Part shown: one piece after another, positions 1-46,154 of the stretch
Position numbering within the stretch: the first letter of the stretch is position 1
Layout of the letters: each line of letters begins with the position of its first letter
Position numbers and translations under genes: made by a program
DNA from: Candidatus Gugararchaeum adminiculabundum
Lineage (GTDB): Archaea > Micrarchaeota > Micrarchaeia > Burarchaeales > Gugararchaeaceae
DNA length: 46,154 bases
Direction: 5' to 3'
Assembly: GCA_902384795.1 (NCBI GenBank)
Contig: CABMDC010000002.1
Span: 1 to 46,154, forward strand
Notes under the pieces: generated by a model
Database searches by the model: none
Told to the model about the DNA's origin: nothing
Seen by the model: only the letters and a program-made list of their open reading frames with translations

Positions 1-1558
1 CAACTGCTTTTTTCATCAAATCCGGATTGTCGGGCAATATTTTCATTGCGCCGCTCTTGACTTTTATACCGGTCGCAGCCATCAACGCAGTAAGCGTCGC
101 ATCCCCCTGCGTTGCCCTCTCCCAGCTGTTCAAAGCTTTCTCGATCTTGTCCTTGTTTGTTTCTCTCTTCGGCTTTTCTGCTTTAGGCGGCTTTTCAGGC
201 TTTGGCGCTTTTACAGGTTTTTCCTTCTTCTCGCGCTTTAGCTTGCCGCAGAAGCGCACCCCGAGCCCAACCACCCTGGCGTTTTCTTTGACTATGACAT
301 CCGCGACTATTTTCGGAACCAGCAGCTCCCCTTTTTCCTTCAAAATTTCCTGTTCCCTTGGCACAGGTTCGCCGCCAGCCCTGCGGGCAGTTTGATACTT
401 TTGCATTCCGCCTAACATCAACGACAGGCCCGAGGCAGTAATGCCAAGCTGATCCCGAATCTCAAGCCCAGTCCAGTATAATTTTTCTCCAGTGCCCGGA
501 TCCACCAGCTGCGTTCCTTGCACAATTTTCTTAGGAGGCTTCTCGCTCTCCTGCTGCTGCACTTGCACAATCGGCGCTTCAAATTTCTCAACTGGCTGTG
601 CTTCAGGCTCTTTCACAACCGGCGCCTGAACTTGGAACAAGCGCGGATTCGCATCCACAAACTCCTGCAACTCTCTCTTCGTTGGCTGCCTTACCTGAAT
701 CGTTTCGCATTTCACCTTATACTTTCCTTTCACGACTTTTTCATACCTGTTTCCATTTCCCTTATCTCCAGCTGGGATTCTTTCAAACGAGCCATATTCC
801 CGCAAATCCGCATAGAGCTGCCTTTTCCAATGCTCCATATATGCTTCCAAAGGTGGCAGCCCGGCTTGAACTGGCCCGTGGTAAACACTAACCCGACTCC
901 CGGACTTCTCAGGCGCATGCTTCTCATCACTTTCTTCAATTTGCAGGGGCGGCTGAGCTGGCGGTGCAGCAATTTCAATCGGCTCTGGTTCAGGCTCAAC
1001 AAATCTAATTGGTTCAGGCACGCTCACAGGCGGAGCCGGAAATTCTTTTGTTTCAATCATGTTTTCAGGTTCAGGAGCCAATCTTTCAACAGGTGGCGGC
1101 TCCCGAATTTCAGCAACAACTGCAGGCGCAGCAGGAACTTCAGCAACTATTGCGGGTTCGATCTGCGCTTCCAGTTCAGGCCTAGGTTCGGCAGTATTCT
1201 CCAGTGCAGGAGGCTGCGCTTGGACAATCGCTTCCGGCTGCAATTCAACTGCCTGTTTTCCAAAATCAGTCTCTTCCTTTGTTTCTGTCCTCAGTTTCTG
1301 CTCAGCATCCTCGAACACTTTTTCCGCATCCCTCAGCTTGCTATAAATAGTTGGAAACGTCCACCTCTGCTCTCTCCCATCATAGAGCTCGTTCCTTGTT
1401 TTTTCAAAAGAATAAGATTTCCCGTAAGGAATGGCGTTCAGCAGAGCTTCTAATCCGAATTCCTGCGTTAGTTCATTCAGCCTGCGATAGAGCACTCCCC
1501 TAAGCGCGTTCGCTTGTAGGACAAAATCCGGAGTTGCTGCTCTATGCTTAAATGTCAA
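1..1558 (-). CDS. Hypothetical protein, C-terminus cut off by the window edge
   Basis: An open minus-strand frame of about 519 codons runs to the window edge without a stop. I place the start at TTG 1558, because AGGTG lies 5 nt upstream and an in-frame TGA lies just before; GTG 1564 is the alternative. Visible parts are a helical N-terminal block (about residues 1-90), a long Pro/Glu-rich low-complexity linker (about 90-215), a folded-looking segment (about 230-300), a second linker, then two segments that could be helix-turn-helix (around LEIRDQLGITASGLSLML and near the edge around TLTALMAATGIKV), separated by a Lys/Pro/Glu-rich stretch. I do not recognise the family. A nucleic-acid-binding scaffold is only a guess. 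It lies 63 nt downstream of the UMP synthase gene on the same strand, with a possible TATA-like box near 1594-1600. Confidence 0.8.
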   Translation of the reverse strand, partial: MTFKHRAATPDFVLQANALRGVLYRRLNELTQEFGLEALLNAIPYGKSYSFEKTRNELYDGREQRWTFPTIYSKLRDAEKVFEDAEQKLRTETKEETDFGKQAVELQPEAIVQAQPPALENTAEPRPELEAQIEPAIVAEVPAAPAVVAEIREPPPVERLAPEPENMIETKEFPAPPVSVPEPIRFVEPEPEPIEIAAPPAQPPLQIEESDEKHAPEKSGSRVSVYHGPVQAGLPPLEAYMEHWKRQLYADLREYGSFERIPAGDKGNGNRYEKVVKGKYKVKCETIQVRQPTKRELQEFVDANPRLFQVQAPVVKEPEAQPVEKFEAPIVQVQQQESEKPPKKIVQGTQLVDPGTGEKLYWTGLEIRDQLGITASGLSLMLGGMQKYQTARRAGGEPVPREQEILKEKGELLVPKIVADVIVKENARVVGLGVRFCGKLKREKKEKPVKAPKPEKPPKAEKPKRETNKDKIEKALNSWERATQGDATLTALMAATGIKVKSGAMKILPDNPDLMKKAV

Positions 1559-1621
1559 CCACACACCTTTGTGTCAATTTATGGTGGGAACAGCTTAAAA
1601 ACACTCTAACACTTTCTAAAA

Positions 1622-2995
1622 CTAGATTCCGAACTCTTTCTGATATTTCCTGAACGCCTCATGCTGTTGGGAGCTTACTTTTCCCCTTTCACTCAGCGTG
1701 TCAAACATTTTTCTTACTTTTAAAATTGAGTAGAATCTTGCCCCTGTTTTCTCAATCTCCTTCACCGGATTCTCGCCTGCCTCATTTTTCTCCTGCCTAT
1801 CCAGCACAACCATTACCCCGACCACTTTTGCCCCGGTTTCAGCAATTTTCCTAATCGATTCAACTTTCGTGCTTCCGGTGGTAATTACATCATCAATCAG
1901 CAGCACCCTGTCGCCTTTTTTCAGTTCGCCAACAAACACCTTGTCAGCCGCATCCCCGTGCTGCTTTGCCTCTTTCCTGTCATACACCAGTCTTTTGTTA
2001 ATGCCCAGTTCCTGCAATGCCTGCGCAATCCCGGTAGCCATGGGAATTCCCTTGTAAGCAGGCCCGAACAGCACGTCAATTTTGTCTTCCAGCCCTTCGG
2101 CAACAATTTTTCTTGCAAACGAGTTCGCAACCTTTGCAATCGCTTCCCCGTCGCTCAAAACTCCTGTGTTGAAATAGTACGGCCCTGTTCTCCCGGACTT
2201 GTATTTGAACTCCCCGAATTTCAGCGCGCCTTTTGCAACAAAATAGTCAACCAGGAAATCCTCCCAGCTTAGGCGCGTTTTCCCCAGCGCTTCCTTGATT
2301 TTTTTGTTCAACTCGCCTGCTTCTTTTTTCACATCCTTTGCTTCCACCAGGCTTCTTCCAACAATTGCAAAATCAGTGCCAGCGGCAATTGCCAGCGAAG
2401 CATCCCCGCCTTGCGCTCCAATCCCAGGCGAAATTATCACCTGCTTTTCATCAAGCATTGCCCTAATTCCAGCAGTTGCAGCATAATTATTCCCAGGCGC
2501 AACAACCCCTGCCACTCCCAATTTCTTCGCCATGAGCGCGAGCCTCAGGCTTTTTGCCTCATCAAACAGGTTCCCATTGCTGCTCATGGAAGCAAGAAGA
2601 AACACTCCTTTAACTTTCCCGCTTTTCCTTTCAGCATCCTTCGCGGCATCGCAAACCGCTTTCACCGCATCTTCACCGGAAATCCCGTGCGCAATAATCG
2701 CGTCATACCCCCGGGAAAAGTAAAACTCAGCCTTCATTTTATTGCTCTTGTCAATATCCGCCAATTTGGCATCGAGGATTATTGGTGCGTTTCCGCTCTC
2801 CTGCTTTACCAGTTCAACAAACTCCCTATGATTCATTCCGCAAATGAGCGCAAGCTCGGGATGCAATTTCACAGCGGCAACCGAGCCCTTAACAGCAGAA
2901 AGAGTTTTCTTGACCTGCTCGAGCGTTTCCACGTCAAGAGAGAGTATCAGGCGCGAGCCATTTGCCTTCAGTTCATCAGCAAAGTTTTTCGCCAT
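1622..2995 (-). CDS. Bifunctional orotidine-5'-phosphate decarboxylase / orotate phosphoribosyltransferase
   Basis: Catalyses the last two steps of UMP synthesis: orotate plus PRPP gives OMP, then OMP is decarboxylated to UMP. Residues 1 to about 235 are an OMP decarboxylase barrel with the catalytic D-x-K-x-x-D motif (LDAKLADI, D75, K77, D80) and a phosphate-binding GIGAQGG loop. Residues about 245-457 are an orotate phosphoribosyltransferase with the PRPP loop VLLIDDVITTGST near residue 363. The order OMPDC then OPRT is the reverse of the animal UMP synthase. At 457 aa it is about the sum of the two enzymes. A TATA-like box at 3017-3024 is centred 26 nt before the ATG with no Shine-Dalgarno, so the transcript is probably leaderless. 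It is divergent from the PH-domain gene. Confidence 0.95.
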   Translation of the reverse strand: MAKNFADELKANGSRLILSLDVETLEQVKKTLSAVKGSVAAVKLHPELALICGMNHREFVELVKQESGNAPIILDAKLADIDKSNKMKAEFYFSRGYDAIIAHGISGEDAVKAVCDAAKDAERKSGKVKGVFLLASMSSNGNLFDEAKSLRLALMAKKLGVAGVVAPGNNYAATAGIRAMLDEKQVIISPGIGAQGGDASLAIAAGTDFAIVGRSLVEAKDVKKEAGELNKKIKEALGKTRLSWEDFLVDYFVAKGALKFGEFKYKSGRTGPYYFNTGVLSDGEAIAKVANSFARKIVAEGLEDKIDVLFGPAYKGIPMATGIAQALQELGINKRLVYDRKEAKQHGDAADKVFVGELKKGDRVLLIDDVITTGSTKVESIRKIAETGAKVVGVMVVLDRQEKNEAGENPVKEIEKTGARFYSILKVRKMFDTLSERGKVSSQQHEAFRKYQKEFGI

Positions 2996-3013
2996 AACAG
3001 GACCATTATAGTT

Positions 3014-3035
3014 GGGTTATAAAACTATTTTAAGC
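3014..3035. promoter_or_regulatory. Overlapping divergent leaderless promoters
   Basis: TTATAAAA at 3017-3024 (read on the minus strand) is centred 26 nt from the ATG at 2995. TATTTTAAG around 3026-3034 is centred about 26 nt before the ATG at 3056. Both genes lack a ribosome site, so both transcripts should begin at or next to their start codons. Confidence 0.55.
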
Positions 3036-3055
3036 ACGCCTGCAAATAAAAATAC

Positions 3056-3559
3056 ATGGCTCTGCTCCTAAAGGCCCGCCCCTCGCACATCCACCAGCAT
3101 TTCCTAATCGCCCTATTCTCGGTCATCGCCTCTGTACTCCTTTATCTGCTTCCTTTCAGCCTCAATACGATAATGCACAGCATACGCGTCCCTCTCTGGA
3201 GCCTTCCGCTAATCGCGGGCTTGGGGGCGATGATCCTTCTTTGGCTCGCTTCAGCAAACACCACCTACCGCCTAACTAACAAGGAGCTCAGCGTAACCAC
3301 CGGGTTTCTTTTCACCAAATGTAAATCCGTGCCCATTGAAACAGTGGACAACATCAGCACAAAACGCGACCTCATTGACTCGCTTTTCGGGCTCGTGGAC
3401 ATTTACGTGGACACTCCCGAGCACTATGGTTATGAGCTTGTCATGAAGCATGTCCCCCAGAAAAAGGCAAAAAGGATGCTCGAAATCCTATCCGACCTGA
3501 CTGACAAGCAGCCAAAGGCAATACAGTCAGTTCCGAAAAAAGCAGAAAAAACAGGTTAA
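3056..3559 (+). CDS. Membrane protein with bacterial-type PH (YdbS-like) domain
   Basis: A 167-aa protein with two hydrophobic segments (about residues 17-37 and 50-66), followed by a cytoplasmic domain whose pattern TYRLTNKELSVTTGFLFTKCKSVPIETVDNIS is typical of the DUF304/bPH2 family. These are small membrane-anchored pleckstrin-homology-like proteins of mostly unknown role. The C-terminal 20 residues are Lys/Pro-rich. The start has no Shine-Dalgarno but has a TATA-like element at the leaderless distance. The next gene starts 3 nt after its stop, so the two are probably co-transcribed. Confidence 0.8.
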   Translation: MALLLKARPSHIHQHFLIALFSVIASVLLYLLPFSLNTIMHSIRVPLWSLPLIAGLGAMILLWLASANTTYRLTNKELSVTTGFLFTKCKSVPIETVDNISTKRDLIDSLFGLVDIYVDTPEHYGYELVMKHVPQKKAKRMLEILSDLTDKQPKAIQSVPKKAEKTG

Positions 3560-3562
3560 CCT

Positions 3563-4099
3563 ATGCTCTACTGTCAACGCTGCGGCGGCATGATCCAGTC
3601 CTGGGATGGCGGCTATTACGCGCGCAACATGCTGTGCATCAACTGTTTCCAGGCAAAGGCCCAGGCCGATGCGGCGGCATCCACGGCAGAACTTGCCAGG
3701 TCGTCCACTTCCATGTGCACCGGATGCAACCGCGCATTCCCTTCAAAAGACATAAACTACACGCTGGGAGCCGGACTTTGCCAGGACTGCACGCTCAAGG
3801 AGAAGGCGCGCATAGAGAAAAACACCTGCTATGCCTGCAAGCGCGTGCTGAAAGACTGGGAGCCGCGCCATGATGCGCCTGACAAGAAAATAGTCTGCGA
3901 CAAGTGCTACAATGCCGGGGCCGGGAAGCTGGGGATAAAACTCTGCTACAAATGCGGCAGGACAACCTCGCTGAAATTCATGGACTCGGTCAACCGTCCC
4001 TTCTGCTCACACTGCTACAAGTCGATTGCAAAACAGGATCTGGACGAGCCGCTTATTGCGCGCATGCGGGGCTTTGTCACAACCCTTTTGAAAGGCTAG
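3563..4099 (+). CDS. Cys-rich protein with four predicted zinc sites
   Basis: A 178-aa soluble protein built from four successive modules, each with two CxxC knuckles: C4/C7 with C25/C28, C52/C55 with C73/C76, C89/C92 with C112/C115, and C128/C131 with C148/C151. The spacing resembles LIM or treble-clef fingers, with 16 regularly placed cysteines and almost no others. No catalytic motif is visible, so a protein- or nucleic-acid-binding adaptor is likely, but the function is unknown. It follows the PH-domain gene by 3 nt. Its 3' end overlaps the 3' end of the convergent PadR gene by 23 bp. Confidence 0.8.
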   Translation: MLYCQRCGGMIQSWDGGYYARNMLCINCFQAKAQADAAASTAELARSSTSMCTGCNRAFPSKDINYTLGAGLCQDCTLKEKARIEKNTCYACKRVLKDWEPRHDAPDKKIVCDKCYNAGAGKLGIKLCYKCGRTTSLKFMDSVNRPFCSHCYKSIAKQDLDEPLIARMRGFVTTLLKG

Positions 4100-4397
4100 C
4101 CAGGTAGCCCTTGGCTTTTTTTAGTTCCTCTTTTCCCCTGGGAGTAATCGTGTAGTATTTCCTTCTTTCCTCAAATTCGCTTTTAATCAGCCCATCCTTC
4201 TCAATCTTGTAAAGCACCAGATAGCTCATTATCATGCTCGGCTTCCAGCCCCATTTTTTTTCAATATCCTCGCGCAGCCCGTAGGCGTAAATTTTCTTCT
4301 GCTGTTCGCACAAAGAGAGCACGCAGAGCCACATGTTTCCCGTGGTGAGCGCGGTCCTCAGCCTTTCCATGGCCTTGCTGTCCTTCCCCTGTTTCAT
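4077..4397 (-). CDS. PadR-like winged-helix transcriptional regulator
   Basis: A 106-aa protein matching the PadR winged helix. Helices run through residues 10-60 (YGLREDIEKKWGWKPS), then YLVLYKIEKDGLIKSE, and the wing EERRKYYTITPRGKEELKK is the diagnostic PadR segment. It has no long C-terminal dimerisation helix, so it is a minimal form. A TATA-like box (TTAAATATATAG, 4417-4428) is centred 26 nt before the ATG with no ribosome site, suggesting a leaderless mRNA. It is divergent from ino1, with 90 bp between starts. Control of ino1 and of itself is a reasonable inference from position only. Confidence 0.85.
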   Translation of the reverse strand: MKQGKDSKAMERLRTALTTGNMWLCVLSLCEQQKKIYAYGLREDIEKKWGWKPSMIMSYLVLYKIEKDGLIKSEFEERRKYYTITPRGKEELKKAKGYLASLSKGL

Positions 4398-4416
4398 GGA
4401 ACTATTTATACAAAAG

Positions 4417-4446
4417 TTAAATATATAGGGTTTTGCTATACATAAA
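4417..4446. promoter_or_regulatory. Divergent promoter region of padR-like gene and ino1
   Basis: TTAAATATATAG at 4417-4428 suits the minus-strand PadR gene (26 nt to its ATG). CTATACATA at about 4436-4444 suits ino1 and predicts a leader of about 20 nt that includes the GAGAGTGAT ribosome site. The two boxes lie within 30 bp, so one bound regulator could affect both. Confidence 0.5.
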
Positions 4447-4487
4447 CTAACCTAGGATACATCAGGCAATCTACGAGAGTGATTAAT

Positions 4488-5579
4488 ATGGCGAAGATTA
4501 ATTGCGGAGTTATAGGAATAGGCAACTGTTTTGCAGGCCTATACCAAGGCTTGGAATACTACAAGCGCAACCCGGGCAGGAAAATTGTCGGCCTGATGCA
4601 CGAGAACATGGGCGGCTATTCTTTGCAGGATGTGGAGTTCACCTCTGCTTTCGATGTGGGCAAAAACAAGATCGGCAAATCCCTGGACCAGGCAATAATG
4701 CAGCCACCCAACATGGTTGACTGGGTAAAGAACATGCCCCCAAGCAAGGTCGTTGTAAAGGAAAGCCCGGTTCTCGACGGAGTGGGCATCTATGTGCAGA
4801 ACAAAATCGACCCGGTGAAAAACCGCGACATCGCAATTCTTCGCAAGGAAGTTTTGGCAGAGATCGCTTCAACAAAAACTAAAGTTCTCGTAAATTACCT
4901 GCCAGTGGGCTCGCAAAAGGCGGTTGAATGGTGGGCGGAAATCGCGCTCGAATCAGGCTGCGCATTTGTGAACAACATGCCGGTATTCATTGCCAGCAGG
5001 CCCGAATGGGAGGCAAAATTCCGCAAAGCCAATCTTCCCATATTAGGCGATGACACCAAGGGAATGATCGGTGCCACAATTGTTCACAGAACATTGGCAA
5101 GATTGTGCGATGAAAGAGGCGCGGAAATCGACAGCACCTACCAAATTAACGTGGGAGGAAACACAGATTTCCTGAATATGAAAGAGCAGGAAAGGCTGGA
5201 AAGCAAGAAGATTTCCAAAACCGAAAGTGTGCAGTCCCAGCTTTCCAAGCGCCTTCCCGACGATAAAATCTACATCGGCCCAAGCGACTTCATCCCGTTC
5301 CTGAGGAACACCAAGCTCGCGTTCATCCGCGTTGAGGGGAAAATGTGGGCAGACATCCCATTCAATTTCGAGCTGAGGCTTGATGTTGATGACAAGGCTA
5401 ACAGTGCAGGAATTGTGATTGATGCGATCCGCGCAGCGCAAATCGCGCTTGACCGGAAGGTTGGCGGAGCGGTTGAAGGCGCGAGCGCCTATTTGATGAA
5501 GCATCCGCCAAAACAGTTCACAGACCCCGAGGCACGGAAGGCGTTTGATGATTTCATCGCCGGAAAACGGGAGAGGTAA
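4488..5579 (+). CDS. ino1: Myo-inositol-1-phosphate synthase
   Basis: NAD-dependent isomerisation of glucose-6-phosphate to 1L-myo-inositol-1-phosphate, the first step toward inositol lipids. Evidence is the N-terminal dinucleotide-binding GVIGIGNC, the family block around NVGGNTDFLNM with nearby KISKTESVQSQL, and the catalytic-domain region DIPFNFELRLDVDDKANSAG. The 363-aa length fits the archaeal/actinobacterial short form. I chose ATG 4488 because GAGAGTGAT lies 4 nt upstream; a GTG at 4479 would add three residues. The next gene, a CDP-alcohol transferase, starts 15 nt downstream, so the pair supplies and uses inositol phosphate. Confidence 0.95.
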   Translation: MAKINCGVIGIGNCFAGLYQGLEYYKRNPGRKIVGLMHENMGGYSLQDVEFTSAFDVGKNKIGKSLDQAIMQPPNMVDWVKNMPPSKVVVKESPVLDGVGIYVQNKIDPVKNRDIAILRKEVLAEIASTKTKVLVNYLPVGSQKAVEWWAEIALESGCAFVNNMPVFIASRPEWEAKFRKANLPILGDDTKGMIGATIVHRTLARLCDERGAEIDSTYQINVGGNTDFLNMKEQERLESKKISKTESVQSQLSKRLPDDKIYIGPSDFIPFLRNTKLAFIRVEGKMWADIPFNFELRLDVDDKANSAGIVIDAIRAAQIALDRKVGGAVEGASAYLMKHPPKQFTDPEARKAFDDFIAGKRER

Positions 5580-5594
5580 GCAACTGGTGAAAGA

Positions 5595-6200
5595 ATGCTG
5601 AAAAAAACAGTGCTCGCTCCATCTGTCTCTAAATTCGTTGGCAGGATTTTCGAGCCAATCCCGCTTTCACCCAACCAGTGGACAGCACTTTCAGTTCTTT
5701 TCGCTCTTGCCGGCTTCTATTTTCTGGCAGTCCAAAAGCGCTTTCTAATCGCCCTAGTTTTCTTCGCCATTGGAATTTTCCTGGACATAATTGATGGAGC
5801 AATTGCCCGGGCGAAGAATTTAGTTAGCGCAAAAGGAGCATTTTTAGACGGCATGTGCGACAGGCTCACGGAGTTCATGCTTCTCTATGGGCTCATCCTC
5901 TATGGAATTCCGAACTATTACCTTGCAGGCGCCCTTTGGCTGGTGCTGCTCATTTTCTTCGGGAGCATTATGACCGCTTTCACGCGCGCCTATGCAGTTT
6001 ACACCAAAGCGGTTTCATTTGAAAAAGTGAAAGAAATGCCCGGCCTGCTTGAGCGGACTGAAAGAATGCTTCTGGTTTTGCTTGGAATGCTGGGGTTCCT
6101 GTTTCTCTCGCCAATCTATTTGACTTATGCAATAATTTTAGCAACCGCTCTTTCTGTAATAACAGTTCTGCAGCGCTTCATTTTCGCTTTAAACGCATAG
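5595..6200 (+). CDS. CDP-alcohol phosphatidyltransferase, probable archaetidylinositol phosphate synthase
   Basis: A 201-aa integral membrane enzyme with the full CDP-alcohol transferase signature: D64-x2-D67-G68-x2-A71-R72-x8-G81-x3-D85-x3-D89. About six hydrophobic segments are visible. Known archaeal homologues beside ino1 transfer myo-inositol-1-phosphate to CDP-archaeol, and the 15-nt spacing to ino1 supports that substrate; the acceptor itself cannot be read from sequence. GGTGA lies 5-6 nt before the ATG. The reaction would take place at the cytoplasmic membrane and yield archaetidylinositol phosphate. Confidence 0.88.
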   Translation: MLKKTVLAPSVSKFVGRIFEPIPLSPNQWTALSVLFALAGFYFLAVQKRFLIALVFFAIGIFLDIIDGAIARAKNLVSAKGAFLDGMCDRLTEFMLLYGLILYGIPNYYLAGALWLVLLIFFGSIMTAFTRAYAVYTKAVSFEKVKEMPGLLERTERMLLVLLGMLGFLFLSPIYLTYAIILATALSVITVLQRFIFALNA

Positions 6201-6214
6201 ACTAGTTATCTTAG

Positions 6215-6249
6215 GATGAAAGCGAGCGAGTAATCGCGAGCTTTTCATC
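6215..6249. repeat. Imperfect hairpin after the inositol-lipid operon
   Basis: GATGAAAGCGAGCGA and TCGCGAGCTTTTCATC form an imperfect inverted repeat 14 nt after the stop codon of the transferase gene. It may help end or stabilise the transcript. There is no long T-run directly after it. Confidence 0.4.
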
Positions 6250-6286
6250 TGCGGTAGTTCATGTTCTAGTTAGTATTCTGAAACTC

Positions 6287-6323
6287 ATAAGAGCGGTTCT
6301 GTTCGAACAGTGTGCGCTCTTAT
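6287..6323. terminator. Nested palindrome between convergent genes
   Basis: A perfect 9-bp inverted repeat (ATAAGAGCG / CGCTCTTAT) encloses a perfect 12-bp palindrome CTGTTCGAACAG at 6299-6310. It overlaps the TAA stop of the minus-strand vWA gene and lies downstream of the plus-strand lipid operon. Its placement suits a bidirectional transcript end. The inner palindrome could instead be a protein-binding site. Confidence 0.5.
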
Positions 6324-8977
6324 CCGCCTATGCCCGTGCCGTTATTCCCTCTCAGCGCATCCTTTCCTTTTCTGGTCAATTTGTAGAACACAAATTTCTT
6401 GCCAGGCCTCTCAATTTTCTCAATCATGCCTGCTTCCACCATCTTGTCCAGGTGCTCGACCACGGTGCTCTTGCTCTTTCCCAGTTTGGAGCTCAAATCA
6501 GTCGGCGTCCTGTCGCCCTCCAAGAGCTCCTGCAGAATATCCTGCCGGGTATCACTGGAAAGCACCTTGTAGGTTTGGAGCTCGACCATCTGCGGCCTGC
6601 GGAACATTATCTGGTACAGCACAAATCCAGTGCAGAAAACCAGCACAACTCCGATGGGCACCAATTGCCCAAGCCAGCCCAGCGGGTTCTTTTCCGCATT
6701 GCCCGCGCCAGTGACTTTCACTTCCGGCAATCCGCTCGCCCCGGTCGTGATGCTGACATTCACCGGTTCAGTGCTGACTCCCGCGCCGCTCGGGGTAATG
6801 GCGATTTTCTCACTGCCAGTGCACAGCACAATGCTGTCACCTGCTGCCAAATATTTCGCCACATTCGGGTCGTTTGAAAGCTGCCTGTATTCATCGCTTC
6901 CAAAAGTGACAGTTCTGCTCACGCTTCCGGTTCCGCAAGTGATGTCGCTCCAGGTGCCATCCGCGCTGATGAAAGTTTTGTCATCAACAATCTGCATTCC
7001 GCTCTGGGCGTAATTCTGCGCACCTCCCATGGTTCCGGCGCTCTTGTACGCCGCTCCTGCGGTTGAAGTGCCTCCATAGGAAAACTGCGGTGCGGCTTCG
7101 GAAATTCCCAAATCCCTCATAATATTCTGCCCGCTTGCCGTGGTCACCACATAGCTCGTGTAGGGCGTTGGGATCCCGTATTTAGTTGCGAGCTCGGTAA
7201 TCTCGGCTTTCAATTCCGGAGTCTCTCCGTCAATAGTAATCTGGTCCAAAAGATAGCCGACCTTTCTTGTGGCCCAGGCCCTTTCAACGAATGCGTTGTT
7301 CGCCTCGTTTTCAAATTTCACATAGTAAGTTTTGGTTACCTCTTCGCCGCCAACTTTTCCTTTCAGATAAATCGGGGCCATTCCGCTTCCGGTGTATCTT
7401 CCCACAAGCACGACCTGCGAGCCTGCGAAAATGCTCGGTATCTTCTTTGGAAGCACATCGCTAGTTCCCCCGGTAAATTTGAAGGAGTCCATCAGCCCCG
7501 GGGTGTTTATCTCAACTGTCACATCCGTAAGCAACGGGCGCGAAATCCTGTCCACAAAATTCTTCATCACTGTTTCCAGTTGGTCATCGCTCCTAATGTA
7601 AGTCGGAATCCCGTCCCCATAGGCATTCGCCAGTTTGTCCAGCAATTCAAAATCAATCTGCTCCCCTACTCCGAACGGGAACAGCTTTGCATCACTATTA
7701 TTCATGGCAGCTATAATCATCTCATTCGAGTGCCCCGTGGTATCCTGGCCATCGGTAAGCAGCACAATCACGTGCAATCTCCCGTCATTCTCCTTTGCGA
7801 GCATTTCATCCGCAGTTCCCAAGGCCCCGTAAATATTGGTGCTTCCTCCAGCCTCCAGGCTGGAAACATAGGCGCTCGCGGCATCCTTTCCGCTCGCATC
7901 CTGCATTTCGCTATTATAATAGTCAACTTCATTGTTGAATGTCACAATCCCGAACTTGTCCCCGTCATTCAATCTCGCAAGCGAATACTTGAGCGCGCTC
8001 TTTGCCTGTTCGATTTTGGTTCCGCTCATGCTTCCCGACGTGTCAATCACGAACACCACGTCCTTGGGAACAATCGCGGCATCCGTTACCGTGGGATAAA
8101 GGAACAGCATGAAATATCCTCCATCGCTTCCTGCCTTCTTGTTCGAAATCAGCTTCACATCATAGTCCAGCCCGGTCACTCCATAGTAAAGCACAAAATC
8201 GCGGTCAGGAATCTCCTTTGAATAATAGGTGACCTGGGCCTGGTTTTTCTGCCCATTCAGGTCCCTGTCAATAGTCACATTGTAAGTGGGGGAATAGATG
8301 AACCCTATATCCCCGTTTGTGTTAATGATGCTGATTCTCAAATCAACCGGGTCAATGGGTTTCGTAGTATACCTTTCGGTTGAGAGAGGGTAGAACAATT
8401 CGTTCAACCCATAGCTGCTCTTGATTTCCTGCTCATAGGTCACTCTTACGCGCACTGTTTCTCCCTTTGGAATAGAAACGCTTGCAGCAAAAGTATCTTT
8501 TCCAACATAGGAAAGAAGGCTCGCTTCCTTTCTTGCAATCGCATTTTCCTGGTAGATTTTCTTTGCTGTTTCCGCATCCAGCATGTTTCCCTCAAGCACT
8601 TTTCCTCCGACTACGAGTGAAAAATCCTTCACTCCGCCTTCTGGCACAGGGAAAACATAGGTTCCTTCAATGTCGCGGCAATAGTAATTGGGCGGCGGCC
8701 TGGGCATTGGGCGAATATCCGATTTCGCCTCATCATAAACAATCACTGTTCCGCCATCATCAACATAATCACAGTCATTTTTGAATTCCTGGTCAACGTT
8801 CACAACCGCGTGCTCACCATTGATTGTAATATTCACATGGTGGTTCAGCACCAATGGATAGGGCTGGTCCGGAACTATTGGAATAATCATCCCATCTCCA
8901 AAAACAAACGGGGCGCAGGCTACTGCCAGCACAAAAAGAATTTCCAGGGCCAGAATGGCGCGTTGCGAGTTTTTCAT
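6320..8977 (-). CDS. VIT and vWA domain surface protein with transmembrane segment and cytoplasmic winged helix
   Basis: An 885-aa membrane protein. Residues 1-27 form a hydrophobic signal segment. A VIT-type domain follows (about 35-185; VFPVPEGGVKDFSLVVGG and DAETAKKIYQENAIARKEAS are characteristic). Next is a von Willebrand A domain (about 303-480) with an intact metal site D312-T-S-G-S316. A further beta-rich region precedes one transmembrane helix (about 772-792). The last 90 residues are a winged helix (VLSSDTRQDILQELLEGDR through the wing KFVFYKLTRKGKDAL), like ArsR/MarR-type regulators. The layout implies an outside adhesion or metal-dependent binding region joined to an inside DNA-binding domain. 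TATATAAA at 9000-9007 is centred about 26 nt before the ATG, so it is probably leaderless. The function is inferred from architecture only. Confidence 0.9.
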   Translation of the reverse strand: MKNSQRAILALEILFVLAVACAPFVFGDGMIIPIVPDQPYPLVLNHHVNITINGEHAVVNVDQEFKNDCDYVDDGGTVIVYDEAKSDIRPMPRPPPNYYCRDIEGTYVFPVPEGGVKDFSLVVGGKVLEGNMLDAETAKKIYQENAIARKEASLLSYVGKDTFAASVSIPKGETVRVRVTYEQEIKSSYGLNELFYPLSTERYTTKPIDPVDLRISIINTNGDIGFIYSPTYNVTIDRDLNGQKNQAQVTYYSKEIPDRDFVLYYGVTGLDYDVKLISNKKAGSDGGYFMLFLYPTVTDAAIVPKDVVFVIDTSGSMSGTKIEQAKSALKYSLARLNDGDKFGIVTFNNEVDYYNSEMQDASGKDAASAYVSSLEAGGSTNIYGALGTADEMLAKENDGRLHVIVLLTDGQDTTGHSNEMIIAAMNNSDAKLFPFGVGEQIDFELLDKLANAYGDGIPTYIRSDDQLETVMKNFVDRISRPLLTDVTVEINTPGLMDSFKFTGGTSDVLPKKIPSIFAGSQVVLVGRYTGSGMAPIYLKGKVGGEEVTKTYYVKFENEANNAFVERAWATRKVGYLLDQITIDGETPELKAEITELATKYGIPTPYTSYVVTTASGQNIMRDLGISEAAPQFSYGGTSTAGAAYKSAGTMGGAQNYAQSGMQIVDDKTFISADGTWSDITCGTGSVSRTVTFGSDEYRQLSNDPNVAKYLAAGDSIVLCTGSEKIAITPSGAGVSTEPVNVSITTGASGLPEVKVTGAGNAEKNPLGWLGQLVPIGVVLVFCTGFVLYQIMFRRPQMVELQTYKVLSSDTRQDILQELLEGDRTPTDLSSKLGKSKSTVVEHLDKMVEAGMIEKIERPGKKFVFYKLTRKGKDALRGNNGTGIGG

Positions 8978-8998
8978 GCTACTATTTGACTTTTGAGG

Positions 8999-9087
8999 CT
9001 ATATAAAGCGCTTTCTTTTTGTTCGGTGAGAGCCGAACGAACCGCTTTTCCGCCGGAGTGCGGGCAAAAACAAATGCTTTTATAATA
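8999..9087. promoter_or_regulatory. Divergent promoter region with dyad operator candidate
   Basis: TATATAAA at 9000-9007 serves the minus-strand vWA gene at the leaderless distance. TTTATAATAT at 9078-9087 serves the plus-strand gene and predicts a start of transcription about 8 nt before ATG 9117. Between them lies a perfect dyad, GTTCGG at 9021-9026 and CCGAAC at 9033-9038 with a 6-nt spacer, a plausible operator. Confidence 0.5.
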
Positions 9088-9116
9088 TGTCGCAGATAAT
9101 ATATAACAGTGTTAAA

Positions 9117-11039
9117 ATGGCAGATGTCGACAACAAGCACACCCTCCACATATTCGATTTCAGGTATTCCTTTCTATTCCAGCAAAAATACCTCCATGCC
9201 TGGGCAGAAGCAAAGGGCATCAAACAGCATTCGGTAAACCTCGCGCTGGACGAGTTTGAGGAGGCTTCCAAGGATAAAATCGACTATTTTATCGCTGACC
9301 TGGCCGGGAATCCAAAGATAGGCGGTTTTTACTGCGAGAGCCAGCTAAATTCTCCCTGCAAAGGGGAACCAGCGGCAGAATCGAACCCGCAGTTTGTTTT
9401 CAGGAACAAGGAGCAGGAAAGGAGGATTTTCCTTCCGAAGTTTGCAACCCTAATCTGCGAGCTTTCATCCGGCCTGGGCAATGCCATCGCGCAAAAAGAA
9501 GGGAGAGATGACGGAAAAGAGCTTGGCGACGAGCTCGCGTGCATTGCGAGCATGTTCCTGCGCAAGAATTCCACTGTCAAGCCTCACTACATCAAGGAGC
9601 TGTTCGCAAACCGAAACCATCTTCCAGAGCTCATCCGCATCTACGAGCGCAATCCCCTGGTCCGCCCCATTGCCTGGAAATTCCGCGTCAAGCCCGGAGT
9701 CGCGTTTCTGGTGGTTGACGCCCTAAGAAAAAGAACTGACAACGGGCACGGGTGCGATGTCTGCGACTATTACCGCGTGGCAAAGCAGATTTCCAACAAT
9801 TGGAGAAGACCTTCCCTGCACATTCTCACCGATACGGGCCTAATCCACCGCCTGCACACCTCCAGTTTCACCAATGAATTCACGCTCGTCTATATCACAA
9901 CCGAACCCCGGAATCGGCCTTCTTTTGATTTCCTGTGCAGGCTCAGGGAGCACAGGATTGAAATTTCAAAAGACCGCGTTAAGGATTATGCCGAGATAGA
10001 AGAATTCGCAAACAACCTAAAGCGCCGCCAGCCGGCAGTTTCAGACAAGGAGTTCGACTCGCTTCTCCGGGCAAGCCAGCGCAAAGTAGATACCTTGGTT
10101 GGCGCATGCAATTTCATTTCCGCAGGCCTTACCGTTTATTCCGTTCTTCAAATCATCCACAAGGCAGAATTCAGCGAAGTCGAGTCTTTCATCCAATTCT
10201 CCAGCTCGCCAGCGCACCTGATCGAATTCTCAAGGCTCCTGCACCGGGGAACCGGGAAGGATTTCCTGCTCGAGATCCTCAACCGCGGCTATGTTCTTGG
10301 TGACCGAGAATTCGATTTCTGCCTGCGGCTTCAATCAAGAAAATCATTCCGGGACGTCAGCGCCATCTCCATACTGGAGCTTTTTGAAAAGGAGAACGGG
10401 GATATGGAAAGGGCGGCAATGCGGCTGATCGGGAAACTCCCCGGCGCCACAGAGCTGACAGTGCAGGAGGTATGCGCCCAAACCTCCTACGCAAAGCACG
10501 GCCTGAATGACAGGGAGCAGGAAATAATAGGCAAAATAGCCTCCGCGCTTTCAATTCCAAAGCCGCGCCGGATCGTTAATGCATTCTATAATCACGCGAA
10601 CGCGAAGCCTTCGGAGAACGGGGATGAGCGGATAATCTCCCATGCAAGGCAGAAATATCCGGAAATTTTTGAGAAAATTTGCGCAAAATTGAAGCGGCCA
10701 GAGGAGCCGGAACTCCCGCCCATGGAAGAATTAATGCAGCAAATCCATGCCGCGGCAAAAGAGCAGGAAGCCCGCCTTCCCCCTGCCCAGACGGAAAAGC
10801 TGATTTCCATGGCAGACCTTCCAAAGAATGCAAGGGTCGGGCAATTGGACCTGGTTCTCAGATACCTGGGCTTTGAGCCAAGGGGAACCCGCGGTTCCCA
10901 TACATACTATGTCCCGGTCAATGTGGGGGGCGGGAAAGGGCGCGGCTTCCCCGTAATCCTTGTAGAAAGAAACGGAGTTTTCATGCCCGCAGGAGGCTTT
11001 GCCGAAAGCCTCAGGTTTTATGGAATAACCTCGGCCTAA
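9117..11039 (+). CDS. Uncharacterised protein with C-terminal HicA-like domain
   Basis: A 640-aa soluble protein. The family of residues 1 to about 570 is not recognised: a mixed N-terminal region, a possible winged-helix stretch around CDYYRVAKQISNNWRRPSLH, a mostly helical middle, then a Pro/Glu-rich linker. The final 67 residues (about 574-640) match the HicA mRNA-interferase fold: LVLRYLGFEPRGTRGSHTYY carries the GSH signature with His595, followed by FPVILVERNG and the terminal ESLRFYGIT. I chose ATG 9117 rather than 9087 because the TATA-like box at 9078-9087 overlaps the earlier start. No HicB-like partner follows. The next gene carries a degenerate copy of the same C-terminal domain. 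RNA binding or cleavage is inference. Confidence 0.75.
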   Translation: MADVDNKHTLHIFDFRYSFLFQQKYLHAWAEAKGIKQHSVNLALDEFEEASKDKIDYFIADLAGNPKIGGFYCESQLNSPCKGEPAAESNPQFVFRNKEQERRIFLPKFATLICELSSGLGNAIAQKEGRDDGKELGDELACIASMFLRKNSTVKPHYIKELFANRNHLPELIRIYERNPLVRPIAWKFRVKPGVAFLVVDALRKRTDNGHGCDVCDYYRVAKQISNNWRRPSLHILTDTGLIHRLHTSSFTNEFTLVYITTEPRNRPSFDFLCRLREHRIEISKDRVKDYAEIEEFANNLKRRQPAVSDKEFDSLLRASQRKVDTLVGACNFISAGLTVYSVLQIIHKAEFSEVESFIQFSSSPAHLIEFSRLLHRGTGKDFLLEILNRGYVLGDREFDFCLRLQSRKSFRDVSAISILELFEKENGDMERAAMRLIGKLPGATELTVQEVCAQTSYAKHGLNDREQEIIGKIASALSIPKPRRIVNAFYNHANAKPSENGDERIISHARQKYPEIFEKICAKLKRPEEPELPPMEELMQQIHAAAKEQEARLPPAQTEKLISMADLPKNARVGQLDLVLRYLGFEPRGTRGSHTYYVPVNVGGGKGRGFPVILVERNGVFMPAGGFAESLRFYGITSA

Positions 11040-11179
11040 TTCAGGGAAGCGGCTGAGCAAGCGGGGATACATCTGAGAAATGGAAAGCAGCAGGTTCTTT
11101 CAAAGGTTAAACAAAATCAATCTGGCAAGTGTTTTTAATTTAGTTGCAACAAATATCCGTGCGTGTAAGAGGTGGAAAG

Positions 11180-11845
11180 ATGAGCGAACCTATCAATTTT
11201 GCAGTTGAATCTAAAATATTGCTCAGCCAATTTTCAGAAGACCAGACTTTGCTCGTTCAGGTAACTACCGAGTTTCTGGCGCCCCTTCAAGTGCGCGAAG
11301 AGGAAGTCGTTCACGCCCTGTTCAAACGGGCAGTCTCTCCTGACACTAAGGGGTTTTCACCCATAGAGCTAACTATAGTAACTACTGCAAAAAGCATGGA
11401 TTTAGCCATATACACCGATCTTCTGTCTACTCTCCAGAAATCAGCGCGAAATCCAAATCCAGTGCAAGCGCAAATCAAAACAGACACAATAGATACAAGC
11501 AAATCTTCTCCACCCGCGCCCTCCAAACTGGTTCAAGGATCCGACATCCCGCGCGATTTGACTCCCAAAGAGCTGGACCTGATCCTCACTCTTCATCTGA
11601 AATTCACAGCAAGGGCGAAAGACGACCGCAATATTTACACACTCCCACTAGGCAGGAAACTCGATCCAGGGCAGAAAGTGCCGCAACCCATATGCTTTGG
11701 CTCAAAAACCAATTTCGATCCAGGTCATTTGGCCAGGGGCCTCGCTGCCTATGGAATCACCGCCGACAAGTTCAAGGAAGCTTTGGACGCGGTGCGCAAA
11801 AACCCCTCCCAGCAGCCGATAGCCAGGAGAAAGGCGCTCCAGTAG
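11180..11845 (+). CDS. Uncharacterised protein with degenerate HicA-like C-terminal region
   Basis: A 221-aa protein. I placed the start at ATG 11180 because GAGGTGG lies 5 nt upstream; an upstream TTG at 11144 is less likely. The N-terminal half is unknown. A Ser/Pro-rich linker (about residues 100-125) leads to a region from about 131 that aligns with the end of the preceding gene product: ELDLILTLHLKF against QLDLVLRYLGFE, NIYTLPL against HTYYVPV, and a shared GLAAYGIT/SLRFYGIT ending. The GSH of the neighbour is replaced by DRN, so a catalytic role is doubtful. It could be an antitoxin-like or paralogous partner; that is speculation. Confidence 0.65.
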   Translation: MSEPINFAVESKILLSQFSEDQTLLVQVTTEFLAPLQVREEEVVHALFKRAVSPDTKGFSPIELTIVTTAKSMDLAIYTDLLSTLQKSARNPNPVQAQIKTDTIDTSKSSPPAPSKLVQGSDIPRDLTPKELDLILTLHLKFTARAKDDRNIYTLPLGRKLDPGQKVPQPICFGSKTNFDPGHLARGLAAYGITADKFKEALDAVRKNPSQQPIARRKALQ

Positions 11846-11849
11846 CACA

Positions 11850-11858
11850 CTAATAAAT
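11850..11858 (+). promoter_or_regulatory. TATA-like box for the Hef-like helicase gene
   Basis: TAATAAATT is centred about 27 nt before the GTG start at 11881. There is no Shine-Dalgarno, which fits a leaderless transcript that starts with GUG. Confidence 0.45.
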
Positions 11859-11880
11859 TCCCCTGCGAAATCTCTTTCTT

Positions 11881-13464
11881 GTGTACAAACTAGATGAAAC
11901 CAGGTTCACTCCGCGCGCCTACCAGCTGGCAATAGCTGAAAGCGCAATTAGGGAAAGCACGCTCGTAGTCCTGCCAACCGGGATGGGAAAAACCCTTATT
12001 GCAATGCTGGTGATGCAGCATTTTCTCGCAACCGCAAACAACAAAGGCAAAGTCCTTTTTCTCGCGCCCACCAAGCCATTGTGCGAACAGCATTACAAAA
12101 CAATCAAGGAGTCCATGAACATTCCTGATGCAGACGAGAATGGAATTGCCGGCATCGCCCTGATTTCCGGAGCAGTTTCCCCGCCCAAGCGCAAGGAGCT
12201 CTACAACTCGCGCATTGTTGTCGCCACCCCACAAACCATCAAAAATGATTTTGAAAATTTACGCGTAGCATCAGGATTTGACTATTCCCTGTGCGTGATC
12301 GATGAGGCGCACCGGGCGGTTGGCAACTATGCTTATACATTTGTGGCAAAAATGTGCGGAGATAAAGGAGTGCAAATTCTTGCGCTCACCGCATCGCCCG
12401 GGGGAAACAGGCAGAAAATAGAGGAGACTCTTGAAGCATTGTTCATCAAGCGCGTTGAGGCGCGCTCTGAAACTGATGCAGACGTGCAGCAGTACATGCA
12501 GCAGGTTGACATGAAATGGATCGAAGTCGAATTGTCCGACCAATTGAAAAGATGCAAGCTCACGCTGGAACAAATGCTCAACGAACATCTGGAAGTGCTT
12601 GCCAAGTTCGGCTTTCCCCTCGGAAAGCGCCCCTCGAAAATGCGGCTGTTTGATTTGCGCGACAAAATCCTGCAAGCGGAAAACAAGAGCACGCGCATGC
12701 TCGCGCTTTCCCAGTATTCAACAATTTTTAATTTGCTCCACTCGCTGGAGTTGCTTGAAACCCAGGGAGTCAGCACTTTTCTCAACTATTTAGAACGCGC
12801 GCGGCAAAAGCAGAGTGAAAAAGAAAAACCCACAAAAGGAGTCGAGCGTTTCCTCAACGACCTGCGCATGAAAAAATTGGAAGAGGAACTAAAGGGCGCG
12901 GTTGAGCACCCGAAACTTCTCAAGCTCGTGGAACTGGTGCGCGAGCGCCCAGGAAAAAAGCTCATAGTTTTCGTGCAATACCGCGACCAGATTGCAAAAA
13001 TAGTAGAAACGCTCAAGCAAAACGGTTTCCGCGCAGAAAGGTTCGTTGGCAAAAAAGACGGGGTCACGCAAAAGGAGCAGCAGGCCACTGTGCAATTATT
13101 TAGGGAAGGAGGATTCGACATTCTGGTTGCCAGCTCCATAGGTGAAGAGGGGCTTGACATCCCCTCGGTCGATTCGGTAATATTTTTCGAGCCTGTTCCC
13201 AGCGAGATAAGGTCAATTCAGCGGAGGGGAAGAGCGGGCAGGGCAAAGAGCGGCGAAGTCGTCATCCTAATCACCAAAGGCACGCGCGACGAGGCCTACT
13301 ACTGGGCATCGCGCACCCGGGAAAAGCGCATGCGCAAAATAGTCGGAAACATGCAGACAGGCGCTTCCGGCACGGGCAGCACAGCTGGCGCGAAGCAATT
13401 AAAAGCAAGGTCAAGGGAAAAGAGTTTAAGGCAGGCAGACCTGAAGGAATTCTCAGGAGATTAA
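11881..13464 (+). CDS. hef: Hef-like superfamily 2 helicase lacking the nuclease domain
   Basis: A 527-aa DNA helicase of the archaeal Hef / FANCM type, which act at stalled replication forks. Visible motifs are Walker A PTGMGKT (residues 32-38), ATPQTIKNDF, DEAH at 141-144, ALTASPGG, the long helical insert typical of Hef between the two RecA domains, and QRRGRAGR (motif VI) near residue 445. Full-length Hef also carries an XPF-type nuclease and a helix-hairpin-helix region (about 750 aa in total), both absent here. The last ten residues, QADLKEFSGD, resemble a PCNA-interaction motif (Q518, L521, F524). The start is GTG with a TATA-like box at leaderless distance. The ATPase gene begins 4 nt downstream. 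Confidence 0.9.
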   Translation: MYKLDETRFTPRAYQLAIAESAIRESTLVVLPTGMGKTLIAMLVMQHFLATANNKGKVLFLAPTKPLCEQHYKTIKESMNIPDADENGIAGIALISGAVSPPKRKELYNSRIVVATPQTIKNDFENLRVASGFDYSLCVIDEAHRAVGNYAYTFVAKMCGDKGVQILALTASPGGNRQKIEETLEALFIKRVEARSETDADVQQYMQQVDMKWIEVELSDQLKRCKLTLEQMLNEHLEVLAKFGFPLGKRPSKMRLFDLRDKILQAENKSTRMLALSQYSTIFNLLHSLELLETQGVSTFLNYLERARQKQSEKEKPTKGVERFLNDLRMKKLEEELKGAVEHPKLLKLVELVRERPGKKLIVFVQYRDQIAKIVETLKQNGFRAERFVGKKDGVTQKEQQATVQLFREGGFDILVASSIGEEGLDIPSVDSVIFFEPVPSEIRSIQRRGRAGRAKSGEVVILITKGTRDEAYYWASRTREKRMRKIVGNMQTGASGTGSTAGAKQLKARSREKSLRQADLKEFSGD

Positions 13465-13468
13465 TACC

Positions 13469-16219
13469 ATGGCCGAAACCGTCAAACCAAAATCAAACTT
13501 CCATGCAAAAACCTTCGAACAGACTCTTAAGGAGCTTGGCTCGAGCCCATCCGGCATGAGCAGCGCGCAGGCGGTGCAGGAGCTCCTGGACCATGGCTAT
13601 AACGAGCTCTCTGCAAAAAAGCCGATTCCCTGGTACATAGTTTTCATCCGCCAGCTGCAGAATCCAATAATTCTCCTGCTGGTAGTGGCGGCAATAATCT
13701 CCTTCCTAGTTTCCTTCTCCCAATTGCAGCAGCCAAAAGTTTTCTCATTCTTCGCCTTCAAGGATTCGATTGCAATAATGTTCGCGGTTTTGCTCAGCGC
13801 TCTTTTCGGTTTTATCCAGGAATTCAAGGCCGAGAAATCGCTCGAGGCTTTGAAACGGCTCACCACCCCCATGGCGCAGGTGATTAGGGACGGGAAAAAG
13901 CAGGTGATCCAGAGCAGGCTCCTGGTCCCCGGCGACATCATAATCCTGGAAGAAGGCGAGCGGGTTCCCGCGGACTGCCGCGTTTTTGAAAGCATCGCGC
14001 TCGCGTGCGACGAGTCCTCGCTCACAGGCGAATCAATCCCGGTCGGCAAGCATCCCGAACCTCTGCCCGTTGACACTTCCATTCCTGACATGAAAAACAT
14101 AGCGTTCATGGGCACGACCGTTGTGCGCGGCAGGGGCAAGGCGGTTGTAATCGCAGTGGGCATGAACACCCAGTTCGGGGGAATCGCCAAATCCCTTGAG
14201 GACACGTTTGACGACCCTTCCCCCTTGCAATATAATATGGAGGAAATCGGAAAAAAGGTCTCGGCCGTGGGAATCGCCCTGTGCGTCCTGTTTTTCTTTT
14301 TCGGGGTCCTGGGCGGACAGGATGTGCTGAAAATGTTCCTAGTGGCGGTCACGCTCGCGGTTGCCGCGGTCCCGGAAGGGCTTCCCACAATAATGACCAT
14401 CACGCTCGCAATCGGCATGAGCAAAATGGCGGGGAAAAAAGCCATAGTGCGCAGGCTCCCTGCGGTCGAAACCCTTGGCGCAACAACCATAATCTGCACT
14501 GACAAGACCGGCACTCTCACGCAGAATTCCATGGCAGTCACCAATGTTTTCACCGGCGGGAAGATTTACGCGGTGACCGGCGGAACCTATGATCCGCGCG
14601 GGGAGTTCCTGCTTAACGGGAAGCCAATCGAGCAGTTTCCCGCCGAGCTTAGCAAAACCCTTACCTACGGCGCCCTGTGCTGCAATGCCACGCTATTCTA
14701 CGAAAACAGGGTTGCGAAAATCGCCGGCGACCCGACCGAAGGCGCGGTGGTTGTTGCCGCGGAAAAGGCGGGAATCGAGACCGAAGCCGAGCGCAACAGG
14801 CACAAGTTCATCACCGAATTCCCCTTCGATTCCGCAAGAAAAATGATGAGCGTCCTGCGCATCTCCCCGGACACCCAGGAGACCTATTCGTTCGTAAAAG
14901 GCGCCCCTGAAAAAGTGCTTGACCGGTGCTCGCGCATTTTGGACGGCACGGTAAGGCCCCTGGCAAAGGAGGAGCGGGACGCGCTTGTGCAGGAGAACCG
15001 CTATCTTGCGGGCGCCGCCCTGCGGGTGCTCGCAGTCGCCTACAAGCCCCTGGGAAATGCAAAAAAAGTCACCATGCAGTCGGCCGAGTCAGACCTTGTT
15101 TTCCTGGGACTGGTCGCCATGGAAGACCCGCCAAGAAAGGAAGTTTTTGACGCAATCAGCACCTGCAAGGCGGCAGGCATCCGCGTGGTGATGATCACCG
15201 GTGACAACGAATACACCGCCAAAGCGATAGCAACCCAGCTTGGAATCCTCGGGGCTTCGGAAAAAATCATCACCGGAAAAGACATGGATTCAATGAACGA
15301 GACGCGGCTTGAGGAGGAAGTCAAATCGGTGAATGTTTTCGCGCGCACAACTTCCGAGCACAAGCTGCAGATAGTTTCCGCGCTGCGCAAGCAGGGCGAG
15401 ATAGTCGCCGTCACCGGGGACGGGGTAAACGATGCGCCGGCCATAAAGCGCGCAAACATCGGCATTGCCATGGGGATTACGGGAACCGAAGTGACCAAGG
15501 AAGTCGCTGACATGGTGCTTGCCGACGATAATTTCGCAACCATTGTTTCCGCAGTGCGCTATGGGAGGAACATTTATGCGAACATAACGAATTTCGTGCG
15601 CTTCCAGTTTTCCACCAATGTGGCCGCGCTTGCAACCATGTTCCTTGCCCCGCTTCTTACAAAATTCATCCCACTCAGCGCAATCCAAATCCTCTGGATC
15701 AACCTGATAATGGACGGGCCGCCCGCCCTGGCGCTCGGAGTCGAGCCTGCGGACAAGGAAGCAATGCACCAGAAGCCCCGCGACCCCAAGGCGCCTTTCC
15801 TGAACAGCCAGCTGACCTCCTCGATAATTTTCTTCGGGCTGCTCATGTGCGCAGGCACTGTCCTGGTTTTCACCTATTCCATAATCTACGAATCCTCGCT
15901 GGCAAAGGCGTCCACCATGGCCTTCACCACCTTTGTCCTGTTCCAGCTGTTCAACGCATTCAACTGCAAATCAACCACCAGTTCAATCCTATCCAACATG
16001 TTCTCGAACAAATACCTGCTGCTCGCGATTCTCGCCTCCCTGCTGCTCCAGATTTACATCGTCTATGATCCCTACCTTTCCAACATTTTCGGCACTGTCC
16101 CGCTCTCCTGGGACGAATGGGCAATGATCGCAGGAGTCGCATTCACCATTGTCATCTTTGAGGAAATAAGGAAATTCAGGGTAAGGGCCGCAATAAGGGC
16201 AGGCAAACAGATTGGGTGA
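13469..16219 (+). CDS. Calcium/manganese-transporting P-type ATPase (P2A, SPCA/PMR1-like)
   Basis: A 916-aa ATP-driven cation pump in the membrane. Motifs include an N-terminal cation-ATPase domain, SLTGES of the actuator domain, PEGLP in transmembrane helix 4, the phosphorylated aspartate D345 in DKTGTLT, KGAPEKVLDRC in the nucleotide domain, and TGDGVNDAPA. The helix-6 block NLIMDGPPALALGVEP (N745, D749) is close to the secretory-pathway Ca2+/Mn2+ pumps of the PMR1 type, so Ca2+ with or without Mn2+ is the likely substrate. About ten transmembrane helices fit the family. It is separated from the helicase gene by 4 nt, and the ribosome site of the next gene overlaps its stop. Confidence 0.93.
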   Translation: MAETVKPKSNFHAKTFEQTLKELGSSPSGMSSAQAVQELLDHGYNELSAKKPIPWYIVFIRQLQNPIILLLVVAAIISFLVSFSQLQQPKVFSFFAFKDSIAIMFAVLLSALFGFIQEFKAEKSLEALKRLTTPMAQVIRDGKKQVIQSRLLVPGDIIILEEGERVPADCRVFESIALACDESSLTGESIPVGKHPEPLPVDTSIPDMKNIAFMGTTVVRGRGKAVVIAVGMNTQFGGIAKSLEDTFDDPSPLQYNMEEIGKKVSAVGIALCVLFFFFGVLGGQDVLKMFLVAVTLAVAAVPEGLPTIMTITLAIGMSKMAGKKAIVRRLPAVETLGATTIICTDKTGTLTQNSMAVTNVFTGGKIYAVTGGTYDPRGEFLLNGKPIEQFPAELSKTLTYGALCCNATLFYENRVAKIAGDPTEGAVVVAAEKAGIETEAERNRHKFITEFPFDSARKMMSVLRISPDTQETYSFVKGAPEKVLDRCSRILDGTVRPLAKEERDALVQENRYLAGAALRVLAVAYKPLGNAKKVTMQSAESDLVFLGLVAMEDPPRKEVFDAISTCKAAGIRVVMITGDNEYTAKAIATQLGILGASEKIITGKDMDSMNETRLEEEVKSVNVFARTTSEHKLQIVSALRKQGEIVAVTGDGVNDAPAIKRANIGIAMGITGTEVTKEVADMVLADDNFATIVSAVRYGRNIYANITNFVRFQFSTNVAALATMFLAPLLTKFIPLSAIQILWINLIMDGPPALALGVEPADKEAMHQKPRDPKAPFLNSQLTSSIIFFGLLMCAGTVLVFTYSIIYESSLAKASTMAFTTFVLFQLFNAFNCKSTTSSILSNMFSNKYLLLAILASLLLQIYIVYDPYLSNIFGTVPLSWDEWAMIAGVAFTIVIFEEIRKFRVRAAIRAGKQIG

Positions 16220-16226
16220 AAAATTT

Positions 16227-16997
16227 ATGGAAAATGCAAATCAAACGCAACTAAAACTCCACTCCCAGAAAATCCATTCAAACTTGCGCGCAGCCCTGAA
16301 AAGCGCGAAAGCAAAAGGCTATGTCCTGGGAGTGAGCGGAGGGGTTGATTCGGCGGTTGTTCTCGCCCTCTGCGCAAAGGCAGTGGGTTCACCGCGTGTC
16401 ACTGCGCTTCTCATGCCCTCTTCGATCACCTCGAAAAAAGATGCCGGCGATGCGCAGTTTTTATGCAAAAAATTCAGGGTGAAATCAATTTCAGTTCCAA
16501 TTGCAAAACTCGCCAAAGATTTCGCCATCGCTTCAAACAAGCTCGGCAAATCAACTCCAGTGGAAAAGGGCAACAGCTGCGCCCGCATCCGCATGGCGCT
16601 TTTGTATGATTACGCGCGCAAGCACAGCTATCTGGTCGCAGGCACTGGGGACAAAAGCGAGATCATGCTGGGCTATTTCACCAAATTCGGCGATGGCGGA
16701 GTGGACATTCTTCCGCTCGGCTCGCTCTACAAAACAGAGGTCCAGCAGCTGGCGCTCCAATTGGGAATCCCGAAGCCAATCGCTTTCAAGCAGCCTTCGC
16801 CCAATTTGTGGAAAAACCAGACAGCTGAAAAGGAAATCGGCGCGAAATATTCCGAGCTTGATTCCACTCTAAAAATGCTGGAGAAAAAAATTCCGCTTGC
16901 GCAAATTAAAAGGAAAGTTTCCCCGCGCATAGTTTCACTCGTTCTAGGAAGAATGAAAATTTCAGGGCATAAAAAGAGGATGCCGCCTGTTTTGTAG
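16227..16997 (+). CDS. nadE: NAD+ synthetase, ammonia-dependent
   Basis: Converts deamido-NAD+ to NAD+ using ATP and ammonia. The 256-aa length without a glutaminase domain indicates the NH3-dependent form. The PP-loop SGGVDS is at residues 37-42. Further family blocks are GTGDKSEIMLGYFTKFGDGG, DILPLGSLYKTEV and the substrate-binding SPNLWKNQTAEKEIG. I chose ATG 16227: GGTGA at 16215-16219 overlaps the ATPase stop and sits about 7 nt upstream. A TTG at 16212 would add five residues. It is probably co-transcribed with the ATPase. Confidence 0.93.
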   Translation: MENANQTQLKLHSQKIHSNLRAALKSAKAKGYVLGVSGGVDSAVVLALCAKAVGSPRVTALLMPSSITSKKDAGDAQFLCKKFRVKSISVPIAKLAKDFAIASNKLGKSTPVEKGNSCARIRMALLYDYARKHSYLVAGTGDKSEIMLGYFTKFGDGGVDILPLGSLYKTEVQQLALQLGIPKPIAFKQPSPNLWKNQTAEKEIGAKYSELDSTLKMLEKKIPLAQIKRKVSPRIVSLVLGRMKISGHKKRMPPVL

Positions 16998-17029
16998 TCC
17001 TCCAGTTCTCTAGCAGTCTATTTTTCCCA

Positions 17030-17326
17030 TCACTTAACCCTCTTTATCTGGTCAATGGTATACTCTTTCGAAGGCTTTGACTCCGGCTTCTTCCCCTTGA
17101 TTTTTTCCTCCAGCCACAGATAAATCGGATAGATGAAGCTCATGGCAGCAACAAGCACTGCAACCGCCGCCACTGCAAAAATTCCCAACACCCACCAGGG
17201 CTGGTTCACAAGATTCACGATTCCTGTTGCAGTGAGCGCGGATGCCCCCAGCACTATTGCCGCCCCTGCTAGCAAAATAGTAAGCCCGAACGCAGGCAGG
17301 TGCACCTCGAAGTTTTCCTCATCCAT
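17030..17326 (-). CDS. Small two-helix membrane protein
   Basis: A 98-aa protein with two hydrophobic helices (about residues 11-38 and 44-72) and a basic Lys-rich tail. I recognise no family. Its ATG lies 1 nt after the stop of the AIM24-family gene, so the two are one operon and translation is probably coupled. An accessory membrane partner of that protein is possible but only inferred. Confidence 0.7.
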   Translation of the reverse strand: MDEENFEVHLPAFGLTILLAGAAIVLGASALTATGIVNLVNQPWWVLGIFAVAAVAVLVAAMSFIYPIYLWLEEKIKGKKPESKPSKEYTIDQIKRVK

Positions 17327-17327
17327 T

Positions 17328-18005
17328 TTATTTCCCCAAAAATCTCTTCATTACCCCGGCAAGCCCGGACACATTGGCAGACTGCAGCCAGACTTTCCCC
17401 GGCCCTTCAACTGTTGCAAGAAAGAAACCTTCCCCGCCAAACAGCATGTTCTTGATTCCCTTAACCAATTGTATGTCATATCTCACCGCAGGTTCCATCA
17501 GGCCCACTGCGCTGGTGTCAATTTTCAGCTTCTGCCCCTGCTCCAGCCTAATCTCCTGAATCTCCCCGTTGAGCGCAATCCAGACAGTTCCCGGCCCTTC
17601 AATTTTTTCAAGTATAAATCCCTGGCCTCCGAACCATCCCGGCCCGAATTTCTTCCTGAAGAAAGTTGACAGTTTCACGCTGCGTTCGGAGCAAAGGAAG
17701 GCGTCCTTTTGGCAGATCAGCGATTCCCCTGTTTTCAGCTGGAATGCGATTATCTTGCCCGGCACGTCATTGGCGAACGCGACAAACCCCTTTCCCCTGC
17801 TGGGCTTGAAATTTATCAGAAACGCCGATTCCCTTGAGCCGAATTTCCTGCCAATGGCAGCGCCAATCCCGCCCACCAGCTCACTCTCCATTTCCATGTT
17901 GTCGCTCATCCAGGTCATTGCGCCAGCCTCGGCATAGACGCATTCGCCTTCGTTTAGTTCGATGTTTACAACCTGCATGAATGCGCCATCAATTCTGTAC
18001 TTCAC
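17328..18005 (-). CDS. AIM24 / TIGR00266 family protein
   Basis: A 225-aa protein whose repeated beta-strand pattern matches the AIM24 (DUF124) family: GECVYAEAGAMTWMSDNMEM near the N-terminus, GGEGFFLATVEGPGKVWLQS near the C-terminus, and an internal echo GGQGFILEKIEGPGTVWIAL. This shows the internal symmetry of the fold. The biochemical role of the family is poorly known. The start is GTG 18005 with GGGTGATC 4 nt upstream, and a TATA-like box at 18046-18053 predicts a short leader. The small membrane-protein gene follows directly. Confidence 0.88.
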   Translation of the reverse strand: MKYRIDGAFMQVVNIELNEGECVYAEAGAMTWMSDNMEMESELVGGIGAAIGRKFGSRESAFLINFKPSRGKGFVAFANDVPGKIIAFQLKTGESLICQKDAFLCSERSVKLSTFFRKKFGPGWFGGQGFILEKIEGPGTVWIALNGEIQEIRLEQGQKLKIDTSAVGLMEPAVRYDIQLVKGIKNMLFGGEGFFLATVEGPGKVWLQSANVSGLAGVMKRFLGK

Positions 18006-18045
18006 CTGATCACCCTGGAACAGTTCCTTAAATTCGTTGAACTAG

Positions 18046-18053
18046 TATAAAAA
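18046..18053 (-). promoter_or_regulatory. TATA-like box of the AIM24-family operon
   Basis: TTTTTATA on the minus strand predicts a transcription start near 18022. That gives a leader of about 17 nt carrying the GGGTGATC ribosome site. Confidence 0.45.
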
Positions 18054-18141
18054 CATTTTATTCCCGCGCCAAATTCTGGAAACAGCGAATTGGAAAACCG
18101 TTAATAAATCGTTTTGAGCAATAAATACAATACTTCGCGGA

Positions 18142-18153
18142 TCCCGAAAGGGA
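18142..18153. repeat. Small hairpin with GAAA loop upstream of the palindrome pair
   Basis: TCCC and GGGA flank a GAAA tetraloop. Together with GGTTC at 18161-18165, which can pair with GAACC at 18174-18178, it suggests that the DNA from about 18130 to the tRNA is transcribed as a structured RNA. Confidence 0.3.
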
Positions 18154-18172
18154 GAGTAGGGGTTCGCGGGCG

Positions 18173-18244
18173 AGAACCGCCCCGATTTGGCTTGCGAGCC
18201 AAATGGGCACATTTTTGCCATCGGGCAAAAATCGTGTAGGTTCT
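18173..18244. repeat. Paired-palindrome element, copy 1, upstream of tRNA-Leu
   Basis: Two adjacent hairpins, ATTTGGCT-TGCG-AGCCAAAT at 18185-18204 and ATTTTTGCC-ATCG-GGCAAAAAT at 18211-18232, are joined by GGGCAC and enclosed by AGAACC (18173-18178) and GGTTCT (18239-18244). A second copy of the pair lies in reverse orientation at 41874-41919 with the same order, spacing and flanking CCCG. It ends 7 nt before the tRNA-Leu gene. No other copy was noticed in the window. Confidence 0.75.
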
Positions 18245-18251
18245 TGCCCCG

Positions 18252-18336
18252 GCAGGGGTTCCAGAGCTTGGTCAAATGGGCAGGGCTTAGAACCCTGTGG
18301 CTTAGGCCTCCGCAGGTTCAAATCCTGCCCCCTGCA
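18252..18336 (+). tRNA. tRNA-Leu (anticodon UAG)
   Basis: An 85-nt type II tRNA. The acceptor stem GCAGGGG at 18252-18258 pairs with CCCCTGC at 18329-18335, followed by discriminator A. The anticodon stem CAGGG/CCCTG holds the 7-nt loop CTTAGAA with anticodon TAG. A long variable arm and the T arm GCAGG-TTCAAAT-CCTGC follow. CCA is not encoded and there is no intron. No clear TATA box lies at the usual distance, because that space holds the palindromic element, so the tRNA may be processed from a longer precursor. Confidence 0.96.
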
Positions 18337-18367
18337 TCTTGTTTTATACAATAAGTGTACCGGAAAA

Positions 18368-18387
18368 AGTTAGGCGATTGCCTAACT
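18368..18387. repeat. Hairpin downstream of tRNA-Leu
   Basis: AGTTAGGC-GATT-GCCTAACT is a perfect 8-bp stem with a 4-nt loop. Its right arm can alternatively pair with AGTTAG at 18391-18396. It lies 31 nt after the tRNA and could be a transcript end or part of a further structured region. Confidence 0.45.
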
Positions 18388-18452
18388 ACGAGTTAGTTGA
18401 TTGTCTGACGTAAGAACGTGCCGAATTGAGCAGCTCTCACATAACCCTCTTC

Positions 18453-18556
18453 GTATATTATATGGAACACGTTAAGGGGCAGTGAAATGAAACAGTTACC
18501 GAATGAGAAACGCCTTTGCGCAGCTAGAATTTAAGGGGAGAATTTCACCCCTTAAA
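18453..18556 (+). ncRNA. Candidate small RNA or leader with two exclusive structures and a tiny ORF
   Basis: A TATA-like TATATTATAT at 18454-18463 precedes TTAAGGGGCAGTGAAAT at 18472-18488. This segment can pair with ATTTCACCCCTTAA at 18542-18555. The same 3' arm can instead pair with TTTAAGGGG at 18530-18538 to give a local 9-bp hairpin, so the two folds exclude each other. Inside lies a 15-codon frame (ATG 18487 to TAA 18534) whose stop sits in the second TTAAGGGG copy. The arrangement looks like an attenuator or small RNA, but transcription is not shown. Confidence 0.35.
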
Positions 18557-18597
18557 ACGGCTGAAAAAATTAGGAGTAAACAAAAACTTTTGCTTTG

Positions 18598-19275
18598 CTA
18601 AACCTGCTGCTGAAGACCAACTGCAGAGAGAAGCTGGCCGGAGCATCCTTCAGTCTCTCGCCTAAAAGCTCCGAGCCACTTATCGCTCCTAACTCCAGAG
18701 TCGTTCTGATGCTCCTCATCTCGCTTTGGATCTCCGTATTTGGCCAGCAGCCTTTTGCGATTATAACCTATCATAATTTTCTCAGAAACAGACTGCTCAT
18801 TTATGGGTTTTCTCTGCTCTTCGAGGTAGGTCACAAAGGCCGAGACCACGCACCTCAGTTGGTCGAGAGTGAGTGTGCCGCTGTTTATTCTTTTCTGTGC
18901 CACAACAGAGACTTCGTTCATCTCAATAGAGTCCCGCATGAGTGCGGATATTGTACGATGGTAGAGTGGTGTGCCGGGGTTTATTCGTTCCTTTGCTACA
19001 ATAGCGACTTCTCGCACCTCAATAAAGTCCCACATGAACGCGGATAGTGTAATCTGGTGGAGTATATGTGCGCACTTCTCCGCAGCCTCAGGAGCCTCGA
19101 CGAAACGGTTCACTACGAAAGAGGCACCCACTGGCTCGCGGTTGGCAGTAAGTGGACTGAATTTAACAAACTCGTTATTGACTTTGACGAGCCGCACATA
19201 TTTGATTCTGTCCCCATCTGGAAGCGTAAGTCTCTCTTTTGTGTTTGTTGCCTTCGTATCGGCCATCATAGACAT
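18598..19275 (-). CDS. Orphan protein with internal 32-residue duplication
   Basis: A 225-aa soluble protein of unrecognised family. Residues 72-103 and 104-135 are tandem copies of one 32-residue unit (17 of 32 positions identical by eye; shared core ...VAxxRINxGT). The C-terminal part (about 136-200) is charged and helical. The start ATG 19275 is preceded by GGGAGATAGGGGCG, and TTATTATAAG at about 19323-19332 may be its TATA box. Base composition and codon choice look less regular than in neighbouring housekeeping genes, which suggests a recent arrival. The plus strand is also open here but its product is Cys/His/Leu-rich and protein-unlike. Confidence 0.65.
   Translation of the reverse strand: MSMMADTKATNTKERLTLPDGDRIKYVRLVKVNNEFVKFSPLTANREPVGASFVVNRFVEAPEAAEKCAHILHQITLSAFMWDFIEVREVAIVAKERINPGTPLYHRTISALMRDSIEMNEVSVVAQKRINSGTLTLDQLRCVVSAFVTYLEEQRKPINEQSVSEKIMIGYNRKRLLAKYGDPKRDEEHQNDSGVRSDKWLGAFRRETEGCSGQLLSAVGLQQQV
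18871..19062. repeat. Two tandem 96-bp coding repeats
   Basis: 18871-18966 and 18967-19062 are clearly similar over their whole length, for example GTGTGCCG near the left end and TTTATTC shortly after in both. The unit is a multiple of three and keeps the reading frame of the gene. Confidence 0.8.
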
Positions 19276-19341
19276 TCGCCCCTATCTCCCGTGTTCAATT
19301 GTATCAGATTGTGTTGCAAAGCTTATAATAATTTCGAGCAT

Positions 19342-19399
19342 AGAGCAAGGTTGGCGCTCCAGTATAAGTCAGACCCACGTATCATTCTTGCCTTGCTCT
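19342..19399. repeat. Spaced 9-bp inverted repeat
   Basis: AGAGCAAGG (19342-19350) and CCTTGCTCT (19391-19399) are perfect inverted copies separated by 40 nt. They lie between the end of the toxin gene and the promoter of the orphan gene, and could end the toxin-antitoxin transcript or mark an insertion. Confidence 0.4.
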
Positions 19400-19441
19400 C
19401 CCTGCATTCTGTTTCTTCCTAGAAGCGTGTGAAAAACTCAG

Positions 19442-19711
19442 TTATTTTTCCTTTGGCAGCTTTTTGTAGACTTTTTTCCTATGGTCTATTAGCGTCACTT
19501 CTATGCGTTTCAGCGCGTGATTTATGTCAGCTATCACCCGGTAGTCGCCCACTCTCAGTTTGTAGTCACTTCGCTTTTCCAGCCGCTCGAAAAAGTGAAT
19601 AGGGTTGTGCTTGGCAGCGGCTGCCTTTTCTAAAATCCTCTCGCGCAACTCTTTTGGCAGGCTTTCAAGGAATTTAAGGGCTTTCTGATCAAAAATCAGC
19701 GCATAACTCAC
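19442..19711 (-). CDS. RelE/ParE-family toxin
   Basis: An 89-aa basic protein with the RelE fold pattern: N-terminal strand YALIFDQKALKFLESLPKE, helix RERILEKAAAAKHNP, then the core KLRVGDYRVIADINHALKRIEVTLIDHRKKVYKKL, in which the GDYRVI segment and DHRKKVY ending are typical. RelE-type toxins cut mRNA at the ribosome; ParE-type toxins poison gyrase. The sequence is closer to archaeal RelE-like proteins, but the target is not certain. Its ATG overlaps the antitoxin stop by 4 nt (ATGA type), so the two are translationally coupled. Confidence 0.9.
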   Translation of the reverse strand: MSYALIFDQKALKFLESLPKELRERILEKAAAAKHNPIHFFERLEKRSDYKLRVGDYRVIADINHALKRIEVTLIDHRKKVYKKLPKEK

Positions 19712-19947
19712 AGGCCCAGCCTCTTCCTTGCCTCTGCCTCGGTTACGAAGCTGCCCGCTTTAATCCTCTTCCTTGCCTCGGCAATCCGCTTAACCGCCTC
19801 GCGTGAAAGCTTCGGGCTCTTCTTCGCGTTCTCCGCAATGCCAACGAGCTTCATTACCACCTCGTCGTAGCTCTCATTCCGGTACTCGCGATACCTGTCA
19901 AGCGAAGATTTTGTCGTATCTCGCACCCTAATCGTTGATATGAACAT
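19708..19947 (-). CDS. Antitoxin of the RelE-type pair
   Basis: A 79-aa charged protein with an N-terminal strand-helix pattern (STIRVRDTTKSSLDRYREYR) like ribbon-helix-helix or VapB/RelB-type DNA-binding antitoxins, and a Lys/Arg/Glu-rich C-terminal helix that would wrap the toxin. I chose ATG 19947, with GTGAT 4 nt upstream; GTG 19956 and ATG 19953 are alternatives. A TATA-like CATATTTAAAT lies at about 19978-19988. The dyad at 19946-19972 overlaps the start region, which fits autoregulation. Confidence 0.82.
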   Translation of the reverse strand: MFISTIRVRDTTKSSLDRYREYRNESYDEVVMKLVGIAENAKKSPKLSREAVKRIAEARKRIKAGSFVTEAEARKRLGL

Positions 19948-19972
19948 ATACATCACGTATACTTATGTATAT
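19946..19972. promoter_or_regulatory. Candidate toxin-antitoxin operator
   Basis: ATATACAT (19946-19953) and ATGTATAT (19965-19972) form a perfect 8-bp dyad around an 11-nt spacer. It lies between the TATA-like box and the antitoxin start codon, where a bound antitoxin would block transcription. Confidence 0.5.
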
Positions 19973-20096
19973 CCAGACATATTTAAATCTATCTTCATAG
20001 ACGGGCGGACCATTGGCTTGAGCAAACTTGCTTAGCCCGAATTGCAAACAATATCTTCTTATATCGCCCCTGACTGAATTCCTGCAGGTGGTCTTC

Positions 20097-22073
20097 ATGA
20101 GGCGGTTCGTTCTCTTTGCGCTTGTTCTGGCATTGCTTATTTTCGGCTGCAGCAATTCTTCCCAAATTTCATCCAAATCGAATCACAATAACGGAACGAA
20201 TGCCAACACCTCCACCCAAACACTTACTCCCGTCCCAGTAACTCCTCTGCCTCCGGAAGGGATTTCATTTTCAGGAACTTTCCCAGAGCAAAAGGAAATC
20301 ACCTACCCAACCAAATCCGGAGAGAGTCTCATCGCCCCATCCGCCTACCCCGGCTTTGTTTACATTTACGCGGACGATTCCGCGAGCGTGGAAGACTGCC
20401 AGAACGCAATCGCGCAAAATGGCGGCACCATTGTTTCGGCAATGCCGGACGCAGGGCTTTACCTGATTCAGGTGCCCGAAGGGACGGAAGCACAATTTCT
20501 AAACAGTATGTATGAAGAGAGTTGGGTGCTTGATGCAATTCCCGCATCCCCCGCAGAGCCTGGCATGATTTCAGTCTATGACATGTTTGGTACTGGAAAC
20601 AGCAACACGCTTAACTGCGGCAAAGACCACGGCGACCTCACCAAGCTGGAAGCAGGAAGGCTCGGAGGCTCGACCGAATCAGTGAATCTTCCTGACCTGA
20701 AAGCTGAAGGCACTGTAGAGCACATTGACATTGCGCGAAGCATGCGCAAGCGCATGGAGCAGGCAGGCAAAAACAATGAGAATGTAGTTTTTTCATTGTC
20801 CATGCAGTCCAAGGAATCCGGCAGGCTAGTTTCCGAGGACAGGTCAGACTGCACGCAAAGCGAGTGCATCGCAGCGCGCCAAGGGCAGGCCGCCTATTAC
20901 CGCACATTCCTCCAGTCGTTCAACCGGGAAATCAAAAACAACCCGGCTGCGGCAGACCATGCAATACTCGTCATCATCGCAGGCAATGGGGGAGTTGACC
21001 TGGACAACCAGATAAGCGATCTGCGGACTAAATATCCCGATGCATTCAACCACGTGGTGGTTGTGGGCGGAACAGACATCAATGGCGCTAAGGACAACAA
21101 GTACAACCACTTGAACGATGATTCGATTCCTGAAGGCAGCACCCACCCGAGCATGGTTTATTCGCTCGGAAATGAAGTGACAATTTTCGGAGGCCCCAAC
21201 TCCAACATTGCGAGCGGCGTATGCAGCGGCACTTCCTATGCCGCGCCAGAAGTCTCTGCGGTTCTGGATTACATCTGGAAGCAGGCGCCGGGCCTCAGCG
21301 CATCCGAAGTTGTTGATGCGTTTGACCAGGCGCTGGACGAACTCGGGAATGGCAACACACTGCCCCAGCAGGCAGGAATGACAAAGCAGGAATTCCTTGA
21401 CAGGGCAGTGGCCATTGCGCAGGAGAAGGCAGGAATGTCACCGCTCGGCTTTTCATCCCTGAACTTTCCTGACGGGACAGTGGACGTTTCCTACCAATCC
21501 ACCATAACTCCAACTGGCGGGATTCCGCCTTACATCCAAATGGGAGTCAACCCGCTCATAGACCCTCTTCCCGAAGGACTGGAATTTTCGTTTGCCAATG
21601 GCAAGGGCGCGGTTAGCGGAACTCCGGCAAAAGCAGAGACAAAGAGTTTCCAGCTATGCGTGAAAGACAGCTCCAGCAAAGTGGCCTGCAAGAGCGCATC
21701 CATCACCATCAAGGAATCGCAAGTCAAGCCGCCAAACCCGCCGGATGCAAAAGCAACAATTAGCGTTGACTCCGCAAGATGCTCTGCGCGCGAGCGCTTC
21801 AGCTGGGGAGTTGCGAGCTGGACAATTGATGCGCGAGGCACAGTGTCCGGTCCTGTTGGCAGCGAGTTGACACTTTCCTTCACCGACTTGAGCCAGGACT
21901 GCGGAGCCTGGGGCGATGATTGCATACGCGGAGCAGGAGAGCCCGAGTCCGCAAGCTGGCATACCCAGGGGAACGGAGCCTATGGAGGCTATGCCACTGT
22001 AACCGCGGCTGTGAGCGATTCCACTGGTTGGTACACCACGGACTCTAAAAATTCAAATCAGTGCATGGAGTGA
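20097..22073 (+). CDS. Secreted subtilase-like lipoprotein with C-terminal Ig-like domain
   Basis: A 658-aa exported lipoprotein. A signal peptide with lipobox (LIFGC, Cys18) is followed by a Ser/Thr-rich linker and a propeptide-like region (VYIYADDSASVEDCQNAIAQ). The S8-like region carries the asparagine block IIAGNGG (N297) and the nucleophile block GTSYAAPEVSAVL (Ser380). His178 in DHGD is the candidate histidine; the usual catalytic Asp block is not clear, the nearest candidate being D162. A putative Ig domain (about residues 450-560) and a Cys/Trp-rich end follow. I chose ATG 20097 because AGGTGG lies 5 nt upstream and the signal peptide starts there. It may be a protease or an inactive surface relative. 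Confidence 0.82.
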   Translation: MRRFVLFALVLALLIFGCSNSSQISSKSNHNNGTNANTSTQTLTPVPVTPLPPEGISFSGTFPEQKEITYPTKSGESLIAPSAYPGFVYIYADDSASVEDCQNAIAQNGGTIVSAMPDAGLYLIQVPEGTEAQFLNSMYEESWVLDAIPASPAEPGMISVYDMFGTGNSNTLNCGKDHGDLTKLEAGRLGGSTESVNLPDLKAEGTVEHIDIARSMRKRMEQAGKNNENVVFSLSMQSKESGRLVSEDRSDCTQSECIAARQGQAAYYRTFLQSFNREIKNNPAAADHAILVIIAGNGGVDLDNQISDLRTKYPDAFNHVVVVGGTDINGAKDNKYNHLNDDSIPEGSTHPSMVYSLGNEVTIFGGPNSNIASGVCSGTSYAAPEVSAVLDYIWKQAPGLSASEVVDAFDQALDELGNGNTLPQQAGMTKQEFLDRAVAIAQEKAGMSPLGFSSLNFPDGTVDVSYQSTITPTGGIPPYIQMGVNPLIDPLPEGLEFSFANGKGAVSGTPAKAETKSFQLCVKDSSSKVACKSASITIKESQVKPPNPPDAKATISVDSARCSARERFSWGVASWTIDARGTVSGPVGSELTLSFTDLSQDCGAWGDDCIRGAGEPESASWHTQGNGAYGGYATVTAAVSDSTGWYTTDSKNSNQCME

Positions 22074-22078
22074 TTTTA

Positions 22079-22648
22079 ATGAAAATTGTTGAGCAAACGG
22101 AAAGCATTTTTGCCACCAGCGACATGGCCTGGGGAGACCTGCTCATCGGAATTGTGGCTATTGCCATGGGCAGCATCTTCATCGCCCTCTCCGTTCTTGG
22201 TCTCATCACCGGGTTCACGGGGTTGCTTTCGCTGATTTTCGGAATTATTTTTGTTTTAGACGGCTTGCTCGCTCTTTCCAAGTGGACAGTTAACGTGGCC
22301 CGCTTTGACAAAGGGGAAAACAAAGTCTGGTTGAGCCATAAAAAGATTTTAGGTTCAGGCAACGAAGCATTCACGCTGAAAAACATCTCAGGAGTTGAAG
22401 TCAGGCAGGAGATTGTGGGCGCAAAGAAGGGCAGGGACAACTATTCCTATTCGCTATTTTTATTATTCAGGGACGGGACCAATGCACGAATAGACAGCTC
22501 ATCCGGTTCGAGCGCCACGGGCAACGCCAGCAACACTGAAATCAGCAGCGAGGTAATTGTCGGGGGCGCGCTGGCCAAGTTTTTGGGAGTCCCATTAAAG
22601 AAGACCGTAAACCGGACCGAATACCCGCTTCCGGATTTCCGCCGATGA
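22079..22648 (+). CDS. Two-helix membrane protein with PH-like cytoplasmic domain
   Basis: A 189-aa protein with two adjacent hydrophobic segments (about residues 18-42 and 46-66). A soluble part follows with alternating strands (KVWLSHKKILGSGNEAFTLK, VEVRQEIVGAKKG, YSYSLFLLFRDGTNARID), reminiscent of PH-like membrane proteins; the match is weak. ATG 22079 follows GGAGTGATT directly, so translation begins 5 nt after the stop of the subtilase gene and the two are probably co-expressed. The function is unknown. Confidence 0.7.
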   Translation: MKIVEQTESIFATSDMAWGDLLIGIVAIAMGSIFIALSVLGLITGFTGLLSLIFGIIFVLDGLLALSKWTVNVARFDKGENKVWLSHKKILGSGNEAFTLKNISGVEVRQEIVGAKKGRDNYSYSLFLLFRDGTNARIDSSSGSSATGNASNTEISSEVIVGGALAKFLGVPLKKTVNRTEYPLPDFRR

Positions 22649-22656
22649 CCGTTAAC

Positions 22657-22664
22657 TATATATC
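22657..22664 (+). promoter_or_regulatory. TATA-like box of purB
   Basis: TATATATC is centred 26 nt before the ATG of purB, and no ribosome site is present. This is a clear leaderless promoter. Confidence 0.55.
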
Positions 22665-22685
22665 ACTTGAATTCGCAATAATAAT

Positions 22686-24011
22686 ATGGCGATTTCACCC
22701 CTCGAAGAGCGCTATGCTACGAAAATAAACACTATTTTTTCTGAGGAAAACAAGCTTCAGAAATGGCTCGCCGTCGAGGTCGCGCTGGCAAGGGCGCATG
22801 CCAAGGCAGGCAACATTCCAAAAGGCGCAGCCGATGAAATCGCAAAAGCGGTTCCAAAAGTCAAGCTCTCCAGAGTGAAAGAAATCGAGGATGAAATCCA
22901 CCACGATTTAATGGCAGTGGTGAAAGCATTGAGCGAACAGTGCTCCGGAGAATCAGGCAAATTCGTTCATTTAGGCGCAACTTCCTATGACATTGAGGAC
23001 ACTGCAACCGCACTCATTTTCCGCGAAGCAATCGGCACCATTGAGCAAAGCATAGGCAGCGTCCGCTCAACCCTGAAAAAACTCGCGCTTGAGAAAAAGA
23101 ATTTGGTTTGCGTTGGAAGAACGCACGGCCAATACGCAATCCCCACAACTTACGGGATGAAATTCGCGCTCTATTACTCAGAATTCGGCAGGCATCTGCA
23201 AAGACTGGACGAAGCAACGAAAAGAATTGAAGCCGGAAAAATGGCAGGCGCAGTAGGAACAATGGCCGCGTTTGGCGACAAGGGTTTCATCATCCGCGAT
23301 GCGGTAATGAAAGAGCTCAATCTCGCTCCGGCTACAATTACCAATCAAATAGTTCAGCGCGACAGGCACGCCGAAGTCATCAATGATTTGGCACTAATCT
23401 CCTGCACACTTGAAAAAATTGCAAAAGAAATCCGCAATCTCCAGCGAAACGAAATAATGGAAATTGCCGAGCCCTATGGCAGGGGAAAACAGGTCGGCTC
23501 GTCTGCAATGCCGCAAAAAAGAAACCCGCACAAATCCGAGAGAATTTGCTCGCTCGCAAGAGTTGTGCGCTCAAACGCCCAGGTGGCGCTTGAAAATATT
23601 GCGCTGGAACACGAGCGTGATTTGACCAATTCCGCAAATGAGAGAATAATTTTCCCAGAAGCATTTATTTTAACGGACTATATGCTCAGCCAAATGAACA
23701 GCATTCTTTCCGGACTGGAATTTTTCCCAGAGAATATTAAGCGCAATTTGGAAAGCTCGCGCGGGCTCATAATGGCAGAGCGCCTCACAGTCACTTTAGT
23801 TGAAAAAGGAATGGCAAGGCAGGATGCCCATGAATTAGTCAGGCAGGCAAGCGTGAAAGCGTTCGATTCCAACAAACACCTGCGCGATGTAGTTTCAGCG
23901 GACCAGAAAGTAACCAAATTGCTTTCCAAATCAGAATTGGACAAATTATTCGATTATTCCACCTATTTAGGGCAAGCAATGAAACTAGTGGAACAGGCTG
24001 TTTCAGAATAG
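22686..24011 (+). CDS. purB: Adenylosuccinate lyase
   Basis: A 441-aa lyase acting twice in purine synthesis: SAICAR to AICAR plus fumarate, and adenylosuccinate to AMP plus fumarate. The fumarase-superfamily signature GSSAMPQKRNPHKSE is at residues 271-285. The catalytic His lies in RTHGQ (H147), and TSYDIEDTA (99-107) is the conserved N-terminal block. Length and order match archaeal/Bacillus-type PurB. purC and purE lie 14-15 kb downstream, so the pathway is present but scattered. Confidence 0.96.
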   Translation: MAISPLEERYATKINTIFSEENKLQKWLAVEVALARAHAKAGNIPKGAADEIAKAVPKVKLSRVKEIEDEIHHDLMAVVKALSEQCSGESGKFVHLGATSYDIEDTATALIFREAIGTIEQSIGSVRSTLKKLALEKKNLVCVGRTHGQYAIPTTYGMKFALYYSEFGRHLQRLDEATKRIEAGKMAGAVGTMAAFGDKGFIIRDAVMKELNLAPATITNQIVQRDRHAEVINDLALISCTLEKIAKEIRNLQRNEIMEIAEPYGRGKQVGSSAMPQKRNPHKSERICSLARVVRSNAQVALENIALEHERDLTNSANERIIFPEAFILTDYMLSQMNSILSGLEFFPENIKRNLESSRGLIMAERLTVTLVEKGMARQDAHELVRQASVKAFDSNKHLRDVVSADQKVTKLLSKSELDKLFDYSTYLGQAMKLVEQAVSE

Positions 24012-24054
24012 CTCAAACTTAACGTTTTTAGCCTTTTTCCCACCATTCTACGAA

Positions 24055-24072
24055 CGCGCGCGTGCGCGCGCG
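24055..24072. promoter_or_regulatory. Z-DNA-prone alternating CG tract upstream of gyrB
   Basis: CGCGCGCGTGCGCGCGCG is 18 bp of perfect purine-pyrimidine alternation, flanked by CGAA and AACC. It lies 75 nt before the gyrB start, upstream of TATA-like sequences (AATAAATAT near 24098-24106; TAATTTTTAT at 24121-24130). Such tracts flip to Z-DNA under negative supercoiling, so a link to gyrase homeostasis is conceivable. Confidence 0.55.
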
Positions 24073-24123
24073 AACCTTTTTAAGCTTAAACCGCGCAATA
24101 AATATGTACAACATTTAGTGTAA

Positions 24124-26052
<1,929 letters not shown>

Positions 26053-26092
26053 TTTATGAAAAAGTTCATGAAATTTTAAGCAAGTGAAATTT

Positions 26093-28819
26093 ATGGCACC
26101 AAAGAAAGCAACCCAGCCGGCTCCGGACGCAGCAGCTCCGCCAAAAGCAGCGGAGAAAATAATTCCAGTGAGCATTGAAAAAGAGATGCACACTTCCTAT
26201 TTAGATTATGCCATGTCCGTGATCATTGGCAGGGCATTGCCTGATGTGCGCGATGGCTTGAAGCCGGTTCACAGGCGCGCATTATTCGCCATGTACGAGC
26301 TGGGCAACACCCATGACAAGCCCTACAAGAAATCCGCCCGTATTGTCGGAGAAATTTTGGGTAAATACCACCCGCACGGAGACACCGCAGCGTACGATAC
26401 AATTGTCCGGATGGCGCAGGATTTCTCGCTCCGCTATCCACTGGTTGATGGCCAGGGAAACTTCGGCTCGGTTGACGGAGATTCTCCGGCAGCCATGAGG
26501 TACACCGAAGTGCGCATGCAAAAGCTGGCAGAGGAAATGGTAGGAGACTTAGGAAAAGAAACAGTCGATTACACCCCGAACTTTGACGGTTCATTGCAGG
26601 AGCCAACTTTGCTCCCAACAACTTTCCCCAATTTGCTGGTAAACGGTTCAAGCGGAATTGCAGTGGGAATGGCAACCAACATTGCCCCGCACAACATGAG
26701 CGAAGTGATCGACGGGCTCACGGCTTTGATTGACAACCCCTCGGTTGGCGACGACATCCTGATTCAATTAATCAAAGGCCCTGATTTCCCAACCGGCGGC
26801 ATAATTCTAGGCAGGCGCGGAATTCACGAGGCGTTCGCCACAGGAAGAGGTTCGGTGCGCGTGCGCGGCAGGGCAGAAATCCAGGACAAGGGCGAAAGAA
26901 GGCGCATCATAATTACAGAACTTCCCTACCAGGTGAACAAGGCAACGCTCATCGAACAAATCGCGCTTCTGGTGCAGGAGAAAAAAATCACAGGAATCTC
27001 GGATTTGCGCGACGGCTCTGACCGCGACGGAATGAATATTGTGATCGAGCTCAAGCGCGATGCCAATGCGGAAGTCGTGCTTAATCAATTATACTCCATG
27101 ACCCCATTGGAGTCATCTTTCGGAATCATCAATCTCGCTCTGGTAAAAGGAAAGCCCATAGTTCACACCCTGCGCGGCCTGCTCATGGAATTCCTGAATT
27201 TCAGGAGAGAGATTGTCACCAAGCGCTGCAGGTTCGATTTGAACAAGAGCGAGGACCGGGCGCACATCCTTGAAGGATTGAAAATCTGCCAGCAGAACAT
27301 TGACGAGGTTGTGAAAACAATCCGCGCTGCCCCTGATCCGAACGAGGCCCGCGGCCAATTGATGCGCAAACTCAAGCTTTCTGAAAAGCAGGCATTGGCA
27401 ATCCTTGAAATGAAGCTCTCAAGATTGACGCAACTGGAGCGCGGCAAAATAGATGCAGAGTACAAAGAGCTCCTGGTCACCATTGCATGGCTAAAGAAAG
27501 TGCTCGGAGATCCAAAGGAAATCGACGCACTAATCCGCAAGGAGCTCGAGGAAATAAAGAAGAATTACGGAGACAAGCGCAGAACCGAAATAGTCGATTT
27601 TGAGGGCGAAATCGAGGTCGAGGATCTCATCAAGCGCGAAACCGTGGTGGTCACGATCACCAACAGCGATTACATCAAGCGCATCCCGGTCACCGAATAC
27701 AAGTCCCAGCACCGGGGAGGCAAGGGAGTGGTCGGGCTTGACATGAAAGAAGAGGATCTCGTAAAGGATGTAATGGTCTGCAGCACGCACGCCTATTTAC
27801 TATTCTTCACAGACCAGGGGAACGTTCACTGGCTGAAAACCTACCAAATTCCATCCGCAGGAAGATATGCTATGGGCAAGCCGATCATCAACCTGCTCGG
27901 CCTTGATCAAAACGAAAAGATTGCAGCCTGGGTGCCGGTTGAGGAATTCCTGGAAGAGGAATCGCTCATCATGTGCACCAAGAAGGGAATAATCAAGCGA
28001 ACCAACCTTTCGGAATACTCGCGCCCAAGAAAAGGCGGAATCATTGCAATCACGCTCAAGGAAAAGGACGCGCTCATCGAAGTCAGGCGCATCAAAAAAG
28101 ACCAGGAAATCATCCTGGTTTCCAAGGCAGGCTATGCCATCCGCTTCAGTGAAGCTGATGTGCGCGAAATCGGCCGCTCGGGCCAGGGAGTAATCGGCAT
28201 GCGCCTGCGCGAAGATGAAAAGGACGAAATAGTCGCCATGGCGCTCAATGACAAGCCCACGGTTCTCACAATAACTGAAAACGGGTTTGGCAAGAGAACC
28301 GAACTCGAGGAATACCGCTTGCAATCACGTGGTGGAATGGGAGTAATCAACATCCAAACCACGGACCGCAATGGGGAAGTGGTTGCTTCGCGCGCAGTAA
28401 GCGACAGCGATGACATCCTTTTGATTTCATCCAAGGGGCAGATGATCCGCGTTCCTGCCAAGGACATTTCAGTGATTGGAAGGAACACCCAGGGAGTGCG
28501 CGTCATGAGGCTGGATGCAAAGGAGAAAGTCGTCTCAGTTGCTCGCATTATTCCAGAGGAGGAAGCCGACCAGGCCGTGGACGCCCAGGAAAAGGAGCTG
28601 GAGCACGAGCATCCCGGCCAGAAATCAGGTTCATCTTCCGCATCAATTACTTCATCTTCTACTGGTGATCAAAAGCCACCTGGTCACGATGTTCCGCAAA
28701 TAGAATTCAAGAGCTCGCACACCGTAGTTTTCCCTGCTAAAAAAGAGGATGACAAGGGCAAGAAGAAAAAGCAGGAAAACGAAGATGACGGCCTGGATTA
28801 CGTTGGCAGCGACCGCTGA
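26093..28819 (+). CDS. gyrA: DNA gyrase subunit A
   Basis: The 908-aa breakage-reunion subunit. The catalytic tyrosine is Y137 in AAMRYTE. The quinolone-pocket region [13 protein letters not shown] has Thr98 and Asp102 where E. coli has Ser83 and Asp87. The C-terminal beta-pinwheel includes the gyrA-box QHRGGKG, a one-residue variant of QRRGGKG, which supports true gyrase over topoisomerase IV. A short Ala/Pro/Lys N-terminal extension (about 22 residues) and a Ser-, then Lys/Asp-rich C-terminal tail (about 80 residues) are extra. I chose ATG 26093 because GTGA lies 5-6 nt upstream; GTG 26084 is the alternative. Confidence 0.97.
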
Positions 28820-28828
28820 TTTTGCTCA

Positions 28829-30514
28829 TCAGCACTCTTTCGGGGGCGGGCAGTTCTTTTCTATTTTCACGTAATATTTCGCCTTGAAAACTAGCTGCTT
28901 CATTCCCTCTTCTGTCACAATATTGTATTTCGAATCAGTGCACACCAGGGTGAATTTCACCTCAACGCTCCTTTTCAGCCCAACCATCTCATGGAACGCA
29001 GTCGTGCTCACTCCCCCTTCCCCCTCCAAACTCAGCAGCTGATTCTTCACTATGCAAACATTCGTCTCCTGCGCGGCAGCCAGCCCGGTTTCGTTGCACC
29101 TGGTCGCATTGAATTTTTGGTTAGTCACATTGGCTGCGATTGAGTAGTACAAATCAGCGTAAAATCCCTGCTCCTCCTTGACCATGCTTCCCCAAGTTCC
29201 TTCTATGACTACTCCATCTCCAACCGTGAAATAATTCGCTCTTATCTGGCCATTCTGCTCCAATGCCGCCGAACTTTCAGGCCCTCCTGCAAACTCCTTT
29301 ACCTTCTCATAATTCTCGGGGTCAGTGATCACGATTTTCCCCTGGGAAGCGCTCACGGCAATTTTGTTGGCCTGCTCCTTGCTCAAATTTGCATAGGCCA
29401 GCAGCACATTGCTCGCATAGAAACATTCTTTTTCAGGATTCCCGCAGCCATCCACCACAATGCCCAATTTCTCGGCCATTCCCAATTCCGTGGGCTCGTC
29501 ATAGTAGGCTGAAACAGAGTAAACCTCCCCGCATCTCGCCGGTTTCGCATCATTCGCCAGCGTGCATTTGGGTTTGGCAATCTCATTTCCATTCCACGCA
29601 CCCCAGTCATTCCCATTGGAAATCTCCACCGTGGGGCATGCGCAATTATCCCTGCTAGAATAGGCGTAGTTCGGGGTGTAATTGTAGTTTATCTCGTCAA
29701 TCTTATAGGTGCAGGAAACTTCCCTGTCATCAAAATCATCGGTCAGATTCTCCGCAATCCCCTCAACAACTTTCCGCACATCCGCCTCCTTCACCTGAAG
29801 CGACTGCAATGTTGCCTGGCTGATTATTCCGGCAGCATCCTGCTCATAGACGCACTTTCTCGCCTGGCATGGTGAGTCCAGCAAGGAGCAAAATCCAACT
29901 CCCATCCCCTGGGTCGAATTCGTCCATTCTCCCATTCTCCTGAAAACATAGCCCAGCCTGTTCCCGTTCACTTCCACCTTGGTTCCCTTGAAATCAACAG
30001 TTGCGTTTTCCTTTTCATTCTCAACAACCGCCTGCCAGCCCCGCGCGCTCGCAACTATCCCCTCATCAAACACCTGGGCATCCACGCATCCCGGCTCAGA
30101 AACGTTCACATTCGTCCCATCGCTCAAGCTCCTATTCTCGCTTCTTCCCCCAATTCCTTCCTTTGCCTTTTCGCACAGGCTCAGGGAAAGCTGCTCAAGT
30201 GTTGGCGGGTTCGCTGCATTGCAGTACCAATATTTTTCAGGGGCAATCCCCCCGGTTTCACCAAGCGCAATGCTCGCGCCTGCGATGCTTTTTGCAATCA
30301 CAATCCCCGCTTTCACCGATTCCTCATAAACGGCTTTTTTAACCTGGGAAAAGGCAGCGCCTGCACCGGGCTTGTTCACCCCTGCGTATTGCTGCAAAGT
30401 CACGAATGCTATCAGCACCACTGCGGCAATGGCCGCGATGAATAGGATTGTGACAGGGCTGAAACCCCTTTTCGTTTTTGTTTTTTTGCTGTGTCCATTT
30501 CCCATTTCCATCAT
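28829..30514 (-). CDS. Large pilin-like secreted or membrane-anchored protein
   Basis: A 561-aa protein with a basic N-terminus (KKTKTKRGFSPVTILF) and a single hydrophobic helix (about residues 19-42). This layout suits archaeal class III signal peptides, which are processed by a prepilin-type peptidase before the hydrophobic helix. The rest is extracytoplasmic: more than a dozen cysteines in pairs, N-glycosylation-type NxS/T sites, and no recognised domain. It lies 16 nt after the smaller pilin-like gene, so it is probably the second gene of that operon. It could be a pilus tip or adhesin. Confidence 0.72.
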   Translation of the reverse strand: MMEMGNGHSKKTKTKRGFSPVTILFIAAIAAVVLIAFVTLQQYAGVNKPGAGAAFSQVKKAVYEESVKAGIVIAKSIAGASIALGETGGIAPEKYWYCNAANPPTLEQLSLSLCEKAKEGIGGRSENRSLSDGTNVNVSEPGCVDAQVFDEGIVASARGWQAVVENEKENATVDFKGTKVEVNGNRLGYVFRRMGEWTNSTQGMGVGFCSLLDSPCQARKCVYEQDAAGIISQATLQSLQVKEADVRKVVEGIAENLTDDFDDREVSCTYKIDEINYNYTPNYAYSSRDNCACPTVEISNGNDWGAWNGNEIAKPKCTLANDAKPARCGEVYSVSAYYDEPTELGMAEKLGIVVDGCGNPEKECFYASNVLLAYANLSKEQANKIAVSASQGKIVITDPENYEKVKEFAGGPESSAALEQNGQIRANYFTVGDGVVIEGTWGSMVKEEQGFYADLYYSIAANVTNQKFNATRCNETGLAAAQETNVCIVKNQLLSLEGEGGVSTTAFHEMVGLKRSVEVKFTLVCTDSKYNIVTEEGMKQLVFKAKYYVKIEKNCPPPKEC

Positions 30515-30530
30515 TCCGCTTCCCCTAATC

Positions 30531-31010
30531 TTAACCTCTGACTTTCAATGTGACATTCGCGCTTTCCCCGATTTTCGCAGTGGGCAGTTCCATTGAATAG
30601 GCAATCACATTGGTGGCGTTCTCCGGCAGCTTTCCGCAGGAGACAAAGCTCCCGTTTCCCAGCGCAAATGCGTAATCCTTTTCATCATAAGTTTTCTCCA
30701 GAATCAGCGCAACGGTCGAGTTCACATCAACCCTTGCCCCAAACCCGTAATCCAGGTTCGCTGTCCCTAGGAATTGCGCGTCAGACAATAATTCGGCAAC
30801 AGTTTTCCCACTGGCAGTTTCCCTGTAGCTCAGCAAAGCGCCCATGGAATCCGAGGCAATGGTAACCGCCTGCGCCTGCTTCGCGGCGCTTGCCTGCCCC
30901 TGCTCCACAATGAGAATATTCGAGAAGATGAAAGTGAGCACAAAAACCAATCCGACAACTGCCGCTACCAATCCGATTATTTCGTCCACAGCCCCGCGCC
31001 TAGATTTCAT
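30531..31010 (-). CDS. Pilin-like membrane protein
   Basis: A 159-aa protein with an N-terminal MKSRRGAVDEIIGLVAAVVG segment: two arginines, then a hydrophobic helix with an acidic residue near its start, much like type IV pilin precursors. The remainder is predicted outside and has two NxT/S-type sites and one Cys. GTTTTAATAG-type sequence on the minus strand, near 31032-31042, is centred about 27 nt before the ATG, so the transcript may be leaderless. It is followed at 16 nt by the larger pilin-like gene. Confidence 0.72.
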   Translation of the reverse strand: MKSRRGAVDEIIGLVAAVVGLVFVLTFIFSNILIVEQGQASAAKQAQAVTIASDSMGALLSYRETASGKTVAELLSDAQFLGTANLDYGFGARVDVNSTVALILEKTYDEKDYAFALGNGSFVSCGKLPENATNVIAYSMELPTAKIGESANVTLKVRG

Positions 31011-31048
31011 CGAGAATAGATTGGGGGTTTAACTATTAAAACCGAACG

Positions 31049-31513
31049 CTACTTGGCAAGCTGAGCAGTATTCCTATTTCCGCCAGTCCCATTCCGCAGC
31101 TGGGCATCCCTGGCCTTCTCAACCAAATTCGGGCATCGCTTCATTATCTCAAACCACATGGCGTGCATGCACGCACAAAGCTTTTTCGCAACCGAATCCG
31201 AGTGAGCAAATTCATACCCCACAAATATCTCCTTTGCCCTAAGAAGGATTTTCTCAACCTGTTTTTCATGTCCCTCTTCCAACCGAACCTCTTTTTTGAA
31301 CAGTTCGCACACCAGATTCGCAACCAGCATCTGCTCGTCCACAATTCCATGGTCAAGCACTTTCAGGCTGGCGGACAAAAGCTTGGTGATAGTCCCGGGA
31401 GAAAAAATCTTGATTTGCCTGACCAGTTGCAGCGCCTCAGTTAAAGCAGGTTCAACCCATTGTTTCGCCTCTGCATGTTCCAGAAGCTCAAGCAATCTAT
31501 TCTCATCATTCAT
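31049..31513 (-). CDS. Helical hypothetical protein
   Basis: A 154-aa, almost entirely helical soluble protein without recognised domain. The segment CACMHAMWFEIMKRCPNLVEKA has three cysteines and a histidine, but spacing does not show a clear metal site. GGTG lies upstream of ATG 31513. It sits between the agmatine operon and the pilin-like operon, with no functional link that I can see. Confidence 0.6.
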   Translation of the reverse strand: MNDENRLLELLEHAEAKQWVEPALTEALQLVRQIKIFSPGTITKLLSASLKVLDHGIVDEQMLVANLVCELFKKEVRLEEGHEKQVEKILLRAKEIFVGYEFAHSDSVAKKLCACMHAMWFEIMKRCPNLVEKARDAQLRNGTGGNRNTAQLAK

Positions 31514-31571
31514 TCACGCACCAAAAGGGTTTCCCATTTCCACCTTTTAATCCTTTTGGCAACTGCTAGAA

Positions 31572-32624
31572 TCAGACACTGGGTTGTTGTTGAGTCATGC
31601 AGTGGTACGCGCCAAACCCGAAAACAACCTCAGTGGAACGGATGCCAACAATTTTTCTCCCAGGGAATGCCGCGGCAATAATCCCCAGCGCTTTCATGTC
31701 ATTCTCGACCCCGAAAATCGGCACAATCACGGCTGCATTGGAAATGTAAAAGTTCGCATAGCTAGCAGGCAATCTCCTTTTCTTTCCGTCAACCCCGTCC
31801 ACCATTAATTTCCCAGGCATTGGCAAATCCATCACTTTCAACCCGGCCTTCACCAGCTTCTCCTTGTTCTTCGCCATCGCAGAATAATTCTTTTCATCGC
31901 TCTCATCCGGCATGCAGCACAAAACGGTTTTCTCATTCACAAATCTTGCAATATCATCCACATGCCCGTCCGTGTCATCGCCCTCGATTCCCTCTCCAAG
32001 CCAGATGACCTTGTTCGCCCCCAGATACTCAAGCAAATAATTTTCAATCTCCTCCCTCTTCAATTTCGGATTTCGATTTTTATTCAGCAAACACTGCTCA
32101 GTGGTAATCACAATCCCCTTTCCATTCACTTCAACTGACCCGCCTTCCATCACAATCCCCGGGCTAAATTTCTTCAGTTTCAAAATTTCATTTAATTTCC
32201 CAGGAACAATTTTGTCAGCAGAAAGCGGCTCCTCATGCTCGTATTTCATTCCCCAGGCATTGAAAATCCATTCAACCATTGCCAGTTTTTTCTCCTTGCG
32301 ATTCACAACAAAAGTGGGGCCAGCATCTCTAATCCAAGAGTCCATCGTCTCAATCGTATGGAAGCGGACGTTTTCCTTAACTGCAAATCTGTGCGCAAAA
32401 ATCAGCTCGCTCGCCAGCTTTTTTATTCTCTCATTCCTCACCAAAAGCTCGACACGCTCGCCTGTAGAAATCTGCGCCACCATTTCAGCATAGGCTTTCT
32501 GTGCAATTTCCAGCCTCTCTGGCCAGGTGTTCTCATTGTGTGGAAAAACAGCCCAGGTCGCCTCGTGCTTTTCCCATTCGGCTGGCATTGAATAGCCTGA
32601 TTTCTTCGGAGTCTGTGTTTCCAT
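31572..32624 (-). CDS. aguA: Agmatine deiminase
   Basis: Converts agmatine to N-carbamoylputrescine and ammonia. The 350-aa protein shows the family blocks MPAEWEKHEATWAVFPHNENTW, DSWIRDAGPTFVV, GGSVEVNGKGIVITTEQCLL and GDDTDGHVDDIARF. The nucleophilic Cys lies in GAYHCMTQQ near residue 342. I chose ATG 32624 with GTGAT 4 nt upstream; a GTG at 32633 overlapping the previous stop is the alternative. It lies 8 nt downstream of aguB, which catalyses the next step, so both genes serve putrescine synthesis from arginine-derived agmatine. Confidence 0.95.
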   Translation of the reverse strand: METQTPKKSGYSMPAEWEKHEATWAVFPHNENTWPERLEIAQKAYAEMVAQISTGERVELLVRNERIKKLASELIFAHRFAVKENVRFHTIETMDSWIRDAGPTFVVNRKEKKLAMVEWIFNAWGMKYEHEEPLSADKIVPGKLNEILKLKKFSPGIVMEGGSVEVNGKGIVITTEQCLLNKNRNPKLKREEIENYLLEYLGANKVIWLGEGIEGDDTDGHVDDIARFVNEKTVLCCMPDESDEKNYSAMAKNKEKLVKAGLKVMDLPMPGKLMVDGVDGKKRRLPASYANFYISNAAVIVPIFGVENDMKALGIIAAAFPGRKIVGIRSTEVVFGFGAYHCMTQQQPSV

Positions 32625-32632
32625 TCCAATCA

Positions 32633-33502
32633 CTAGAATTTCCTGGTCAAATCAGAATACGCATCCGGTCTCCTATCCCTGAAATAGGGCCAGCCTTCCC
32701 TTTGCTCATCAATAAGCTTCAAATCGCATTCAGCAATCAGAATTTCCTCCTTATTCCTGCTCCCCTTTGCGAGCAATTGCCCGTCAGGCGCGCAAACAAA
32801 GGAGTTCCCCCAGAACTCAACATCATCCTCAATCCCGACCCTGTTCACTGAAACCACAAACACTTCGTTCGCAATCGCGTGCGAGCGTTGAATAATCTCC
32901 CATGCCTCAAGCTGCGCTTTTTTTAATTTCTCATCCAGCCTGTCAGCGCCTCCCCAGCCAATGGCAGTGGGATAGAAAATAATCTGCGCGCCGTTCAGCG
33001 CGCTGATTCTCGCCGCCTCGGGAAACCACTGGTCCCAGCAAACCAAAGGAGCAATTTTCACCTTTCCCAAATCCACAACTTTGAACCCCAAATCCCCTGG
33101 CGAGAAATAGGTTTTCTCATAAAATCTCGGGTCATAGGGAATGTGCATTTTCCTGTATTTGCCTACCAGTTTTCCATTGGCATCAATCACAACCGAGCTA
33201 TTATAGTATTTAGCGCTCGCCCCAGCCCCGCCGCTCTTCTCAAAAACCGATCCAACAATCGCAATTTTATTTTCCTTGGCAGCTTTAGCCAGCGCATCAC
33301 TGGTAGGGCTAGGGATAGTTTCAGCCAACGTGAAATATTTCTTGTCCTCATACTGGGGGAAATATCTCTCTGAAAACAGCTCCTGCAGGCAAACTATCTC
33401 AGCGCCCTTTTTCGCAGCTTCTCCAATCTTCTTCACAGTGCGCGCCAAATTCTCGCCTGCATTTTCAGAAACGCTTGCCTGTATAAGTCCGATTTTTATC
33501 AT
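32633..33502 (-). CDS. aguB: N-carbamoylputrescine amidase
   Basis: A nitrilase-superfamily hydrolase that turns N-carbamoylputrescine into putrescine, CO2 and ammonia. The catalytic triad is visible as Glu41 (CLQELF), Lys118 (YRKMHIP) and Cys155 (PLVCWDQWFPE). HIPYDPRFYEKTYFSPGD is the substrate-specific block of this subfamily. Its length of 289 aa is normal. GAGGAG lies 5 nt before the ATG. aguA follows after 8 nt, and the LarC-like gene precedes by 30 nt on the same strand. Confidence 0.95.
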   Translation of the reverse strand: MIKIGLIQASVSENAGENLARTVKKIGEAAKKGAEIVCLQELFSERYFPQYEDKKYFTLAETIPSPTSDALAKAAKENKIAIVGSVFEKSGGAGASAKYYNSSVVIDANGKLVGKYRKMHIPYDPRFYEKTYFSPGDLGFKVVDLGKVKIAPLVCWDQWFPEAARISALNGAQIIFYPTAIGWGGADRLDEKLKKAQLEAWEIIQRSHAIANEVFVVSVNRVGIEDDVEFWGNSFVCAPDGQLLAKGSRNKEEILIAECDLKLIDEQREGWPYFRDRRPDAYSDLTRKF

Positions 33503-33532
33503 AACTACTCCTCAAATCATTTTCATTCATTC

Positions 33533-33961
33533 CTATCTCTTATACTCCTCTTTCAATTCCTCAATAACAACTCTCAGCGGCTTTCCGGTTTTCTTTGCAA
33601 TCCTCTTCGCATCCTCATATTCCGGCTTCACCTTTTCAATTTCTTTTGCAACCTTGAATCTTATTTTTCCATATTTGGTTTTCTTTTCAACCACTTCAGC
33701 GTTCACCAGGTACTTGTCGCACTCGTAAATTCTCACTCCCAGAGTTCCTGTTTCATCAGAAATTATTTTTGCCAATTTCTCAGGCTCTTCAAAGGCGAAT
33801 GCCTGAATCATAAAACCCGGTCTTCCCTTTTTCCCAAGCAAGGGAATGCAGCACGCATCCTTTGCCCCGGCATCAGCCAGCCTTTCCAGCGCATAGCCTA
33901 GCACTTCTCCAGAAACATCATCCAGGTTCGCCTCAAGAACGAACATTTTCTTGCCTTTCAT
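33533..33961 (-). CDS. Stand-alone LarC C-terminal domain (DUF111) protein
   Basis: A 142-aa protein corresponding only to the C-terminal domain (LarC2) of the nickel-insertion cyclometallase LarC. LEANLDDVSGEVLGYALERL matches the family block, followed by a GRPGFMIQ strand, the ETGTLGVRIYE segment and KVKPEYEDAKRIAKKTGKPL at the C-terminus. Known LarC proteins carry an N-terminal nickel-binding region that is missing here. In some bacteria the two parts are joined by a programmed frameshift; no LarC1 sequence is visible upstream, where the phosphoribosyltransferase gene overlaps by 4 nt. A role outside nickel-pincer cofactor synthesis is possible. Confidence 0.85.
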   Translation of the reverse strand: MKGKKMFVLEANLDDVSGEVLGYALERLADAGAKDACCIPLLGKKGRPGFMIQAFAFEEPEKLAKIISDETGTLGVRIYECDKYLVNAEVVEKKTKYGKIRFKVAKEIEKVKPEYEDAKRIAKKTGKPLRVVIEELKEEYKR

Positions 33962-34398
33962 TCATCTCCCTTCAATTCATTTGGCAGCCTAACGCATAAA
34001 TCTGTTTTGAACAGCACAAAATCCCCAAACTGCCCTCCAATGGCAAGCGTGCGCACCTGTGCGCCTTTCTTCTGCAAAAGCTCTTTTGCTTTTGTAAGCG
34101 TCTCCCCTGTGCGCGAAAAGTCATCCACCACAAGCACGCGTTTTCCTTTCAGCTCCACCTCTGTTCCAATATCCCTCACCAGTTTCGCTTCATCATAGAT
34201 TTTCTTCGGAGGCATCCCATCGTCGTATTTCCTAAAAGAAACACAGGCAAAATCTTTTCCAAGCATGCGTGCAATTTCCTTTCCAGGCTTTTCGCCAGCG
34301 CGCGCGATTCCAATAACCAAGTCGAATTTTTCCAGCACTTTCCTGCTCTTTTCAAATTTTTCAAGAAATTCTTTATGGGAAATTTCCAGCGCTTTCAT
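33958..34398 (-). CDS. Type I phosphoribosyltransferase-family protein
   Basis: A 146-aa protein with the PRPP-binding loop VLVVDDFSRTGETL (about residues 90-103) and an N-terminal hydrophobic strand DLVIGIARAGEKPG that matches the PPi loop region. The nucleobase substrate is not evident; purine salvage or a regulatory role are both possible. I favour ATG 34398, since TTAATAG-type sequence at 34421-34431 is centred about 28 nt away; ATG 34407 adds three residues. It is the first gene of the phosphoribosyltransferase/LarC2/aguB/aguA operon and overlaps the LarC2 start by 4 nt. Confidence 0.82.
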   Translation of the reverse strand: MKALEISHKEFLEKFEKSRKVLEKFDLVIGIARAGEKPGKEIARMLGKDFACVSFRKYDDGMPPKKIYDEAKLVRDIGTEVELKGKRVLVVDDFSRTGETLTKAKELLQKKGAQVRTLAIGGQFGDFVLFKTDLCVRLPNELKGDE

Positions 34399-34405
34399 AA
34401 GAAAC

Positions 34406-34431
34406 ATTTTAATACTTCAATTCTATTAAGC
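34406..34431. promoter_or_regulatory. Overlapping divergent leaderless promoters
   Basis: ATTTTAATA at 34406-34414 is centred about 28 nt before the plus-strand ATG 34438. The minus-strand box in 34421-34431 is about 28 nt before the minus-strand ATG 34398. Neither gene has a ribosome site, so the start codons are only 40 nt apart and the promoters interlock. Confidence 0.5.
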
Positions 34432-34437
34432 TATCCT

Positions 34438-34932
34438 ATGCGCGCGTCAATTTTTGAAAATTCAAAAGAATTTCTCCCCCTGAATAATTACAAACGCATT
34501 TTTGGCTTGATTTTACTGGCCTCTTTTGCAGTTTCACTTGCCTATTTCGCAGTTACATTCCAGGGAATGAGGATTCACTTTTTCCAGTTCGCGGTTTTTG
34601 CCAGCGCGCTCATCTTCGGGCCTGCCGCTGGTTTTGCAACAGGACTGGTCGCGGCAATCCCCTCGGCAATTGCAACCCACAATTACTGGATTCTTGGAGG
34701 AAACGCAATCCTGGGCGCATGCGTTGCGATCTACGCGCGCAAAATTTCAATCCCGCTTGCAGTGGTTGCAGCATTCCTAACCCAGCTGCCATATTTGGTG
34801 GCAACCGATTTGATTTTTGGAATTCCCCTGGCAATGCTCCAGTCCATGGTCCTGCTCATTTTCGCAGAAGACCTGGTTTGCGGGCTGTTCGCTTGGAAAG
34901 CCAAGGATAAGCTAAGGCAGATGCTCGAATGA
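34438..34932 (+). CDS. Small integral membrane protein, ECF transporter S-component-like
   Basis: A 164-aa protein with about five hydrophobic helices. FASALIFGPAAGFATGLVAAIPSA resembles the Gly/Ala-rich central helices of vitamin-binding S components of energy-coupling-factor transporters. No ATPase or T component is encoded nearby, and the ligand cannot be told. I placed the start at ATG 34438, since the TATA-like box is at leaderless distance from it; the frame stays open for 21 codons upstream. The UbiA gene follows after 52 nt with its own TATA-like box. Confidence 0.65.
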   Translation: MRASIFENSKEFLPLNNYKRIFGLILLASFAVSLAYFAVTFQGMRIHFFQFAVFASALIFGPAAGFATGLVAAIPSAIATHNYWILGGNAILGACVAIYARKISIPLAVVAAFLTQLPYLVATDLIFGIPLAMLQSMVLLIFAEDLVCGLFAWKAKDKLRQMLE

Positions 34933-34984
34933 AGCAAGCGTGTGGATAAAGGAATAAAAGCACTCCAATCAAATCTCTACTCCT

Positions 34985-35848
34985 ATGGGCAGCCTAAAGG
35001 CGCTTTGGAAATTGACACGGTTCGAGCATGCGCTCATGTTCTCGGCAGTAGTGCTCATTGGTTTGGCACTCGCTGCAGAAAGAGTCCCTCCTCTCACGCA
35101 GCCCATAATTCTCGCGCTTCTCGCGCCCATGCTTGCGGAAGTCGGCATCTTTGCGCTCAACGATTATTTGGACATCAAAACAGACAAGGCAAACAAAAGA
35201 ACGGACAGGCCGCTGGCAACCGGCGAAATAAGCCCGGGGATTGCGGTTGCGTTGAGCGCAATTGGCATAATCGGAGCACTAGTTTCAGTCTATCTGATTA
35301 GCATGCCCGCATTTGAGTTCGCGCTTTTCATCGCAGCAATTTCAGTCCTTTACAATTTCAAATTGAAAGACCTGCCCCTGGTTGGAAATATGATTGTTGG
35401 ATTCTCCATGGCAGCGCCCTTACTTTTCGGCAGCATAGTGTTTTTCAATTCATTCTTTTTCAGCCGCCTCATCCTGATTCTCTCGGCAATCGCGTTCATC
35501 GCCGGGACTGCGCGCGAAATCGTGAAATCAATCCAGGACATGGAAGGCGACGCCAAGGCGCGCAAATCAAAAACCCTGCCCATAATCATCGGGGCGAAAA
35601 ACTCGGCACTAATCGCAGCGCTCCTTTACATCACAGCAATCGTTCTCACCCCTGTTCTTTATGCGTACGGATTAAAGCAGACAATTCCAGGCATAGCGCT
35701 AATTACAGCAGCTGATTTGATTTTCCTTTTCCTTGTTCTAATGATTCTCAAATCACAGGATAAATCAACACTGAAAGTGGCGCGCAAATATTCTCTTTTG
35801 GCATTCGGTCTTGCAATTTTAGGGGTCCTGCTTTCAGTAATTTTTTAG
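34985..35848 (+). CDS. UbiA-family prenyltransferase, probable digeranylgeranylglyceryl phosphate synthase
   Basis: A 287-aa membrane enzyme with both Asp-rich motifs of the UbiA family: NDYLDIKTDKANKRTDRPL (about residues 58-76) and DMEGDAKARKSKTLP (about 187-201). About eight helices are visible. In archaea this subfamily adds the second geranylgeranyl chain to geranylgeranylglyceryl phosphate, making the ether-lipid core, and sequence style and length support that role over quinone or heme prenylation. GGAATAAAAG at 34951-34960 is centred about 29 nt before the ATG, with no ribosome site. Confidence 0.88.
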   Translation: MGSLKALWKLTRFEHALMFSAVVLIGLALAAERVPPLTQPIILALLAPMLAEVGIFALNDYLDIKTDKANKRTDRPLATGEISPGIAVALSAIGIIGALVSVYLISMPAFEFALFIAAISVLYNFKLKDLPLVGNMIVGFSMAAPLLFGSIVFFNSFFFSRLILILSAIAFIAGTAREIVKSIQDMEGDAKARKSKTLPIIIGAKNSALIAALLYITAIVLTPVLYAYGLKQTIPGIALITAADLIFLFLVLMILKSQDKSTLKVARKYSLLAFGLAILGVLLSVIF

Positions 35849-35863
35849 CGTCTTAAAAAGAGC

Positions 35864-37345
35864 TCAAAGATATTTATATTCCCCGCCCTGGCCCGAATAA
35901 ACTTTTCCAGTTCCGGGCTCAAAGGAGACCAGGGCAAACTCCTGGCCATAGCGCTTTACATACGATTTTTCTTCCGTGTACAGCATCGGAACATAATTGT
36001 TCACATCTCTCCATCCGGCGGCGCTCATCTTGGTGCTTTTTCCTGCAAACTTTTCGTTCATCAGCTCTAGATTCGTTAGCCTGCCGCGCAGCGAAACGAT
36101 TTTTCCGCTTTTCATGTTCCCTACGGCTCTTTCCCCTCCGTTATAGCCCATGGCAGTTACGAAAAGTGAATACTCCTTGCAGTCGTCCGGCATCAGCGAG
36201 TAAACCTCATTCAGGATTTTGGTGAAATACCTGACCCCTCCCTGCAGGCTCTTTCTTATGTCCGTGCGCTCGTCAATGCCCCTGGGCAGATTCACTTTTA
36301 TCCCCATACCGTTGGCAGTGCCTGGCATGAGCTGCGAAACCCCGCGCGCGCCTGCCGGAGATCCGTTATTCGGGTCAAACTTGCTTTCCATGGAAAACAT
36401 GATGCGCATGAACCTGTAGGGATTCAGCAAAACCCTGCCTCCAGTCCTTGCTTCCAGGTCCTCGCATATCCTGGCTATGGACATCCCATAGCCGAAATCC
36501 TTGTTCACGAACTCGATTAGTGCAGATTCTATCCGCCCCACCTTGGCCATGCTTTCAGCAGTGGGGGTCGGAGGGTAGAGCTTTGGGTTGATTGCGGAAT
36601 AAAATTTGTACGCCTCGATCAAATATCCCTTGCTCAGCTCAGGCGGTTTCCCTACGAACGTCCATTTGGTGCGCGCGCTTTCAGCAGAAAATTCCTCATA
36701 CCCCCCAAAATTCCCGGTGTCCTTATCCAGCCGCGCAAATGCCGCGGGCGCGTACTTCTTGAAAAAGTCGTATTCTGAAATCTCTCCTTTTCCGCGCACA
36801 TAATAGACGGGTGTTTTCTCCTTCAGAAACTTAAGCGCCAGGACTTCCTGGCCGTCCGCAAGCTTCACTTTCATAATGGCATACTCGGTCTTGCTTGCGG
36901 CCAGCTCTGCCTTCTTGTCCAAAAACTTTTTCGTGTCATAGTCGATTTTGCTTATGGCTTCCTCGCTGAAAATTGATTTTTCCAGGGCATAGACCCGCTT
37001 GCCGGCAATCACTCCATAGCGCAGCTGGAATTCTTCCAGTGAGAATCTGTTCTGAGTTTCCACATCAAAAAAAATCGTTTGGTTGGAGCTGTCCACATAA
37101 GAGATGGCCACCCTATTCTGGGCGTTTTTCCCATCCACGCATCTCAGTTCCAATATGCGCGCATCATTTCCAATCTTTGAAAAACCATCAAGCGCGTTCT
37201 TGGCTTTTGACGCCAGGTCAAAGATGCGCATCAGTTCCTTGTCGGCAAGCGGCAGCCGGGTTCCGAAATCGCGCTGCGGCAATGCCGGAGCAAGCATAGC
37301 CAGGCCGCCTTCCACGGATTCAGGGTTCTTTTTCTTGTCCGCCAT
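35864..37345 (-). CDS. Protein with C-terminal lytic transglycosylase (SLT) domain
   Basis: A 493-aa protein. Residues 1 to about 290 are an unrecognised mixed region. Residues about 310-450 carry a lysozyme-like transglycosylase core: IMFSMESKFDPNNGSPAG holds the catalytic Glu in MESKF, then ARGVSQLMPGTANGMGI, GGVRYFTKILNEV and TAMGYNGGERAV. In bacteria this fold cleaves murein, which archaea do not make. No signal peptide is seen when the start is ATG 37345; that start has TTTTATTTT about 25 nt upstream and no ribosome site. A longer frame from 37384 would not give a convincing signal peptide either. The target is unknown. Confidence 0.85.
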   Translation of the reverse strand: MADKKKNPESVEGGLAMLAPALPQRDFGTRLPLADKELMRIFDLASKAKNALDGFSKIGNDARILELRCVDGKNAQNRVAISYVDSSNQTIFFDVETQNRFSLEEFQLRYGVIAGKRVYALEKSIFSEEAISKIDYDTKKFLDKKAELAASKTEYAIMKVKLADGQEVLALKFLKEKTPVYYVRGKGEISEYDFFKKYAPAAFARLDKDTGNFGGYEEFSAESARTKWTFVGKPPELSKGYLIEAYKFYSAINPKLYPPTPTAESMAKVGRIESALIEFVNKDFGYGMSIARICEDLEARTGGRVLLNPYRFMRIMFSMESKFDPNNGSPAGARGVSQLMPGTANGMGIKVNLPRGIDERTDIRKSLQGGVRYFTKILNEVYSLMPDDCKEYSLFVTAMGYNGGERAVGNMKSGKIVSLRGRLTNLELMNEKFAGKSTKMSAAGWRDVNNYVPMLYTEEKSYVKRYGQEFALVSFEPGTGKVYSGQGGEYKYL

Positions 37346-37490
37346 GGGGGCTATTTGGAAAAAGGAAAATAAAAGCGTATGCAAAGCCCTCTCTAATTTT
37401 GCAATAACTTTACTGCTTCCCGCTGGCCATGGTATAATTAGACTGCTCGGCTTCTTTAGCGATTATTCCTCCAGCCCCAGCCCTCAATCC

Positions 37491-37497
37491 TAATAAT
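37491..37497 (+). promoter_or_regulatory. TATA-like box of purC
   Basis: TAATAAT is centred 26 nt before the ATG of purC. There is no Shine-Dalgarno, so the transcript is probably leaderless. Confidence 0.45.
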
Positions 37498-37519
37498 CCT
37501 TTTACTCCAATCTATATCC

Positions 37520-38395
37520 ATGGCCGAGCCTGTCATAACCAAAGCAAGCCTTCCATACAAGCTATTTTCCAGCGGGAAAGTGCGCGACACCTTCGAGTAC
37601 GAGGATAAATTGCTCATGGTTTCCACCGACCGGCTCTCTGCTTTTGACGTGATTTTCCCCCAGGGAATACCCTACAAAGGGATAGTTTTGAACGAACTTT
37701 CGCTCTTTTGGTTTGATTTTCTCAAGGGAATTACGAAAAATCACATTGCAGGCAAGCTTCCCCCCAGCCTTCCACGCGACTATAGGCGCAGAAGCATGCT
37801 CGTAAAACGGGCAAAGCCAGTGAAATTAGAGTGCGTTGTCCGGGGGTATTTGGTAGGTTCAGGCTGGAAAGAATACCAAAAAAGCCAGTCAATTTGCGGA
37901 ATTCACCTGCCCTCTGGCCTGAAACTGGCATCCAAACTGCCTGAAACCCTGTTCACTCCGTCGACCAAGGGCGAAATCGGCGAGCACGACATCAATCTCG
38001 ATAAGCCCTCTGCCATTCGCGTTGTTGGCAAGGAAGTTTACGACGAAGTGCGCGAAAAAGCCACGCTCATCTACGAGGCAGCGGCTGACTATGCCGAGAC
38101 CAAGGGAATCATCCTCGCTGACACCAAGTTCGAGTTCGGAGAATGCGACGGTGAAATCATCCTGATTGATGAAGTTTTGACACCTGATTCCTCTCGTTTC
38201 TGGCCCGCTGACCAGTATGAGGAAGGCACCAGCCCGCCCTCGTTTGACAAGCAGTTTGTGCGCGATTACGTCGAGAAACTGGGCTGGGGCAAGAAGCCGC
38301 CAGCGCCCCTGCTCCCGCCAGAAGTGATAAACGGGACAGTGGAGAAGTATATTGAGGCTTATGAGAAATTGACAGGAAAGAAGTTTGTGAGGTAA
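37520..38395 (+). CDS. purC: Phosphoribosylaminoimidazole-succinocarboxamide synthase (SAICAR synthetase)
   Basis: A 291-aa ATP-dependent ligase joining CAIR and aspartate to give SAICAR. Family blocks are SSGKVRDTFEYEDKLLMVSTDR, RLSAFDVIF, the nucleotide region LECVVRGYLVGSGWKEY, and DTKFEFGECDGEIILIDEVLTPDSSRFW. The length fits the longer PurC form. The AT-rich unknown gene starts immediately after the stop (TAAATG), followed by purE, the preceding enzyme of the pathway. All three read as one transcript. Confidence 0.96.
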   Translation: MAEPVITKASLPYKLFSSGKVRDTFEYEDKLLMVSTDRLSAFDVIFPQGIPYKGIVLNELSLFWFDFLKGITKNHIAGKLPPSLPRDYRRRSMLVKRAKPVKLECVVRGYLVGSGWKEYQKSQSICGIHLPSGLKLASKLPETLFTPSTKGEIGEHDINLDKPSAIRVVGKEVYDEVREKATLIYEAAADYAETKGIILADTKFEFGECDGEIILIDEVLTPDSSRFWPADQYEEGTSPPSFDKQFVRDYVEKLGWGKKPPAPLLPPEVINGTVEKYIEAYEKLTGKKFVR

Positions 38396-39271
38396 ATGGA
38401 TATGGCAGATTACGATAAAATTAATCCAGGCATTGAAGACTTAGAAAAAAAGGATAAAGAATGTAAAAGCAGATCTAGCAGTGTCCTCCTTCTCATTATT
38501 TCTGCTATCCTTCTATTCGCTTTATTCTCTCTAGTTCAAGACGGAAGTCTACCCATGAAATTCCTTTATCTAGTCTGCCTTTTTCCACTTTACCTTATCA
38601 ATAGCTTCTCTAAGCAAGGATTAAGACTTAGTTTATATGCAGAGACTCGTCTTTCTCTTTTAAAAGCGGTTATTTCGCTCCGTAATGGAAAATACAAGGA
38701 AGCTGCGCAATCATTAAAAAAAGCTAGGAGAAATCTCCGCAGTGTTCCTACATCCGATGATTATTCTCTTCTATCTAACGTTAAAATGGACGACTATAAT
38801 CGTGGACTAAAGATTCTTGATACAATGATAGATTTACTGTCCAAGGAAAACCCCCCCTTCCTCGAGGCGAATTTACTCAATTTTATCAATACGTTCGAAT
38901 CACGTAACTATTCTGCGGCTCCCGGAATCTTAAAGGGTCTAGAGCAACTTGCACCGCAACAAAATGAGAGTTCATTCCAAAATTTCAAGAAATCCCTCGA
39001 ACTGATTCAAAAAGAAATTTCTGAAAGTACTGCAAAACTACCCCCTCAAATCAAAGGTTTTCTTCCCCCTTTAGGGTATGTTATCGTTTTCATTCTACTT
39101 ACTGGTGTTTTCTCTTACATCCTATTACTAGTCCTACCAGTAGTTTTACCTTTTCTTCCACCAAATCTTAAACCCGATGAAAAATCTCTTTTTGGCATAT
39201 CTGTCCCTATTGCAGTCGTCCTTTCAGGATTTTTGTTGGCGTCAAAGGGAAGAGGTGATTTGAATGGTTGA
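38396..39271 (+). CDS. AT-rich insertion gene: membrane protein with helical-repeat-like middle
   Basis: A 291-aa protein of unknown family. Two hydrophobic helices lie near residues 27-47 and 53-70; a TPR-like helical cytoplasmic region spans about 80-215; two or three hydrophobic helices lie near the C-terminus (about 222-285). Codons are visibly AT-richer than those of purC and purE on either side. The start ATG touches the purC stop, and the 3' end overlaps the purE start by 8 bp, so the insertion is precise and keeps the operon intact. A recent acquisition is likely; the function is unknown. Confidence 0.75.
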
Positions 39272-39668
39272 AGTTTTAATTATCGTCGGAAGCCAGTCGG
39301 ACATGCCAGTCGCAGAGAAAGCCAAGCAGGCACTGGACGATTTGTCTATTTCCAACGAGATAAAAGTGGCATCCGCCCACAGGCAACCCGAATTAGTAGA
39401 CAAAGCGGTCAAGGAATCCGACGCAAAAGTGTTCATTGCCATAGCCGGTTTATCGGCGGCACTTCCAGGAGTAGTTGCCTCGAAAACCAAGAAACCCGTC
39501 ATAGGCGTACCCGTAAACGTGAAATTGGACGGCCTGGACGCGCTTCTTTCAGTGATGCAAATGCCCCCAGGGGTTCCGGTCGCCACCGTCGGAATAGACA
39601 ATGGAAAGAACGCGGCTTTGCTCGCAGCAAGGATACTCGCGCTCTCGAATTCCAAGCTCAAAATTTAG
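39264..39668 (+). CDS. purE: Phosphoribosylaminoimidazole carboxylase / N5-CAIR mutase catalytic subunit
   Basis: A 134-aa PurE, shorter than typical bacterial forms (about 160). The active-site block [12 protein letters not shown] is at residues 9-20, VASAHRQPE near 35-43, and the C-terminal block [20 protein letters not shown] is intact. It converts AIR (with CO2) or N5-CAIR to CAIR, the substrate of PurC. No purK is seen in the window, so either mechanism is possible. The gene overlaps the preceding AT-rich gene by 8 bp. Confidence 0.94.
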
Positions 39669-39738
39669 CTCTCTATAGTTTCCAAAAAAATCCCATTTTT
39701 ACCGTCGTAGACTCGGGTTTTTCAGAAACCGGAAAGTT

Positions 39739-39758
39739 TATAAACCATAAGGTTTATA
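39739..39758. promoter_or_regulatory. Palindrome over the likely TFB promoter
   Basis: TATAAACC and GGTTTATA form an 8-bp dyad with a 4-nt spacer, and both arms resemble TATA boxes. Transcription from here would give a leader of about 75-80 nt before ATG 39863, long compared with the leaderless neighbours. This could allow autoregulation of the initiation factor. Confidence 0.45.
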
Positions 39759-39862
39759 TACCAGGAAATCCAGAATATTTAAGAAACAACTGGTTTTCAA
39801 AGAAAAGCCGAAGGATTAGAGACTAGGGACTTTTAGAAAACTTTTAGGATGGGGTGTATCGT

Positions 39863-40771
39863 ATGGCACAGGAAAAATGTCCTGAATGCGGGAATACGAA
39901 GTTAATAAAGGACTTCGAGAAAGGCGAAATCGCCTGCAGTCAATGCGGCCTAGTGGTCGCTGAGAATATTGCCGACGAAGGGCCGGAATGGAGGGCTTTT
40001 GACTCCGAGCAAAGGGAGAAAAGAGCCCGTGGTGGTGCGCCAATCAGGTATATGAGGCCGAATAAGGGCCTGGTAACCGAGATTGACCAGTACAACCGCG
40101 ACATTCGGGGGGCGAGAATCTCCTCGAAGAAGCAGGCCCAACTTTACCGGATGAGGAAATGGCACAAGAGGGCATCCATTGCATCTTCAATGGAAAGAAA
40201 CCTGGCCATTGCCCTGAGCGAGCTTGATAGGATCGCATCCTACCTCGGACTAAGCGAGTCATTGAGGGAAAGCTGCGCGCTCCTTTACAGGAAATGCATA
40301 GAAAAAGGGCTTATTAGGGGAAGGCTGATCGAGTCGGTCGTATCTGCTTCCATCTACGCGACCTGCAGAATGCACGGGATCCCAAGGACTCTCGACGAAA
40401 TAAGCGCAATCGCAGGCATAGAAAAGAAGGAAATCGGAAGAGCCTACAGGTTCATTGCAAGAGAGCTTGACCTGGATGTTCCTCTGACCGACCCGAGCCA
40501 CTATGTGCCCAAGTTCGTTTCAGCGCTTAACCTGAGCGGAAAAGTCCAGGAAAGGGCGCTCCTGCTCCTGAAAAAAGCCCTGAAAAAGGGGCTTATCAGC
40601 GGAAGGGGCCCGACCGGGGTATCCGCGGCAGCGGTTTACATCGCATCAGCCACTGTGGGCGAAAGGCGCACGCAGAAGGAGGTTGCCGATGTCGCCGGTG
40701 TTACCGAGGTAACAATCAGGAACAGGTACCGCGAACTGAAAAAAGAGCTCGAACTTAAAGTAAATCTTTAG
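39863..40771 (+). CDS. tfb: Transcription initiation factor B (TFB)
   Basis: A 302-aa archaeal TFIIB homologue that recruits RNA polymerase to TBP-bound promoters. The zinc ribbon is C6/C9 with C25/C28. The B-reader/linker region ENIADEGPEWRAFDSEQREK and GGAPIRYM follow. Two cyclin folds occupy about residues 110-200 and 205-300, ending in the recognition helix KEVADVAGVTEVTIRNRYRE. I chose ATG 39863, with GGGGTG about 7 nt upstream; GTG 39854 adds three residues. Confidence 0.97.
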   Translation: MAQEKCPECGNTKLIKDFEKGEIACSQCGLVVAENIADEGPEWRAFDSEQREKRARGGAPIRYMRPNKGLVTEIDQYNRDIRGARISSKKQAQLYRMRKWHKRASIASSMERNLAIALSELDRIASYLGLSESLRESCALLYRKCIEKGLIRGRLIESVVSASIYATCRMHGIPRTLDEISAIAGIEKKEIGRAYRFIARELDLDVPLTDPSHYVPKFVSALNLSGKVQERALLLLKKALKKGLISGRGPTGVSAAAVYIASATVGERRTQKEVADVAGVTEVTIRNRYRELKKELELKVNL

Positions 40772-40779
40772 GCGGGCTT

Positions 40780-40820
40780 CCTTTATTTTTTCCTTTTATT
40801 TTTCTTTTTTCGATTCTTTT
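40780..40820 (+). terminator. Oligo-T terminator after TFB
   Basis: Several runs of five or six T (TTTATTTTTTCC, TTTTATTTTTC, TTTTTTCG) follow the TFB stop without an obligatory hairpin. This is the usual form of archaeal intrinsic terminators. Confidence 0.65.
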
Positions 40821-40834
40821 TCTAGTTTCTTTTC

Positions 40835-41764
40835 TTACGTAGTCAGTTTCTTTTTTCCCTTATCCTCAAGTTTAATGTCCTTGGATTTGACATTCTGCTC
40901 AAACACCTTGTCCACTTGCAATGTGTCAACCTTGATTTCATCCTTTACTTTCTTGCCAAACAGCCTCTTCAGCTTGTTCCTTTCCTTGACTTTCACAATT
41001 AGCACGCCATCCTTGTCCCTTCCCGCAACATAGCCCAGCATCTGCGGGCTTTCGGGCTTGAGAGTGAATGCAATAAACGCTTTCCTTTCCGCGACCTGCT
41101 TCCAGTGTTCCTCCTCCCTTGCATTCATTTCCCTTACCGGCCTCATCTCCTCCTCATGCCTCTTTTCGGCCCATTCGATTCTTTTTGCCTCATTCTTCGC
41201 CCGCTGCTCGGCATTGGGATTCACATAGAGCTCGTCCGCCTTTTTCGCACCTTTCCGTATCTGCTCAGGGATATCGCTTTCCTTCAGGTACGCCTTTGCA
41301 TTGAACCCGGTTTTCAATGGCTTGTACAGCTGTGTGTCCCTTTCAGCCAGCGTCATGGTGAACATGTTGTCCGGCTTGCAGTACTCCTGGAGTTTTTCCT
41401 TGCTTACCCAGCCGGAATTCTCCCACTTGAACGGGTTTGTATGGGTGATTTTCACTGCAAGAAATTTCCCCGGCTCAGGTGATTTCGGCCCTGCCTGGAG
41501 CACAAGTATCACATCATCAACAGCGCTTGTTTTCTTGTCGCTTTTTCCCTCATAGTAATCCGTTTTCCCAAGGAGCAGAAGGGTTGGCGCATAACCCTTT
41601 TTGGTGAACTCATCGCGCAATTGCAGGTAAACGGCAAGCTCGGCAAGGGGCACCTGGTTCGGGCTCATGCTTTCAAAGGACCTGTCAAACTGGCCGAGAT
41701 ATTTTTTTAGCAGTTCATCCTTTTTCACCGGCAATTCTTCCTTTTTCCTTTTCGCAGCAGCCAT
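40835..41764 (-). CDS. Uncharacterised charged protein
   Basis: A 309-aa soluble protein, Lys/Glu-rich, of unrecognised family. An N-terminal basic stretch (AAAKRKKEELPVKKDEL) precedes a mixed alpha/beta part (about residues 40-180). A strongly charged helix (about 200-235, many Arg/Glu) resembles a coiled coil, and a C-terminal beta-rich segment (LGYVAGRDKDGVLIVKVKER) may be a small barrel. I chose ATG 41764 because GGTGA lies about 5 nt upstream; GTG 41773 is alternative. A TATA-like box near 41792-41802 serves it. It is convergent with TFB. Confidence 0.65.
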   Translation of the reverse strand: MAAAKRKKEELPVKKDELLKKYLGQFDRSFESMSPNQVPLAELAVYLQLRDEFTKKGYAPTLLLLGKTDYYEGKSDKKTSAVDDVILVLQAGPKSPEPGKFLAVKITHTNPFKWENSGWVSKEKLQEYCKPDNMFTMTLAERDTQLYKPLKTGFNAKAYLKESDIPEQIRKGAKKADELYVNPNAEQRAKNEAKRIEWAEKRHEEEMRPVREMNAREEEHWKQVAERKAFIAFTLKPESPQMLGYVAGRDKDGVLIVKVKERNKLKRLFGKKVKDEIKVDTLQVDKVFEQNVKSKDIKLEDKGKKKLTT

Positions 41765-41859
41765 GGGCGTCACCGCAGCTATTTGGTTTTCAGAATATTT
41801 AAACCAGCACCCTTTGCGATTCTACCGAAAACTTCGCTGGCAGCAGCGTTACCATTACG

Positions 41860-42052
41860 GGCGCTGCCGCGCGATTTGCCCTCGGGGGCAAATGCGCCCA
41901 TTTGGCTCGCGAGCCAAATCGGGCCGTCAACTGGGCTGCGCGCCGTGGTGCTTGCTGCTTCGCGGCATCAAGCAGTCCGCCTTCGAGGGCGGACCTGCAC
42001 GCTTCGGGGCGTGCAGCCACTCGTTGGCGGCGCAGCCCGACGCGGCAGCGCC
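41860..42052. repeat. 193-bp nested palindromic element, contains copy 2 of the paired palindrome
   Basis: A perfect 12-bp outer inverted repeat (GGCGCTGCCGCG 41860-41871, CGCGGCAGCGCC 42041-42052) encloses five hairpins: 41874-41893 (ATTTGCCC/GGGCAAAT), 41900-41919 (fully self-complementary 20-mer), CTGCTT/AAGCAG 41955-41975, TCCGCC/GGCGGA 41976-41993, and CTGCACGC/GCGTGCAG 41995-42016. The last three sit inside a second stem, GGGCTGCGC 41933-41941 with GCGCAGCCC 42030-42038. The first two hairpins are the reverse-oriented twin of 18185-18232. It fills most of the 369-bp gap between divergent genes, has no protein-like frame, and may be a structured RNA or a mobile palindrome. Confidence 0.75.
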
Positions 42053-42112
42053 AATGTTGGCGGCATTGCTGCCTTTGTCGTTTTTTGCGAGCGCTTCGTT
42101 TCTGACTCACAC

Positions 42113-42126
42113 TTATTAATTTTAAG
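42113..42126 (+). promoter_or_regulatory. TATA-like box of the KH protein gene
   Basis: TTATTAATTTTAAG is centred about 24-26 nt before ATG 42143, which has no Shine-Dalgarno. This supports that start over the much longer open frame that runs back through the palindromic element. Confidence 0.5.
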
Positions 42127-42142
42127 AATCCAATATTCCCTG

Positions 42143-42697
42143 ATGATTTCCGTAAACATACCCGCCGAGCGCATCAGCGTGCTCCTTGGCCAGAACGGCG
42201 AAGTAAAGAAAATGATAGCAAAGCGCGGCAGGGTGAAAATCCACACAGAAGAAGACGGGGTAGTGGAGCTTAGCGGCGCATCCATCGACGAATGGGTTGC
42301 CAAGGACATAGTCACTGCCATTGGCCGGGGATTCAGCCCGCAAAAGGCGATCAAGCTCTTCTCAGACCTCTATTCATTGCGCGTCATCAATTTGCGCGAA
42401 TTCGGCAGCGACAACGACATCATCAGGATTTGCGGAAGGCTGATTGGTGAAAAGGGCAAGACCCGCAGAATCATTGAGGAAATGACCGGCTGCGAAATGA
42501 GCGTTTACACTCATACTGTTTCACTAATTGGTGAATTGGAAGGCCTCCACCTCGCCACAGAAGCGGTCTACAAAATAATCGAGGGATCCCCGCACGCAGT
42601 TGTCTACACTTTCCTGGAGCGCGGAAGAAGGAGGATGAAGATCGGCAACCTGGTCGCGCTCAAGGAATCCAGCCTTTCAGAGCCCGAGCGCGAGTAA
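42143..42697 (+). CDS. KH-domain RNA-binding protein, Pno1/Dim2-like
   Basis: A 184-aa protein with two KH domains: MISVNIPAERISVLLGQNGEVKKM (first, with a GQNG loop) and NDIIRICGRLIGEKGKTRRIIEEM (second, with a GEKG loop). The C-terminal GSPHAVVYTFLERGRRRMK block is typical of the universal archaeal homologue of Pno1/Dim2, which in eukaryotes acts in small-subunit rRNA processing. I chose ATG 42143 from the leaderless TATA spacing and from homology length; the upstream open frame is non-coding palindrome. Confidence 0.92.
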   Translation: MISVNIPAERISVLLGQNGEVKKMIAKRGRVKIHTEEDGVVELSGASIDEWVAKDIVTAIGRGFSPQKAIKLFSDLYSLRVINLREFGSDNDIIRICGRLIGEKGKTRRIIEEMTGCEMSVYTHTVSLIGELEGLHLATEAVYKIIEGSPHAVVYTFLERGRRRMKIGNLVALKESSLSEPERE

Positions 42698-42800
42698 AAA
42701 GCAGGCAAATCCAAACATTAATTAACTCGTTTAGAAAAATTCATCTCGCGACCAGAGGAAATTTCCACTAGGCTTCGTTACGCGAGCGTTAAGTGATTTG

Positions 42801-44663
42801 ATGGCAGACAAGAAATCCGAAAAGAAAACTCCAGTAAAATCAGCGCCAGCCTCGGCGCAGAAAACACTCGCGGATGTGCCAGAAATCCTGGAGAAGAACG
42901 CGCCATCCGCAAAGGAAGCAAAAGCGGCAAAAGAGGATGCAAAATCAATTCCCGCAGCCTCGCAGAAAACTTTGAGCGAAGTCCCTGAAATGAAAGAAAT
43001 GAGCGCGGCAGCCGCTGCGAAAAAAGAGCCGGTTCACGCTGACCGCATTTTCCAAAAATTCCAGGAGCACTCGGTTGCCGAGTTTTTCAAAAAGAACAGG
43101 CAGATGCTCGGGTTCTCTGGCAAGACCCGTTCGCTCACAACCATTGTCCATGAATACGTCTGCAATTCCCTGGACGCCTGCGAGGAAGCTGGCATCCTTC
43201 CAGACATCACCATTGAAATAAGGGAACTGAGCGAAGAGCACTACTCAGTGAAATCCATTGACAACGGGCCTGGAATTCCAAAAAAACACATTGGCAAGGC
43301 GCTGGGAATGATGCTCGCAGGCACAAAATTCAACCGCTATTGCCAGCAAAGGGGACAGCAGGGAATCGGCGCCACAGGAGTGACCATGTTCGCGCAATTA
43401 ACTACTGGAAAGCCCATTCATTTCAAAACTGGCACAGGCAAGGGGCAGATTTACACCGGAGAGCTTTCCATTGATGTGCGCTCCAACAATCCTCTAATTA
43501 CAAATGACATTGAATTCAGCGGGGAATTCCGCGGGCTTGAAGTGGAGGCGGAGTTCGCTGAAGTGAAATATGACAAGTCCAGCTACGGAGTTTCTGAATA
43601 TTTGAAAAGAACTGCGCTTGCAAACCCGCACGCGCAAATCACATTCATCGCTCCTGATGCAGAATCGGTCACCTTCCAGCGCTCGGTAATGGAAGTTCCG
43701 AAAAAGCCGCAGGAAGTCCTTCCTCATCCATTGGGAATTCAAACAGGAGATTTGGTTGAATTCGCGCACCATTCAGACCAGCGAAAAATCACTTCCTTTT
43801 TACAGGCAGCTTTCACCCGCGTTTCCCCTGCAAAAATCGACGAGCTCCGCCTCCTAGTCGGAGTTGATTTAGACAAAAATCCGCAGGAAATGACCTGGCC
43901 AGAAGCAGAGGAATTGGTAAAGGCATTCCAAAAAGTGAAATGGATTTCACCTGCCACCGATTCAATAATCCCAATCGGCAAGGCGCAAATCGAAGCGAGT
44001 TTGAAAAACATTCTTGAGCCTGAATTTTTCGCAGTAACCGAAAGAAAGCCAAAACTCTACCGGGGCGGAATTCCATTCGTGGTTGAAGCGGCCATTGCCT
44101 ATGGCGGCGGCTCAGGCAAGCGCATTGGCGACGGAGTGCAGGGCGACATTGTGAGATACGCAAACCGCGCGCCGCTTCTATTTGATGCAGGCGGTTGCGG
44201 CATTACCGAGGCAGTGAAATCCATTGAATGGCGCAGGTATGACATGAAAAATTTCGACGAAATGCCGGTCACGATTTTCGTCAATTTCGTAAGCGTCTAT
44301 GTTCCCTATACCGGCGCGGGCAAGCAGGCCATTTCCAATGAAGAGGACGTGGTCATTGAAATCAAGAATGCGGTAATGGAAGTCGCGCGCCTTGCCCAGC
44401 GTTACATTCACGGAGTTTTCCGCAACAAGGACAAGGCCACCAGAAGGCAGGCAATCATGCGCTATGTCACTCAACTGGCAAAAGATTTGCCAGAGCTCGC
44501 GGAAGAAGGAAAGTCAAAGCAGCTGGAGGAGAAGCTCATTAAGCTCATTGAGGAGAAATACCAGGTGGACGATGCGCTTGATGAGGAAGAGAATGGCACT
44601 AGCGATGACAAGGGAAACGAAAAAGATGATGATGAAGGCAAAGAGGAGAAAGAGGAAGAATAA
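42801..44663 (+). CDS. top6B: DNA topoisomerase VI subunit B
   Basis: A 620-aa ATPase subunit of the type IIB topoisomerase. GHKL motifs are HEYVCNSLDACEEAG, DNGPGIP and the ATP-lid GQQGIGATG. The H2TH and transducer regions follow, with a switch-lysine-containing block in the transducer. Typical archaeal proteins are about 530-550 aa; this one has an extra Lys/Ala-rich N-terminal extension of about 85 residues containing two copies of QKTLx(D/E)VPE (residues 20-28 and 55-63), and an Asp/Glu-rich C-terminal tail. I chose ATG 42801, just after AGTGAT; TTG 42798 is alternative. top6A follows after 12 nt. Confidence 0.96.
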   Translation: MADKKSEKKTPVKSAPASAQKTLADVPEILEKNAPSAKEAKAAKEDAKSIPAASQKTLSEVPEMKEMSAAAAAKKEPVHADRIFQKFQEHSVAEFFKKNRQMLGFSGKTRSLTTIVHEYVCNSLDACEEAGILPDITIEIRELSEEHYSVKSIDNGPGIPKKHIGKALGMMLAGTKFNRYCQQRGQQGIGATGVTMFAQLTTGKPIHFKTGTGKGQIYTGELSIDVRSNNPLITNDIEFSGEFRGLEVEAEFAEVKYDKSSYGVSEYLKRTALANPHAQITFIAPDAESVTFQRSVMEVPKKPQEVLPHPLGIQTGDLVEFAHHSDQRKITSFLQAAFTRVSPAKIDELRLLVGVDLDKNPQEMTWPEAEELVKAFQKVKWISPATDSIIPIGKAQIEASLKNILEPEFFAVTERKPKLYRGGIPFVVEAAIAYGGGSGKRIGDGVQGDIVRYANRAPLLFDAGGCGITEAVKSIEWRRYDMKNFDEMPVTIFVNFVSVYVPYTGAGKQAISNEEDVVIEIKNAVMEVARLAQRYIHGVFRNKDKATRRQAIMRYVTQLAKDLPELAEEGKSKQLEEKLIKLIEEKYQVDDALDEEENGTSDDKGNEKDDDEGKEEKEEE

Positions 44664-44675
44664 GAAGTGATTTTC

Positions 44676-45803
44676 ATGGCAGAAAAGAAAGAGAAAACAA
44701 AAATAGACTCCAGCGCTGAAATAGCCGACAAGCTGACCAACCTGGGAGAGGCAATGATTAAGGAGATTAATGCAAACCAGTCTCCCAGTTTCGAAACCCG
44801 CCTAAGGGGCAGGGGAAACGTAATTTACGACGAGGCAATCGGCTGCCTAAGGCTCGGTGAAAAGAACGAGACGCGCACTTTTGTGAACGTCGGGCAGGCG
44901 AAGAAATTCATGCAGACAGTGGCAGTTGCGAACAAGTGCAAGAAATTTTTGAAAGAGGGTGCGCACACATCAATCAGGGGTTTATTTTACCAACTAAAAT
45001 TCTCTTTGGGCGAAGATTTGGATGAGGAGCTTTTCTCAGAACAATCCGAATCAAACCCACTGATTGAAGACTTGGAAGTCACTCTTGACGTAAAGCGTGA
45101 AGACCTCAATTTGAACACAGACAGAAAAGGAGTGGTTGCAGGCCCCATGACTTTAAAGGACAAATTCGGAGGGGGAGAGGTTGAGATTGACTGCACAAAA
45201 CAAGGAAGAAGCGGCTGGATGATTCCCAGTGATGTGGACAATGGAATGGAATTCAAATCGGTTGATGCCGACTATGTGCTGGTAGTTGAAAAGGACGCCA
45301 TTTGGCAAAGGCTGAATGAAGAAAGATACTGGGAAAAGGAAAATTGCATTTTGATTACTCCAAAAGGGCAGGCGAGCAGAGGCTGTAGGAGATTAATTCG
45401 AAGGCTGGCAAACAAAAAACTTCCAATAATCACTTTCTGCGATTGCGATGCCTGGGGCTGGTACATCTACTGGGCAATCAAAACAGGCTCCATGAATCTT
45501 GCGTATTTAGCTAACGATATTTCAACTCCAGAAGCGCGCTTTGTTGGCGTGACCATGAGCGACATCAAAAAATACGATTTCCTTGAGAAATTGACGATTA
45601 AGGCAAAGGACATTGATGTGAAGCGCGCGCAGGAGATGCTTGATTACCCCTGGATCAGCAGGCACAAGGACTGGACCAGGGAGCTGAAAATGGTGCTTGA
45701 CACCAAGAAGAAGATTGAGCAGGACGCGCTGCAGGGGCCGAGGCTGTCATTCGTTGGCGAATACCTGCGCGAGAAGATTGGGAAAAAGGAATTTTTGAGC
45801 TAA
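44676..45803 (+). CDS. top6A: DNA topoisomerase VI subunit A
   Basis: A 375-aa DNA-cleaving subunit, homologous to Spo11. The catalytic tyrosine is Y105 in SIRGLFYQLKF. The Toprim acidic residues are in VLVVEKDAIW and in FCDCDAWGWYIYW. Length is normal. I chose ATG 44676 with GTGAT 4 nt upstream; GTG 44667 would add three residues. Together with subunit B it makes an ATP-dependent type IIB enzyme that relaxes supercoils and decatenates, alongside the gyrase encoded about 16 kb away. Confidence 0.96.
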   Translation: MAEKKEKTKIDSSAEIADKLTNLGEAMIKEINANQSPSFETRLRGRGNVIYDEAIGCLRLGEKNETRTFVNVGQAKKFMQTVAVANKCKKFLKEGAHTSIRGLFYQLKFSLGEDLDEELFSEQSESNPLIEDLEVTLDVKREDLNLNTDRKGVVAGPMTLKDKFGGGEVEIDCTKQGRSGWMIPSDVDNGMEFKSVDADYVLVVEKDAIWQRLNEERYWEKENCILITPKGQASRGCRRLIRRLANKKLPIITFCDCDAWGWYIYWAIKTGSMNLAYLANDISTPEARFVGVTMSDIKKYDFLEKLTIKAKDIDVKRAQEMLDYPWISRHKDWTRELKMVLDTKKKIEQDALQGPRLSFVGEYLREKIGKKEFLS

Positions 45804-45820
45804 TTTTCTCGGTTTTTTTA
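45804..45820. terminator. T-rich end between convergent genes
   Basis: TTTTCTCGGTTTTTTT follows the top6A stop directly and runs to the stop of the convergent gene. It is suited to an archaeal oligo-T terminator for top6A. Confidence 0.5.
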
Positions 45821-46154
45821 CGATGGAGTATAGGAAACCACGTCTATGCCGCGTTCCCTCAGCGTATTGCGGTTTACTCTCCGTTTTTCAGAATACCAAA
45901 CATTTTCTTTCCAATTAAGTTTAATTCCATCCAAAATAGGCTGCCTGTCGTTTACTATCACCGCCTTGCGCAATCCTGAAATTATATATGTGTGTAGAAC
46001 GCTAAGGCCTGTGGCAGAAACTAGCGTGACCATATTCTGGTCATCTAACCTAATCGGCTCGCGCAAATCAACATCTATGCATATCCTGTATTCGACTTTA
46101 ACACCATTCTCTAACTTGACTCTGCTGAATGGGAGAAACTCGCGGTTCAATCCG
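45818..46154 (-). CDS. Hypothetical protein, N-terminus beyond the window
   Basis: At least 110 codons are visible. The frame stays open to the window edge, so the true start is probably outside; a TTG at 46150 is the only in-window candidate near the edge. The visible part is a mixed alpha/beta protein (VEYRICIDVDLREPIRLD, VTLVSATGLSVLHTYIISGL, KAVIVNDRQPILDGI) ending in a basic segment. I do not recognise the family. It is convergent with top6A with 14 nt between stops. Confidence 0.6.
   Translation of the reverse strand, partial: GLNREFLPFSRVKLENGVKVEYRICIDVDLREPIRLDDQNMVTLVSATGLSVLHTYIISGLRKAVIVNDRQPILDGIKLNWKENVWYSEKRRVNRNTLRERGIDVVSYTPS

Follow-up and report, generated by a model that had tools for sequence, protein, structure and literature searches.

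A probable membrane-bound VIT-vWA regulator and its conserved candidate operator in Micrarchaeota

The combination of an extracellular VIT-vWA receptor, a single membrane-crossing helix and a cytoplasmic winged helix (wHTH) probably gives Candidatus Gugararchaeum adminiculabundum a membrane-bound one-component regulator that controls its own gene together with a set of exported and surface proteins. We consider this the best explanation of what was computed for the window (the whole 46,154-nucleotide stretch of DNA analysed here) and for related genomes, namely the architecture and topology of the protein, a conserved operator with its spacing, the locus, the variety of ectodomains and the association with exported genes. 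To our knowledge, environmental sensing and surface control in small DPANN archaea are almost unknown. In this case the sequence would let one read the receptor and its DNA-binding domain as well as the operator and the target genes, and one protein may be enough for a small archaeon that has been little studied to adjust its surface. The gene and the parts of its product are the following.

6320-8977, minus strand: gene of the VIT-vWA-TM-wHTH protein, 885 aa, ATG start (open reading frame with seven full-length orthologues)
8897-8977, minus strand: signal segment, residues 1-27 (within hydrophobic segment 4-36)
8435-8890, minus strand: VIT domain, residues ~30-181 (PF08487 on 101-181; ITIH1-like VIT-vWA model)
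7565-8062, minus strand: vWA domain with complete MIDAS (PF00092; D312, S314, S316, T380, D409)
6767-7120, minus strand: membrane-proximal extracellular segment, residues ~620-737, common to bacterial VIT-vWA proteins
6599-6673, minus strand: single transmembrane (TM) helix, residues ~769-793 (hydrophobicity and structure models)
6350-6586, minus strand: ArsR-fold winged helix, residues ~798-876, predicted cytoplasmic (PF01022; fold match to CadC/CzrA)

The original prediction, made from the letters of the DNA, had read this same order from signal segment to winged helix, and Pfam, hydrophobicity and fold models agree with it. The Pfam search placed VIT (PF08487, E 7.9e-19, residues 101-181), VWA (PF00092, E 4.2e-22, residues 306-471) and HTH_5/ArsR (PF01022, E 1.9e-11, residues 809-854) above their curated cut-offs. 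The vWA metal site described as intact is indeed so, its five MIDAS residues being invariant in the orthologue alignments, as are C681 and C719 of the membrane-proximal segment; much of the VIT-vWA head is strongly conserved across all orthologues. The best PDB match of the full-length AF2 model, which is weak (mean pLDDT 55.9) and served for domain-level fold matches only, is inter-alpha-inhibitor heavy chain 1 (ITIH1), a VIT-vWA protein. Modelling of the C-terminal 126 residues gave a TM helix that continues into a wHTH (pLDDT ~90 in the latter) that matches the ArsR-family structures CadC, CzrA and SmtB at Z 12-14, with Z 14 for CadC and CzrA; far from failing to match any winged-helix family, the C-terminus is thus a winged helix by profile and by fold. 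Metal sensing by the wHTH was rejected because a sequence scan of residues 798-885 found no Cys there.

In the hydrophobicity scan the protein has two hydrophobic segments only, residues 4-36 (signal) and 765-793 (TM), and the FRR directly after the latter puts the C-terminus inside by the positive-inside rule. The wHTH is accordingly predicted to be cytoplasmic and the VIT-vWA part extracellular, so that the proposed placement of the two across the membrane, and not on one side of it, holds. A signal from outside might lead to cleavage near the membrane and free the wHTH to act in the cytoplasm; the stretch that joins the ectodomain to the membrane shows poor conservation in the orthologue alignment, in favour of such a release, and proteolysis is cited in PMC10269533 as controlling bacterial membrane regulators such as TcpP. 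However, no more than about five residues separate the membrane helix from the wHTH, as would suit rigid coupling, and we regard regulated release as rather unlikely.

Related genomes, where a search for the same architecture had been suggested, do carry it. Full-length orthologues of about 50% identity occur in seven genomes beside the window's, all of one order, among 245 genomes of the phylum searched. A contig scan with the single protein as query found no relative and was repeated with an alignment. The carriers, identified as Micrarchaeota, include Ca. Fermentimicrarchaeum limneticum, where the gene lies on a chromosome, and several relatives bear lake-sediment or groundwater isolate names. 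The joining of VIT-vWA and wHTH is evidently no chance fusion, because full-length relatives exist in these seven other genomes. After these, the nearest relatives come from bacteria (Chloroflexi, Aminicenantes and others), with about 30-37% identity; no wHTH was found in those inspected, which stop near residue 737 or end with a TM tail. The TM-wHTH part is far wider, with matches in 45 of 301 genomes of the class (E 1e-20), usually as one copy per genome. The window's genome has two, the second (L039:2344-3645, contig 12) with an unrelated ectodomain.

The upstream region 8978-9116 had been put forward as the target of the winged helix, and this is now supported by a conserved palindrome within it to which the wHTH may bind.

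9021-9038, minus strand: candidate operator GTTCGG-CTCTCA-CCGAAC in the gene's own promoter (conserved upstream motif)
9000-9007, minus strand: TATA box TTTATATA, 13 nt after the operator and 30 nt before the ATG (promoter inspection)

The palindrome GTTCGG-N6-CCGAAC, just ahead of a TATA box, is common to the upstream regions of the orthologues; in the window the ATG lies 43 nt downstream of it. All 13 TM-wHTH promoters of the order reach an operator score of at least 10 of 12, a score that 0-1.2% of dinucleotide shuffles reach per gene, and the distance from operator to TATA box is 13-15 nt in 12 of 12 measured. Among 179 upstream regions of open reading frames at these loci, the matches of at least 10 outside the family are one divergent neighbour, which shares its intergenic region with the operator, and three genes from loci that were themselves fetched by the motif. 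The likely TATA box of the divergent neighbour (9087-11039) is some 38 nt from the operator, which does not fit the spacing of 13-15 nt.

Several families have the half-site CCGAAC in front of TM-wHTH genes whose ectodomains are unrelated; the full palindrome stands ahead of genes with different heads in genomes G038, G043, G130 and G233, and other families have a direct repeat, CCGAACAAAAACCGAAC, with an 11-bp period at the same position. The operator goes with the wHTH and not with the receptor head, because it precedes TM-wHTH genes whatever their ectodomain. Recognition helix and operator vary together in two clear cases, the L039 paralogue of the window's genome (KDKST, with GTTGGG-N6-CCCAAC) and genome G060 (KNAST, with ATTCGG-N6-CCGAAT); other pairs do not follow. 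Membrane proteins of other designs were also met. In three loci of other families (L029, L031, L254) the order is reversed, an N-terminal wHTH being followed by a TM helix, a small ectodomain and another TM helix, and a similar repeat stands ahead of the TATA box in CCAAAC or CCCAAC variants. The N-terminal wHTH membrane proteins of family f5 (L256 and L257, in genomes G245 and G202) have another palindrome upstream of the start, approximately TTCGG-N5-CCGAA.

The TM-wHTH gene also keeps its place. It lies between a pair of neighbours, the inositol-1-phosphate synthase and CDP-alcohol phosphatidyltransferase genes, and a DEAD helicase gene, or adjoins one of them, and this locus is common to the VIT-vWA carriers and to carriers of other heads in other families.

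4479-5579, plus strand: inositol-1-phosphate synthase gene, conserved neighbour (PF01658; synteny)
5595-6200, plus strand: CDP-alcohol phosphatidyltransferase gene, conserved neighbour (PF01066; synteny)
11881-13464, plus strand: DEAD/DEAH helicase gene, conserved neighbour on the other side (PF00270/PF00271; synteny)

Within the stretches read, these neighbours were not found near two VIT-vWA carriers (L036, L037) or the L039 paralogue. The TM-wHTH ectodomains fall into 16 clusters with no mutual similarity detectable by BLAST, VIT-vWA being one, and in some members they are very short (76-92 residues). Orthology rests on synteny, because the TM-wHTH tree (119-column alignment) is poorly resolved and does not show the order as one clade, although such a clade is not rejected either (p-AU 0.216). 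The simplest reading would be that a single ancestral gene had its receptor part exchanged, for which the TM-wHTH tree is too short to serve as proof. In a fuller form, to which we give about even chances, an ancestral Micrarchaeota locus would be a receptor platform that keeps the TM-wHTH, the operator and core exported targets while its head is repeatedly replaced; in the window's order the head is often a VIT-vWA protein with bacterial nearest relatives. If true, a cell-surface regulon of DPANN archaea, protease inhibitors (serpin, alpha-2-macroglobulin-like) included, could be read directly, and with heads exchanged while the output module stays fixed, what each lineage senses could be predicted.

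Other features of the region can be recorded. The divergent neighbour (9087-11039, plus strand) encodes 650 aa with a weak TerB match (E 6.5e-4, below cut-off), and its C-terminus GSHTYYVP recalls HicA-like toxins. At about 6288-6321, between convergent genes and at the 3' end of the VIT-vWA gene, an inverted repeat AAGAGCG...CGCTCTT around CTGTTCGAACAG is perhaps a terminator.

Beyond the regulator's own promoter, the operator also stands ahead of genes for exported proteins. Exact or one-mismatch promoter sites in the window's genome precede the genes for an MG2 protein (contig 11), for a lipoprotein (contig 12) and for other membrane or signal-peptide proteins; the first, a secreted MG2-domain, alpha-2-macroglobulin-like protein (L065:2309-3904), stands behind an exact operator copy, its gene being cut by the contig end. 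Across four genomes of the order, all 11 promoter-placed sites other than those of the regulators themselves precede exported-protein genes, against a background of 27% (138 genes), export being called with a hydrophobicity rule and in part by reading. DUF4139 proteins (three genomes), serpin lipoproteins and Beta_propel lipoproteins recur behind the site. Serpin promoters have it in four of the four genomes where the gene was found, all of one genus and with half-site variants CCTAAC and CCAAAC allowed. A gene-first test found CCGAAC or CCGAAT in Beta_propel promoters of 10 of 12 genomes that encode the regulator and 0 of 6 that do not (Fisher p 0.0015, uncorrected for phylogeny in related genomes whose counts are not independent). 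One of the six belongs to a genus where relatives have both regulator and site.

The regulon signal is one of position and gene class. Raw counts of half-site plus TATA in 40 genomes were not above the reversed-pattern control; pattern counts alone were rejected as regulon evidence for this reason, and promoter position and gene-first tests were used instead. One site counted as promoter-placed (L094, phosphomutase-like) lies within an open reading frame by inspection and was treated as false. The regulon of the Fermentimicrarchaeum genus may comprise little beyond the regulator itself and serpin, because sites with up to two mismatches do not exceed the control there. The serpin and macroglobulin-like genes behind the site weakly suggest a response to proteases or surface damage.

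The same export bias would be expected if the site were that of a different, soluble regulator acting globally on exported proteins, the TM-wHTH genes bearing it because their products, too, are exported. Nearly all promoter-placed sites do precede exported genes, but several observations make this explanation unlikely. The sole site within one mismatch of the consensus in the Ca. Fermentimicrarchaeum genome (G054) is its own TM-wHTH promoter. The site is found in every one of the order's 13 TM-wHTH promoters and is absent from the Beta_propel promoters of the six regulator-less genomes, one of them from a genus that otherwise has both, and variant operators accompany variant wHTHs. It is still less probable that the wHTH holds exported-protein loci at the membrane in a coupling of transcription to secretion, with no sensing and with VIT-vWA as an adhesin or surface anchor: the exported genes behind sites and the very short ectodomains of some members would suit such tethering, but in every orthologue the MIDAS, like much of the head, is strongly conserved, and the fixed TATA spacing points to the basal promoter machinery.

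For the membrane-bound regulator we infer DNA binding, autoregulation, the sign of regulation and the signal, as follows. With VIT-vWA outside and a single helix crossing the membrane, the ArsR-fold winged helix in the cytoplasm, probably dimeric, would bind GTTCGG-N6-CCGAAC directly upstream of BRE/TATA at its own gene and at genes of exported lipoproteins and surface proteins. A signal at the ectodomain, whether a bound ligand or metal, contact or damage, would be relayed across the membrane and change promoter use. Activation is the most likely outcome, because the site is upstream of BRE/TATA and not on it, and, given the conserved MIDAS, the signal of the VIT-vWA head could plausibly be ligand or metal binding. 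An absence of two-component systems was rejected as an argument, since receiver domains were seen in 11 of 16 genomes from this order. Genome G000 (contig 7, 115457-116656) encodes three consecutive small receiver-domain proteins, which suggest a CheY-like cluster. The operator could also serve as a route to surface regulons in uncultured genomes.

Our literature search on VIT/vWA with HTH in archaea, Micrarchaeota transcription factors and COG2512 returned nothing on this architecture, nor any description of the VIT-vWA head, the operator, a fixed locus with exchanged heads or the exported regulon; the search was limited and is no proof of novelty.

Several known systems share parts of this design. 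Transmembrane transcription regulators (TTRs), such as ToxR and TcpP, are most commonly single-pass (Demey et al. 2023; PMC10269533), and the main text of that survey makes no mention of vWA, DPANN or Micrarchaeota. Like them, the present protein has a predicted DNA-binding domain and at least one TM region in one chain, here with an N-terminal VIT-vWA receptor and a C-terminal wHTH; it is by prediction of the TTR kind, and the conserved operator is an indirect sign that it may regulate transcription from the membrane. ArnR and ArnR1 of Sulfolobus acidocaldarius, also archaeal membrane-bound one-component regulators with inverted-repeat boxes in a target promoter, demonstrate that such a protein can control cell-surface structures (PMC6396743). 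They have an N-terminal HTH, a HAMP domain, two C-terminal TM helices and no VIT-vWA, whereas the protein described here has the opposite order and one TM helix, which places it outside the ArnR family; no head swapping at one locus is reported for them (PMC6396743). The head, VIT plus vWA with MIDAS, resembles inter-alpha-trypsin inhibitor heavy chains and bacterial VIT-vWA proteins, although the inspected bacterial relatives lack the wHTH, and the match to TIGR03788 (marine proteobacterial sortase target protein; E 2e-75, 254.4 bits) is below the equivalog cut-off of 551.65. The wHTH shares the fold of ArsR/SmtB but, unlike those metalloregulators, is membrane-anchored and devoid of Cys, and it scores 38.1 bits against the cut-off of 55 for NF033788 (ArsR). 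As a working analogue of the promoter, CopR of Pyrococcus furiosus has a semi-palindrome directly upstream of BRE at up-regulated promoters and represses its own gene too (PMC7830388); the element described here is likewise palindromic and directly upstream of BRE/TATA.

Follow-up and report, generated by a model that had tools for sequence, protein, structure and literature searches.

A branched palindrome carrying a smaller twin hairpin in Candidatus Gugararchaeum adminiculabundum is probably a mobile DNA repeat invaded by another

Results

The window analyzed here is a 46,154-nt stretch of contig CABMDC010000002.1 from the Candidatus Gugararchaeum adminiculabundum assembly. Towards its right end a multi-branched palindromic element lies between a leftward gene for an unnamed protein and a rightward KH-domain gene, and a second, smaller hairpin pair lies beside a tRNA gene. 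At 35864-37384, on the minus strand, the window also holds an archaeal gene that encodes an SLT lytic transglycosylase domain of bacterial type (PF01464, E = 1.5e-12). Features of interest, with the evidence for each, are as follows.

18180-18238, minus strand: a further twin hairpin, enclosed by a stem and separated by 14 nt from tRNA-Leu (18252-18336) (covariance model R1, 59.1 bits; tRNA; enclosing helix score 9)
41794-41805, minus strand: TATA-like sequence, read from sequence, putatively of the leftward gene (312-aa protein with its ATG at 41764 and without a Pfam hit)
41839-42073, unstranded: entire palindromic scaffold, GGCAGCAGCG ... GGCATTGCTGCC, with its limits taken from the fold (235 nt, -150.9 kcal/mol; related scaffolds at other places of the same genome)
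41860-41871, unstranded: left arm of the 12-bp perfect inverted repeat (sequence and fold)
41869-41925, plus strand: twin-hairpin mobile unit within the scaffold, two inverted hairpins with one bulged base at each foot (R1, 59.8 bits, E = 7e-10 in its own genome; at this site, two other scaffold pairs differ in having a twin)
41933-41941, unstranded: left arm of the inner 9-bp stem (sequence and fold)
~41949-41974, unstranded: four-way junction hairpin 1 (fold)
~41975-41994, unstranded: four-way junction hairpin 2, GTCCGCC..GGCGGAC, common to L002, L004 and L009 (fold and copies)
~41995-42016, unstranded: four-way junction hairpin 3 (fold)
42030-42038, unstranded: right arm of the inner 9-bp stem (sequence and fold)
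42041-42052, unstranded: right arm of the 12-bp perfect inverted repeat (sequence and fold)
42113-42126, plus strand: TATA-like sequence, read from sequence, putatively of the rightward KH-domain gene (ATG 42143; Pfam hits KH_1, KRR1 and PNO1)

An earlier note, made from the sequence letters, had described a structure at 41860-42052 in which 12-bp perfect terminal inverted repeats form an outer stem around two hairpins and an inner 9-bp stem, which itself encloses three hairpins. All of these parts were found in sequence and fold. The limits were drawn too tightly, with paired layers running further, to ~41839 and ~42073, and the outer flanks out to ~41815 resemble the ends of other scaffold copies. 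Its remark that nothing resembles a coding frame holds in that the KH-domain gene most likely starts at its downstream ATG, but frames are mechanically open here, including a 304-aa ORF from the TTG at 41783. Measured against shuffled sequence, as that note had proposed, the 193-base structure is far more stable on both strands. The minimum free energy (MFE) of the plus strand is -128.2 kcal/mol (mean of 200 shuffles -97.1, sd 4.7; z -6.6) and that of the minus strand -126.1 kcal/mol (z -7.3), and none of the 200 shuffles on either strand matched this stability. The structure is real and far from chance. When 434 kb of the same genome were scanned for folding (10,853 windows of 160 nt, from C12, the window contig and most of C4), 11 merged places lay beyond -4 robust SD once GC was corrected for, and the region is one of them. 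Two parts make up the feature, a multi-branched scaffold and, carried on it, a twin hairpin of ~57 nt (41869-41925).

Using the 193-base structure as query, a BLAST-type DNA search of the genome returned 11 matches at nine distinct places, and other scaffold queries brought the count to at least 11 places (the window, L002, L004, L005, L007, L008, L009, L133, L137, L138 and L139). Scaffolds are built from ~11-bp stems separated by 5-nt bulges, followed by a four-way junction with three hairpins whose sequences vary from copy to copy. Eight of the 11 lie between divergent genes, compared with 77 of 367 neighboring gene pairs (P ~3e-4; ~0.016 with weighting by spacer length), with gene orientations taken from a simple ORF caller and partly by eye.

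Two scaffold pairs display sites with and without a twin. The scaffold at C4:113.4k has none, and its counterpart at C4:62.3k, with 142/157 identity outside the twin, carries one between GCGCTGC and CGCC. Likewise, C12:184k is without a twin and C12:211k has one at the same site as the C4 pair (144/174 identity). The twins at C4:62.3k and C12:211k are almost identical, though the closest relative of each scaffold is twin-less, which could reflect either two separate entries or the exchange of modules between copies. Hairpin sequences are also swapped between the otherwise near-identical scaffolds C12:184k and C12:211k. The twin of the window element likewise follows GCGCTGC; alignment with C12:184k is poor (114/140 over scattered pieces), and the position of the twin rests on this shared flank.

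Twins measure 54–60 nt and consist of two inverted hairpins with GC clamps, of the form [GCGC G ATTT..AAAT GCGC][CCC ATTT..AAAT C GGG], with one bulged base at the foot of each hairpin. Our covariance model R1, built from five sequences, gave 30 matches in the G. adminiculabundum genome at E ≤ 0.1, merging to 15 loci. At E ≤ 0.01 it matched 13 of 60 related genomes, this one included, the others being 8 out of 15 further genomes from the same order and 4 out of 44 from elsewhere in the class. A phylum-wide draw yielded matches in 7 of 97 genomes at E ≤ 0.001, again including this one, and whole families with many genomes gave no R1 match. The exact twin pattern occurred in five stretches among named genomes, from two Micrarchaeota assemblies and one record labelled Diapherotrites, and a search of viral contigs with one strict pattern returned no match. 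Among 72 unique twins having both hairpins we counted 41 and 40 different arm sequences, with arms near-perfect, although pairing quality is partly selected for because all copies after the first came from a structure-model search.

Reading 82 twin copies with their flanks placed them in spacers, in or beside tRNA genes, in the loops of other hairpins and, in one relative, within protein genes. Of the 15 loci in the G. adminiculabundum genome, two lie inside introns of tRNA genes and another four no more than 50 nt from such a gene. Five of the nine twin loci in the 434-kb sample lie inside a tRNA gene or at most 50 nt away, a zone that makes up ~8% of non-coding space (rough P 4e-4). A test for enclosing stems was positive but modest, with a helix score of at least 6 in 15 of 81 twin copies, related copies included, compared with a mean of 3.6 and a maximum of 14 under permutation. 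Insertion of a twin into the hairpin loop of another twin is displayed by L092 of the relative G001, for which L090 represents the single form (86/96 identity). By eye, nested twins of the same kind are seen at L097 and L100 of G001, a twin within a twin at L044 of the G. adminiculabundum genome, and, at its L051, a CCTTTTCTTT..AAAGAAAAGG hairpin whose loop holds a twin; program alignment of L051 with L037 is poor (43/54), and the loop insertion rests on this reading.

Several further arrangements were seen around twins. Three tRNA genes apparently have T-loop introns that hold twins, as read by eye (L067 in G013, ~1412-1600; L071 in G008; L121 in G010). The CCTTTTCTTT..AAAGAAAAGG hairpin is a third repeated module, adjoined by GGCTGGTCGAAnCC in several copies, that accompanies twins in tRNA introns and flanks; its sites in the G. 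adminiculabundum genome are C12:192.5k, C4:71.9k, C20:25.5k, C5:11.4k and C6:1.8k. Twins at L086, L088, L093, L105 and L106 (G001 and G006) sit in a conserved frame, gggggaatcaggagg ... cctgaaactgaagggggg, that is common to two genera, possibly forms a bulge-helix-bulge and may be intron-derived. A twin-adjoining flank, GTAAAAACCT / AGGTTTTTACC, recurs in G004 (L064, L076, L111 and L112), where it may be part of a longer element, and a similar stretch occurs in G039, of another family (L066). Very long-intron ARAGORN calls that placed L032 in a tRNA-Cys and L070 and L096 in tRNA genes were rejected as spurious.

Translation through the copies revealed at least two twins in frame inside conserved proteins of G005, a PRPP synthetase and a GNAT protein, with both families confirmed by Pfam. 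The PRPP synthetase reads LPG-GPLSADGKGPLSRIGEKEGV-KDAEV across the twin, and exactly 54 nt are absent at this site in G010, of the same genus (282/366 nt identity outside). The segment is missing from all 11 aligned homologues covering the site, a count that leaves out two loci short of the site and one too distant. The GNAT gene reads LES-GPLSASGGKGPLSAKQKVG-GAKLGR, and the same 54 nt are absent in G010 (324/429 identity) and G008 (299/426). Both inserts are multiples of three and contain no stops, as translated insertion requires. The simplest reading is that they would have entered after the two same-genus species split; since more distant homologues also do without the segment, G010 is unlikely to have lost it. 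The positions that took up twins probably lie on the protein surface. At both sites a possible target repeat of up to 3 bp (GGC) is indistinguishable from the terminal clamp.

In L060 (C12:251k of the G. adminiculabundum genome) and L069 (G022), twins lie in frame in an N-terminal stretch just before what we take to be a class III (pilin-like) signal motif. L060 has a weak, sub-threshold Pfam match to DUF1616 only, and is a possible in-frame coding twin of this genome, in a pilin-like signal region.

Three protein families were considered as candidate movers, and none tracks the presence of twins across genomes. The Y1 transposase (PF01797) is present in 2 of the 13 genomes with twins, some of which are incomplete, and in 13 of the 47 without. 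The G. adminiculabundum genome and G005 have one Y1 protein each, and no match at E ≤ 0.001 was found in G001, G004, G006 or G010, all of which have many twins and one of which, G004, is listed as 100% complete. Across 20 genomes, the TnpB-type zinc ribbon (PF07282) occurs in 7 of 13 twin-positive and 6 of 7 twin-negative genomes, and LAGLIDADG_3 (PF14528) in 9 of 13 and 7 of 7, respectively.

Discussion

We consider the window feature to be very probably a non-autonomous mobile palindromic DNA repeat that was invaded by a second, smaller mobile palindrome. Twins are dispersed, are nested, are tolerated in frame, and have near-perfect Watson-Crick complementarity without strand preference. The earlier note had offered a non-autonomous mobile element as one of two readings and suggested a search for copies and for occupied and empty sites. 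That reading gains from the dispersed copies, the sites with and without the insert, both in one genome and between two same-genus species, and the insertions into other hairpins. The note's further suggestion of a MITE-like origin fares less evenly: the 12-bp terminal repeats with their outer paired layers and the absence of coding capacity agree with it, but there is no clear target duplication and no parent transposon was found.

To judge by their distribution, twins have spread within a single group of Micrarchaeota-type archaea. A twin would land wherever it is tolerated, in spacers, in tRNA introns and flanks, in the loops of other hairpins, and at positions in protein genes where 54 nt keep the frame. 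Movement would presumably take place in trans, with the twin as folded DNA (hairpin or cruciform) acted on by some enzyme. Recombination between copies probably adds to the swapping of hairpins, and would not explain the new insertions in protein genes. Tentatively, twins could represent a new class of mobile DNA of DPANN archaea, moving in single-stranded, folded form and preferring hairpin loops, which would give rise to branched, self-nested palindromes; the enzyme of such a class might then belong outside the Y1, TnpB-type and LAGLIDADG_3 families.

An alternative to transposition is that recombination or gene conversion among existing hairpins is the main route by which modules spread, with fold-back (quasi-palindrome) repair keeping the arms perfect. 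We regard this as unlikely, although several observations are compatible with it: the hairpin swaps between C12:184k and C12:211k, arms that stay near-perfect despite the diversity of their sequences, and candidate movers that do not track twins. The identical twins in two scaffolds with twin-less nearest relatives could also arise by recombination between copies. However, the exact 54-nt gains in protein genes, at positions where relatives have no hairpin, need new DNA at a new place.

REP and REPIN elements consist of a pair of inverted, bulged hairpins, and the twin, with its two inverted hairpins and single bulges, recalls this anatomy. Mobilization by a REP-associated Y1 (RAYT-type) transposase would also fit the single Y1 protein in each of the G. 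adminiculabundum and G005 genomes. This reading is improbable, however, given that most twin-bearing genomes, including the twin-rich G001, G004, G006 and G010, are without a Y1 match, that twins lie within genes and tRNA introns, and that 8 of 11 scaffolds lie between divergent genes.

The earlier note's other branch, a structured RNA, non-coding or cis-regulatory, that is expressed from the spacer of the divergent genes, appears very improbable, even with a fold that is highly stable on both strands and related hairpins inside transcribed tRNA introns. In an RNA kept by selection one would expect wobble pairs on that RNA's own strand. In 77 unique twins, G-U pairs make up 18 of 1672 (1.1%) on the motif strand and 27 of 1686 (1.6%) on the other, compared with 12.7% in shuffled sequence; in 11 scaffolds they make up 26 of 766 (3.4%) and 25 of 766 (3.3%) on the two strands, compared with 11.4%. 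This scarcity, equal on both strands, makes a DNA element more likely than an RNA. Each flank of the element has a TATA-like sequence, and the start codons follow ~17–36 nt further out; neither divergent transcript should therefore include the element. A search of Rfam matched no family for the structure: the whole window gave only tRNA at gathering thresholds, locus L001 had no match at E ≤ 1, and nine loci at E ≤ 1 gave only a tRNA and a sub-threshold 18-nt piece of tmRNA.

Position points the same way. The KH gene is present in all 11 relatives examined, and the 260–300 nt upstream of it hold no comparable multi-branched element in any of them, with start codons resolved in all but G001 and G013. 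MFEs of the 300 nt upstream range from -58.8 to -128.7 kcal/mol in the relatives, the most stable being GC-rich, compared with -148.2 here. The structure is therefore not a conserved cis element of the KH gene. Most likely, the element at this locus is a passenger in untranscribed spacer upstream of both promoters and not a regulatory RNA. Finally, it is hardly credible that the protein-gene twins are bulge-helix-bulge introns spliced from mRNA and the element a mobile archaeal intron: twins are frequent in tRNA introns and a bulge-helix-bulge-like arrangement (CAGG/CCUG, 3-nt bulges) was seen by eye in G001 and G006 flanks, but the two coding insertions have no enclosing helix (helix scores 2.5 and 3) and keep the reading frame free of stops.

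The best-known examples of selfish palindromes inserted in frame in genes come from Rickettsia. The Rickettsia palindromic elements (RPEs) are described as short palindromic repeats of ~150 bp with a conserved peptide, dispersed through the genome and found in frame in many unrelated metabolic genes (PMC10969869). The twin is also a dispersed palindrome, with 15 loci in one genome, and in G005 lies in frame in conserved protein genes whose orthologues do without it. It differs from RPEs in its length of 54–60 nt, its two hairpins, its archaeal setting, its nesting in hairpin loops and its clustering at tRNA genes. The best reading, by analogy, is that the twin would work as RPEs do, the likeness being proposed for the mode of working.

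MITEs, as described for Sulfolobus, Halobacterium and other archaea, are small, non-autonomous, multicopy elements with terminal inverted repeats (PMC10969869). The window element resembles them in its terminal repeats, small size, copy number and want of coding capacity, and differs in its internal multi-hairpin branching as well as in the target duplication and parent transposon discussed above. Repetitive hairpin-forming elements also invade spacers in the mitochondria of scattered sponge lineages (PMC2800124). Twins are likewise hairpin-forming invaders of spacers, but the sponge elements belong to organelle genomes, and in-frame coding insertion and self-nesting do not figure in the part of that account consulted here (PMC2800124). 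Our searches of the open-access literature brought up no paper describing elements of this kind from Micrarchaeota or DPANN.

The twins appear to give the Rickettsia palindromes an archaeal counterpart, one that occurs in Micrarchaeota-type archaea with small genomes, nests in hairpin loops and prefers tRNA genes. They would offer an independent case of how tiny genomes acquire new peptide segments and branched palindromes, and they pose a testable question: what moves them where the usual transposases are missing.
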